DNA of 64,000 nt from Paramarasmius palmivorus (lineage: Eukaryota; Basidiomycota; Agaricomycetes; Agaricales; Marasmiaceae), in assembly GCA_037176845.1 (NCBI GenBank), contig JAYKXP010000003.1, positions 434,001 through 498,000 of the forward strand, read 5' to 3'. This document shows positions 1 to 64,000 of this stretch, piece by piece; position 1 is the first letter of the stretch, and the number at the start of each line of letters is the position of its first letter. The notes beneath the pieces are model-generated. The model saw only the letters and a list, made by a program, of their open reading frames with translations, did not search any database and had not been told where the DNA came from. Both the position numbers and the translations under genes were made by a program.

Positions 1-761
1 TGCAGGGCGTGTTCGAAAGGGCTAGAGCGCTTTGGACCTAAAAGATCGTTTGGAGAAGTAGAAGACGCGGTCAGCTATGGAAATGAAGCAACCGTCAGCG
101 CGTCAGCCGGTGCCTCGGACCTGTCAGCCGGGGGGAGGAAGCACATCTCGGTATAAAAAGCATCGGGTGGAGATTCGACATAATGAGTAAGGTGAAAGGT
201 ATTGTAGGCCTATCTGGTGGGTCGAAAAGAAATTGTGGGTATGTCTCGGTGTCCATAGTGGAAACAAGGGACTCTCAAATGACGAAGAAGACTCGATGCA
301 AGATGCGAGAGGTGGGCGCATGTCTCGGTTTCCATGGTTGAAGTCGATGACAGAGAATGACAGAGAAGTCACTTCATTAATGAGGCCACGAGGTGGAGGA
401 GGTGAAACGTGTACTGGAAACGTGTCGTGAATATTGAATTTTTAATTATCATTATTTTTTATTTATTCTTGTTTTATTGCGATCAAAACCACGGGATGCG
501 GCGGGAGGCGGAGCACACATCACATGACACTCCGGAGCGCAAGGGACTGCAGATCAGAAGTTCGTTGACACTTTGATGGGCCTTATCGGGAGGTAACCAT
601 CGACCTGTGTCTCTGCTGCGGCTATCCAACGAACATTGAGAGCGTCAGGAACGAGTGCCGGATTTCGGTAAGCCGTGGAAATCCGGCACGGCAAATGTCC
701 GGACCACGTCATTGAGTTCCGTGCAGCTTCCGTGTCGTGTCTGTACAGCAATAACGCCTCT
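1..761. other. Left-edge stretch without a recognisable gene
   Basis: Only short, unrelated open frames occur here (longest about 80 codons), with no family resemblance and no convincing splice-joined product. The last few hundred bases are presumably the promoter and 5' UTR of the SEC22 gene that starts at 762. The left part could be the end of a neighbouring gene outside the window, but nothing in the sequence proves it. Confidence 0.5.
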
Positions 762-1636
762 ATGGTTCGGTCAACGATCATTGCCAGAGCTTCAGATGCT
801 CTTCCTCTTGCTGCCAGCGTAGACGACGAACAGGTGCGGTTTAATATCCTTTTTGCCGTTGCAGATTCACTGAAATTTTATACATAGACAGACCAAGCAC
901 TCGCAGAACACAAGCAACAATCCAAGCTCATTTTCCGACGGATAACGCCCAATTCTGAGCCTCGGTGCTCAATAGAGAGTGGTCAATACACATTACAGTG
1001 CGTCTTTGAGCTGGGCCACCAAGGGATTACTCGTTAACGCGTATCTGCTTCACAGCTACCTCATTTCAGACAATGTCGTATTCCTCACGATAGCAGACAA
1101 ATCATATCCTCGGAAACTTGCCTTTTCTTATTTGGACGAACTATCAAAAGAATTTGCGACGACATATGGCGCAAAGGTGGATAGTGCTTTGAAGCCGTAT
1201 CCTTTTGTTGGATTCGGTGCGTGTCATTCAACTCGTGGTGATGGCCTTTATTCACAGCGGATCTTTAGACACCTTTATGTCGAAGACTGCACGGCTGTAT
1301 CGTGATACCAGAACAGCAAATGCGGCTGCTTCAGGGCTTGACCGACTCAATGACGATCTTCAAGACGTAACCCGAATCATGACCAAGAACATGGAGGAGT
1401 TGCTGTGGAGAGGAGATTCACTGGACAGTACGCGTCATCTTTCCCCACGCTTTAAGCTTTTTAACTGACCTGCTTTTCAAGGAATGTCACACTTGTCAAC
1501 GTCTTTGCGGTCAGAGTCTGAAAAATATCGCAAAGCTGCAAGGAACATTAACATTCAGGCTATGATTCGCCAATATGCGCCGTTGGGTGCTGTTTTACTC
1601 CTTGTTCTCATTATACTATACTGGAGATTCTGGTAA
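762..1636 (+). CDS. SEC22: Vesicle-trafficking R-SNARE Sec22
   Basis: Sec22 is an R-SNARE of the ER-Golgi shuttle with an N-terminal longin domain. I read five exons: 762-833, 888-997, 1056-1216, 1269-1427 and 1482-1636, giving 218 aa, close to the family length of about 215. The longin domain covers roughly residues 1-120 (ISDNVVFLTIADKSYPRKLA, then DELSKEF). The SNARE helix follows (LNDDLQDVTRIMTKNMEELL, then RGDSLD) with the expected central arginine. It ends in one C-terminal anchor (APLGAVLLLVLIILYWRFW) and stops directly after it, as in a tail-anchored SNARE. The ATG at 762 is the first that gives the conserved MVRSTIIAR start; upstream in-frame codons do not resemble Sec22. All introns are 52-58 nt and all phases close. 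Confidence 0.96.
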
Positions 1637-1919
1637 ATACTATATCACATACTTTTTTGTCTAGTAGACATTCTTGCTAGTACTTTGAGTTTATTGCCGG
1701 AATTGTACGATACATTTTGCCACACGAATAGCCTGCGAATAGCCGGAGCTTGAACCTTTCGGCCGGGCCGGGCACATGTGAGTGGAAATAAAAGCAAACA
1801 TGACATCGGCAAAATCGGAGTGACGCCTTTTACTCTTGTCCTTGTTGGTCGACTCAACACTCAATTGCACTCTATACGCCCCTAACTAAATCTCTTTCTA
1901 TAATCTAAAGTCCTGTACA

Positions 1920-2712
1920 ATGAACTTTCACGGAAACGATACACCGGTTCTAGTCGCCCCTCGTCCTGTTAGGATGACTTCCCCCTCGTTTTTCTTGGGC
2001 CGTGCCCAGCCAGTACGACTTGTATCTGCTCCAGAAAGTCTTGAACGTAATCCTTCCTCAGAGGACATCAAACCTGATCTGCTCTCGGAGCCCCCTTCAG
2101 AGCGGGAGGTGAGCTCTCCTCGAGCTGCTTCTAGGTGAGTAGTCTGTTCCGCTGATTAGGTCTTTGTGTTCCTGATGCGTGGCATCCTGTGCTTAGATCC
2201 ACATTGCCTAGCGAAGCTCTCGAAGAGTTTCTCTCAATCCTCAAGCCGGGTATCTTCCCGCCCCGCTCGCCCGTTCGCAGTAGGCGCCAAATATCCATAC
2301 CATCGCTCCAGTCCTATGCCTACAGAGGACGTTCTCGCATCGAGGGTATCCCTGCGACACCCGGGAACGGAGACGAGCTCGAGATCGTGCGTTCGAATCA
2401 ATCTAGCAGAAACACTCGAACCCCCGAGTCCGTCGATGGCCTTGATGGTGTTGATTTTCAGATATTGGATCTGGAGGATACTTCTTTCCGCTGGTTTACC
2501 TCCAATATGCTCTGTATGGAAAAATTCATATCATTCATCATTGAAAGTCTTACTAATCTGCCACTTTAGCTTCCCCCGTCTCTCGCAGTAACACTCGCAA
2601 TCCATTCCAGCGCTACTTGCAGTCACCCGTGACTGTTTCGCCCTTCTCTTCCCTATCACCTGCCGCGATTCCACTTCCTCTGCCCACGCCGGATGAATTG
2701 GTCGAGGCCTAA
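1920..2712 (+). CDS. Small unknown protein, proline/serine-rich
   Basis: Three exons (1920-2134, 2197-2513, 2570-2712) join in phase into a 224-residue protein with no signal peptide or membrane segment. The product is rich in Pro, Ser and Arg. It has a central stretch that looks more ordered (LPSEALEEFLSILKPG) and an acidic segment (DFQILDLEDTSFRWF), followed by a Ser/Pro tail ending in PTPDELVEA. I recognise no domain. It sits tandem with SEC22, 283 nt downstream. The ATG at 1920 is the first ATG of the open frame. The splice donors (GTGAGT, GTATGG) and acceptors (TTAG, TTTAG) are good, so a real gene is likely even though its function is unknown. Confidence 0.7.
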
Positions 2713-3079
2713 TGACACATCGTTTATGCATTCTCCCACCACATTGCATAGTCGTATTTAACCCACTGTTTTTTTATCGAACCAAATATCCTGTGTATTG
2801 CTTTTACCATGATCCATTGTCGGAATACCTTCTTGTTGCATATAATTTTATGGGGCTACACCTGTAGTTCCCTCTCGTCGTGCTATCCATTTACCATACC
2901 ATGTCTTCTCTCGCCTTTTTTTCTTGAGCGGCAACTTCGCTTCGCTCAACTGACCTTTTTTCTCATGGAGCTTACGGTACTTGATGTTATCACCTTTGGT
3001 TGACTACTTGGCTTTTGCAATGTATAGTGCTCTCGTTGGACTCTCATTAATACAATAAATCACTTTTATTCGTAGTGGA

Positions 3080-4757
3080 CTATGGTGCGAAAGGGGACGT
3101 GGCCTGTCCTCCTACGTCTTCGGTGAAGAAAATGGCTTTTCCAGAACTTTCTTCGATGTAAAAGCAGTCCTCGAGTCGAACACCAATCTGTCAATTGATT
3201 ACAATTCAACGGGATGCGTCACAGAGAAAACGTGCTGACCTTTCCCTCAATATAAATACCCGGTTCGTCTGAAAAGGTGTGGCCCGTATCGAGAACGTCT
3301 TCACTTCCACCGTTCAAGTACGGTCCTTCGTGAACTTCTAGGCCAATGCCTATATATAACACGTGAGACAGGAAACGAAGCAGAGAAACATGCACCGCAC
3401 CATGACCTAGACGATGTGTGAAATATCCTGCATAACCCGTAACCGACATCGACCTTCGGGCGGCTTCATCCACCGATTTTGCGACGACACCTTTTCTCGC
3501 TTGTTGGATCGCAAAGTCCTGAGCTGTGCGCACAGTCTGCCATATCTTGAAAGATTCTTGTGAAACTTCGGTGTTGGGAAGAGCAACTGTCTGACAATGA
3601 TCAAGAGAGTTACACGGTGGATCCGGCATAGAAGGGAAGATATACTCTGGTAAGGTCACTCCAGTAACCATGTAATGATCCTGTACAGTCAAAGAGAGCG
3701 AAGTCGGACTTTCCTAGTTGTCGGTCTGTTCCGCTTCCGTGAGGAAGAGCCGCATTTTCTATAAATCCGTCAACATCATTGAGCGCTTGAGCCAGTACGT
3801 GAAACTGACCTCCGAAAAGGGTGAGGCATCCTCCGTCTTTCAGACCAACGGTTGTCAAAGCGGCGGATATCATGTTTCTGGCCTCCGATTCGTGCATTCC
3901 AATGTACATCTTCTTGTGCACAGCACGGAGGGCAAGCAGTGTAGCCTGACCAACCGTGTTAGAGCGTTACTAGTCTTGGATTGGGGAAATTCACCTCATT
4001 AGCGCACTTCATCAGCTCTATCTCTGCGGTCGATTTGCGTTCCCTCAGTCTCCTCACTTCGAGAGGTGCAGTGAGCACACTGACGTTCTTGTAAGCAGCC
4101 TCCAGTCCGTCTGCGATGAAATGACGAATAGAACCATCGACAAAGATGGTTCCCTCTGTAATTGGGAGCGCCGAAGCGAGCACCTGGTAGGGATTGGCTT
4201 CTTCAGGCCAATGGACGTATTGGATGCCGTCAAAGGGAATATCAAGCAGACTGGCACGTGTTGCTTCAAACTTTGGGGCCAGTATAGTGATTAGTGGATC
4301 TACTGCCCCGTTGGCGGTGGTGACTTTGGGTGTAACTACGACCAGAAGAGGTCGTTCAGAGAGGTGCCACTGTGAGGACGATACATTAGCGTAGTAAAGT
4401 GCGCTTGCTCCTGGTTCCGCAATGTAGGCACTTGCTTCCAGGGAGTGAAGGATCCCTGCCAGTGCCTTTTGTCGGGTATGAAACTCCGAGGCCTGAATGG
4501 GGGTGCTGTTGGCACAGTGATTTTGAAGAGAAGGAAGATCGAGAGTGTTATAGACTTCATTCCTGGCTGACCAGGAATTTACCGGAGTGAACCATCCGAC
4601 GACCGTGAAGATTAGTGCTGTTAGCAAAATTGGCACTTTTAAGTTCCTGTTCGACTGTACTTCTGGTCAGCATAACATGGAGAGTATTCAGTCAAGCTGA
4701 AAACGTAACTGGTCTGTTTGTAGGGCCTCCATCCACATTTCCTTGTAGTCTACCCAT
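3080..4757 (-). CDS. M24 family metallopeptidase (prolidase/Xaa-Pro aminopeptidase-like), membrane-anchored
   Basis: M24 'pita-bread' enzymes cleave N-terminal or dipeptide Xaa-Pro bonds with two metal ions. Seven exons give about 454 aa: 4710-4757 (uncertain), 3995-4654, 3810-3945, 3646-3758, 3401-3590, 3240-3349 and 3080-3187. All five metal ligands are present: Asp in FALFDCTGS, Asp in YWSDLTR, His in HRLGHGIGLEVHE, Glu in FSDEPGIYIEG and Glu in GVRLEDCFYI. A hydrophobic segment (VPILLTALIFTVVGWF) lies near the N-terminus, so the enzyme is probably a type II membrane or secreted protein. The long exon opens with GTG and lacks an ATG. I therefore add a small upstream exon starting at 4757 with a GTTACG donor, and this start is the weakest part of the model. 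One intron (3759-3809, 51 nt) is a multiple of three and stop-free. Confidence 0.88.
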
Positions 4758-4951
4758 GTCGAAGATACAGATAAGACGAATTTCCCATCATCAATGAATC
4801 ATTAGGCAAACGCGCGATGTCACACTTGGTCACACCTTGTTTTCGCTTTCGCCTCTTCGAGTCGGCCGGCTGGAAGACTGTTACAAGCCCGAGCCTCCAC
4901 TACCAGACTCTCAAAATTTAGCGCAACCTTGGATTTCCCTGTTCTTTGACC

Positions 4952-7935
4952 ATGGCAGACTCCGACGCGCTTTACTCGTCATACGCAGAAGTGCTACATT
5001 TAGCACAAACAATGAAGGATGATTTAGAAGGCTTACTAGACCCAGAGACGGGAGTTGCACCACGGATGAGGCAACTTTGTCATGATCAGTATGTTTATAA
5101 CTCTTTCAGGGTGATGTTTTGGGCTTAGCTGTTCATTCTAGAATATCCGAACTTGAAGACAGCAACACCGGCGAGGTTTTACCAGAAGAAATCGACCTGA
5201 TGAAGCTTGAGGAGAATACGTGGGCACTGCTTCAGGCTGTTATGCCGTTCGTCGTTTTATTTGGCTGGTGTATCTCTTATGGCTAACTAACCTCGCGAGA
5301 TAGCCTTCGAAAAACAGAACAATCCATAACCGATACTCCACAAGAACTGCTTTCGCAAAATCCTTTCACACCCACGTCGACGATAGCGCAGGCTATAATG
5401 AACAGCTCACCCGTTCTCACAGAGCTCATTGTTGTCAGGGAATGGCTACAAGAAACGGCACCGACACCTGCACACCCAGAAGCAACAACGGGATATTGGA
5501 AGTTCACAAGACATACGGTTATGCAGGCCATGAGGACAGGTGCTAGTGGTAGAGATGGGCTGGTGAAGGAGCTGGATCCGGATGCAGTCAACAGAGACGA
5601 CGGTCGGGGTTTGGCAGCAGATGATGCGGTACGGTTGTTCACTCTGCGAAAACGCGTTTGTCTCATGAATTTAATTTTTAAGGGTTACGAAAAGAGCCTA
5701 GCACAGGCTTTGTATGGCTTTATACGCGCTGGACGACTGGAAGATGCCGTGAACCTGTGCAGAAGTGCACATCAACCCTGGCGCGCTGCAAGTATTCGTG
5801 GATCTCTACTGTTCCGATGGAAAGCACTTTGTGCGTGTTTTGACTCTTCATGATCAGGTCGCTTATTATAATATGCCTTGTAGCCAGTGAACACAATGAG
5901 GAAGAAGATGATGACTCCGAGCTGTGGTCAGGCAACAAAAGACGGAAGTTGTGGAAGTCGACATGCACAAGAACAGCTCTCAATGTTAGTGAATGGGTTT
6001 TCTCGTACAAAGCACAAACTAAAGCTGCTCTAGCCATCCCTAGCAGATCATGAACGAGTCCTCTACGCTGCCCTCGCACCTTCACCGCAGACATCCCTCA
6101 TTCTAAAGTCAGCTTGTCGAACATGGGAAGACCACTTGTGGGCAACAATTAGTGTGTTGTGCGATGAGAAGGAAACTATGGAGCTGGCACGGCTAGGTGG
6201 AAGCTTCTGGGAAGGTGGCGGAGGTGCTGAAGGTCTCAAGAATGTTGATAAGGGCGTTCGAACAGTGTCAAGGGATGTAATAGAGAATGAAGAAGAAGAG
6301 TGGGAGAAAGAAGTGGTTGGTACGCTCGAAGGACTGAAGAGTGCTACTGTCGAGGATGGGTACGTTAGCTCGACCATTCATGAACATTATTGCTAAATGA
6401 TCATATGCCATTGACTAGTCCTCCAGCAGATCATCCCTTCCATTTCTCGCAGCTGAATATAATCCTGGATAGGACCGGATACCTGTTAGAGGTATTTGCA
6501 GAAGGCCTTGTTAACGGCGCATATGATCCAAGCTCGTATGAGTACGTTGGTTTCTAGAACACAACGGCGCAAAAGTTAATCCTGTGGATATCTAGATATG
6601 GTCCGATGTGCAGATTCTTCGCCCATCTATGTCTCTATCTCAAGATGATCGACACGTCTGTTCCTCCTAACGCATCGAGCATCATTCTCGAAGCATACTT
6701 GCAGGTTCTCGAGGTGTGTCAAAGAATCCTCTGCGTCACGCTCTTCTAATCTTGTTCGAAAGGGTGCGGGACAACGAAATCTCATAGCAATGTACGCTGG
6801 TGCATTAGGTGAAAATGCTATTCAGAGATATGCACTCTTCCTTGTTTCTCTTGAACTCTCCGCGGATGTGAATGAGAGGCGGTTAACGTTGACGAGGGCA
6901 AAGGAGCATGGGCTCGATATGGACAGTGTCGCTGCCGCTACAGCAGAGATGACAATAAACAAGGCAATGGAGGTGAGCCTTGTTTCATTCCAAGATGATG
7001 CATTAATCTAATCACCGTGCTCGCAGATGCTACCCGTTTTGAAAGGACCACTGCCCTCAATAATATCCACTCAGTCACCTCCAAGCGACGCAGAGCTTTT
7101 CCTTTTACGCTCGATCGAGTGGATTATCTTCTCTGAGGCAACCTACGACAAGGCTTTAGAGCAGGCCAATCACATTCTCAGATATTTCCTAGGTAAGGTA
7201 CAACACTTTGTATCCGCGTAAACTATCTCATGATTTTCAGCTTCTGGCCGGATACAACTCGCGAGGGAATTGCTTTCAATGTTGCCTCCCGAGCTGGCAT
7301 CGATAACAACGGACGATTTGGAAGTACAGGCCACGGAGTATCTTCACTACCGCCAGTTTTTCACAATCTGGGAAACGCTCGAGAGGGTCGTTGAGTGTCA
7401 AGCACTCGAGGCACCCAATATGAGCAGAGATACAAAGCAGGCGTGGCTAGAGGATTACAAGGCATTTCTATCATCTTTTGGTGCTAGACCGTTAATAACA
7501 TTTGCTGCAGATGCTCGTCAACCAGGCGAGAGAGCAAATCACAAAGCTATTGACCTCCGAGTGGCTGGTAACGGACGTCGAAATGGTTGGAAGTGATACA
7601 CGTCGCAGGGAGCTCATTCGTATACGGCAGATCTATGTCCCTGAGCTCATTATTCGGTTGCACTTCATCCTATTCAACTCGAGACATAAATTCCCTGAGT
7701 ACGTGTCACTTCGACCTGTCGGCAGCTCACTAATGACATTGTCCTCCTCCATAGAAACCTGAAAATGGCACTCAAACTAGCCAATACTATCGCGGACTCT
7801 CGGTACAAGCTCTACGAAGACTTTGTCAATGAGAATGGCAAACGCTTGGGTGATTACCTTGGGGCTGTCCGTCAAGCAATACTGGGAGGACTGGAGGGAG
7901 GTGGGTCGGATCCATTCCGAGTTTTGGTGTTGTAA
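4952..7935 (+). CDS. NUP84: Nucleoporin Nup84/Nup107
   Basis: Nup84/Nup107 is a helical scaffold subunit of the Y-complex of the nuclear pore. Twelve exons close in phase to 798 aa: 4952-5088, 5142-5246, 5304-5830, 5884-5988, 6044-6359, 6419-6541, 6596-6713, 6763-6972, 7027-7192, 7241-7461, 7511-7698 and 7755-7935. Diagnostic stretches are the FIRAGRLEDAVNLCRSA helix followed by HQPWRAASIRG, the RFFAHLCLYLK block, and the C-terminal MLVNQAREQITKLL region ending in DPFRVLVL. There is an acidic insert (EEEDDDSELW) in the middle. The intron at 7462-7510 appears to use a GC donor; without it the frame of the last third is lost. The start ATG precedes a coiled segment typical of the family. The gene is transcribed away from the M24 peptidase, with 194 nt between the starts. 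Confidence 0.93.
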
Positions 7936-8113
7936 ATATCTAGTGTACTTGATTGCTTTTGTGAAACTCTACCAATGAGTTGTGCTTGTTGAAGCGAGAC
8001 GAACCGGAGATAAGATTTCGGTTCAATTTCGTACTTTCCCATCATGATGGAGGCGTCCAATAAGTACCTGGGTCGGACACGAGGCATCTCTGCTTTGCTT
8101 CGCTACTCCCAGG

Positions 8114-10592
8114 ATGTACAGGTCACCGTCTCCATACGGCCCACCCCCAGAAACTCAGTTCAGTACACCCTATGCACCAGCAGCTCCTCAGTCGCCTAGC
8201 CCAGGTCAGATTCAGCCAGGTCAAATCACATACACTACAAGCACTGGTCCTGATGGAAAGATGATTTATCATCCATTCAAGTGAGACCTATTCCATTAGT
8301 GTAGAATCTTTGTTGATCTCGTTTTCATTGCAGAGCTGTTCCTGCTAGGTAAATTCTCTTGCACTCTCGCGGCTGGAAATCGTATTGATCACTCCGACGA
8401 TCGTAGCTACCAAACCCCCTCAGGTCGGATCTTCTGTGAATTGGAAGGAGAGATTAATTGATTGAAAGTCGATTTAATAGGAATCGTGTCTGGAATTCAA
8501 TGGGTTCCAGCTGAAGCGACTCAGATTCTACCTGCCGGTGCTCAACCTGCAAGCACGGTTAGCCCTTGTTCTTATCGGTTCTCAATCTCTGATATTAATG
8601 TTACGAACTATATCTTCAGGACTTTGCAGAGGCATGGAATCGAGGGAATCTGACTCGTGAGGACAAGGCTGCTTTAAAGGAATGGTGAGTTAGATATTCG
8701 ATTATCCCATTTTCATAAGCCGACATGTCCATCACTTAGGCAGCGCGCAGAAGATAAGCGCAGAAGGAAAGAAGAAAAAGAGTCAGCTAAAATGCTACGT
8801 GATAAAGAAAGATTGAACCAGGCCCGATATGATGACCAAGATCTATACCATGCCCGCCAGCAGGACGCTGTGACTAGGGAGAGACGAAAGAGTTTCAATG
8901 CAGGCGTTGCCTTCCCTGGGGCTGCTGGAGGATATGCGCCTTCAAGTCCCTATCAGGGAGCGTATCCTCAACCCCCACACAGTCCAGGGCCCACGGGATA
9001 TGCTCGGGAACGTAAATACAGCAGCGGCGGAGGATTACTTTCTGATTTGGATCGCCAATTCAACGACCTTGGTGTCAACGACGAGCGTATCGCAGGCCCA
9101 GGTATGGCGCGACCTCGCAAATACAGCACCCATGAGAGTGCAGCTGCGGCAGAGCGCGCCCGTAGGATGAGTGGCAACTTTGGACCGGAAAGACCACTGA
9201 GTGCGTATGGAGGTGCGGCTGGATCGCACTCGCCTAATACCGGCTCTGCCTACCCACCAAGGCCCTATTCCAGAAATGCAGGCGCGTATCCCGCTACATC
9301 ACAATATGCGAATCCTTCTCCCAATCTACGGTCTGCAGAGCCAGCATACGTTCCCCCGCACGCACCCAGACCTTCCTCACCCTATGGAAGCGCAAACTAT
9401 CCTCCGTCTCCTAATTATGCTGCAGACCCTTACGCCCGAGCTGCGTCACCCTTTGCACCTGGTGGTACAGTCCCAGACGTTTACCCCCCTGGGCATATAA
9501 TGGAAGGACAACCTATTGCCCGATCCCGTGCGACCACACCTCTTCCTGGCACCGTACCTGTACCTCCAGTCGGTGGATATGCGTCATCTGCTGGGGGTGT
9601 TGGTGGTGTTGGTGTTGCCTTCCCGCAAAGCGGTGCATATCCCCCTCAACACATCCCTGGATCTCCACAGCCTGGCGCTCTCGGAGGACATGCTGCATCT
9701 GCTGCAGGTCAGCTTGCTGCCCCCGAATGCTTCTCTCGTCCAATGAATGCTGCACATCCGTATACTCCATTTGACCCAATGAAGATCCAAGATATGGAGG
9801 ACTTCTATGATCATATCCCTCGTATGCCAGCTGTGCTCCAGGCTCATGATATGTTTAATGAAGATTGGTCGCGTTTGATGGAGGTGAGCTGCACTACTGT
9901 AGTATTATTTATGGATACTGATGCCGCGATATTTATAGGACGTTGCATTGGCTTGGTCTGGACGATTACCTGTACCAGCACCCGCTTCGAACAGACCTCC
10001 CAAGCGAACCACCGTTACCGCGACACTGGTTGATCTCTGGAACGGATCTTTTTTCAACCGAAGGGGTGCCGAACTCGTTCTCTACAAGGGAAGAGAACGT
10101 CGTTCGGGATCCCAGGCAGGGACGATTGACATGCATCTCCCTGTTCGCGATGACTACGACGATGATTCTTCTTCAGAAGAGACTACCGACTCTGATGATG
10201 ACGATGATCCAAGGTATAATGCTGCGTATGGCATGTATGGAGGTCGTCCGGGTTACGGCCCAACGCCTGACGTGATGGAAATGAGGCAGAAGCGCATTGC
10301 CGCAAAAGCTGAACGCCGAAGACGAAGGAAGGAGAAGAAGAGCAGACGCAGAGCACGTGAAAGAGAGAAGAAGTGGACCTTGTGGTTGATATGTGTCCCC
10401 CAAGGAGGTGTTCCAGGTCAGCCAGGATCCGCATATCAAGCACCCCACCATGGTGGTCATGCTGGAGTAGGTGTTCCAGGCAGCGGCGCCACGGGATACG
10501 GTGCAGTTCCGGCAAGTCCTTATGGTAGCGGTGCTTATGGTGCGGCAGCTGGTGGTGTCTATGGGACCGGTGGGTACGGTGGCGGGATTTAG
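8114..10592 (+). CDS. Proline/glycine-rich basidiomycete protein with acidic and RGG-like tail
   Basis: Seven exons (8114-8280, 8334-8348, 8407-8423, 8481-8557, 8620-8684, 8740-9883, 9939-10592) give 712 aa. Two exons are microexons of 15 and 17 nt. The N-terminus reads like a conserved block (TTSTGPDGKMIYHPFKAVPA, then SYQTPSGIVSGIQWVPAEAT). A charged helix follows (KRRRKEEKESAKMLRDKERL), then a long Pro/Tyr/Ser/Gly region. A second folded-looking block comes next (FYDHIPRMPAVLQAHD, EDWSRLM, WSGRLP, VDLWNGSFFNRRGAELVLYK). The end is an Asp-rich stretch, a basic Arg/Lys helix and a Gly/Tyr tail. I recall similar conserved-hypothetical proteins in mushroom genomes but no assigned function. It lies convergent to RAT1, with stop codons 143 nt apart. 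Confidence 0.8.
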
Positions 10593-10735
10593 TCGGTGCA
10601 TGTATGCAGAAACTAGTCAAATTTGTATGGAATATGTCGTATGCTTTGTATTATGTAGACAATTTACAGAACTTAAGACACTGATTGTACAGAGAAGCTT
10701 GCGTGATATCGTGCGAGTCTAGTAATATAAGAGGA

Positions 10736-13700
10736 TTACCAGCCCCGACCTCTTCCTCTTGAAGGTTGATTGTAGCCCCCTCGGCCGCTGTTGTTGTTGT
10801 TGTTGCGACCAGCACCATAAACTCCGTAGTTCCCAGCTTGAGCGCCATGTTGAGCGCCGTACTGGCTTGGTCCGTTCCCATAACCTGCCCCTGAGTAGCC
10901 AGTATTTCCACCACCGTATCCACCAGTGTTACTACCTTGATGACCACCTTGATGACCACCTTGATAGCCACTTTGATAACCACCTTGATAACCACCCTGC
11001 CCACCGTATCCGCCATAACCGCCACCACTGTTACCACCATTAGAACCATATCCACCATATCCACCATGAGACCCGTAGGAATTAGAGTTGGGACCACCTC
11101 CCCTATTCCCATATTGACCTCTGCCATGACCATGATTCTGATGGTTGTAACCTTGATTATTAGGTCGGCCTCCATTTCCATTTCCATTTCCACCTCCATA
11201 TCCACCGTACGACCTATCCGAGTGATTATTACCCCTCGATTGGTAGTTATCTTGATTATTATATCCTCTGTTCCTGTCGTTCCCATATCCCGATGGTGGA
11301 TAATTCGAAGGTCTCGAATGAAATGGGTCATTGCCACCAGCGTTCCCTCTGTTTCGCTCGCTGTGGAAACCGTTACGACCTCCACCCCAGTCAGAACCAC
11401 CTCCGCGACCGCGACCGCGGCCGCCTCTTCTAGAGTGTTCAAGATCTTCTTGCGAAAGAATGCGTGGTGGTCGTCTCACGCCGGGCAAGAGCATTGAACG
11501 ATGTGGTGTCAGCTGTTTGGGAAAGAAGTATTGAACAGAGAGAGATCGGTCATTTCTGATGTCGGGAAGGCTTTCTTGAAGATTCTCTTGCGTGAACGGC
11601 GAAAGATATGTTGAACCAGGCAAGCAGTCAGGGCTTGGCATAACGCTGCCATTTATTCCCTGGCTCAGCTTGACATCGAGTGGCACGGGCTACAATATGA
11701 TGATGTCAGTTGATGATCGAACGAGTAGGTTGAGAATCGACTTGCCTCCGTTGGCTTTCGCTTCCCATAAAGCTGTTCGTAGAACGCGTGTACTGGATGC
11801 TCATCCGCAGCAAATATAACGTTGTCGCCCCAGGTGTTGCGCCGTATTTCATCTTCAGTCAGTTTCTCATATGGGTCTTTCATGGAGTCCAACAACCGTT
11901 TTTCGTCGATGAACGGTAAAAGTGCGACGCCTTGCCACGACATCTTCTTCCCGTTCATGTCGATTTGGAATGTATCGGGGTAGAAGTCGATGATGGGTGA
12001 CTCATCCTCTGTCATAAGAGGATGGAATGGTTCTGGGATATGCTTTCGACTAAATGGCATATGTGGTGAGAACAGACTCAAAATGAACAGGAAAAGAAAT
12101 TACCTGGCTGCCGGGAAGACACCCATGAGTTGTTCATACGGCTTGAATGGTTGACCGAGTTTGAAATCAATGTCCATCGTAGCAACGTCTTCGAAGTCGG
12201 CGGCAAATGGCGCGAAGTGGTAAGGGAAGTACCACTGCCATGAAGGTGTCTACAAAGAATGGTCAATATCAGTGTGAACAACAGTCACAGACACTCACTC
12301 CTTGGTAGTAGTAGCACAGAACCCATGCCATACCTTCAACGTAACTCTGCGTCAACCTGAAAGAAGTGAGAGACGAAATCACAGAATTAATAATCACTCA
12401 CTTCTTTCTAAACTCTTTATCTGTGTACGGTACTCCGAACTTCTGCTGGTAATAGCGCTCCCTATAACCAGGCTCCCATAACCTAAATTGAACACCCCAA
12501 ATGAGATCCTGCAATTCCTGTATGTGCAGAACTCGAGACACGCACTTGACTGTATCTTCCTGTGTCACTGTTCCATCTGCGTTTACCTTGTATTCCAAAG
12601 CAGATTTATCATGAGGGCCGTCGGCGGGTGGTTCTTCCTCTTCATCCACAGGCAAAGTTTCGTCGCCGTCTGCCTCTCCTGGGCCTTCTTCAAACTTCCG
12701 TTTGGCTCCTGTAACATCGGTGGCCGTTACTTCATTCCCGTCGACATCGATATTTGAAACGACGGTAGTTTCCTCGACCTTCATGGAGCTATCGGTAGGT
12801 GACACGACCATGGCAGTTGTAGTAACAGCATTTGAACTACCTGAGCCGAATCCGGGAATGTCAAAGTCCATATCACTGGTGTCTGCCGCTACTGTTACAG
12901 ACGCTGACGAGATACCATCCACGCTCATTCTCGTCGCATCCAGAGAAGCAGTGGGCATAGGGAATGACGTTTCTGTCATGTCAGGTTTCGGGGGCAAGGA
13001 CAAATCGGGCTTCTTCGTCGGCGTCGTAGTCGACTTCTTGACAGGTACCAGACCTGCAAGCTCGGCTTTGAGCACTTCTGCAGCACTCATGTTCGCCATT
13101 CTGATTGCGCGTCGATTGGCAACGACATCGTGGTTGGAACCCGCCAGAGCTTGTTGCGCGCTGGGCAGGTGTTTTAAAGATTCCTCGGTTGCCGGTGCGC
13201 CTAAGCCTATCGAATCAGCTTTGGCCGCAAAGTTTTGTGAAGATGACGATCGTGATGGGAGGTCGCTGGAGATGGATTCGACGGTACCGTCTTTCTCCAG
13301 CTTACGGCGCTTGGCATTCTGTTCTTGACGTTCTTCGGCTGTAAAGCAATTCGCAAAACACGTGTCAATATCGAAGACTTCCAAGTGACAAAGGTTGAGA
13401 GGAAAATAGATAGGCGTTTGTGATATGAAAGTAGCTGTATCGGGACTCAATGGTGATGGTCATGATGGGCAATGGATGGGAATATGATAACACTTCGCGA
13501 CACGGACCTTCACGACGTCTCTTAAATATATCATCTTCTCTTTTGGCAAGACCTTCAAGGATGATCTGCACTCTGGCCAGCTCAAGGCGACCATGATTTG
13601 TTAAATAACCGCCCATTCGCGGAAGCTCCATTTTCCATATCCTCAACAACGTATCGATCGCACCCTCCCGGATCTCAAGCGAAGGTAAGTGAGGCAAGAA

Positions 13701-15179
13701 ATCATTTCCGACAAAGAAAATGAGCAAGACCCAATCATCTATAGCTTGTTCCAGATTGAAAGGGAATGGTGACTGCGGTATATTCAGTTCCGCTTCCAGG
13801 TATTCTCGCAGGATCGACACGTCGAGAAATATGAATGGCTTTCGCTCTGTGACTTTCTTTTTCGCTCGCTCCTGTACCTCTGCGGGAGTGGCTGTACATT
13901 GCGCTGCGAAATGACCTTCTTGTCCACACATACGACATGCCATGTTGGTGCTGTCTGAGAAAACGTCTTCTCGTAGTACTCTGAAGTAGGGTTCGTGTGT
14001 AGCCAACGCAAGCATGATCAGATCCGCATCCTGTAGTCCACGTCAGTTTTCGCCACCCCAGAGATGCTGTAAGCTTACCAAGCCATAAATAACATGTCTA
14101 GTGTTGGGGTCGTGCCCGGGGTTGGCTCTCTGCCTCCTGATATAGTCCATGATTTTATGTTCACCTTCTCCAGGTACACTGGCGTCAGAGATAATAACTT
14201 GAAGCTATCTTGAGGTCAATACGCGGCACTCATTCGGTAGATACCTGTAAACGCACATTATTCCAGCCGGGATCAGAATTCATCTTCTGTACCACCCAAT
14301 ACCGTAGTGATGCAGCGAGTAAGTCCATAAATGGAGTTCCAGGTGTAATAGCGTTCGAGTCCCACGCTTTCTTGTTCTTCTCTTCCTCAGAAACGGTCTT
14401 CCCCATAGCTATTAAGAGTGAGCGTTGTAAGTGACAAAACAAATCGTCAAGCCCAGGCACTCGTACCTTCCCACAATGCTACTGACTCTATTCTTGCCTC
14501 TTCCTTTTCCTTCGCCTCCTGAGCTGCTCGGAACCGTCTCGACCGTTGTTGATTCATCTTGGCACGAGGAGCGACGCCGTCTGAAATAACAGAGGGATGA
14601 GCTCCCATAATGATGACACAATAAATATAACTAGAGCGTACCGATGGCCATAAACAAAAGCTTCCTTGGTCTGACCATGTTAACTACACGTTCCGTGTAC
14701 TTGAATACTTCCACCATCATGTCCTCTTCTGTCTCAGGGGCAGGCTATATGTGAAGAGGTCAGATACTGACTCCGCTCAAATCCGACAGGATTACATACC
14801 TTGCCTTCTGGATGGGTACACGGGTGAACCTAAATTACAACGGTCAGTTTACTGAATGAGAGCCTCAAGACAGCGCGCACAATTCCATTCATGTCGAGGT
14901 ATAAACAATCGAATTCCGTTCCGTTTGGATTAGGGTCTGCCATGTTGGTGGGGATAGTGACAAGCTCATCATTTTCATCTTCCACCTTGATTTCTTCGTC
15001 CTCAATTACCGGAAGAACTGTTAAGATATAATTTGTGAGTTATTGAAGCAATGAAACTGAAGAGAAAACCCAACTGATTTTGGGGTATTTTTTGCTTAAC
15101 CAGCGGAAAAGTGCTGGAACACCCTGCAGAGCCGTATGAGCCTCGAAAGCATACATAACAGAGAAAATGCACATACCAT
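10736..15179 (-). CDS. RAT1: Nuclear 5'-3' exoribonuclease Rat1/Xrn2
   Basis: Rat1/Xrn2 degrades 5'-monophosphate RNA in the nucleus and drives torpedo termination and rRNA 5' processing. Fourteen exons close to about 1220 aa. The start is [16 protein letters not shown] after the initiator Met, followed by [17 protein letters not shown] and [35 protein letters not shown] and [17 protein letters not shown] supply catalytic acidic residues. A CCHC zinc knuckle ([14 protein letters not shown]) marks the Rat1/Xrn2 type rather than cytoplasmic Xrn1. The C-terminus is a long Gly/Tyr/Arg/Asn tail ending in SRGRGRGW. Exon 1 is only the ATG (15177-15179); exon 2 starts at 15123 with GGTGTTCC. The intron at 11690-11745 has a GC donor. 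Its start lies 226 nt from the divergent eIF2B-delta start. Confidence 0.96.
10934..10995 (-). repeat. 12-nt tandem repeat in the RAT1 tail
   Basis: About five imperfect copies of a 12-nt unit (CCTTGATGACCA on the plus strand) lie in tandem. On the coding strand they encode a repeated four-residue motif Gly-Gly-Tyr/His-Gln inside the low-complexity RGG-like tail. The in-frame period suggests growth by slippage without breaking the frame. Confidence 0.8.
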
Positions 15180-15405
15180 GATAGTAAGACTTCAGAAAAA
15201 GATAATACAATAATGAAAGGTGAAAAGAGTAGAGAATGGTCGCGAATAGAGAGTGCTGACGAGGAATTCACATTGTCGGCGCTAGTCCCTGTCACGTGGA
15301 TCTTTACAGGCAATAATTTCTGACTCGATCTAATCTCCGTCGACTCGTTTCCTGTCTATCTTCCTCATAGCGGATATCTCTATCCAGCAGTATAAAAGCA
15401 CCAGG

Positions 15406-16992
15406 ATGGCGGAGTCTACACCCACAAATCCTGCCCAAAACGGCATACCTGTATCAGCATCACAAGCACCGAATCTACCATCTTCACAACCCTCACAAAA
15501 GTCGATGACCAAGGCGGAGCGTAGAGAGCTTCAGGAGAAACAGCGCGCAGCGAAAGCAATGCAGAAGCAACAACAACAAGGTGGAGGTGGTGGTCAGCAG
15601 CAGAAAAAGGCGGAAGCGAAAGCAAGCCCAAAACCTCCTGCCGCAAAATCTCCTGCACCAAAGTCACAGACTAGCGGCGGTCGACCCCGTTCCGAGTCCT
15701 CTGCAGCCACAGCTGCTCAAGATGCTGCTTCAGACAGTACTCGTCGAGGATTGCGGATTTTCACTCATTTTGGACTGCCCAAACTACCTGGTGGGGTCCA
15801 CCACATCAAGGGGTCGGATATCATACACCCAGCTGTGCTCAGGCTGGGACTCATGTTCTCTGAATTCAAGATATGTGGTGCGAATGCTCGATGTATCGCA
15901 ACCCTGACCGCATTCAAAACCGTGAGTCTTCCCCAATGTCTTATTTACGGCAAAGATCATGCATGAAATTCAGGTTATCCAAGACTACACTACCCCTCCG
16001 AATACTACACTCTCAAGACATCTGATGACGTATCTGTCACCTCAGATCTCACATCTCGTTACTGCACGTCCCATGTCAGTTACGATGGGTAATGCGATTA
16101 GGCAGTTGAAGCTGGAGATTAGCGGGAGTGATATCGATTTGCCTGAACAGGATGTGCGCATAACTTTTGCGTATCTCAGTTTCACTTCAGATAATGACGC
16201 GTTAAATGCAGGCAAAAGACGCGCTATGTCACAAAATTGATGACTACATCAGAGACAGGATCATCATTGCCGACCAAGTTATCGAAGATTTAGCAGTGAA
16301 AAAGATACAAGATGGCGACGTGATTCTTACTTACGCTAGGTTGGTCCGCACTCTGTCGTGAGGTCGTAACGCTTACTCGTTTTGAATTTTGTTCAGATCG
16401 TCGATTGTCGAGAAAATCCTCCTTCGCGCACACTTACTCCAAAAACGATTTAGTGTAATCGTAATTGACTCAAGACCGCTCCTCGAGGGCAAAGCCCTCT
16501 TGCGCACCCTCACATCGACCAATCCGCCGATTCCTTGCACATACGCACTACTCCCTGCACTTCCTTCTCTAATCAATGACGTTAGCACTGTGCTTGTGGG
16601 TGCCCACTCACTCCACACCAATGGTTCCGTCTATTCAAGAGCAGGGACTGCCATGGTAGCCATGATGGCGAAGGAGCACAGCGTACCAGTCATGGTATGT
16701 TGTGAAACGTATAAATTCAGTGAAAGTGTAATGTTGGATGGGTTTGGTAAAAACGAGCTTGGTGAGTATGTTTCTTTTTGTCTATCACAATCGTGGACCC
16801 TAACTATGCCCAAAAGCACCGCTCAAGTTCTCACCGTCATCACCATCGTCAAATCCAAACCTCGAGGTGCTCAACCCTCTGTACGATGCTACTCCGTCTT
16901 CTTGTATCACTGCTGTCTGTACGGAAGTGGGACTTATACCTCCTACCAGTATTAGCTCTATACCACTCGCTTTAGGAAAGCAGACTTTGTAG
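15406..16992 (+). CDS. GCD2: Translation initiation factor eIF2B subunit delta
   Basis: eIF2B is the GDP-GTP exchange factor for eIF2; delta (Gcd2) is a regulatory subunit. Five exons (15406-15921, 15974-16153, 16212-16339, 16397-16761, 16817-16992) give 454 aa. The N-terminal 100 residues are low complexity and basic (MTKAERRELQEKQRAAKAMQ), as in other delta subunits. The Rossmann-like regulatory domain follows: HPAVLRLGLMFSEFKICGAN, DYIRDRIIIADQVIED, GDVILTYARSSIVEKILL, FSVIVIDSRPLLEGK, then AHSLHTNGSVYSRAGTAMVA and VPVMVCCETYKFSESV. The last exon supplies NPLYDATPSSCITAVCTEVG plus IPPTSI, a standard eIF2B C-terminus. It is divergent from RAT1 and convergent with the BRCT gene, whose stop is 209 nt away. 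Confidence 0.95.
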
Positions 16993-17201
16993 ATATCCTT
17001 CGTCGCTGTATTTATGTCCAGTGTGCTTTGCTTTATTGTATGGCTCAACGTATGCGTAATGTATTCAGATGGCTAGTGTAGCAAGGAAAATCATGTATGA
17101 CAGATCTGGGTGTGTGTATAGGGAATAAGATGAGCAGATGCTAGTAGATACAGTACGTGCTTCATGGGTATCTAAATTCTGAGTGCGACTAAATACGGTG
17201 A

Positions 17202-20200
17202 TCATCGGGCATTCCTCCCAGTCCCCTTGCGCCCGGCTGTCCTTTTACGAGCGTCCGTTGCCGGCTTAACAGAAACGATCTCGACCTCAGAGTCCTGACT
17301 TCCGAACAACTTCATCAACTTCCTCTTCTCATCTCTCTGCACAGGGTCTTCATATGTCACGCGCATACTCTCTTCCCGAACTTCTTGTTCAATCTCAACT
17401 GGTTGACCACCAAATTCCAGGCCAAGTTCGCAATCACCTGTGGAAAAGCTCTGCTCTTCGACCGGTTCTGGGGGCGGCTAGAAGCAAGAAAGGATAAGCC
17501 ATTTGAAAACAAGTCCTGATAGAAACGGACCTGAACTCGAGTAGCCCTCGGCCTTTTACTTCGGCCACCACTCCCTTCCACAACGGCGTTGTCGTCCCCT
17601 TCCTCAGAACGCCGTTTTCCCAACAGACTTCCGCCGCCGGCCAAAAGGTTAGTTAGACTTTCTTGTAGCGCCTTGGCCTGCTGGCCGTCCATTTCCAAAG
17701 GCCTATGTAACTTTGTCGGAGACGCCGACTGAGATTTGCGTCGTACCAATGGCACTTTCCCGGCACCTTTGGGCTTCAGACTTCCGTTGGATTTCTTTTT
17801 CGCAGGAAATTTCATCGGCGATGGCGTTCGTGATGAAGGTACGACCTGAAGATTCAAGTCCGTTTCTGTGGCTGGTCGTTTTAATGAGCTCCCTGAATTA
17901 GGATTGGCGGTGCGAATGACAGTTTCCGATTGTGTTGTCGTGGGCATTTTAGCTTTACCCTTCCCCTTGTCTACTGGCGGCAATGCTGATGTATCCAGCT
18001 CGTCTTCATCTTCAGTTTCCGAGTCACACTCAGGTTGGGTAGGCTGAGGTGGTGTTGCACCGGATTCTTGACCTGGTATCGTTTCCGTCTCAGGATCTGG
18101 CAAAGGAGGTTCGGCAGGTGGTGGAGGTTCCCATAGTGGGGTTTCTGGAGGATTGTCAAGAAGACCGTGCGGTCTACCGAAGGATCCAGCAGGTGACAGC
18201 AATGAAAGTTTGGACAGAGAAGGAACAGGCCGATCATCCGGAGGATTCCGTTGCGTGCTGGTGACCACAGGGTTGAATTCCAGCGATTGTTCTTTGTGAT
18301 CTGTCAGAACGCTGGGCAATGATGAACACATAACGAGTTTCTCACCATTAGTGATATCGGCCATCCTAAGGTCTTCCTCTGTAGCCTTTCCTTTACCCTT
18401 AACATCTCTTCTGGGTTCCGCCGACGTTCGCCGTCCAGACTGAACTGACTTTTGCTTGAACTTAGACGGATCTTGTCCAGGCAAAAGGTGGTGATCGACG
18501 ATTGGCATAGTCCCTGTACTCTTTGCCTCTTCAATCCAGCTCATGTTGATGACGGGTATACCCCATTCCTTTGCCTTTTGATATTTGAGCCCCTCTCCAG
18601 AAGGACAAAGGAGATAGGTAGCGCGTTTGGTGAACGTTGACAAATGATTGAAACCTAAACAATGCAATGAGAAGAAAATTGGTAGTCGCGACTGAGACAC
18701 CCACCCAACGTTCTAAGTAACCTAGTCATAAAGATCTTGTCGGACTCGTCGAAGCCAGAGAAGCTGATATGTACTTTGTCTGCACCTGATGTAACGTTTA
18801 GGTCATCTTCGGGTAGTCACTTTGAGAGCAGAGAGCGTACCCTCAATAGGACACTTGACACCGACGGGTGTAAAGCTGATGTGCTCATCCGCTCCGCGAA
18901 TCTGTTCATCATAAATACACCGTTCCAGCCAGCATTCCGTTCGAAATTTTGCAAGATACGAAGGGGACGCAGCCTTCGTCATGTCGCGAAACAATGGAGA
19001 CCCACTGAAACCCATTAATGTTGGCTCTGAAGGAAAAGCGATAGCACAAACCTGACAAGTCGGGCAATAATAAAGTCCACGTCTTCAGCAAAGTTTCCCT
19101 GGACGATACTTCCACCAAAATTCCGCACTGCTTGCTGAACACTGTTGCTGTCAGCCTCACCAAGTAAACGAAACCTGAGGCCGTGGAAAATCGGCGGCGT
19201 TGGCTTCAATTGGGGATTATTCTGGTGAGCGGCTGGCTGCGGAAGGGCATTGGGAGTAGAGGGGCCCGCTCCGGGTGTATCCATGTCCTGTTGTATATCC
19301 ATTGCATTCGCACCCACATTCATACTCCTGTCCACCGGTACCACCAACTGCCTAGTGTGATCTTCGGGTTCTGGTGTTTGTGTTGATTTCCTGGTTGAGA
19401 GAATCCGCCTGAGAGGTTTCGCTGTGCTTGTGACTGGAGCAAAAGAATTGGCACGTCTGAACCCAGCAGAAGCAAGGAAGGAACCAGATCCTCGTCCAGC
19501 AGGGAGTTCATTCTCTGCCTCCTCCATTTGCGTGGAATGTTGTTTCTGAGACTTGGTCGGACTTCTTATGAGCCGACCTTGCTCTACGTCCATAGCGTAC
19601 CCACGATGTTTCAGAAGACTAGCCCACATCTGCAGCTGTGTAGCAGGCAGTCGCTGAATGAGTGCAGGCTCTTCCTCGTCATCTTGAGAGCTGGGCGCTT
19701 TTGTTTTTCCTCTCTGTGGAGGAGGCTGGTCTTCAACTGGCGCAGAAATATTGAACAGGGAAGAAGTCGATGGGGTACCCTCAGGCGATTCAACTGAAGA
19801 TGTTGGTGAGATGATCGAACAAAATGTCGAGGTAGTAAACGTACAGTTTGAACGCGCTCGTCCTTGCGGACGAGGTCGTCGAACTTGGTATTTGTCTTCG
19901 TCAAACCTGCCACCAAATTCCAGTGAATCCCAGAACCACTCCTCCCACACCAGTTTGATATTTGCCTCGCCCTTACTGTTGAACTTTTCGGCATAGTGCA
20001 TCTTGTCCGTCTCCTCGTCGCCAGAGCATAATAGATGGGTGACACGGACTGGGCGTTCAATGACTTTGACGTATGTACCACCGTTGGCGACCACCCTTTT
20101 ATTGATTTTCAAGCGTCGTTCGATGTCAGGGATGCCGGAGAGACATAGAACTACGTCGGAGAAAATGGGTAAACGGTACTGCTTGGTGCTCTGCAAAGCA

Positions 20201-20816
20201 TGAGAAAGTGCACGCGGACAGAATGCAAGACGCACCTCCACCATGTCTACATCATCTCCCCGTAGCCATATCTGATAGTTTTCTGTGACCCATTCTGGTG
20301 TGAGTATCGGTATCTTCCGTTCCAAGGCGCACTACGTGATATGGCGTTAGATTAAACGCGTCGCATTTGTTTCCGAAGACCATACCATGTATTTCGCTCC
20401 ACCATGCTCAATTGCGATTAAATGAGTGACCCGATCCGTGAACGCGTTGCAAGTAGTTGCTCCTAACTCGACGGCCTGGCGGAATAGACTTGGCTTCAAG
20501 GAGCTCAGTAAAAGGTAACACGACGCCAGTACACCTCGCACCTTGTCCATGATACCAGTCGCACACAACACTACACCAGTAAACGGTCGTGGACACGAAT
20601 CATATACGCTATTATCATCGCTTTTGACTTGACTATCTTGAGCCCAAATGCCACCACGGTCGAAGGGATCAGATTCTTGTGTACGAGACTTGGAGGAGGA
20701 AGGCTGAGGTTGCGCTGGGCGAAGTTTGACATTGGGAACCTGTAAAGAATAAGACAAATAAAAAGAGAGTCAAGAAGTGAAACGACCTTGGTAGATTTGT
20801 TCCCTCGTCGGCGCAT
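17202..20816 (-). CDS. Four-BRCT checkpoint/replication protein, TopBP1/Rad4/Dpb11 type
   Basis: Proteins of this family bind phosphorylated partners to start DNA replication and activate the ATR checkpoint. The first exons are 20787-20816, 20386-20739, 20236-20331 and a long one from 20190. BRCT1 contains FTGVVLCATGIMDKVRG and the closing ILTPEWV. BRCT2 has FSDVVLCLSGIPDIERR and LVWEEWFWDSLEFGGRF. BRCT3 has FHGLRFRLLGEADSNSVQQA and ECWLERCIYDEQI. BRCT4 has VHISFSGFDESDKIFMTRLL and WGIPVINMSWIEEAKSTG. Conserved Trp residues close each repeat. Ser/Thr-Pro-rich linkers and a basic C-terminus (ending RKRTAGRKGTGRNAR) follow. Four BRCTs in two pairs match Rad4/Dpb11 rather than the larger animal TopBP1. 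Some inner exon ends (around 18700-19060 and 17450-17530) are approximate, so I estimate only about 1000 aa. Confidence 0.9.
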
Positions 20817-21940
20817 AGTGAAAAGACGTTCTCGGTAGAGATCAACAACGACGGGCTAGGAACGCTTAGTCACGTGGTCACTTGAGGGCAGGCCTTTACG
20901 CGCTTCACAAAATGGCGGTCATTGGTCGTTAGTGAGTGAGTGCTTCGAATTTCAAGGTACAGTTTTCATCTTCTATACCAGCTTTGTACTCCTTGATCAT
21001 GCATCATAGAGTACATCCTCCAAAATTCTACGCATGGGAACTAACGCTGAGCGATGTTTGTCCCCAACTAAGTAAGTACAACCCCAGACCAGTAATCTAC
21101 GGCCCAGCTATGCCCACTGGATGTTGATCACTGATTCTCGAGCGATGTTCAATCGTCCAAGCTTTCAAGGCTGGCGCGGCGAAGGCCCTCCCAATGCAAA
21201 ATCTTGGAGATACACGGCTTTACCCAATCACCCTCCTTGATGCTGACACCATCGCACCGACATTGGACTCGATATTGAGAATGCTTTCTTCGAGGTAATG
21301 GCCATGCTTAAACGAGAGTCGGAGCCTCGCATGTTCGGCACCTTATGTGTCATAGTTCAACCAAGGCATTCTCCGTAGTTGGAGAGAGAAACCTAGCAAA
21401 GAACTGAATGACGGTTTGCACGCCGTGCCTGAACCTTTCTCCGACAGCAACACTACAGTGGCTATTGGAAACATCGGGCCTGATAGTGGCTTTGCGCAAA
21501 TACAAGGCGTCGTATCTGACGGGTTCGCTGATAGGCCCTGTTAGCAAGGACGCTATTCCAAAAACAATTCTAATGGCGTACCTGTATCGTGCTTCAGGCC
21601 TCCACATCCCTTCCCGCTTGTCATTTGCAGGCACTGCAGGTTTATCCATCCCCGTTGTTGAATCGTACCGTTAGTCCGTCATATTGCTGCCTGAAAGTTG
21701 GTGTGCTTAGTAAAAAGTCAAAGGTGAACGGCGATATTTATCCACTTGCCCATCGTTTACAATGGCGATTGCAGAATTCGTTGGACGAGATGATAGTCCG
21801 GACTAGCCTGGATTTTGAACCCATCAAAAAATTTGCTGACAGTGGCCATATGACCTCGGCTGTTAGACTGGCAAATTCTGCCGGTGAACCGTCACCAATA
21901 TAAAATGCGGCGCTTGTGATTGTCTTTTGCAACAACCATC
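20817..21940. other. 1.1 kb gap with interrupted frames, no gene supported
   Basis: Several open frames of 60-105 codons overlap on both strands here, but each is broken by stops and none matches a family I know. The plus-strand translation around 21150-21300 (LGDTRLYPITLLDADTIAPT) and 21400-21540 (NTTVAIGNIGPDSGFAQIQG) reads like protein-coding sequence between stops, so a decayed gene is possible. The left end must hold the BRCT gene promoter and the right end that of the DUF962 gene. Confidence 0.4.
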
Positions 21941-22827
21941 ATGGCTGCCTCAATATTCGATGTGAACACCCAGGTTTGCATTCACCTCCTCCGCTTTGAC
22001 CTTTACTGATTGTCCTTTCCGTCATTATACAGCTTACCTTCTATGGGGCATATCACTCTAACCGCATCAATGTCATAATTCACATTATCTGCGTGCCTCT
22101 TATCCTCTGGTAACACTGGAATCTCCCGCAAGTCGACACATATCTCACCGCCTCACGACAGGTCGGCCCAGGTTATGCTCTGCGATGCGCCAACCCCCGA
22201 ATTTTTGCCCAAGATTCATTACGACTTCAACGAATATCTTGCTTTCGACCTGAACATCCCCGCTATATTCTCTGCTGCTTATATCGCTTATTACTTCATG
22301 CTGGAGCCATTCGCGGCTGTACGTTCCCAACCGAATCTCCCGAGCCTCTTCCCACTAACCCGACAACCATCTTTACAGCTACTGTATGTTCCCCAATTGA
22401 CCATTTCTCTCCTCACCGCTACCGCACTCTCCGCACGACCGGATCATATTACTATTGGTGCAGCTGTTCATGGAGGCAAGTCTTCAAAGTTCGGGAGTCG
22501 GGTAGTACACGCAACTAACACGGCACTCCAGTGTCCTGGATTGCCCAATTCATCGGCCACGGTTTCGCAGAAAAGCGCGCACCCGCCCTTCTAGACAATC
22601 TCTTGGGAGGTACACATATCCTCAATCTGATTGCTCTATTTGTGTACTGATATCTTGACACAGCTGTTGTTCTTGCCCCATTCTTTGTTCATCTCGAGAT
22701 CCTTTTCGCCCTTGGTTACCGACCAGAGATGCATAAGCGCATCAAGAACGACATCGGAAAGGAAATTACCAGGATCAAGAAGATTGAGGGTGACAAGAGA
22801 CGAGCTGCTGCCGCAAAGACTCAGTGA
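21941..22827 (+). CDS. MPO1: Mpo1-like (DUF962) 2-hydroxy fatty acid dioxygenase
   Basis: Yeast Mpo1 is an ER membrane Fe(II) dioxygenase in alpha-oxidation of 2-hydroxy fatty acids from phytosphingosine breakdown. Six exons (21941-21973, 22033-22109, 22162-22318, 22379-22475, 22532-22609, 22664-22827) give 201 aa, the usual family size. The DUF962 hallmark is [20 protein letters not shown], with the conserved histidines. Further helices follow: [39 protein letters not shown] and [19 protein letters not shown]. The protein ends in a Lys/Arg-rich tail ([20 protein letters not shown]). The fourth intron (22476-22531) has donor GCAAGT instead of GT. Splicing it is required to make [11 protein letters not shown]. 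It is convergent with the CBM48 gene. Confidence 0.93.
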
Positions 22828-23208
22828 ACAAATGATGTATCTAACAAACCTTGTATGCTGGTACTTAATTGAAAGCTATCTGTATCATATGCATCGAAAG
22901 ACTATGGGCGCACACAGTTTGATAGATGAGATGCTACAACGCGATGCATAACCAAAGTATCTATGGACTCAACAAGACACGGAAGAATGAGAGGGAAGTC
23001 TAGGGGGATAGCAAACGACATTCAAGAGGTATGTAGCGCAAGAATAGAAAACCAAGACAGTAAGGTAGATATCGTACAGACAACTGCAGAGAATGAGATA
23101 CTACACACAAATGACCAGCAAAACGTAAGGATCATATCAATATCGTCTAAGTAAACGTGAGAGAATGTTCATGCAGAAAGAAACAGCAAGGAGATGAACC
23201 AGGTGCGA
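22828..23208. other. Convergent 3' intergenic spacer
   Basis: The 381 nt between the MPO1-like stop and the stop of the CBM48 gene hold only short frames on the plus strand and no recognisable feature. It is presumably the two 3' UTRs. Confidence 0.6.
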
Positions 23209-24746
23209 TTACTTTCCCTTCTCGTCTCCTTCCTTATCCTTGTGGCCAAAGATGCCTTTTAGGCTGACTCTTCGTAGCCCAGCAAGAGACTTCCTGATGG
23301 ACCGCGATGAGGAGATAGTCTTGAAGCGCGAGGATTTGGGAGAAGTATCCGAGCCAGGCGATTCGTCGGCGTAAGAAGGGAACTTTTGATGTTTCCCCTT
23401 CTTAGGCGTGGAAGGCGCGGGTGAAGATGCTCTGCTTCCTGCAGCGGAAGAAGGCGCGGATGTTGTACTCCCATTCACAGGCGTAGCCGCTCTTCCATTG
23501 CCATTGACTTCTGGTACCTTGGTCGCTGCAGGCGGAGATGCAGCGGTGGCCTCGGTTTTCGTTGCTTTCTCTGTAGGCGTTGAAGTTGCCACGGACTTGT
23601 CGTCATCCGTCTGCTTCTCCTCCGGAGTCGAGATAACGGGTGTTTCAACCGACGGTTGTGTGTGACCATTGGTTTTGACATCGGCATTGGTGGACTCCGA
23701 TACTGAGGCAGGTGCTATGGGGGCCGAGCTATTTATGACAGGCTTCTCGGTGGCCTCAGCTGCGGCGGTCTCCGGACTTGAGACCACCACTGCCTCTACA
23801 GACGGATTCTCTTTAGCGTCAGAAGCATCTCCCGGCGTGGCTGAGCCATTTACAGGTGGTGTAGATGCGTCGACGATAAGACTGGTTGGTTTGTTCTCCT
23901 CAGAATTGACGGGAAGTACTTCGACCGGTACCTTCGGGGCAAGCGTAATAGGTGCCTGTTCGGCTAAAAGCACCGAATCTTCCACTTGTTTCGAAGGGGT
24001 ATCAGGTTTGAAGATGTCCTTCTCGGCCTTGGGAGTTTGCACAGGTATCTGATTCGTTTGAGTATACGCCCTGTATCAGGATCAAAAGCGCTCACCTTAT
24101 CGGGGTTGATTGGGTCTACGCCAATGACACCTTGGATAGCTGCTCCTACTCCTGATACAACGTACTCCACACTTGACTTTGTTCCATCAGCCGCCAGGAT
24201 AGTTTTGCCCAAATCTGAAAGAAGCTGAGGGATCGCCGCTGCTGCCGGTGTCGAGAGCTTACCATTGCCAACGACGGAATCTTGCTTGGCGGGGGCTTGG
24301 GTTTCCTCCTTGACAGTACCGTTAGGTACTGGTGCTGCCGTTTCTGCAGAAGGTACGACAGGCTCCGAGGGCTTCTCCGGAGAAAAGTAAACGTTGTTGA
24401 GGTTGCCTGCATTATCCCATTCCGTAGGCTCCCTGTCGTTCACGAGCCATTGGCCATCGACAATAAACTTGTAGACGACCTTTGAGTTCCATGGGACCGA
24501 AACAGCTCCCTTAAAGGTTGATCCCTGTTTCGTGAGGCGTGTTGACGATGACCACTAGAAAGGGGGTTAGCTGACATCTTGCACGCGAAAATTTTGAGAC
24601 ACGTACTTGGTCAAAGGATCCCGTAACGATGACATTGTTTGCGCCTCCGTGTGGCCTAGAAGTCGTATAGTTTAATGTCAAACTTTGGAGGGAAGTAAGA
24701 TATGGGACTCATACCACTCAAGAACGGCTTGATGAAGGTTGGCCAT
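23209..24746 (-). CDS. CBM48/AMPK-beta-type glycogen-binding protein (Mdg1/Crp1-like)
   Basis: Four exons (24715-24746, 24607-24655, 24096-24554, 23209-24048) give 459 aa. Residues 1-85 form a CBM48 (AMPK1_CBM) fold: the start MANLHQAVLEWPHGGANNVI runs into VTGSFDQW, then GAVSVPWNSKVVYKFIVDGQ and a tyrosine at NLNNVYF. The conserved Trp residues at LEWP and FDQW are present, and the family binds glycogen or related glucans. The rest is disordered, rich in Ala/Pro/Ser/Thr/Glu/Lys. The end is a short basic segment (SIRKSLAGLRRVSLKGIFGH). This layout resembles yeast Crp1/Mdg1 rather than a true SNF1 beta subunit, because no C-terminal ASC domain is visible. The N-terminal exons of 32 and 49 nt are short but all phases close. 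Confidence 0.85.
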
Positions 24747-25293
24747 GTTGTGAACGGAAGTTCAGAAGGGATGGTTGTACTTGTTTACACTCTTCGCTTT
24801 TATTCTGCGACACATCTGTTAACCGGCGTCGTTCTATATGGGCAAGGAAGACACTGACAGCAAGTATTTCTCACAAATTCTCTCCAGATGACGTGCCGAC
24901 AAGACAAATCGAGCCTCGAGGCAGCCGCATTACTCGACCCTGAATGCTCGCGATAAACTACCACCACATTCCGAGCGCATTCTGAGGGGAAAAAACGTTT
25001 CGACATGCACCTCAACTCCAATTCGAAGCTTCCTCGATTCTAGATCAACTCCACCTTGGCTTCCTTAGGCTTTCTAGGTCATTGGATGCTAAAAATGTCT
25101 ATACATTGCGAGGTGGGTCTGGCGTCATACTACATAGTGATACATGCTTAAACCATACAATGTCCGGGATCATAAGGAGTCCTATACAGATACAGCTGCA
25201 ACTAACAATTGCAGACCTACGAATCGTCGTAGGATAAATAGGTTAAATTATAGCCGAAGAAGTCCCGCGCAGCCCTCCGCCCTGCCTCATAAA
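24747..25293. other. Intergenic spacer, no gene seen
   Basis: The 547 nt between the CBM48 gene start and the stop of the next minus-strand gene have no convincing coding frame. It should contain the CBM48 promoter and the neighbour's 3' UTR. Confidence 0.5.
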
Positions 25294-25910
25294 TTATAAC
25301 GTGGATAAACGGCCATTCACGATCTCGTTTATGAGGATCTCCCAATTTATTTCTCCGTCATCCGGCGAGTCTGGGTAATCGTCCAGCTGCGGTATTGGTG
25401 TCGAGCATGTTGTCGGTGACACAGTAGGAAAATCCTTGATGAGATGTGGCGGTACGGGCAGCTTGCGTATCCGCAGACTACGGCCTTCAACGGCCAGTAC
25501 CATGCGGGTTATAGGTGATGAAGATGAGCCTGGTGGCTTGGGAAGGGGTTTTATTGGGAGCTTGCGTTTCCGCTGACGACGTATGTGAGCTCTACGGTGG
25601 AGTTTGCACTCGTATACGCAGCTGTTGTGCTGATGAGCATCTGCTACTACAACCACTTGATGGATCATGCTCACCATTCACAGTCCTCTATGTCGTCCCA
25701 CGCACAAGGACAATATGATTCTGATGAATCTGTAGAGGAGGAGGAAGATGTAGAGGATGTCGATGCTGTAGATTCTGTAGTGCTTATCCGGGATAGTTGA
25801 TATCCATCGGGAGCGCCCATTTCGAGACTTTCGCTTCTGGTATAGGTCGTGTGGGTATCTGGCAGTGGTGGCAGGCTACGAGGGCCTTTCACTCGAGACG
25901 TTGATGCCAT
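25294..25910 (-). CDS. Unknown 187-residue protein
   Basis: Two exons, 25675-25910 and 25294-25621, are joined by a 53-nt intron with a GTGAGC donor and ACAACAG acceptor. Together they make 187 aa. I recognise no family. The N-terminal half is Ser/Thr-rich (RISTTESTASTSSTSSSSST) and ends in a Cys/Trp/acidic patch. The second exon starts with CVYECKLHRRAHIRRQRKRK, a strongly basic segment that could act as a nuclear signal. It continues into a Pro-rich section and ends with SPDDGEINWEILINEIVNGR, a possible short conserved helix. A shorter intron acceptor would give stops, so the chosen join is the only open one I found. Confidence 0.6.
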
Positions 25911-26197
25911 GGTATAGTGAGGTATGGGGGATTTCGATGCAGAAATCAGGATGCTTCTGATTCTGTTTATATATATGATTTTCCCATTGACAGCACATAT
26001 TCGGCTGGGTGAGAATGGCCGTGTTATTGGTCAAGAGCCCCATGATGAAATGATCCAAGTTTTGATATTCGGGCATGGAGCACTGCTGTAAATGTGGCCT
26101 GAGTTCGTTCGGCAGCGTGGATGTGCTAATACGGCAAAACCCAGACCATTCTTATTCGATCAATCAATTTTTTTGAAAATTCCTTTCCAGCTCTCCC

Positions 26198-27329
26198 ATG
26201 GCACAGCTCGCTGATGGAGGCGACCTACAACACGATGATGGAGATGAACAGATATCAGACGACGACGACCCTCTCAAGCATCTTCGCATTGTAAACGGCG
26301 ACGAAAACACAGGAACCAGCAATCTCGTTCGGTCCGAATTGATCTCTGGCATCCTTCCTGGACAACATTACTCCCTTCAAGACAAAACATTAACCTTGAC
26401 GTTTTCGAAGCAAGGAAGCGATCAAGCTGGCAATGCAGGCCCGGACTATGATCAGCTCTCAATCATCCTGGCTGTGGACGCGTCTCCGGGGTGCGGAGGC
26501 GTTGTCTGGCCTGCTGGACAGGTTACTTCAATTGAATCACACTACTGCGGTATCGCCGTTGACCTGTTCCTCTTCCATTCATGATTTTTAGATCCTCTCG
26601 AGCTATCTGTTCAGGAAAGGACCCGAATACCTTCGCGGTAAAAACGTCGTTGAGCTTGGCAGTGGGACCGGTCTAGTAGGGCTGATAGCTGCAATGTTGG
26701 ATGCTGGGCAGGTTTGGGTTACCGATCAAGCGTTCGTTCATTTCAGCCATACGACCCTTCATAATAACTCACATGAGATAGTTAGGCCGTTATTAGAGAT
26801 CATGCGGAAGAACGTTTACATGAACTGCTTGACTTCGAAATGCACTGTTGCGGAGTTAGATTGGTTGGCACTACTTCACACCTATGCTTTGACCTCGTTT
26901 CCCGATACAAATCAATCTTTCTTGCTCTTTCTGATCCAGGGGGACTCCAGCGCCAACAATGATATCAAAGCCCGACATGATTCTTGCGGCTGATTGCGTC
27001 TACTTCGAACCCGCATTCCCCTTATTGGTTCAAACTTTGTGCGACCTTGTCGGGGAGAAAACGGAGGTCCTCTTTTGTTATAAGAAACGCCGAAAGGTGG
27101 GTAACAATGACTGAGATAATGCAGTGCGGTACTGACAGGTTGTAGGCAGATAGACGATTTTTTGCCTTGCTCAAGAAGAAGTTTGATTGGCAAGAGGTAT
27201 GAATGACCAACTACTTGCTGTATGGTAATGATGCAACCGACTTACCACTGTTCACAGATTATGGACGACCCAAATAGACCTATTTATTCCAGGGAATCCA
27301 TCACTCTGATACGGGTCACCAGGAAGTGA
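26198..27329 (+). CDS. METTL21-type (methyltransferase family 16) protein lysine methyltransferase
   Basis: Six exons (26198-26521, 26592-26731, 26786-26863, 26940-27096, 27146-27196, 27258-27329) give 273 aa. The N-terminal 110 residues carry an acidic stretch and a beta-rich lead-in ending in GGVVWPAGQ. The class I Rossmann core follows: ILSSYLFRKG and VVELGSGTGLVGLIAAML (SAM-binding motif I), VWVTDQAPLLEIMRKNVYMN (acidic motif II), then AELDWG and PDMILAADCVYFEPAFPLLV (motif 4/post-II). The DCVYFEPAF block is typical of METTL21/family 16, which methylate lysines in chaperones and elongation factors. Yeast EFM6 is a plausible counterpart, but I cannot decide the substrate. Exon 3 is 78 nt and splits the Trp codon of LDWG. 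Confidence 0.88.
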
Positions 27330-27613
27330 AGTTTTGGGATTGCTTGAAAGCATGCTTGGGACATACAGGGCACACAGTGTATAATACAGCCATAGGATAG
27401 TGACAGAAATACACGGGACAACGGACGACAGTATAACCGCTTGACCCGTCTACTCCTTTCTTCTGACTGTTCATTCGATTGTTTTATCCGCTCGGTGATT
27501 GCGCCATGAATTATCCACAGCAGGACCCACTGACACTGACAGGTTATCTAGGGTATGTATCGTCGACAGCTGTATTGAAGGGTGCGGAAGCAATGTATCC
27601 GTATGAGTTCAAA

Positions 27614-28066
27614 TCACTGAGTGATGGTCTTTATCTAGTGTTAATCAACTATTTTCAGCTTCACAGCAAGATGTCTAGTAACAGAGAGCACACCTGTAGG
27701 CCGTGAATACCACCAATCTCTTTCTTTAGAGTTTCTGTGACCAATCTATGCTGTTTGATCATTGGTAAGCCTTTGAACGCATCACTCGCAATGGTGATTG
27801 CATAGAAGCTACCGCAGCCACCTAAAATACAGCACTTCAATTCGAATGATTAAGTGGATATTGGTAGCGAGCTACTAACCTGAGACATCCTGAACTTGTA
27901 GCTGTGAAGGCGTAAACCTTTCGGTCAACTTCGCGTAAATATGCTGTTCGCCCTCCGACAAGCCAGACGGTGGTTGAGGAGTAGACTGATTATATCTGAC
28001 CGACGCATGAGTGAACGAGCGTATCCGCACGGCTTGTGGTAGACGTCTAGTAAAGGAGAGCATCAT
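27614..28066 (-). CDS. BOL3: Mitochondrial BolA-like protein (BOLA3/Bol3)
   Basis: BolA3 works with monothiol glutaredoxin or Nfu1 in late mitochondrial [4Fe-4S] cluster delivery. Three exons (27880-28066, 27694-27821, 27614-27634) give 111 aa. The N-terminus (MMLSFTRRLPQAVRIRSFTH) is Arg-rich without acidic residues, a clear mitochondrial presequence. The BolA fold is complete: GEQHIYAKLTERFTPSQLQV, then DVSGGCGSFYAITIASDAFK (containing the cluster-ligand Cys), GLPMIKQHRLVTETLKKEIG and the closing HGLQIKTITQ. The last exon encodes only six residues plus the stop but supplies the conserved C-terminal strand. The open frame extends upstream without ATG, so I start at 28066. It is divergent from COX15. 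Confidence 0.93.
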
Positions 28067-28225
28067 GAAGGTCGAGAGCGAGTCGAGAGCGCGTACTGAG
28101 GTCCTTGTCGCGTCATTCCGGGGCGTTTTGATTGGCTGACCAAGAAATTTCAAGAATTTAAAATGTGTTCTCGGTCCTCTGCACCTCTAAACATCACTGG
28201 CAGTCCTGGAGGCTTCGTTCTCTGA
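28067..28225. promoter_or_regulatory. Shared divergent promoter region of BOL3 and COX15
   Basis: Only 159 nt separate the two start codons, so both promoters and 5' UTRs must lie in this stretch. No obvious TATA box is visible. Both neighbours encode mitochondrial metallocofactor proteins, which makes coordinated expression plausible, but this is inferred from position only. Confidence 0.5.
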
Positions 28226-29846
28226 ATGCTGCCATTCTCGATGAGGACGTCTGTCCTCAGGCCCTTGCTTCAATGCGCACGTACTTCGTTACCCAGAGCA
28301 CCAACAGTCACCAGGACTATTTGGACTTCAATCAACAGAACAGGTACAAGGACTTCGTCGGCAACATTGGAGAAGTCACGGATACTTCAGCTTTGCAAGA
28401 GATGGACCCCAAAGCGTCCCATCTCATCTAACGCAACAGCAACAGCAACTTCCGAAGCCGAACTACCCGTTTTGCCCTCAAAGTCTGTCGGAATATGGCT
28501 AATGGTATCGTCCTCCTTGGTCTTCGCGATCATCGTTGTTGGAGGTGTCACCCGATTGACCGAGTCAGGGCTGAGCATCACGGAATGGAAACCTGTAACC
28601 GGAATAGTACCACCTATCTCACAAGAAGATTGGGAAGAGGAGTTTACCAAGTACAAGGCGACCCCAGAATTCAAACTGTGCGTCCATCTATTTGGAGCTC
28701 TCATACCACCTATAATCTCACTTCATTACCACAGACTCAATCATTCTATATCATTGGAGGACTTTAAACGGATTTTCTATATGGAGTGGGCACATCGCGT
28801 TCTCGGGCGTCTTATTGGAGTCGCGTTCGTCGGACCATTAGCTTATTTTGCGATCAAGAGACGTATCTCCAAGCCTCTTGCCCTCCAGTTGGGTGGCCTG
28901 GCATTGCTCATTGGAGCGCAAGGCGCCCTTGGGTGGTACATGGTCAAATCAGGGTTGGAGGATTCTCTCATGGACACCCCCGGTGCAGTTCCCCGTGTTT
29001 CTCAATACCGCCTAGCTTCCCATTTGGGCCTGGCGTTCCTCCTATACGCAGGAATGTTTGGCACCGGAATGGCCATCATTAAAGAGGCCAAATTTGTTCG
29101 TGGTGCTGTTGAGAAATGGATGGGAATGAGCCCTGCTGCGTTCAACGAGTCCCTGCATAGGATGTCTGTCGAAGCATTCAGGGCTAGGGCCTGGATTCTT
29201 ACGGCCCTTGTCTTTGTGACTGCATTATCTGGTAAGTCGTGATTACGCTATGACTTGGCCGTGTTTGAATGCGAGAACTCGTATTAGGTGCTTTCGTCGC
29301 TGGTTTGGACGCAGGCTTAGTTTACAACGAGTTCCCTCTGATGGGCGGTAGACTTGCGCCACCCAAAAACGAACTGATGTCAGAGGCGTATGCCAAAAGA
29401 CCTGATGGTTCTTACCAGTGGTGGAGAAACTTTTTCGAGAATCCTGTCACGGTTCAGTTCGATCATAGAGTTCTTGTGAGTGCCTTTTTCATCAATCATC
29501 GTGCTCTGCTTCTGACGCTTGCACCACATAGGCGATGACCTCGTATCTCGGCGTATCATTGCTTTTCCTTCGTGCACGCGGGCTAAAGCATGCTCTTCCA
29601 CCGGCAACGATGACATCTATGAACGCAGCCCTTGCAATGGTTAATATCCAACTCCTTCTGGGTATCACAACCTTGATCCATCTCGTTCCCGTGCCCTTAG
29701 CTGCGGCCCACCAAGCAGGCAGTGTCGCCCTTCTCAGCGCTATGATCCACGTTCTTCTCACATTACGCAGGCCATCAGCCGCGGCAAGGGCATGGAGAGC
29801 ATTCTATACAGCTCACAAGGGTCCAACACCACCCCCAAGAGTATGA
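28226..29846 (+). CDS. COX15: Heme A synthase COX15
   Basis: Cox15 oxidises heme O to heme A in the mitochondrial inner membrane for cytochrome c oxidase assembly. Four exons (28226-28677, 28735-29231, 29288-29475, 29532-29846) give 483 aa. An Arg/Ser/Thr-rich presequence occupies about the first 85 residues. TM1 with [20 protein letters not shown] carries the family signature. It is followed by [39 protein letters not shown] (heme-ligand His), [34 protein letters not shown] (His), [28 protein letters not shown] (His) and [20 protein letters not shown] (His). About eight TM helices are present. The first intron must be removed to restore PEFKLLNHS. It is convergent with the proteasome gene, 134 nt between stops. 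Confidence 0.97.
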
Positions 29847-29980
29847 AAATGAAAGTTTAATCTTAGCAGTACTTTACCACGAATACCTAATACTACCCCA
29901 CTCATTCGCAAAGTAAATACGTCCTGGAATCTCATGTTTGATAGAATAAAGGGAACACAAAAGTACATGTTGATATTTGT

Positions 29981-31062
29981 CTACTCTGCCATTTGTACAT
30001 CGTCATCTGTTGAAGTGGCCGCTGGTGCGGCAGGAGCCTCTTTGGGGATCATCGTGTCTAAGAAGGGTTGCAAGATTTCTCCTTCAAGGATACGGAAGGA
30101 TCCACCAGAAGGTACGTCAGTTTCGTGTGGGCTTGCAGGTCCAAGAATGCCGATGGAAGTGTTGTTGGTATTTAGGGCCTTGTCCTGTTGCAGGGTCTCG
30201 CGCAGCGCGTGAAGACCGTGCGTGACGAGTTCCTCTAGAGAACCTGATTTATCGTTTTCGTTAATATCGATATGTCATGATGAAAGGCCGATGGGACATA
30301 CAATCATTGAAGCTCTCGTAATGCTTCTCGAGGTATGTCTTTGCACTCTGACTCCTAGCTCCGATGGACATCGCGAAGTATTCGTATGAGCTTCCGGAAG
30401 GAGAGAATTCATAGAGATGAGGTCCAGACTGATCTTGACCGATGACGAGGAATCCAACACCATATGGACGTCTGCCGTATTCTTGAGTGTTTACTTGGGC
30501 CTCTGAAGTATGAATGAGTATTCGGTCCAGAAGAAGGGGTGCTTCTAAAACGCACTGTCGGCAATCGAAGTCACGAGGCGGTTAACGGGTATCGGTCGAT
30601 TGAAGACCATTTTGGACGACATAGCTTGTTGCCGCATGAAGTTACTGTGTTCGCCAATACATCAGAACTATCCAGAATCTAAGACAACAAACACGCACCT
30701 CAACACACGCGCATCTGAAGTCAAACCAGCGATGGCAATCCCAACATGATCATCTATCCGAAACATCTTTTGTTGGTAGGATGCAAGCTCTCCAGAGGAT
30801 CTCTTCAGGACAATCAATTCGCCTCGTTCTTGCTTCTCGAGGAATCAAACACGCACCTTTAGTGCCAAAAGAATCGCATGAGTCTTTGAGCGCAGTCCTA
30901 CTGCAGCAGAACCCTGCTTGACTGCTTCAAGAGCGTATTCCACCTGGTGCAGACGCCCTTGAGGAGAGAAAACGGTGTTGTCCGAGTCATAAGTGTTTCT
31001 GAACTGATAAATAGCTCATTAGACACGATGCGAAACAGTTCGTGAACGGGTTTACTGACCAT
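29981..31062 (-). CDS. PRE5: 20S proteasome subunit alpha6 (PSMA1/Pre5)
   Basis: This is a non-catalytic alpha-ring subunit of the 20S proteasome. Six exons (31060-31062, 30857-31003, 30699-30802, 30556-30644, 30302-30502, 29981-30243) give 268 aa. The start [20 protein letters not shown] continues into [20 protein letters not shown], the proteasome alpha signature with the PSMA1-type FRNxYDSD opening. Further matches are [39 protein letters not shown] and [39 protein letters not shown] and SIGILGP follow. The C-terminus is an acidic disordered tail ([10 protein letters not shown]). The initiator codon forms an exon by itself, as in RAT1 in this window. No ATG gives this N-terminus without that splice. 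Confidence 0.95.
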
Positions 31063-31320
31063 GGTGCTCGAAAGAAGTGGATGAGATGCAGATGCAGGTG
31101 ACGCGTCCTTCGAGGTCAACGTCTAGTCGACTTCCCACGGTCCTGATTATCTTCACAGTGACAAACGCCGAAGCTATGATCAAGCCTCAGGTTCAAGTTG
31201 CTCGATAGAAGATTGATTCGAGATTGTGACTACGCTACGAGAGTACATGCCTGTTTACAGGGTACAAGAAGGCACAGTAAGTAGAAAATCTACCCACCAA
31301 TATGGCAGCACCTACTTCGT

Positions 31321-33398
31321 TCAGCGGTACTGCTCAACAGAGAGAGCAAACGTTTCAACCCGATACTCGCCATCATCCCTAGCACGCACGCGCTCTATCG
31401 ACCGCTTCTTCGACCTCAGCCCCGACCTACGTGCAAACTCTTTCACAACCTGATCCAACGACGCACTCTTCGCCCGACTTGACATGTACACCTCCAGCCT
31501 CTTCAGCCTCGGCGCAACCAAAAACCGCAGAATCTGCGCTACGTTATCCAAATTCACCACCAAACTATCCAACACCTCAACACGTATCATCTCCTGGGTA
31601 CGTCCCGGTCGGCCTTCGACAGGTGCATGTTGTAGCTCGCACCTCGATAACCTCGGGCAGTGTTCGAGGATATGCAAGACCGTGGAAGGATCCAGTGCAC
31701 GAATTTCATACCCATATACATTCCACGCTCGGCCTTTGAGTGTTAAGCTGGTCAGACCACCCAAAGTCCTTCGAACACTTTCTGTCAACCCAAAAGAATA
31801 CACCAAATCCCTCAAAACCAGCCTCGAGCCCCGAAATATGCCGAGCATCTCTTCGACCATGGGTGTGTCCGCACCACTAAGATGGAGTTTCCCCAGTCGG
31901 TGTCTGTAGGGATAAACCACCTTCAGGATATCGCATGGATTGAGTACAACCACATCTGGTTTACCACCAAGCGCCTGATGTTGTAGATGAAGTGGAACAG
32001 CCCCCATGAAAATGCCCAACGAAAGAGACCACGTATTCCCCGAACGTTGGTACCACTGCCCCAGCCTCACCAACTGATTCGCCAAGAACGGTGTATACCT
32101 CTCTCCCGACTCCAGGATCGCGTCTTTCCACAGGAACGGCGTATCATACGCGACATGTCTCCATGTTCGGCATACGTTAGCCAAAACTCGAGGCATGGAA
32201 TCGACTCGGGAGACGTATGCCTCTCGTGGTTCGACGGCGTACCAGAAGATCCTTTGTAGGACTTCCGCGTTTAGTAGATTGAACTTCGATAATAGGCGTT
32301 GGTGCTCGGTTATCGGTACTTGAAGTTGTTGGATACGTGTTTTTAGGACGTGTAAAACTTGTTGTATAATCTCTGCATTGCGTTTCGTGAGATGAATCCG
32401 AGAAGTAGTATCGTTCCTTATAGAGGTGGCATTGTGTTCGTTAATCGTGTACGGATTGAGAGGCCTGACCAGGGAAAGGTTGAGAACTACCGTAGCTTCG
32501 TTTGGATGGTACGTAGAGGTGTGTACCTGACAGGTGACATGGTAAGTAAAGTTAAAAGTCATCAACCACCCAGCTCACCGAATTCGCGCGTCTTCTACCA
32601 CCTCCACCATTATTGCTCCCAAACCTAAACGCCACCTCGTCCAACAACGTCCCATCAGAATGCACCTCCATCCTCATCGCCTCTCCCACATCCCGATACA
32701 ACCCTGAGCTCGGCACCCCGACACCTACACCTACACACCGATCCAGCAACGCCAAATTATCCCTCAACACATCCTCATTCAACTTCATCTGCCACAGAAC
32801 CTTCTCAAAGATATAACAATCCTCCTTCAGTACATCCACCTTCTTCTGCATTTTGGCGACGTACTCTCGAACAGGTCGTTCGTACGGGGTGTTTCTGATA
32901 TACGCGCCTGTACCGATTCTGTTACAGAGGTGCGGCGAAATTGGTGATGGGTCGACTTGGAGTGGAGTATTGGAAGATGGGATGTGGCGTAAGTCGGAAT
33001 GGGATTTGCCCTGTTGGGAGCTGTGGCTTAGATCTCAGAGGTTGGTGGTACACAGGCTTGGAACCACACCTTTGTCAACCTCCACAAGATACTCCTCGGA
33101 TTCAGTCCGTTGTGGTTGGGTGTGAATCTATACCAGAAATCTGTATACACGAGCTCTCGTGGTAGTTTTACGAGGTCGACCCTAGAGCCCAAGTAGTAGT
33201 GTTAGTACCCATCCGATTCCCGCTAACGTAGCATTACACCCACCTCGTACTCGTAGACATTAGATTCGCCGGTGCAGAAGGCGGAGGAGGCATCATTTGA
33301 TTCGTCCAGGAATACTGCCCCCAGTCCAGAGCAAACTGCTCATCGTTCCCAGCAATATTGAACTCTGCATTGATAAAATCATACGCGCCGCGATGCAT
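31321..33398 (-). CDS. F-box protein, possibly with a long N-terminal extension
   Basis: The C-terminal exon (31321-32526) encodes an agaricomycete F-box protein. It has a short coil (KRNAEIIQQVLHVLKTRIQQ), the F-box (LLNAEVLQRIFWYA, VCRTWRHVAYDTPFLWKDA) and then leucine-rich repeat-like text. F-box proteins recruit substrates to SCF ubiquitin ligases. Upstream minus-strand exons 33244-33398, 33070-33181 and 32579-33010 form a continuous frame (start MHRGAYDFINAEFNIAGNDE; block YERPVREYVAKMQKKVDVLK). A consensus 52-nt intron (GTGAGC...CTGTCAG, 32527-32578) joins this in phase to the F-box exon, giving 634 aa. The alternative is two overlapping genes, with the upstream one stopping at 32552. 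I favour one gene because of the good donor and phase, but the join needs RNA. The N-terminal part matches nothing I know. Confidence 0.62.
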
Positions 33399-33680
33399 AG
33401 AGTACGTCGTTGAAGAAAAAAGATGAATATAGACGTGCCATCTTGCAAATTATAATGTATTGTCGTTGCTAGATGACAGAGTAAGTACAAAAAGAGCTTG
33501 TACTGAGTACAATGTCGTTGTCGCGGAAAAGGATGTGTTGGACACAGCCACCGGCTTTTGTTTTGAAGCATGCGCACTTAGCACTCTAATGTACGCGTCA
33601 AGGTTGCTAGGAAGCGCTTCTCTGTTTTTCTCTGATTCTCTGTACAACGGCTAATTACATTGATGCTCGATCGAACAGCC

Positions 33681-34950
33681 TCAAATCATGCTAGTAGGAG
33701 GAGGCAGAACAGGGTCACCTAAAGCCGTAACATATGCGCTGGAAAGACCACCGTCGACCATAAAGTCCGTTCCCTGTAAAGCATCTGATTAGTATACACT
33801 TCAACAGGAAGAAAGAGAACGTACGGTCATGTAGCTGCTGTCATCGCTTGCGACTAACCGCATGCAAATTCAATCAGAAATGAAACACAAAAAAAAATGA
33901 TAGGTACGCACGGAAGAGCGCAGCCTTTGCCTGTTCAATCGCTTCACCGAATCTGCCCATAGGAAGATGAACGAGGCGACGTTGTTTCTTTTCATCAGTG
34001 TCAAGGAAGTTCATGAGGAGAGCTACACAGGTATCATTAACATCCATCCCATTTTGAGTTGAAAAGGCACAAGACTTACGCGTCTTCAGAGGGCCAGGAC
34101 AGATCGAATTCACACGAATACCTTCTTTTGCGTGAACCATTGCCAACTCACGGGTCATCGCAAGTACAGCACCCTAAAGAAGTCACATAAAGTGTTAGCC
34201 TTAAGCTTTGCCCTTCAAACACCGCAACACCGCACACCACCCCAAAAATAAGCTACACACCTTCGATGCCGTGTACGCAATCTGGGGTGTCGCTGCCCCA
34301 ACAACAGCCACAAAACTCGCTGTGTTGATGATGCTTCCACCGACATGTAACCCCTTCTCCGTATCCGTGGGGTTGTTACGCATGGCGAGTATAGCGTATT
34401 TACATCCCCACCAGACGCCTTTAACGTTGATATTCATAGTAAGATCCCATATATCCTCAGGGGTATTGAGAGCGGTATCGTCTTTGGGATGCATTATGCC
34501 TGCATTGTTGAACTGTATCGGATTTCAGTTTTTGACTTCACGCGTAAAATGGGCAGAGCAAAACGAACCATAACATCCAATCTCCCAAACTGCTTAACAG
34601 CTTCGTCTACAGCATTCTTGATGTCTTCTTCTTTGGATACATCGCATTTTAGAGCGACGGCTTTGACGTTGGGGTACCGCTGAGCGATGACTTCTGCGCC
34701 TTTTTGAGCGGCTGCGACGTTGACGTCGAGAAGAAGGACATTGGCGCCTTCAGATGCGAAAAGGAGAGAAGATTCAAGGCCAATGCCACTATGAGATGGT
34801 GAGATTTCATTCTGATTCACGCGATTGATGATATGACACTCACGAGCCGGCACCTGTGATGATTGCTACCTATCACAAGGAATCAGAGAACATCTCTGGG
34901 ACATACGATGGATCGATGGGACAGACCTTGTGTTGAAGACGACCTGGCAT
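33681..34950 (-). CDS. Short-chain dehydrogenase/reductase (classical SDR)
   Basis: Eight exons (34927-34950, 34844-34869, 34569-34788, 34261-34512, 34080-34173, 33912-34022, 33825-33853, 33681-33773) give 282 aa. All classical SDR motifs are present: VAIITGAGSGIGLESSLLFA (TGxxxGxG), an Asp at the end of beta2 (VLLLDVN, suggesting NAD rather than NADP), KCDVSKE, FNNAGIM (NNAG), INTASFVAVVGA (catalytic Ser) and IAYTASKGAVLAMTRELA (YxxxK). RVNSICPGPLKTPLL and SSYMTGTDFMVDGG close the fold. Two exons are only 26 and 29 nt long. The substrate cannot be told from sequence. It has no signal peptide or membrane segment, so it is likely cytosolic. Confidence 0.92.
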
Positions 34951-35106
34951 GGTTGTGGTTGTGGTACGAGTCAGAGATAGGAAACCGAACGGGACTGAGC
35001 GTTATCGGGACTTTATCCGAATTATCGGTGCTTCTACTCGTTTGCCTATCCTACAAATCTCCTAAATGTACATCCTGAAAAATATGATAACATTCATCGT
35101 TGCGAA

Positions 35107-35758
35107 CTATGCTATATCGCCTCTTGGAGCACCAGGAAGACGGGGAGCAAGTTCCTTGGCTTGGGTTGCCTGTCTTCTCTTGCGATGTTCAGCCAATCGC
35201 ACTACATATGGGTGTGATCAGCATGGTTGGTCACAGGAAGAGAGATAGTCCGCGCGTACTGGCAAAGAAATCCCGATGAAGCGTGTATCGTTGATGAGTA
35301 GGTCCAGGGCTTGGGGATGTCGACGGTGGTGATATTGGCGGTGATTTGGGTGTAGTTTCTTTGGATTTCTTGTCGTCGTCCTTCTTTTCCTCTTTCTCCT
35401 TGTCGTTGTCAGTCTTCTCTTTTTCCTTCTCTTTCTCCTTGTCCTTCTTAGCCTTCTGCTTCTCTTCCCACTCCTTCTTCACTTTCTCAATTTCTTCAGC
35501 ACTCAATCCCATCTTCCTTGCCCCACTCGCAGCATCACTTGCTTCCCCAACCTGCGTAGCAAACCCTGGATCATTCAAATGCGCTGGACATGTGTATATG
35601 AAATCCACCGTGTTTATCGTCGCTAACACGGTCGTCGTGGGTTTAAAGCACACATAACAGGCTTTAGGGGTCCCTGCAGTCTTTTGAATTCAAACTATGG
35701 AGCCGTATTGAGTTGCACCTGTACTTACCCGTTTATAGTACAAGTTGGTGAAAGACAT
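35107..35758 (-). CDS. VFA1: Vps4-associated protein 1 (Vfa1-like)
   Basis: Yeast Vfa1 binds and stimulates the ESCRT disassembly ATPase Vps4 at endosomes. Three exons (35729-35758, 35260-35680, 35107-35201) give 181 aa. The N-terminal zinc-ribbon-like part is clear: FTNLYYKRTAGTPKACYVCF, KPTTTVLATINTVDFIYTCP and AHLND, with a CxxC pair and a later Cys/His. An acidic/basic coiled coil (LSAEEIEKVKKEWEEKQKAK) and a long Lys/Glu run follow. The last exon supplies FAMRLAEHRKRRQATQAKEL, the conserved C-terminal helix. It is in tandem with the SDR gene and divergent from the formaldehyde dehydrogenase gene. Confidence 0.88.
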
Positions 35759-37610
<1,852 letters not shown>

Positions 37611-38021
37611 GGTGTAGCGAAGCAAGGAAATGTTGTAGCATTCTGACATGTACTTGTATTTACAACCAATGAAAGAAGGCCGAACACTTGTCTTCCTTTG
37701 GCAAACTCAGAGTGGGCACATTCGTATCTAAGATCTGAGCAGTGAGTTCATGGATTCTCGTTCAAGCAACTACATGCATATGGTAAATTTCGGACGACTC
37801 GAAAGGATATGTAGATGGTCCACAAAAAATTCATTGAGATAACTACAGATAAATACACAACAAAGCACACTCCAAAGAGCAACGCAAGGCCAAAAATTCT
37901 TCTAGTAAAAAAACGCAAACTCTACAATCCATTTGCTGCATCCCGCAACGCCTCAAACAGAAGCATCACAAAGAAACACAGCAAAAAGAAAGCGAGAAAG
38001 CGAATCCCCAAGAGAGGATTC
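37611..38021. other. Spacer between formaldehyde dehydrogenase and U2 snRNA
   Basis: The 411 nt are A-rich and Lys-codon-like on the plus strand, giving spurious basic frames, but nothing coding is supported. It holds the 3' end of the dehydrogenase transcript and the 3' flank of the U2 gene. Confidence 0.5.
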
Positions 38022-38211
38022 CCCTGACGACACAAGCCAGTACTGCAGTAGCAAGGTCATCGTGCCTCCGAGTTGCAAGCAGAGCTCGAAGGGCGGGGGC
38101 GGCAAAAATTGTATAACCTTCAATAATGGCGGTGCCATTATACAAGAGGTTAATCTTGTAAGAACAGATACTACACTTGATCTAAGCCAAAAGGCCAGAG
38201 TGGTAAGGAAT
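38022..38211 (-). ncRNA. U2: U2 spliceosomal snRNA
   Basis: Read on the minus strand, this is a complete U2 snRNA. The invariant 5' domain GGCCTTTTGGCTTAGATCAA continues with GTGTAGTATCTGTTCTT at 38196-38160, including the branch-site recognition GTAGTA at 38174-38169. Stem IIa is a perfect hairpin (ACAAGA/TCTTGT, 38159-38142). Stem IIb is AATGGC/GCCATT (38139-38125). The Sm site ATTTTTG is at 38109-38103. Stem III pairs CCTTCGAG with CTCGGAGG (38092-38065), and a stem-IV-like GATGAC/GTCGTC closes near 38026. A TATA box lies about 26 nt upstream. The 5' end (about 38211) and 3' end (about 38022) are set by comparison with known U2 length and may be off by a few bases. Confidence 0.94.
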
Positions 38212-38230
38212 CACAATGTTGGGGCGCGGC

Positions 38231-38237
38231 TTTTATA
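38231..38237 (-). promoter_or_regulatory. TATA box of the U2 snRNA gene
   Basis: The sequence TATAAAA on the minus strand ends about 20 nt before, and begins about 26 nt before, the inferred U2 5' end. This is the right place for a core promoter element of an snRNA gene. Confidence 0.7.
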
Positions 38238-38356
38238 GGTTTCCGGAGTGCGCACGGACCATGTTGAGGCACGTGCACATAGGTGTAGCTGCGGCAGCGT
38301 ATGCCCGAAATTCGCGCTTGAGCTCTACGCTCACACAAAGTCCTCAGGACGGGCAA

Positions 38357-39030
38357 ATGGAAGCCACACAACGTGAATATGGGCAGGGGAAGAACCATAT
38401 CAATGACCATGGTGCGTATCTCTACAACAGACTCATGCTCAACTCTTGACATTTCTAATAGCTACGAACCAACCCACTTCCAGCGTCGTGGAAAGCGAAG
38501 GCTCTCGAGGACTTGTACAAGACCCCAATAATAGTGTTGATAATGGGGGACGTGAGTCTCTGTAATTCTGACAACTCACTCCGCTCAACTTTTGCTATGA
38601 ACCTAAAGAACCACGATCCTTGAAGACGACAACTCCGGAAATACAAATTCTAAAACGCAAATATATGAGAACAATCACTTTATTGGTTCTCATCACCGCC
38701 ATCGACATCAGCCTCCTCTTCTTTGCGTCTGCGCCCATCACAGACTTTATGCAAACCGTTACTGGACTGAGAGTCCTCCTCGTCACCTCCGCCTTATCCG
38801 CCCTTATTGGTATTCGTGATCTTCTCAAGCTTCTCAAGGAGAACGTGCCAGTGCCAGCGAGTATCGACCCGTCGACGCACCGTTTTGTCGCATACGCCTG
38901 GATACACCTCTTAGGAGTTCTTTTTCCGATACTAGCTGGGTATATCGTTACCCCAGAGGTTCGGAGATCGGCGAGCCATGTATTTCTGGTGTTGTTGATA
39001 TCTTTCTCGTTTTTGGTTGTTGGCTGGTAA
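38357..39030 (+). CDS. Small four-helix membrane protein of unknown function
   Basis: Three exons (38357-38411, 38462-38551, 38609-39030) close in phase to 188 aa. The first 70 residues are hydrophilic (SSVVESEGSRGLVQDPNNSV region). Four predicted membrane spans follow: TITLLVLITAIDISLLFFAS, GLRVLLVTSALSALIGIRDL, VAYAWIHLLGVLFPILAGYI and SASHVFLVLLISFSFLVVGW. The protein stops directly after the last span. Basic residues between spans (KLLKEN, RRS) would sit in the cytosol. I recognise no family. The frame is open further upstream of 38357, with another ATG at about 38263, so the start is uncertain. The promoter lies between this gene and the oppositely oriented U2 gene. Confidence 0.6.
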
Positions 39031-39596
39031 GGTAAACGTGGGGCATGGGTGGAGAGATCTACATGACTGGCGATAGACTCGGAATGAGATAATTATTCTC
39101 TCGATGTGTATATCACGAATTTGAGGTAAACTCAAACATGGTATAGCTATAATGTACTATTGTGAGCGCTCGCACACAGTGGTGAATTCATCTTTTGGGA
39201 GTGCGCAGTGCGCACAGACCGAGTGGAAGTTTTTGACGAGACTATAGTCACCAGTATGCACTCGTTGTGTAAAGAACATGGATCCGAGGGCTCAAACATA
39301 GCGTAGCTGATGAGATATATTGGTGCGAGTCGGACATATGCACGAGCGTCGCACAATGTGAAAAGGAAGAGCTGTGGCAAGCGCTTGCCGCAGAGACGGA
39401 TCCAGCCTACCTAGCTATAGCCCCCGGAGGTATCCCATGAATACTCACCCCGTGCTCACCTGCTACTGTTCAACCATTCCCAAGTAAAACGCCCAAAGAA
39501 AGAAAGCAAGAAAGATCGAGATCGTATAAAGTCGTACTTATCTGCAATACCCATAACCTAGAAAACGCAAGCATTACACATCATCCAAACACCAAA
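39031..39596. other. Spacer with several short inverted repeats, no gene
   Basis: These 566 nt lie between the convergent stops of the four-helix protein and the acyl-CoA-binding protein. They contain short dyads (for example GAGCGCTC near 39160 and GTGCGCAGTGCGCAC near 39205) but no coding frame of note and no tRNA-like fold that I could complete. Confidence 0.45.
39376..39389. repeat. 14-nt perfect palindrome
   Basis: GGCAAGCGCTTGCC is a perfect inverted repeat without spacer. It extends imperfectly to CTG...CAG on the flanks. It lies in a convergent intergenic spacer, so it may influence 3' ends or be chance. Confidence 0.5.
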
Positions 39597-41256
39597 TTAA
39601 ACACCTCTATCAACCAACAACCTCTCCCTTCTACCGACCAAAGCTCTCCAAAGCACCCCCAACGCCATCAACACCTCTCTCCTCCTCACCCCACTCCTCT
39701 TCCACAACAACCTCAACAGCCCAAGTACACACACCAAAAACGACGCGTCCAAGAACAACCTCCTCAAAATAATCCTCCACGGAGAGTTCCCATTCGGGTT
39801 CGGAATCGGATAAATCAAATTAAGCACCGGGTTAACCACAAGAGACCACAACCCCAAATCCATATCCGAATCACCATGATTAGACGACGGATCCCAGTTA
39901 ATCCCACTGTTACTGTTACTGTTATTCCTATTATGAAACGAATGCGTCCTAGGCGTTCCCTGTCCAGATCCCGAACGTGAAAGTGTTCGAGACTCGAGAA
40001 CTTCTAGGCGTTCGTTGAATGCTGCTAATTGGGCTTGCATGTGCTCTAAAGCTCTTTCTAGAGCGATAGACGACGCGGGGCGGATGACACCCATGTTGAT
40101 GGGTACTGGTTGGGGTCGGTAGGCTTGGGGACCGTACATGGGATTGGGAGAAGAGGCGGATGTGGATTCTGGGTAGGTGAATGTGGATGCGGAGACTGAG
40201 GCGGATGTAGGAGCAAATGCGGAGGGGGTCTCAAACCCTGGGAGAGGTTGGGTGTTTGGTACGCCCATGGGGATAGCGAAGGATTGAGTGACTGGTGCGG
40301 AGAAGGAGTGGGATGGGGGCGGAGACATTGCGAGTGGCGTACGGTATCTTTGTGTTTGGGTGTTGGTTTGGTGTGAGGAAAGAGATAGAGATGAGTGTGG
40401 TCTGTTTTCTGTAGCTGGTAGTAGTTGTTGAGGCGGTAAAGGGTTTGCTTGATCGTCTCCTTCGTCGTCCTCATCATCGTCCTCGTCATCTTCCTCTTCT
40501 GAAGATATTTCCGCTTGACCTCGGGTTTGAGGCTGAAGCTGTGGCTGTACTTGAGCTTGAGATAGATGTCCAGGATATCCATGCGCCTCTTCTGCATCAG
40601 ACTCAGAAGAAGAGTCGGATTGTGTGGATGATAGTGTACCTGCATGTTGTGTAAGGATCAGGGACATGTACAATAAATGAAATGGCTTACGACTCATAAC
40701 GATATGGGAAGGGTCACCGTTATACGACTCTAGCTCCTGGACAAGGTTTTTTGCAATGGTTTTGTCAGAGTACTTGCGTAGGACCTGTAGCGGAGATAGT
40801 GTATAAGCCATTGGTGCCATGAAGTTGCGGGGGTAAAGGTACCTTCAACAACGCCTCAACGTATAACCATTTAGCTTCGTACGGGTCAAGATCTTTATGT
40901 TTGTTCCATGCATCCCTATGCGACGTGAATAATGACGAAGACGAGAAAGGAGACAGGACATGCCATTTTGCACGACCCAACATATCCCACATTCCCGGAC
41001 GAGGCGTTTTTACATTTCCTACTGTGGCTGTAGTCCAGTTAGCGTTTATTGTTTGGTTTTTCTTTCGATTCAAGTACCTTGTTTATAGAGACTAAGGCAG
41101 AGTCAGTACCCGAAGAAAAGAACTCGGACGAAGCACACACCTATACATGGTAAGCTTCTCCTCATAATCAGTCTGTATAGGCCCCGTCTTTGGGAGACCT
41201 TGCACAATCTCTACAGCTCTGTCGAACTGAGCATCAATGAGGTGTTTCGAGGACAT
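39597..41256 (-). CDS. Acyl-CoA-binding protein with C-terminal membrane anchor (ACBD5/Atg37-like)
   Basis: Six exons (41141-41256, 41078-41091, 40964-41027, 40843-40915, 40691-40784, 39597-40639) give 467 aa. The N-terminal ACB domain (residues 1-110) is clear: IDAQFDRAVEIVQGLPKTGP, YEEKLTMYSLYKQATVGNVK (ligand-binding Tyr and Lys), RPGMWDMLGRAKWDAWNKHK and YEAKWLYVEALLKVLRKYSD. A long disordered part follows, with Asp/Glu-, Gln/Pro- and Ser-rich stretches. A coil (ALEHMQAQLAAFNERLEVLE) and a hydrophobic anchor (RRLFLDASFLVCVLGLLRLL) near the C-terminus follow. This order matches ACBD5/Atg37, a peroxisomal membrane protein in lipid handling and pexophagy. A 14-nt microexon encodes SLYKQ. A GC-donor intron (40916-40963) is needed to make KWDAW. 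Confidence 0.85.
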
Positions 41257-41354
41257 GCTGAGAGCAGGAAGGAGAACACGCGAAACCTTGACCGAACGGA
41301 TAATCACACGCTAAATACCTTGCTCACTACTTTCTCGGCTTGCTCACAACACAC
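41257..41354. promoter_or_regulatory. 98-nt divergent promoter of the ACBD5-like and TFIIE-beta genes
   Basis: The two start codons are only 98 nt apart on opposite strands, so both transcripts must start within or very near this segment. No TATA box is visible. Confidence 0.5.
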
Positions 41355-42338
41355 ATGTCAAAACTAGCCAAGGATGCTGCAGCTTTCAAATCAGTTCTAC
41401 AGCGTCAGGATTATACTTCATGGCATTCTCAGCCTCCTCCTTTGGGTGGTTCAGCTTCTGTTACTAGTGGTTCAGGGAGTGCGAGTGCGAGTACAGCAGC
41501 AGCAGCAACAGCAGAAGGCGGAGAAGGGGAAACCGCGAAAAAGAAACGACCGAAAAGCAATGTCGTCTACTCTCAACCTGCAGATACGGGCTCTGGAAAA
41601 GAATGGAGTACTCAGTTGGTTTATGCTGTTGACTATCTCAAAGTGTGTCGTTTGAATATCCCATCTACATTCAACTAACAAACCTATGAACAGACAACAC
41701 ACAACCCAATGCGTCTACAAGACCTCGCCATCTACACTTCCACCGAAGTAGACACAAATCCTACTCTTATCGAAAAACTCCGTAGTCACGAACGAGTTCA
41801 ATGGGACCCAAAAACAGATCTATACTCGTACAAGCATGAATTCAACTTTCGAAACAAAGCCGCCTTGTTAACCGAAATCCAACGTCAGACTACGAAAGCT
41901 GGCGGTGGAGGCGGTGGGATCCCCGTACGTCTCCTCAAGGAATCATGGAAAGAAGCACCTGCGGCTATAGAGGAACTAGAGGCGTCTGGTGACGTCCTAG
42001 TAACGCGTACGACGAAAGATGGTCAGCTCAAGATGGTGTTTTGGAACGAGCTCAAGCCAAGCGAGGAGAATGGGGGTATGAGTGTGGAGAAAGAGTTTAG
42101 TGATTTATGGCACGAGCTCAAGGTCCCGAACGAGGTAGACTTGTTGAGGCAGCTGCAGAACGAAGGGTTACAGGCTACGACGTCTGCTGCTGGAGCAGCG
42201 TCGGCTGGGAAGGGAGTTGGACCAAAGAAGAAGGGCAAGAGAGGAGGCGCACCAAGGCAGAGACAAGTCAGGATAACGAATACGCATTTGAAAGGAGAGA
42301 TCGATCTTTCAAAGGACTATACGGGGCCAGGAAAATAG
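41355..42338 (+). CDS. TFA2: Transcription factor IIE subunit beta
   Basis: TFIIE-beta is part of the RNA polymerase II preinitiation complex. Two exons (41355-41642, 41694-42338) give 310 aa. An Ala/Ser-rich N-terminus of about 70 residues precedes two winged-helix domains. The first contains WSTQLVYAVDYLKTTHNPMR plus LQDLAIYT, then RVQWDPKTDLYSYKHEFNFR. The second has LTEIQRQT, GGIPVRLLKESWKEAPAAIE and LEASGDVLVTRTTKDGQLKM with VFWNE. The C-terminus is basic (GKGVGPKKKGKRGG, then RQRQVRITNTHLKG), as expected for the DNA/Pol II-contacting tail. The open frame starts with TTG upstream; the first ATG is at 41355. The mS34 gene is convergent, 80 nt between stops. Confidence 0.94.
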
Positions 42339-42418
42339 ACATGTATTGTACTAGTAAGTTATATATCTGTAGAATAAGAATAAGAAACGAATAAAGAATA
42401 CGATACACTTGCACCTAC

Positions 42419-42847
42419 CTAAGCCTTAGTAGCCTCTGCACTCGCACTCGAACGTCCCTCTGCCCAGTTATACTTTAACGAACCACGTATCCTTTCGTCT
42501 CTCTCGCTAACCTCCTTCCCTGTTCAAACACATCACCAAAAAATTCACGCCAAATAACTCGTACACTTACCTCTCCAGACCAACCTTCCCCAAACCTTTC
42601 CATGCTTTCCTTCGCATTTCAACTCACTCCTCGTCACAACCCAATAACAATCCCCAATGTTCTTTCTCGACCAACGAGTTTGATAGACGTGTTTACCCAC
42701 ACCACCTGAAGACGTTTTCGAGAGAATGCTGAACAAGGTTTTCTTGGGTCCTGGCGGAAGGAGACTAGGAGGTCGAGCAGATTTGGGTGGTAAGAGTGTA
42801 GGTGGGATTTTGGAGAGGGTATTGAGGATGCTGGATGTCGGGAACAT
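42419..42847 (-). CDS. MRPS34: Mitochondrial small ribosomal subunit protein mS34
   Basis: Two exons (42571-42847, 42419-42519) give 125 aa. The N-terminus (MFPTSSILNTLSKIPPTLLP) is Ser/Thr/Pro-rich with few acidic residues, consistent with mitochondrial import. The core HVYQTRWSRKNIGDCYWVVT followed by HGKVWGRLVWRGKEV matches the mS34 hallmark of YWxVTR and HGKxWGxLxxKGK. The second exon completes ERIRGSLKYNWAEG. The assignment rests on this short signature, and the length suits a fungal mS34. It is convergent with TFIIE-beta. Confidence 0.8.
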
Positions 42848-43245
42848 GGTGGTTTTTGGTTTTCCTCGTAGGCGCCCGCACTTCCCGAGTACTCTGATGT
42901 CGACGCAATGTCGACGCCTATTCTTTCGGTACCACGAACACAGATACAAGTTTTCAGGCTTATACCCCCCATGTCAGACTAAATCACCCGAATTCTTCTT
43001 GCCTGAAAAACAGGTAAATTACATCTCAGCTTCGGTTCTCGTATCGTCAATCTTGGAGACAGTAAAAGCGGCGCACGAACAAAAGATTCACAGCAGACAA
43101 GGTTTGCGTGTATTCAAGGTTAATACTCATGCAACACATCTGACATCTATTTTCCTTAGCATTCTGTATATCTTGACACTGGTGAGACTGAAGAAACTCT
43201 GGCGGTTAGGAGGCCTCCTTCGGATCCATTCTTGCTCAGCCCACC
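42848..43245. other. Divergent spacer between mS34 and the APH-like kinase
   Basis: The 398 nt contain plus-strand open frames that are antisense or promoter noise. I see no conserved coding signal. Both flanking promoters must lie here. Confidence 0.5.
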
Positions 43246-44184
43246 ATGTCCATGCCCCAAACCGACACCCAAGTATCGTGGTAAGTTAAAATGCCACATC
43301 CTTCCATAGCGTTATACTAAATAACATATACCAGGCTGAAACCCTTCACCGAGAGCGAAATCACCTCAGTCCTTCTCGCTAGAGCAAAAGGGAAACAGCA
43401 CCTCAGCCTCGGCTCAATTGTTGTTGACCTTGGCGACGGCAGATTCGTCAAATCTAGCCATAGGACAGAGGAGCTACTGACAGAGGCAATGGCAATGGAT
43501 TTCATTCGTACGGTACAAAAGTGTCCATACATCCTTGACGCAGAGTAACTTATACATTCAACCTAGCACACCACCATACCAGTACCCCAAGTGCACAGGT
43601 TCTTCATGCATGGACTTATCGCATTCATCGTCATGGATGCTATTCCCGGATGGACACTCTTGAAGGTCTCACACAAGCTCTCACCTCAAGCCTGTCAAAA
43701 CGTCGCACAACAGCTTTACAAGATTGTCACCGAACTAGGATCTCTAGACGATTCTTCGTCGAGGAAAAATTTGTACGGGCAATGGCCAGACAAAAGTTTC
43801 GCGACCAGTAGGAGATTCGCACAAAACCAGAACATCCCGACCTTTTCGTCCTTTGATGATCTACTCTCCTATATTATACCAGCTGGAGAATCCCGGGAGC
43901 TGTCACTCGATGTTTCATGCACGCGACCGGTCCTCACACACGGTGATCTCTCATCCAACAATATCATGGTCGATTTGGATGGTAACATCCTCGCGATTCT
44001 CGATTGGGAGATGTTTGGGTGGTATCCTGCATTCTGGGACCGAATGATGTTGCTTCGTACGGCTTCGTATAGAGCGAAAAGGGTGTACGACGCGTTTGAA
44101 GGTGCTTTTGGTGCTTTTGAGCCAGAGATGGAAAGGTTGGCGAAGTTTGTGGTAGATTTGGCGGAGCCTTTGTTTCTTGATTGA
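43246..44184 (+). CDS. Aminoglycoside phosphotransferase (APH)-fold kinase
   Basis: Three exons (43246-43280, 43335-43512, 43567-44184) give 276 aa. The N-lobe has FVKSSHRTEELLTEAMAMDF (the usual Lys and Glu positions) and the linker HTTIPVPQVHRFFMHGLIAF plus IVMDAIPGWTL. The catalytic part shows the APH signature VLTHGDLSSNNIMVDLDGNI (HGDL..NN, catalytic Asp) and AILDWEMFGWYPAFWD (metal-binding DxE variant, IDWE type). These match the large family of fungal APH-domain proteins. Their substrates are mostly unknown and are not antibiotics by implication. The N-terminus is shorter than usual, which may reflect a compact fungal subtype. Confidence 0.88.
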
Positions 44185-44421
44185 CTCTATGTATGCGAAA
44201 GAAGGGTGTGTTGACATCAGTTATATTGAAGAATGAAAGGACGATTATTGCGTATTCAATCTCGATGACCAGTAGTAGTCAGATTTTTCTGCCTTTCAGT
44301 ACTTACAAAGAGACGAAATTTAAAATAGGGGCTGCAGCAGTGCCACAACCTTCCTTTGTCCCAGACTATATAGTACCATGCAGCTCAGCTCTAGCCTCTG
44401 CTTCTCCCTCCGACCACCATC

Positions 44422-44916
44422 ATGCCGCCACTACCAGACATGGGTATCGAATCCACAATGTACGGTCCCATTAGCATAGACCACATACACCGAGACCCCA
44501 ACAAAGACCTCATCGTCTACCTCGTCGTCGTTCCCTCAGCTGGCGGACGCCACCGAGTTCGCAAAAACGACCACTGGAAACTCATATGGCAAATCGTGGA
44601 TACACCAGGTCGGACTGTAGGCAGGATACTGCACATCGTACGGGAACTAGGGTACAACCACCTCACGAACTGGGGACCGCTCACGAAGAATCTGGGGGAT
44701 ATGACGAGGGATTCAGAGTGGTTTCGTGTAGCGGAGATGACACTTGCTCAAAGGAAGGCTCTGGAGGAGATTGCGAAAGCGGAAGAGGTTATGGAGCCGG
44801 ATGGGGAATGGAATTGTCAGGATTGGGTTGTTTCGGTGTTGGAGAAAGCTGTACAAGGGGAACTATTGACTGAAGAAGAGGTTAAATGGGCGATAGAAAG
44901 GGCTCAGGGTGTTTAG
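44422..44916 (+). CDS. Single-exon unknown protein with a WNCQDW motif
   Basis: An uninterrupted 164-codon frame starts at ATG 44422, a few bases after a CT-rich leader. The sequence opens with GIESTMYGPISIDHIHRDPN and a strand-like DLIVYLVVVP. It continues with HWKLIWQIVDTPGRTVGRIL and ends with EWNCQDWVVSVLEKAVQGEL. The Trp-Asn-Cys-Gln-Asp-Trp motif is one I associate with small basidiomycete-expanded proteins of unknown function; I cannot name the family with certainty. No signal peptide or TM is present. Codon use looks like its neighbours. Confidence 0.75.
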   Translation: MPPLPDMGIESTMYGPISIDHIHRDPNKDLIVYLVVVPSAGGRHRVRKNDHWKLIWQIVDTPGRTVGRILHIVRELGYNHLTNWGPLTKNLGDMTRDSEWFRVAEMTLAQRKALEEIAKAEEVMEPDGEWNCQDWVVSVLEKAVQGELLTEEEVKWAIERAQGV

Positions 44917-45715
44917 ATTCATGTGTTCATGCGAGAAAAGAAACAAATGTGAATGTATGTGTCCATCCAGTTCAGCCAAAATCAACGTCTTAACTCCCTT
45001 TCCCGCCGAAGCAGCAGGTTTCCTGAAGAATTTTACATGAACAATTGGATACAGCGGTTTTTAGACAGGTTTGACGGCTCTCGATGGATTAATGACCAAG
45101 TGAAAAGGCCGAGATGACTACCAGTAAACGGTCAGCGAAGCGACGGATACGGAAATAGTCTATGTAACACACCTTTGCCCACTACTACCACTCTTACCAG
45201 GAATGTAAGACACCTCTATCTACTCTATATCTTCCGAATCTTTGAGAATGCGGCCGTTTGTCGGCTTGGGTTCTAACTTCTGCGATGATCATGAGAAGCA
45301 GAAGGCAGGATTGTCACGAGGAGCGAGTTCAGGCAGACACGCGTTTCACTCATCAACGTTTCAACCACCATTTCGTTGTGCTTTGACACTGCCAACGGAG
45401 GCCATAATCTGTGCAGAACCCATGCATATTTGCATGGACATTGCTCGCCTCTAGGTCCCAAGTCTCTGTCTGACCACAACTCCAAAAGTTGCGAATCTGC
45501 TTGCACTTGCCATTCGCGCAAAGCGCCTTTCTCGATGCCTAAGGCGGCAAATGTTGCGGTACGTACTCCATGCAATTTCACGAACACGATCAGTATTCAA
45601 TGACACGCCCCTTCAGCACCCAACCCGAAGGAGACGACTTCTCGATGACTCTGTTAAAGTATACCTTCCATCTAGTTCTCGTGCTATTGTCATTTGAAAG
45701 GGAACACTTCAGGAT
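44917..45715. other. 0.8 kb spacer with no supported gene
   Basis: Frames here are short and overlap on both strands (longest about 100 codons) without family resemblance. The segment at 45600-45660 starts with an ATG followed by TRPFSTQPEGDDF. It could be a first exon of the gene that follows, but no in-phase splice to it was found. Confidence 0.4.
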
Positions 45716-46196
45716 ATGACAGAAGAGGAGAAGAGGCGGTTCTATGCGCTTGAGGAACAGGTGAATCTCGTGTTCATTCAGTTTCTTTCAATCCATAGAC
45801 TCAATATTCGTGTTCTTAGAAATTGGCACTGGTCGTGCCTCGTCCACCACTAAGCAAAGCAGAGCGCTCGCAACAATCTCGGTTCGGTCGTCTTAGCATA
45901 CAACATTACTCTCGAGCTGACAATCTTCATTCAGAGAACGTAGAAGGGAAGTTCAAGGCGTCAAATCACAAAGGAGCAGGAAACCCAAGAGAGATGCATT
46001 TGTTATGCATGACTTTGGCCACATCAAAAATACTGCTCAAAGTGACACACAGAGCGAACCTGTAAAGGTCGAATTCGACGAGCCCAACACGGATTTGTCG
46101 AGACTTCAGCACGACTTGACCCGTTACCGTTATGCCTATGTACCGAATCAACACGAATCAACTCCGCCGTCGCCATCGGAGAGTAGCACGCAGTAG
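45716..46196 (+). CDS. Small unknown protein (three exons, tentative)
   Basis: Exons 45716-45760, 45820-45939 and 45990-46196 join in phase to 123 aa. The N-terminus is MTEEEKRRFYALEEQKLALV plus VPRPPLSKAERSQQ. The last exon encodes RDAFVMHDFGHIKNTAQSDT plus an acidic, Ser/Pro-rich tail. Introns are 59 and 50 nt with GTGAAT and GTAGAA donors. The product is hydrophilic and resembles nothing I know. The chain is supported only by phase and splice signals. If the second intron is not removed, the frame ends at 46065 instead. Confidence 0.42.
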
Positions 46197-46404
46197 TTGA
46201 AGATGATATCCATGTATTCTTGAAGCCAGAATGAAATGTGAAGTTCAAGCGGACAAGGCGGTCGGTCAGTAGTATGTTGAATAGTGCAAAATTCTCAGGT
46301 GGTCGAAGTTCTTCACGAGCTCCCAGTAGCCGTGCCCTCAAATATGATTGAGATGTTTGCAGCTGAATTCGATTCTACAACGAAAAATTCGAGAAAACAT
46401 TCGG

Positions 46405-48512
46405 TCAATCGATGATCATATCATCCACGCCACTGTCGAGTTTCGTTCCCGTTGATTTGCCAAAGCTCTCTGTAAGCGGACCTTCTACTGAAAAGCAATT
46501 AGTGGGTGATGAGATAGGTATGATCGTCTCACCTTCTTTGACGATTTCGAGAACTTGAGCGAGACACGTGGATAAGGGGTTGAACCCATTGTACGTGTGA
46601 AGCATCTGAACAGCATCGTAGGTGTCTCGTTTCCAGTACCGGTTGTCCAGCATTATTTTGCATGTCAAGGATGGAAGTCCTAACGAGAGTTGGACATCTT
46701 CCGTCACCTCTTCAGCGCCAAGGGGATCAAAGCACCAATAGTACTTCTCCCCTCTCGCCCATGCCTTTCGCTTATTTTCGTCATCGGATGCTCGGGGTAT
46801 CGGTTCGACAACGAGGTACATCGGTCTATTCAAAGTTGGCATATCTCTGCATGCGTCTGCATCGCGTCTTGACCTGAATTCTAGGAAGAAGTAGCCCAAT
46901 GTGGCTTGTAAGAGATTCAGCTGCAATGATCGGGGGCAAAGATATGGTCGAACTCACAGAGTTGTTCCCATTCATCTTCTTTAATCCCGATTTGGCTCGA
47001 TATAGAATGCGCCTGCAACAGCCAGTAATATGCCATCCTCGACGCCTCCCCATTTGAAAAGACTCGGAGGCCATAAAATAAGTAGAAGCAGCTCGGGAAA
47101 GATCTCGTGTTCGCGAAAGTGAAACTATATCCACAGAAACGGTCAGCAAAAGTCTTTCAATATACCTATCACCATGTTAAACGTACCGCACCGACCCATC
47201 GCCCATGACCACCACAGTTTCTCGCATCACTTCCGGTAAGCCACAGAGGTCTTCCCGCAATTGGAAATACCACGAGATATCTGGCCAACGAGCGATGACA
47301 GTGCGACAATGTCTGCGGTAAACTGTGCCTGGGAGAGACGACAGCATGTATGCCGTGTCATAGTTGTCGTCTACCCATTTCCAGGCAACGTTATGAGACC
47401 AGCACAATCCCTGGAAGAGATCACGGATGGAGAGTACTTGAGTGAGATAAAGAAAAATGTCGTTCGGATTGCTATATGTTTGAAGTGTTAGTACGGGATG
47501 GTCAGCACCTCGGTTTGCCGAAAGGCCACGCGCAAAGCGAAGAATATTGGCCAGATCTTGAACGTAAGGGCCTTTTCGAAGTGTGCCAGCCCTTGCGTCA
47601 ATCCAGAACTCGGAGAGGAGCTATGATATCGCGACCTATCAAAAGAGGCTTCCGATGACTCTGGTGAACGCAGGCATACCACAGTGTCACTAGCAACCGG
47701 GGCTCTTCCAAACTGAAAAGAGTAGCCTAGTCAGAACCTCTGGAACATACATAGAACTTGGACACAAGTACCAAATATTGGAAATAGGTAAGCAAAAGCG
47801 ACGAAGACCCACTTCGTTCGCATACGTATGAAACCGGGATGTGCGCTACACGGGAGTCAAAAGATAAGACGCAAATAGTATGAAGTAAGAGATGTACCCT
47901 CGTAGAAAAGAAGTGCCGGTCTCTCATGCCAGCAATTATAACCAAAGAGTTGAATGGTGCTGTCATCCCTATGTTATCTTCAGCCAACCTGTATCGGAAT
48001 TATTCGAACGAAAGACTCACTGGACGCAAGAGGACTGCTTAAAATCCTCCTCGTATGCCTATATGAATAATGATGAGCATAGAGGTTCGGTCTCCCATAA
48101 TCATGAAGGCGAATCAATTGACCGTGAAAGCATCTGGACCGCTGTAAGCAAGATGAAGAAACTCCGAGTCCTTGTCTTCTCCATGAATGCGAGCAATGTT
48201 GATTGTACGATAAGCATCGAGATTCCGCCAACATCCGGTTTTGGGGTCGTATCCTCCCAGGTATGTGACGCCTAAGGTTTTCTTGATGTAGATTTTGCCT
48301 CTCGGAACCGTTGCGTACTGACCCAGCTGTTCATCAGCAATACAGCTACTGAGTACTAAAGGGATACGGACCTCGTCCCAAATCGTCGACTTCTGTCTTG
48401 CTGGCTGAGGGTACTGAACCAGATGTCCTTGAATATAGTTGTATTGAGATCCTTGGATATTCGTGAATTGCGACTCTTGTATGGTAAAGTGCGATGATTC
48501 GTGGAAGGCCAT
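46405..48512 (-). CDS. Agaricomycete-type multi-exon protein of unknown function
   Basis: Nine exons (48372-48512, 48123-48317, 48021-48058, 47898-47968, 47772-47845, 47680-47712, 47187-47620, 46958-47124, 46405-46904) give 550 aa. Recognisable elements recur in many mushroom-genome hypothetical proteins. They are SHFTIQESQFTNIQGSQYNY at the start, KIYIKKTLGVTYL, LAYSGPDAFTAYEEDFKQSS, DSTIQLFGYNCWHERPALLF, FWIDARAGTLRKGPY, SNPNDIFLYLTQVLSI, MAYYWLLQAHSISSQ, YYWCFDPLGAEEV and YNGFNPLSTCLAQVLEI. Function is unknown to me. The open frame extends to 48944 without family resemblance, so I start at the Met of MAFHESSHF. Several exons are 33-74 nt. The last intron uses a CAAG acceptor; the nearer CAG would break the frame. 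Confidence 0.75.
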
Positions 48513-49198
48513 GAGCGATGGTGTGAGTAGAGGGTATGCGTCAAACTGTGAGAACATCAGTTGCACACTGACAGTAATAGTGACAGGTCCAGGTCCAGCA
48601 ACACGTTCAATGAACCGTGATCCATTTTTTGACGGATGAGCATGCCACATAGTACTGTCATCACTCTGGCGGGGCCAAAGCGGATCCCTTTGACGCAAAG
48701 GGGGTCGAAAGAGTATAGCTCGTTGAATGACACTCGTTGCATGTAGATTGATTACTCTGGCGTCTACATGGACTATGGATCCCTGCTGTTCCGAAAGGAG
48801 ACCTGTGTAGGTTACTTTCGACTTGCGCCGAGTATAGTCTTGGCAGGTTTCAATGAGGCTTGCGCGCACTGATAAAATGCCCTTTCTAGTATCCACGATG
48901 GTGTGATAGCTAAGTTCCGTGGATATGAACCATTCAAATACCATGCATGTATCCTATAATTGGAGTTTGAGTGAGAGTGGCAGGGATTATCCAAATATTA
49001 AGTGGAATGACATACTGTATGTGACAGTCGATGGCTTATAAATAGTTTGGGCTCTCGACTTGAGGCTTAATGAAGGCTCGAGTCTATCCTATGTTTCATC
49101 AAGGAAGAAAGAGAATGCCGGGACTTCTAAAAATCCCAGCAAGGTATATTTGGTCGAGAACATATTGGGAGAAGGCAAGTTTGTAAGCGCCCGCAAGA
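48513..49198. other. Divergent spacer between the unknown protein and GatC-like gene
   Basis: The 686 nt carry a 144-codon minus-strand extension of the first exon of the 46405-48512 gene that looks like ordinary sequence, not the family's N-terminus. A further 5' exon or long 5' UTR is possible. No other gene is supported. Confidence 0.4.
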
Positions 49199-49651
49199 AT
49201 GTTGCTCACCACCACGATCCGTCGCGTCCCCAGACTCTTTCTCCGCCATATCCAAACAAAAACACCCACTCCCATTGCAACAGACGCACAAGGCATCCCA
49301 CTCAAACCAACATGGTCAATACACGAGCTCATATCGTCCTACCCTAAACCCACGTTATCCGACGAAGAGTATGCGAGGTTACATCGGCTTGCAGAGCTTT
49401 TACCTCCCGAAACCTCAACAGAAAGCACAAGAAAGAAAGCAGAATTGGAGGAGCTCATTAGATTAGTGGAGGCTGTTCGGTTGGTTGACACGAATGGGGT
49501 TGTGTACCAGCCGTTTACACCAGAGATGGAATTTGGGTCGGAGACGGAGAACAAGGAGGAAGCGAAAGAGGAAGATAAAGTAGGAAGAGATTTACTGGAA
49601 TATGCAGAGAAGACACAAGATGGATTTTATGTTGTTCATCGAGCAAGATAG
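49199..49651 (+). CDS. Mitochondrial Glu-tRNA(Gln) amidotransferase subunit C-like protein
   Basis: A single 150-codon frame. Residues 1-20 (MLLTTTIRRVPRLFLRHIQT) form an Arg-rich mitochondrial presequence. The rest follows GatC architecture: an N-terminal helix (PTLSDEEYARLHRLAELLPP), a second helix (KKAELEELIRLVEAVRLVDT) and the GatC DTxGV motif (VDTNGVVYQPF). A charged linker and a short C-terminal element (GRDLLEYAEKTQDGFYVVHR) follow. GatCAB makes Gln-tRNA(Gln) in mitochondria. Sequence identity in this family is low, so I rely on the helix pattern, the motif and the presequence. It is convergent with dUTPase, 82 nt between stops. Confidence 0.75.
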   Translation: MLLTTTIRRVPRLFLRHIQTKTPTPIATDAQGIPLKPTWSIHELISSYPKPTLSDEEYARLHRLAELLPPETSTESTRKKAELEELIRLVEAVRLVDTNGVVYQPFTPEMEFGSETENKEEAKEEDKVGRDLLEYAEKTQDGFYVVHRAR

Positions 49652-49733
49652 CGGATATTTCATTACTATTACTACAAGCACACCTCATCGTCGCGCCGAC
49701 CCCTTGTATGACCTACAACCCATATACCTAGCA

Positions 49734-50359
49734 TCAAACCAACAATGCATGACCCCCAGTAGAACCAAATCCTCCTGCACCTCTGACAGTCACGTCCAAA
49801 TCATCAACCTCCCTAATCTCCGGTGTATATATCTTCTCAATAATCAACTGCGCAATTCTATCTCCTTCTTTCACTATTCCAACAGATTAGCTCGCGTTCA
49901 GACATACAAAAGACATGTAAAAACGTACCTTCGAACTCCTTTTCTCCAAGATTGAACAGCAATACAAAAAGGACCCCCCGATAATCAGCATCGACGACAC
50001 CTGCACCGGTGTCTATCATGAACTTGGACGCGAGACCGCTTCGAGGAGCAACGCGTCCGTAGTGGCCTGGAGGAACAGCAATGCTGAGGTCTGTGTTGAT
50101 GAGTGCTTTACCATGAGCAGGAATTGTTTTGTTTTCGGCGCTGTACACGAATGAGGGCGGTAGATGCACAGGATCTAGTCGATACACACCTATACAAATC
50201 ATATCCAGCAGACAACGCAGATCCACGCGTTGGAATGGTAGCCTTGGGGGAGTGGCGTTTGATGAGTAGAGGTGGAAGAGCTGGGAAAGCATCTGTCTGG
50301 GTTTGTGCTTCGGTTTCAGGAGACATTTTGCGTTTTTTGTTTTCGTTTTCAGAGGACAT
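49734..50359 (-). CDS. DUT1: Deoxyuridine 5'-triphosphate nucleotidohydrolase (dUTPase)
   Basis: dUTPase hydrolyses dUTP to dUMP and pyrophosphate, keeping uracil out of DNA. Three exons (50190-50359, 49929-50140, 49734-49873) give 173 aa. The trimeric-type motifs are all there: motif 1 [20 protein letters not shown], motif 2 [10 protein letters not shown], motif 3 [20 protein letters not shown], motif 4 [15 protein letters not shown] and motif 5 near the end [12 protein letters not shown] short Lys-rich leader ([20 protein letters not shown]) may serve as a nuclear signal. The protein ends a few residues after motif 5, as usual. Confidence 0.97.
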
Positions 50360-50674
50360 AAGTACGCGTCAAGTGGTAGTGGTAGTGGTTTGGAAGAAAG
50401 AAAGGAATGAATGAAAAAACGCGTGCGGTCACAGTCAGAGTCACGGTCATGCAACACGCTTTCACCACGCGTTTCTTCGTTTGTACATTATGTATTCTGG
50501 CACGTTGATAGAGAAGAAACCCGACGTAGCTTTATTTACTGTGATAATTTATCGTCTACATGGCATGGCAAGAAGCTCGCGTATCAAAAAGTGTTGGTGC
50601 AAGAACGAAGAATATGTACTCATTCACAGACAAAGAGCAACAGTAGCCAAAGCACCAAGAAAGAGAAAGCTCAA
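50360..50674. other. Spacer upstream of dUTPase
   Basis: These 315 nt between the dUTPase start and the stop of the next minus-strand gene contain only short frames. The dUTPase promoter and the neighbour's 3' UTR must be here. Confidence 0.5.
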
Positions 50675-53600
50675 TCACCTCCCCTGCCCCTTCTTCTCCG
50701 CCTTCCACTCCTTAAACATCCCATCCAAACTCTTATAAATGAGATGGCCAGGTAAACACCTAATAATCTCCCCAACCCTTCCTTCAACTTCCTTCTTCCC
50801 CTTGCCTTCACCTGCTTCACCTCCACCTTCACTCGTACTCTGCACCCCCACCATCGCCTTCTCCGCAAACTCAACCGCAACCTGAAAAATCGCCAACACC
50901 GCCAACGACACATGCGTCTGCTTCTCTTTATGTTCCCCAGTCCCACCTTCCCAAGCTCTCAACAACGGCCCCTGTACCGAACTCCCCGAAATCCCAATCG
51001 ACGAATTCGCAAACGCCGTCGCACGTTCGCCTCGAACAAGCCTTAACAAAATCTCCAACAAATTTTCTGGTTCGCTCAAATGCGTCTTGATGAACCTCTG
51101 TCTCTCCGTCGGACCGTTACCCACGGGGGAATGCAGAGCCCAACTTTCCAGGACTGTGTGGATCGTTGGAGGTGGATCAGGATCGACGACGATGATCTTC
51201 TTTTCCCATCCAGATCCAGAGTCGACGTTTACTGTAGGCGGAGGCATTTTACCAAAGATACTCCTCAACCAATCCTGCACGTCACCGTTCTTGATCCACC
51301 TAGCTTCAGAAAGAGGACGTTCTTTATCCAGATACGCTACCAGCGTCAAGACGTTTTCGTCGTTCTGAAGCGCCTGCGTGAACGGTGGCAGAATCGGATC
51401 CAAAGTCCCTTCAGAGTCGATAGTCATCGGGAGATATGATTTAGTCAAATTTGACAAGGTTTCCATCTGTCATCATTTTTTTTTCATCAGCTTACAACAG
51501 AACGCAAGGGAAAAGAGATGGGTAAACCAACCAAAATCCCTTCAACACCACCTTCACCTTCACCTTCCGAATCACTCTTGATCCTTATCCTAATCTCAAT
51601 CCTTCCATCCTTTCTGAACACCTTCAAACTATCCACAACCTCCGCGTCGATAATCAGTCTACGATCACCTCCTGCATAAGAGATGGACAGCCGATTCGGA
51701 GACGGGGTTCGCGTGGTTACAGCCTGCGGTGGTTTTTTACCACCACCGCCGTCTTCCTGGGTCTGACTCTGCGAAGCAGCGGTCGACGACGAAGGCGTGG
51801 ATAGGAACGTGTTGGTGTTCGTGGTCGACGTGGGAGATGCAGGTGGTTCAGGGAGATGTTCCTGTTCCTGCTCATCCTGTGTCTGAGTCTGCATTTGAGT
51901 CTGCGTCAACGGTGGATCACCACCCTGCGTCTCAGTCTCCAAACCCAAACCCTGAGACTCCGCATCAACGCTTTTCGAGGAATCATCGTTAGCAGGTGTA
52001 TCACTGTCCAAAGGAGCAGAATGATTGATAGAGACGGATGAAGGGGCATCAGGTACAGACACAGATGCGCCGACGCCTTGAGCTTGAGTAGTATCGGAGG
52101 ACGATTGCGTCCCATCAGCAACAGCAGCGGTAGTATTAGAGGAGGAGGATGACTGGTCTTTGTCTTTCCCATGTTCATGTTCACGTTCATGTCCTTGAGA
52201 ACCTTTATAAAAAAAAAGAAAAATCCAAAATCCCAAAAAGCCCAAAATCCAGCCAGATGCCAACGTTCCAACACCGAGGCGAACACCAGATAAAAAGAAA
52301 TAGAAGAAGGAAAAAAAAAAGACAAAAAACCCAGTCAGTCGCGTTGTTGATTGTACAAGCCCAAAAAAGAGAGATTGACAGAGAAGGGGCGGACCCAAAT
52401 TCCGCACCCAGAACCCCATCTCCTCCAACCACAGGACTCTTGAAACCAAGGTAAAGAAACTCACCATTGTCCTCATCCTGAGAAGCCCCCATACCGACAA
52501 TCTCGCTAACGCGTTGAACGTCTTCATCGTCCTCGTCAACAGTCTTTTGACTTTGACTCTGGCTCTCCCCGCCACCACTACCACCACTTTCAACAATAGC
52601 GGCCATAAGCCAATCGCTTTCACTCGGGGCCATACTAGATCGTTCGCCCATCGTAGGCGCTACACTCGACCTAGACTGCTCCTCGTGTTCATGTTCATCA
52701 TCCAAACGCCCCGGCGCCTCCCTTCTCCCCTCATCATCCTCATCCTCATCATCATCCAACTTCTTTCTCTTCCCCTTCCTAATCATCGAATCCACAGAAC
52801 CAATCGACGAATACGACTGTAGTTCATCCATAGCAGATACAGGTGTATGGAAATATATCCTTATTCTCGAATGGGGTACGAACCCCGAAGCTGTTTTACT
52901 GTGGCCGAGGATAAGGGAATTTTGATTCGATGGAGTGGCGTGTTCGACCTCGGTTGTGACGCTTACGGCGTCGTCTCGGTCGTGGTCGGGGTCGGGGTGT
53001 TGGTCTGGTTCTTCTTCTTTCTTAATGGACATGGACATGGGGTCGTCGTCTTGTTCGGTTTTGACGAGTTCCGCGGTGGCTGTAGTTGTATCGTGCATTG
53101 GCATATCAGAATCCACTTGTTCCATCTTAACCAAAGTGGGACCAGGCGAAGAAGGCGCAGCTTCCGGAACAGCTGCAGAATCAGCAGGTAAAGGCAACGG
53201 CAAAGTCCCCCACGTCCATTCCAATTCCGGAATCTCAAGACCAACAATCTTGAAATCCGTAAGCGTACGACGACGTTCTTCGCGTCGAAGACCGCTTCCA
53301 CCGCCACCGGTGCCACTGCCAAGTACAGTGTTGTTGTTGTTATTATCGTGGCGTTTTCGTTCAGCATTGCTCTGCTGTCCCTGTCCTGGTCCTTGGCCCT
53401 GATTCCGAGTGTTACCACCACCGCCTCCACCACCGCCAGGTCCTCGAAAAGTAAGCGACCCAGTAGAATTGAACGGTCGTCTGTTGGGGTTTTGGTTATG
53501 GTTATGCCCATGTCCATGGAAATCTTTACCACCACCTCCACCTCCAGGTAGTTGATTCCTCGAACGCATATTGGGGTTGTTATTTGGTCCTCGGTTGCCA

Positions 53601-54417
53601 CCGCCGCTACCACCAATGTTATACGTACTCCCGCCACCTCCACGACCAGATCGACCACCACCGCGGTTCATGTTCATGTTACTCATACTCCCACCGCGTC
53701 CTCGGCCTCCACCGCCAAAATGACCGCCTCTACCGCGGTTTCCGCCGCCGCCGGACCACCGAGAGGAACTTGGTTTGAACCTCCGCGTGCGCGGTTGTTG
53801 TTATTGTTGTTATTGCCCATGTTATTATTGTTACTGTTATTGTTATTGAGAGCACCCATATTCGGCGCATCATATCTCGGCCTCTTTGCCGGAGGTTGTT
53901 GCTGCTGAGGAACATGGCCAGCACCGGGTGGACGATGGATGTTTTGTTGGTGTTGTGGAGGTGGTAGAGGTGGTGGAAACATTGGTGGTTGGGGTTGTGG
54001 TGGATGTTGATGTGGATGCGGGTGTGTATAGGGGTATTGAGCGCCGACGACGCCGACGCCGACACCTACACCGAATTGAGGAGGATATACGGCTGGTTGG
54101 TAAGGAGTGTAAGGGGGTGCAGGTTGAGGCGGCTGTTGCTGAGGGGGCTGAGGAGCAGGGAATTGTTGTTGTTGTTGCTGCTGGTGTTGTTGGCGCTGCC
54201 ATTGGGAACCGTAGCCATAGTTTGCCCATAGAGCCGCGTTTTGTTGTTGGTTTGGAGGAGTTGGCTGAGGTGGTTGTTGCTGAGGTTGTTGAGGCTGATT
54301 CCATTGAGGAGGAGCTGGAGGATAAGGATATTGAGGGTGGGGATGAGGATGGGGAGGAAGGGGAGGTTGAGGGGTGTATGAAGATTGTACGGGAGGAAGG
54401 AATGGATTTTTGTTCAT
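50675..54417 (-). CDS. Large low-complexity nuclear-type protein (Gln/Pro/Asn, RGG, acidic) of unknown function
   Basis: The gene starts at ATG 54417 and ends at 50675. The main exon (52465-54417) is followed by 51532-52202 and 50675-51466. It encodes about 1140 aa: a Pro/Gln-rich N-terminus, Asn runs, a Gly/Arg region (GGGRSGRGGGG), ordered-looking blocks (LTDFKIVGLEIPELEWTWGT; SRIRIYFHTPVSAM), long acidic/Ser stretches and a conserved-looking block (RLIIDAEVVDSLKVFRKDGR). A helical C-terminal domain follows (FGKMPPPTVN, RQRFIKTHLSEPENLLEILL, HLIYKSLDGMFKEWKAEKKG). I recall the ordered blocks from other mushroom genomes but know no function. The frame shifts by one base near 53745-53770, inside a CGG repeat. 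The 263-nt intron at 52203-52464 is unusually long for this window. Confidence 0.7.
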
Positions 54418-54725
54418 CGTCGTCTGTAGAATGAAAAAGAATTTAGAAAAAAGTAGAAAGAAATTCAACTTGTTTTACTGACGATATTATTGCAGGAATA
54501 CAAAGATTATATCGTGTATAGTCGTGAAGAAATAAAGATTTGAGAATGTTGTTGTCGTCGTCGTTGTTGCTTGTCGATGATGGATGCAAGCAAGCAAGGT
54601 GAGCGCGTGTAATACTCAGGTGTAATCTTCCGATGTCTTAGCCGTTCTTAGCCTGCCTGTTACTCAGCGCTAACGCATCAAATCGTAGACCTGTTATAGA
54701 CATCTATTATATGTACACTACCACT
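54418..54725. other. Spacer between two minus-strand genes
   Basis: About 308 nt with no coding signal; contains GT-rich and AAG-rich stretches. It must hold the promoter of the low-complexity gene. Confidence 0.45.
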
Positions 54726-56104
54726 TCACTTCCTACGACTAGGACTCCCAAAATCACACATATCCAAAAACTCTTTCGCATCAGGCGGATACGAATACTG
54801 CGAGTCATCTGCTTCCGAAACCGACAACGTCAGCTGCGACGGCCAATCTTGCAACACTAGTTCCACCCGAGATAAGTCCTTCTGTGGCTGCCTTTGTTGG
54901 TGTGAGTCTGACGTCTCTGGTTCGTCATTCTCCTTCTCTTCTTCCTCTTTTTCCCGAGTTCTCTGAGAAGGCGACATAAACCCGATAGGCGCACGAGGTG
55001 GTACCTTTCGCCACCAGTCTTCGTCTTCGGCTTCAGATTCTGTCGCAGAGCCTGCTTCTTCGTTGGGTTTAGCGTCGTCGGATTTATGAGTGTCCTCGTC
55101 ATGGACTTCATCATGATCGACACCTTCGAACAGACTGGAGATATCAATGTCGCTGATAGGCGCCACCATCGAGTCTTTTCTATCCAAATCACGGTTCTGT
55201 GAACGAAGCCTGTGTTATGATGTAGTAGTCAGAATCAAATAATATAACTAGAGAATACACATACCCCTGCTTGTTCCTCTGACGAATAACCTCGTCAAAC
55301 GTAACCTCATTCTCCATCTGAGATTGTGAGCTAGGCACAAATTCCACCTCATCATCGTCGGTGTCGCTCGGTAGAACCTTCTCCACCTCTTCCTGTTTGC
55401 GCTCGTCCTTTCCTAGAGACATCAACGCCATCCTCCTCTCACCCAACTTCTTCATCCCCCGAGGCGTCAAAGAAACCTCTTGAGATTGAGACGAAGGTAC
55501 AATCTGCGTTTCCATTTCCATTTGCGTTCCTTCTTGCCCCAACACCCCACTCCGACGCTGACTCTGACTCTCCCGCCTCAAAATACCCACACGATCACAC
55601 TCTGGCGTCTCTGGAACAATATCCACCGGGGTCTTCCATCGTCTGTTCTTACGAACAGGTGTCTTGGGGACCTTCTCGTCTTCGGAGATGGTGAGATCGA
55701 TTATGGGTGGTATCTCTACCTGCTTCTGCTTATTGGATGGATGAGGAAGCAGTGGCTGGAGTGGGTGTCGCACACGCGCTTGTTCCAGTTCCAGTTCCAG
55801 CACCTGCCTTGGACGTGCTCGTAGGCGTAGGATACACCAAGCCCGCGGCGACGGGTTTTGAGAGCGGTGTACGTGCGTCCGTATGCGCGGTATCAACTCC
55901 TTTCTTCTGCTTCTTTGTGTCGATAAGCGCAGAACCAGAACCAGAGGCACTGGCATTGGTAGCAGTCACATCTTTCCCTTGTCCCCGTCCCCGTCCTTTC
56001 TTGGGTTTCTTCGAGCTAGACGCGCCCCCAGATTCAGATTCAGCCTCGTTTCGTTTCCTCTTCTTGTCAAAGTAGCTGGTAATGGGGCCTTCGCCCAGTG
56101 GCAT
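54726..56104 (-). CDS. Unknown nuclear-type protein with PIP-like and SUMO-interaction-like motifs
   Basis: The N-terminus MPLGEGPITSYFDKKRKRNE resembles a degenerate PCNA-interaction motif next to a basic nuclear signal. Farther on, PIIDLTISEDEKVPKTPVRK holds a hydrophobic IIDLTI core followed by acidic residues, like a SUMO-interaction motif. Much of the rest is disordered (PSSQSQ repeats and acidic runs). The last exon (54726-55209) contains NRDLDRKDSMVAPISDIDIS, an acidic core and a conserved-looking end (VELVLQDWPSQLTLSVSEAD, PPDAKEFLDMCDFGSPSRRK). The exon 2 to 3 join (donor at 55264) is firm. The exon 1 to 2 join near 55730-55860 is not resolved; TTG|GTGTAT or a GC donor AAG|GCAGGT both keep the frame. 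Function is unknown and the motif calls are inference. Confidence 0.65.
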
Positions 56105-56619
56105 CGACGTGGGTGTGAGTGTGAATGTGAATCACTGTTGAATGGGAGTAAAGCAGGGGGCGTGACCGTGACTCTGGTCCTCTTCTACTAGCGGGGCAGT
56201 GTCGGGCGCTTGCCTCTTGAATGTTGCTATCCAATTTCGAAGGGTACGCCGCATTCTGGGAAGGCGAACATAGGACTAGATCTACCTAGTAAACCGCGAG
56301 ATTTACATCGGTTTTCACCCTTTCAATTTTACTTTCAGCGCGCGACGATGAGTACCATTGCCTTCGTGATTGAGCAATGAACATCGTCCAAGGGAATGCC
56401 ATAAGCTCTACTAAACGAATCCTTGAAGGGAAATACGATACAGTACCGATACCTAGCTATATACACACGTCCAGTCATAGTAAAACAAAACAAAAGCTCT
56501 AACACTACCAGATTACTCAGAATTTAGAAACGTAAATTCGTAAAAACATAACCGTACAAATCCTCAGCCTCCCTTTAAACTAAATCCCAACTCAACCTCA
56601 CAAACTCTCAGACGAAACA
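56105..56619. other. Spacer upstream of the SIM/PIP-like gene
   Basis: The 515 nt contain no supported frame. This is the promoter side of the gene ending at 54726 and the 3' flank of the cupin gene. Confidence 0.5.
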
Positions 56620-58040
56620 TTAATCTCGCCTCGCACCACCACCACCACCAGCACCACCAACAATCACCCTCACATTCGGCACAAAACTCTTCCTAAACCC
56701 AATACCCCTAATCAAAAACCCTAGCAAAAAGAACGCCAGGTACGCTTTCGGACCAGTCTTCACTCTACTCGCCACTTCCATCGCGCACTTCACATACACC
56801 TTTTGTAGGACCTTTCGATACTTGCCAAGTCGTTTGACGAGTTTCTCGAGTAGGAAAGATAGCAGAATGACGACTTTGGATGTAAGGAAAGATGGGCGCG
56901 CAGAACGAGGTTGTTGCGATGAGGTTGAGGATGAGGAGGCAAGTCCAAGTCGAAGGGGGTCTTCGTACTCTTGAGCGAGTAACTCGCGGGCTTGGACAAA
57001 GTGGAGTTTGGCGGTACGGTTGCTGATGTTTTCAATCGAGTAACCATTGCCTAGAAAGCGTTTGAGTATGATTCAGAGATGATAAAGAGAAGAGAAGATG
57101 AATACCTCTTGGAACCATAAACGACCCGCCCTGCACAAGGACGAAATTCGTTTCATGTATTTTAACGTTCACCGCGCCTTCTATTACGAAGAACACCTGG
57201 GGGAGCATTAATTAAACTGAGACCGAAACCAGAGAGAGAGAGAGAGAGAGAGGTATGTATACCCACATAAGTATTATCCTTCGTCGTCTTGTATTCCTTA
57301 ACTGCTCCCCGCGGTATATGTATTCTACCGGAAGCAACAAACGATCCTTCCCCATGTAATTTGCAGAACGACCAATCCCGACCTGAAGGAGGGCTTAATC
57401 GTGATTCGGTCGTCTTGTTGGTATATACCACATCTGTAAAAGTTAAAGCACTTGGCTTGAGAATAAACCATTAAAACAAGATATAACATGACTCACTAAT
57501 CTCATGCGTCTCCTCGCTCTTATACATCTTCACCACCGCATTTTGCGGCGTTACATCATCCCAGCCTTCTTCAGTAAACGAAGACGAAGACGAAGGAACA
57601 ATATCAGGAACATCCTGAATTACCACCGTTTTCGACTTGGTAGACTTTGGATGTTTAGCTCTCGAAGGAGGTACCAAACCCCCGGGACGTGACGAACTCG
57701 CAGTTACACTATTTGAAGGAGTATCATTTTGCACTCTCTCGCTAGACAACTGCCTCTTCCTTCCTCCCGGCGAAGTAATCTGGACGGGCGGCGGCGGCGG
57801 AATGGTCTCTGATTCTGTTGGTAAGCCTGACGTCGGTATTATGGTGTACTGCGAATCCTTTAACGAAGACTCGGAGTGTCTCGACGATGAATCAGAGTTT
57901 TCTGCTGATTCAGGAGCTGGAACGATTGTCGTTTCTGATTGTGCGTCTGTGTATGTTGATACTGAGGTCGAGGAGGAGGCGGTAGATTCGGCTGGTGATG
58001 GGGGTCTGGCTATGACTGGTTCTGGAACGTTGGTATTCAT
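56620..58040 (-). CDS. CENP-C/Mif2-type cupin protein with hydrophobic C-terminus
   Basis: Four exons (57497-58040, 57267-57433, 57106-57196, 56620-57050) give 410 aa. Residues about 150-285 match the C-terminal cupin dimerisation domain of the centromere protein CENP-C/Mif2: EGWDDVTPQNAVVKMYKSEE, GRDWSFCKLHGEGSFVASGR, KTTKDNTYVFFVIEGAVNVK, ETNFVLVQGGSFMVPRGNGY and SIENISNRTAKLHFVQAREL. Two things are odd. The Ser/Pro-rich N-terminus lacks the CENP-C motif that binds CENP-A nucleosomes. After the cupin there is about 110 residues with hydrophobic stretches (SKVVILLSFLLEKLVKRLGK; KAYLAFFLLGFLIRGIGFRK), which kinetochore CENP-C lacks. Either this is a divergent paralogue or a 5' part lies upstream of 58040. 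I found no convincing upstream exon. Confidence 0.8.
57231..57252. repeat. (GA)11 microsatellite in an intron
   Basis: A perfect AG dinucleotide run of 22 nt lies inside the second intron of the cupin gene (57197-57266), just downstream of its donor on the minus strand. On the transcript it reads CT repeats. Its length probably varies between strains. Confidence 0.9.
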
Positions 58041-58343
58041 ATCTATAAGAGTTCCAAGGTGCGCCTTTTTGGGATATTGGAGGAGATGTGCGACCTTTTT
58101 CGTCCGGCGAAGGCGTGGTTCGTTGCAAGTATCACAAGGCTCAAGCCGGCGGGAAGGATGGCGGTTATCCGTGAGAAAGACCTTCTCAATATGGTACCCT
58201 CGATTGGAGCTGCAGAGCGATTTGTGTTATTGCTACGTCCAGAGACATGTTAAGACGCGATTAAAACGATTTACAGTGTCCATTACTACGCAAGTATATG
58301 TTCCGCTAATCAAACGTGTATGATAATGCCATCCCTGGTTCCA
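58041..58343. other. Spacer between the cupin gene and chitinase 1
   Basis: About 303 nt; the part nearest 58041 could include a 5' exon or leader of the cupin gene, but no join gives a known motif. Otherwise nothing is seen. Confidence 0.4.
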
Positions 58344-60308
58344 TCATTCCATTCCTTTCCTCATGTTTTCAAACTGGCTCTTCTCATATCTCAGCCAATT
58401 CCTTTGTTTCATATCCAAACCTCCCATCGAGTCCTTGACAATTCTAACCAAGCTCTGCCCAGGTTGGGGGTCCTTTCCAGGCCCTTTCTCCATATCCTTC
58501 CTCTCACTGCCTTTGTCCCCGCTCTAACGCAAGGCTCAGTAACCCTGGTCATGAAATTAAATTAAAAAACTACGCACCAACTCCCAGAACATACTACCAC
58601 CTAACCCCATCTTCTTGATCCATTCGCCCTTCCACCGCGCTGCCTCTTCACTGTCGAAGCTGATCATCTCTTTCTTCGAATAATCATACGTCCAGGTAGC
58701 CTTCAGTTTGTCGTCTCTGAAGACATACGATCCAGGCAATGGAAGAGCGCGATAATCATAAACGCCAGTTTCCCAGCTTCCAACTCCCAGCCCGTTGTAA
58801 GGGGTCCCAGGTCCTTCGGTGTTAAGGAAGGAACGACCGTATAGTGGGATACCGACTATGACCTTTGGAGGAGCGACACCGTGTTTGATATAATGTGTGA
58901 TCGCTTTGTGAACACTGAGGGGTTCACCAAATAGGTTCGCTTGATGTCCAGCAACGCTGTCCCAAGACCCAGCTGAAAACCCAACAGAGTCAGCTTCCAT
59001 TGCAGAGCATGAAACTAAGAAGCGTACCAAAATCATACGCCATCATGTTCCAGAAGTCAAGATAGTTGTCCATTTCTCTGATATGAAGGCGGTTATAGTT
59101 GTCTTGCCCACATGGCGCAGCAATCTGGTGAACTAATAAGCAGGAATTCAAGTCTAGCGTGGATGACCTACCGTCAATAGGAAGCGATAGTCAGCGCCTT
59201 TATTCCGTGCGTGCCTATCCAACGCTTCCCTCATCTCCCTTAGAAGATCTACGTATCCTCTAGCCTGCTGATCGTTTTGTGGATATTCGTAGTCAATATC
59301 CAGCCCATCGAGGCCGTAATCCTCTAGGAGTGTGATCGAGCTCTCGATGAACTTTCTGCGGTGAGCGTGAGACACAACTACAGGATGGAATGACGGCGAG
59401 TATGTCCATCCACGAATAGACAAAAGTAGTTTTAGATGTCTATTGGCCTTCTTTAGCTGGTAGATTTGCTTAAAGTTCCCGTAGAGATTGTTTCCTGGAA
59501 GGACTTCAGACTTGGGTACGAATAAAGGTCGTAAACCGCACGCACCTTGATCATTCCAAGAGTCTCCTGGGTAGTGAATATCTTGATCTGCCCACTATAA
59601 TGTAAGATCAAATGGTGAAAGGAAGAGGAAAGAACACGGCTGTAAGCATGTGCTCGGTCAATGAAAGGCTGGTGAAACGTACCTTGTCTGAGAGAAATAC
59701 TTCTCCAGAATCAGGTCTGACGTTGGCAAAGGCATACAAGATATGTCTAAAGGTCGTGTTAGATGAAAACTAGGTGAAGTAGGTGTAAACGCACGTCAAG
59801 TCTTGGACAGGAATTAACGATGGAGGGAACTTCCGACCATAGATACCCCTACAGGAATGATGAGCTCAGGGAAAGCGACCAGATCAAAAGCCAATACCAG
59901 TTAGTAAAGCTATGAAGGTTATTAGACACAATTCCGGCTGTAGACAAACAAGGTTTTGACGCACTATCCAACACTGAATTTCCCTGGTGCCATTTCTTCT
60001 CCTTCTCCTTGTTCGATATCTGTTCCGTTTCCGTTGTCTGATGGGCTCGTTATGGGTGTTGAAGTTGGCTTTATGTCTTCCGGAAAAGATTCGGCTGTTT
60101 GTGTATTTGAAGCAGTGCTTGCTGATTCGAGGTATTGCGTCACAGACCACTGGCCCGCTTTGTAAAAAACGAATGCGATGAATGAGAATACGATGAGATA
60201 TACAATATGTCGCTTCAGAGAACGAGGTTTATGCTGTTTTGGGACAGGAGTGTGCTCGTCCTCATGAGGTAGTGGTTCTGTTGGTAGTGGTTCGTATGAA
60301 GGTGGCAT
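58344..60308 (-). CDS. GH18 chitinase, type II membrane protein (chitinase 1 of tandem pair)
   Basis: GH18 enzymes hydrolyse chitin with the catalytic motif DxxDxDxE. Nine exons (59965-60308, 59898-59909, 59795-59848, 59683-59746, 59546-59594, 59172-59494, 59028-59124, 58578-58972, 58344-58523) give 505 aa. Residues 1-33 are cytosolic and basic (PKQHKPRSLKRH). One TM follows (IVYLIVFSFIAFVFYKAGQW), then a Ser/Thr stalk, so the catalytic domain faces the lumen or wall. The domain begins GYFTNWGIYGRKFPPSLIPV. It has LKLLLSIRGWTYSPSFHPVV, the catalytic DYGLDGLDIDYEYPQ, YLDFWNMMAYDFAGSWDS, VGIPLYGRSFLNTEGPG and GLGGSMFWELSGDKG. Note SIRGW where most family members have SIGGW. Exon 2 is a 12-nt microexon. 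A role in wall remodelling is inferred. Confidence 0.93.
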
Positions 60309-60437
60309 GGGATTACATCATGCCTCACGAACTGGAATCTGCGTTCGACTGTGCGAGGCGATACTACGCACTCCACAAAAACTGCGGGCAAAGTCGCTGA
60401 AATCTCCTAGCAATACATCGACAGCCTCTCCATTGTG

Positions 60438-61998
60438 CTAAATACCATTCCTCATGTTATCGAACTGGCTTTTCTCGTAATTGAGCCAGTTCTCTTTGCT
60501 CGCATCCAATCCTCCCATAGCATCCTTCACCACACGGACTAGACTTTCACCAGGCTGTGGATCCTTGCCATGACCTCCTTCCATCTCTTCCCTATCACAG
60601 CCTTTGTCTCCGCTCTGTTGATTTATTTAAGAGGTTGAGAACAATCGTTATAACCAGGGATACGTACCAAATCCCAGAACATGCTTCCGCCTAGCCCCAT
60701 TTCCTGGATCCACTGACCCTTCCATCGCGCTACCTCCTCGCTATCAAAGCTGATCAGCTCTTTCGTAGCCTCGTTATAGGTCCAGCTGGTTTTGGTTTCC
60801 TCGTCATGGCATACCTGAGAATCAGGCAGAGGAAGCGTGCGGTAATCGTAGACTCCAGCTTCCCAAGTGCCAGTGCCTACACCACTGTAAGCAGCACCGG
60901 GACCGTCCGTTTCGAGGAAAGAACGTCCGTAGAGTGGTATTCCCAAGATAATTTTGGATGGTGCAACACCGTGGTTAATATAATGGCTGACAGTTTGGTG
61001 GATGCTTAAGCCTTCGCCATACAAGTTGGAGTGGTGTCCTGAGACGCTATCCCAAGAACCGGCTGGATCATAATGTCAATAATGGCGTCGACCATAGAAG
61101 TGAAAAGTCAACTCGCCGAAATCATAAGCCATCATGTTCCAAAAGTCGAGATAAGGGTCCATCTCTTCAATATGGAGCCGTTGATAGTTGTCTGGCCCAC
61201 AGGGTGCAGCAATCTGCAAATGGCATTAGAGGAGATAGGTAGCCAAATAAACGATGTTCACTAACGGTGAGCAAGAAATGACAGTCAGCCCCCTTACTAC
61301 TTGCGTGTTCATCTAGAGCTGCCCTAAGCTCCTTGAGCAACTCCACATAACCTGTCGCCTGTTCATCATCCTGGGGAAATTCATAGTCGACATCCAAGCC
61401 GTCGAGACCATAGTCTTCCAATAGAGCAACGGCACTTTCCACAAACTTTGTGCGGAGCTCAGGCGAGACGACGACAGAATGAAGTGAGGGAGAGTACGAG
61501 TAACCTCCAATCGATATCATGGTTTTCAAATGTCGATGCTCCTTCTTGAGTTTGTAGAGGTACTTCAAGTTCCCGTACAGGTTGTTGCCTTCTTCGTCCC
61601 AACTGTCCCCCTCGTAGTGAATGTCGCAGTCTGCCCACTACAAACACTTTAAGTATGATTCAGTGTAGCGAAAACTGATTACGCACCCTATCGGATAGCT
61701 CAACCTCGCCCGTTTCGGGGTTGACATTCGCAAAGGAATATAAGACATGTCTGGAGACAGAAAGTTATCCCACTGTTCAGTATTGAATCGTCGTACTTGG
61801 ACGCACGTCAAATCTTCGACTGGGATGAGAGACGGAGGATATTTTCGACCATAAATACCCCTTAACTTGACTCTGAGAATTGTACGCGAATCATTGATTG
61901 TAGAAATACCAGTTAACGAAGCTGTAGACCTTTTCAGATGAATTCTAAATCCGAATTCGCGTGACGACTCACTATCCCATGCTTTGTTTTCCTGACAT
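60438..61998 (-). CDS. GH18 chitinase (chitinase 2 of tandem pair)
   Basis: Eight exons (61973-61998, 61910-61921, 61807-61860, 61687-61750, 61266-61637, 61117-61213, 60668-61062, 60438-60614) give 398 aa. It parallels chitinase 1 almost exon for exon. The start is MSGKQSMGYFVNWGIYGRKY, without a visible signal peptide or TM. Then come MISIGGYSYSPSLHSVVVSP, the catalytic DYGLDGLDVDYEFPQ, YLDFWNMMAYDFAGSWDS, LGIPLYGRSFLETDGPG and LGGSMFWDLSGDKG. The C-terminal extension after the barrel (SLVRVVKDAMGGLDASKENW) is shared with chitinase 1. Exon 5 (372 nt) equals the sum of exons 5 and 6 of chitinase 1 (49 + 323). The intron at 61063-61116 has a GC donor. An upstream exon supplying a secretion signal is possible but not seen. 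Confidence 0.9.
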
Positions 61999-62431
61999 TT
62001 TTGATACTATTCTTCCAGGAAATGTTACGAGTGAGCGAGGCCAAAGAGTTTTGAACAGATAGACGTCTGCGGGTTGGATGTCAACGAGAGCAAGAGTAGG
62101 AAGATAAAGATGCTGACTAGTGATCCATGAACATGGTTGATATACCTATGGCCAGTATCACTAGCTCGTGTTTGCTTTATCTGATATTCACTGCTGCGCA
62201 TTGACGCTTTCTAGTAGTTCCGATGTATGCCAAGGTGGTTGAGCAATAAGACAAACGCGTGAGAATGAGCGTGTATCTTCATTGTAACGGTTAGATGCAC
62301 TTTCACCTTTAGCAGAACGTTCAATAAGTAGGGAGCGTCCTGTTCACAAGCAATCCCAATTCAGATCTCTACGAGTAATTACTTCTAATGTACACCGGTC
62401 GAGTTCAGGCCCGACTCTTGGATGTCATTGA
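61999..62431. other. Spacer between PEX6 and chitinase 2
   Basis: The 433 nt hold no supported coding frame. A leader exon for chitinase 2 could hide here, since the frame is open for some distance upstream of its ATG on the minus strand, but no secretion signal was found. Confidence 0.45.

Positions 62432-64000
<1,569 letters not shown>

Follow-up and report, generated by a model that had tools for sequence, protein, structure and literature searches.

The window, a 64,000-nucleotide stretch of a Paramarasmius palmivorus contig, carries one of six dispersed U2 small nuclear RNA (snRNA) genes, which is very probably (probability about 0.88) transcribed by RNA polymerase II (Pol II) from a PSE-like upstream element, here called element A, together with a TATA box. 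The sequence identity, structural landmarks and copy number of the gene are established, as is the promoter geometry it shares with other snRNA genes of the genome. By its sequence the locus is a genuine and ordinary U2 gene encoding a major spliceosomal RNA of an already known kind. In itself such a gene is routine and closes an annotation gap; what is new here is the promoter comparison.

A search of the window with Rfam release 15 covariance models yielded a single family above its gathering score, U2 (RF00004), which scored 113.8 bits (gathering score 46; E 3e-22). The match is on the minus strand and full length, covering model positions 1–192 of 192. ARAGORN detected no tRNA genes in the window. 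An initial annotation had placed a complete minus-strand U2 gene at 38022–38211 and recommended the Rfam comparison, and its proposal holds. The Rfam match starts 5 nt downstream of the annotated start and extends 4 nt beyond the annotated 3' end. The true 5' end is not fixed by sequence. If U2 starts as far from its TATA box as U1, in which ATACTTACC marks the 5' end, its first base would be A38204. Two spurious reading frames overlap the gene, as had been predicted. The neighboring dehydrogenase-like gene has a large exon matching ADH_zinc_N in Pfam (E 8.4e-20), and CTAAY lies 14–18 nt before the 3' end in four of its six introns, with boundaries set by eye. Coordinates of all features are collected in the table.

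Table. Features of the U2 locus and its surroundings (positions in the window)
Feature	Position	Strand	Basis or remark
U2 snRNA gene	38018..38206	-	Rfam model bounds, RF00004
Likely 5' end range, U2	38204..38211	-	Inferred; 38211 from initial annotation, A38204 from TATA distance as in U1
Stem-loop I	38181..38199	-	Rfam alignment and string
GTAGTA, branch-site pairing sequence	38169..38174	-	Rfam alignment and string
Stem-loop IIa (TACAAGA/TCTTGTA)	38141..38160	-	7 perfect bp; fold and string
Stem-loop IIb (TAATGGC/GCCATTA)	38124..38140	-	7 perfect bp; fold and string
AGGTTA, alternative stem IIc strand	38114..38119	-	Pairs with TAACCT 38147–38152 in IIa loop; string
Sm-like site AATTTTTG	38103..38110	-	String
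Stem-loop III	38065..38092	-	Rfam alignment and string
Stem-loop IV, C at 38048	38027..38063	-	Six-copy alignment and string
TATA box TATAAAA	38231..38237	-	At -31 from model start
Element A, TGGTCCGTGCGC	38250..38261	-	At -55; proposed PSE-like upstream element; sole exact match in window
CACGTG	38270..38275	-	At -69
Zinc-dependent alcohol dehydrogenase-like gene, spliced	36099..37610	+	Ends by eye; tail to tail with U2
Open frame on other side of U2	38620..39030	+	No Pfam match
Spurious frame over U2	37933..38238	+	101 codons
Spurious frame over U2	38171..38452	-	93 codons
TFIIE-beta fragment	41709..42338		100% identical to Paramarasmius palmivorus protein

The U2 landmarks named in the initial annotation (5' domain, GTAGTA, stems IIa and IIb, Sm site and stem III) are present. 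Exact string matches placed stems I, IIa, IIb, III and IV, GTAGTA and an Sm-like site, and their succession is that expected of a U2 RNA. Stems IIa and IIb are the perfect hairpins it described and both form in the minimum-energy fold. Folding, which had also been proposed as a check, was otherwise uninformative: overall stability is unremarkable (z -1.40, with 14 of 200 shuffles equally stable), and folding energy was dropped as support for U2. Compared with RF00004, the window U2 shares the full-length match, GTAGTA, stems I–IV and an Sm-like site, and differs in the letters of stems IIa and IIb, the GC end of the Sm-like site and one change in loop IV. The Sm site consensus is purine-A-U4-6-G-purine; in all six U2 copies the corresponding site (AATTTTTGC) has C at the final position and ends GC rather than G-purine. 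A switch between stems IIa and IIc is known from other eukaryotes. Read by eye, two of the six IIc pairs look changed on both sides relative to the Rfam consensus, as would be expected if the switch is kept; the twelve IIa/IIc bases are identical in the six copies, which add no covariation evidence.

The first T of the TATA box is 26 nt from 38211, as had been noted, and 31 nt from the model start at 38206. Element A and CACGTG, further upstream, go beyond the initial finding. We compared snRNA genes across the P. palmivorus genome (68.3 Mb, 393 contigs), comprising eight U1, six U2, two U4, three U5 and seven intact U6 genes; there was also one U6 3' half above cut-off and one sub-threshold U6 match. 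All 16 U1, U2 and U4 genes (eight, six and two, respectively) have a TATA box, together with an exact element A no more than 80 bp from the start. The position of element A is -56 in all eight U1 genes (seven measured, and L069 placed from aligned sequences), -55 in four U2 genes and -63 in another (contig C68), and -59 and -58 in the two U4 genes. The U2 gene on contig C4 has a copy with one mismatch at -54 plus an exact copy at -76. With TATA at -33 in U1, -31 in U2 and -34 or -35 in U4, the spacing of the two elements is nearly constant: -56/-33 in U1 and -54 or -55/-31 in five of six U2 genes. The U2 and U4 genes, where element A first came to notice, and the three U1 genes detected through it do not count as independent cases; five further U1 genes were found by DNA similarity to one of those three, and every one of them carries it. 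CACGTG at -69 to -71 is less general, occurring in six of eight U1 and three of six U2 genes (window copy included) and in none of the two U4 or ten U5 and U6 genes. A T5 run occurs inside U2 and U4, within the Sm site, which argues against RNA polymerase III (Pol III) at these genes.

In animals and plants, snRNA promoters have a PSE or USE near -55 with a TATA box. The P. palmivorus genes resemble these in having an element near -55 common to several snRNA genes and, in U1, U2 and U4, a TATA box near -31 to -35. They differ in the word itself, which is also frequent elsewhere in the genome, and in the presence of another element and no TATA box at U5 and U6. A layout of PSE or USE plus TATA is given for animals and plants in the available part of PMC1796607. 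We propose that element A is PSE-like by position only; it is not classed as a PSE because only 16 of its 153 genomic copies are at U1, U2 or U4 genes.

Those 153 copies of TGGTCCGTGCGC compare with 5 of the reversed word, and their distribution shows that the word is not dedicated to snRNA genes. Element A could instead be the general site of an ordinary transcription factor, used here as in many mRNA genes with no SNAPc-like reader, an alternative that we rate somewhat below even odds. Besides the abundance of the word, this reading draws on locus L096, where by eye an element A and TATA site precedes an apparent protein-coding start, and on the 21 of 47 non-snRNA sites linked by BLAST into three groups, which indicates that element A has partly spread with repeats. 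It is opposed by the nearly constant TATA distance at snRNA genes, compared with a TATAWA 6–30 nt behind element A in just 10 of 137 non-snRNA copies, and by an encoded homologue of SNAPC3 (PF12251), present in two pieces scoring 34.2 and 31.7 bits (cut-off 23.8). Genome-wide, the combination of element A and TATAWA at this distance occurs at 25 places versus none for the control, and 15 of these are snRNA genes, a count that excludes the C4 U2 gene, whose nearer copy is mismatched and whose exact copy lies outside this distance range. When up to two mismatches are allowed, the window holds five element A matches versus 3.7 expected, so that only the exact copy is informative there. Element A is thus a frequent, non-dedicated word with a nearly constant place in every U1, U2 and U4 gene found.

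We read 58 of the 153 element A sites individually (11 snRNA genes and 47 others), with five more lying in snRNA loci. Eight of the ten non-snRNA places with TATAWA (L048, L093 and L097–L102) form one similarity family, having TATAAA 14–15 nt behind element A, and two are single. At L095 (C33:486168), no obvious reading frame is seen in the sequence behind element A and TATAAAA, and the locus may be another small RNA gene of the Pol II type. Reading frames showed no direction bias at 39 element A loci: among frames of at least 140 codons starting within 900 bp, 23 were downstream and 24 divergent. Of ten open frames beside element A sites, four matched a Pfam family at E 0.001 (one UDPGP, one MMM1 and a pair of F-box-like matches, of which one was under its cut-off), and these revealed no common theme. 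No Rfam match above gathering was obtained at 33 non-snRNA element A loci, a weak negative given that the scan also passed over a U1 gene (L036) and half a U6 gene (L059). A search for fungal SRP RNA gave no match, and its control was likewise without signal. On contig C32 (289811–289879), CTAACCCTAACCCTA lies about 40 bp upstream of an element A site on the same strand.

The six full-length U2 genes lie on six contigs and score 113.1–117.9 bits, all above the gathering score. They align without gaps at a mean column identity of 97%; columns 3 to 91, which include stems I, IIa and IIb and GTAGTA, are invariant, and variation begins after column 91. A 23-base U2 core had no match in viral contigs. 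The stem IV loop is the binding site of U2B'' in animals, and here the window copy alone has C at 38048 (ACTGCAGTA) where the other five have T (ATTGCAGTA). The locus might on this account be a pseudogene or a little-used variant, with U2 supplied by the other five genes. We regard this as unlikely: the gene is complete and untruncated, shows no other departure in its 5' 90 nt, and retains CACGTG, element A and TATA intact at their usual distances. The same substitution, in a loop that binds U2B'' in animals, means that another of the six copies would serve better as a U2 reference, which weakens the suggestion that the window copy would be a useful basidiomycete reference; that it is a genuine gene still stands. 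That the RF00004 match is due to chance or a contaminant is refuted by sequence and has a negligible probability, given its E-value and full length, the promoter that the six copies have in common, and a contig and neighboring gene that match the named mushroom, the TFIIE-beta identity also bearing out the presumed basidiomycete origin (Agaricales, Marasmiaceae).

The U1 genes illustrate that promoter elements find genes that Rfam misses here, three having been detected by means of element A and five more from their similarity to one of these. The Rfam U1 model had no match genome-wide, and none in L036 at E up to 10; the eight genes were identified by ATACTTACC at the 5' end and the multi-branched fold of one copy. 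The 3' flanks of all eight (L067–L074, e.g. L068:1690) are otherwise divergent and share a T-run followed by CTAACCCTAACCCTA, which equals two and a half telomere repeats. CTAACCCTAAC is present in 15 U1-bearing loci, in none of 87 other loci, and is absent from the window. Across the genome, the 15-mer without an A three bases before it gives 17 matches versus 2 for the control: the eight U1 genes, two contig ends (C33 and C40) and seven others. This telomere-like flank word may act as a signal for the 3' end or as a roadblock, recognized by a protein that binds telomere repeats. Among the matches listed, telomere-repeat papers lack the phrase 'U1 snRNA gene'.

The ten U5 and U6 genes have a different promoter. 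None has sense element A in the 1.5 kb covered, and none has TATAWA in the last 60 bp. Instead, all three U5 and all seven U6 genes share element B, GTGnnTGTRAYRCAAnC, often followed by AAAC, at -58 or -59. The U6 gene L016 (C105:106802) has a variant element B, listed at -56 where the pattern starts later within the element; this gene also has a reversed element A at -81. The strict pattern matches 15 places versus 3 for the control: nine U5 or U6 genes, one broken U6, three near-identical sequences and two sites elsewhere. Since the U5 and U6 genes themselves supplied the pattern, part of this excess follows from how it was built; this does not apply to the constant distance. Two further observations concern this class. 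At L054:1501–1650 (C13:351864), the sequence following element B at +59 folds into a pair of strong hairpins (-43.8 kcal/mol over 130 nt), with a T-rich stretch behind them; it has no Rfam match and is possibly an undescribed Pol III-type RNA. On contig C42, one U6 gene is split between L059 (C42:348843) and L017 (C42:351745), the two parts being separated by about 2.8 kb of inserted sequence. The ends of this insert resemble inverted repeats, and the six bases ATACAG flank it on either side, a footprint of the kind that a DNA transposon leaves.

The presence of element B at all three U5 genes as well as U6 suggests that the U6 machinery makes U5. We suggest tentatively that U1, U2 and U4 form a Pol II class with element A and TATA, and that U5 joined U6 in a TATA-less element B class that may be transcribed by Pol III; Pol III at U5 is hypothesized, with rather less than an even chance of being correct. 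The Sm site is AAUCUUUGG in all three U5 genes versus AAUUUUUG in the Rfam consensus, such that the T-run of the consensus is broken by AATCTTTGG in each. No T5 occurs inside U5, and T5–T6 follows at +131 to +138. U6 genes have T4–T6 after the gene at +116, L016 ending with T4 only. T-runs were rejected as proof of Pol III at U5, since U1 behaves alike: in seven measured copies it has no internal T5 and T7–13 at about +177, yet it carries the element A and TATA promoter.

Mushroom promoter papers, in the parts available, treat U6, for guide-RNA use. The accessible text of PMC9318071 describes Flammulina filiformis U6 as having no TATA box and gives the motif GGTAATGCAAAACT, which element B resembles; that paper was the sole mushroom paper among the literature matches to GGTAATGCAAAACT. 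TATA boxes are also absent from Ganoderma U6 and from two of three Stropharia U6 genes in the portion of PMC13117603 available, whereas Poria U6 promoters are reported with TATA boxes in that of PMC9441760. Unlike these accounts, which in their available parts concern U6 only, element B here is found, at an equal distance, at three U5 genes as well. A piece of element B led, by title, to medical subjects among the matches listed, and no title among the open-licence matches listed dealt with element A or with fungal U5 genes that have a U6-type promoter.

For the window U2, we infer the polymerase, binding factor, 5' end, expression and assembly from DNA as follows. A factor, possibly a SNAPc-like complex, would bind TGGTCCGTGCGC at -55 and TBP the TATA box at -31; Pol II most likely transcribes the gene, starting at about 38204–38211. 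The RNA would take an Sm ring, and its GUAGUA would pair with CUAAY-type branch sites. If the proposed grouping of U5 with U6 is true, it would represent an unusual polymerase change for a major spliceosomal RNA. The promoter comparison makes mushroom snRNA transcription directly testable.
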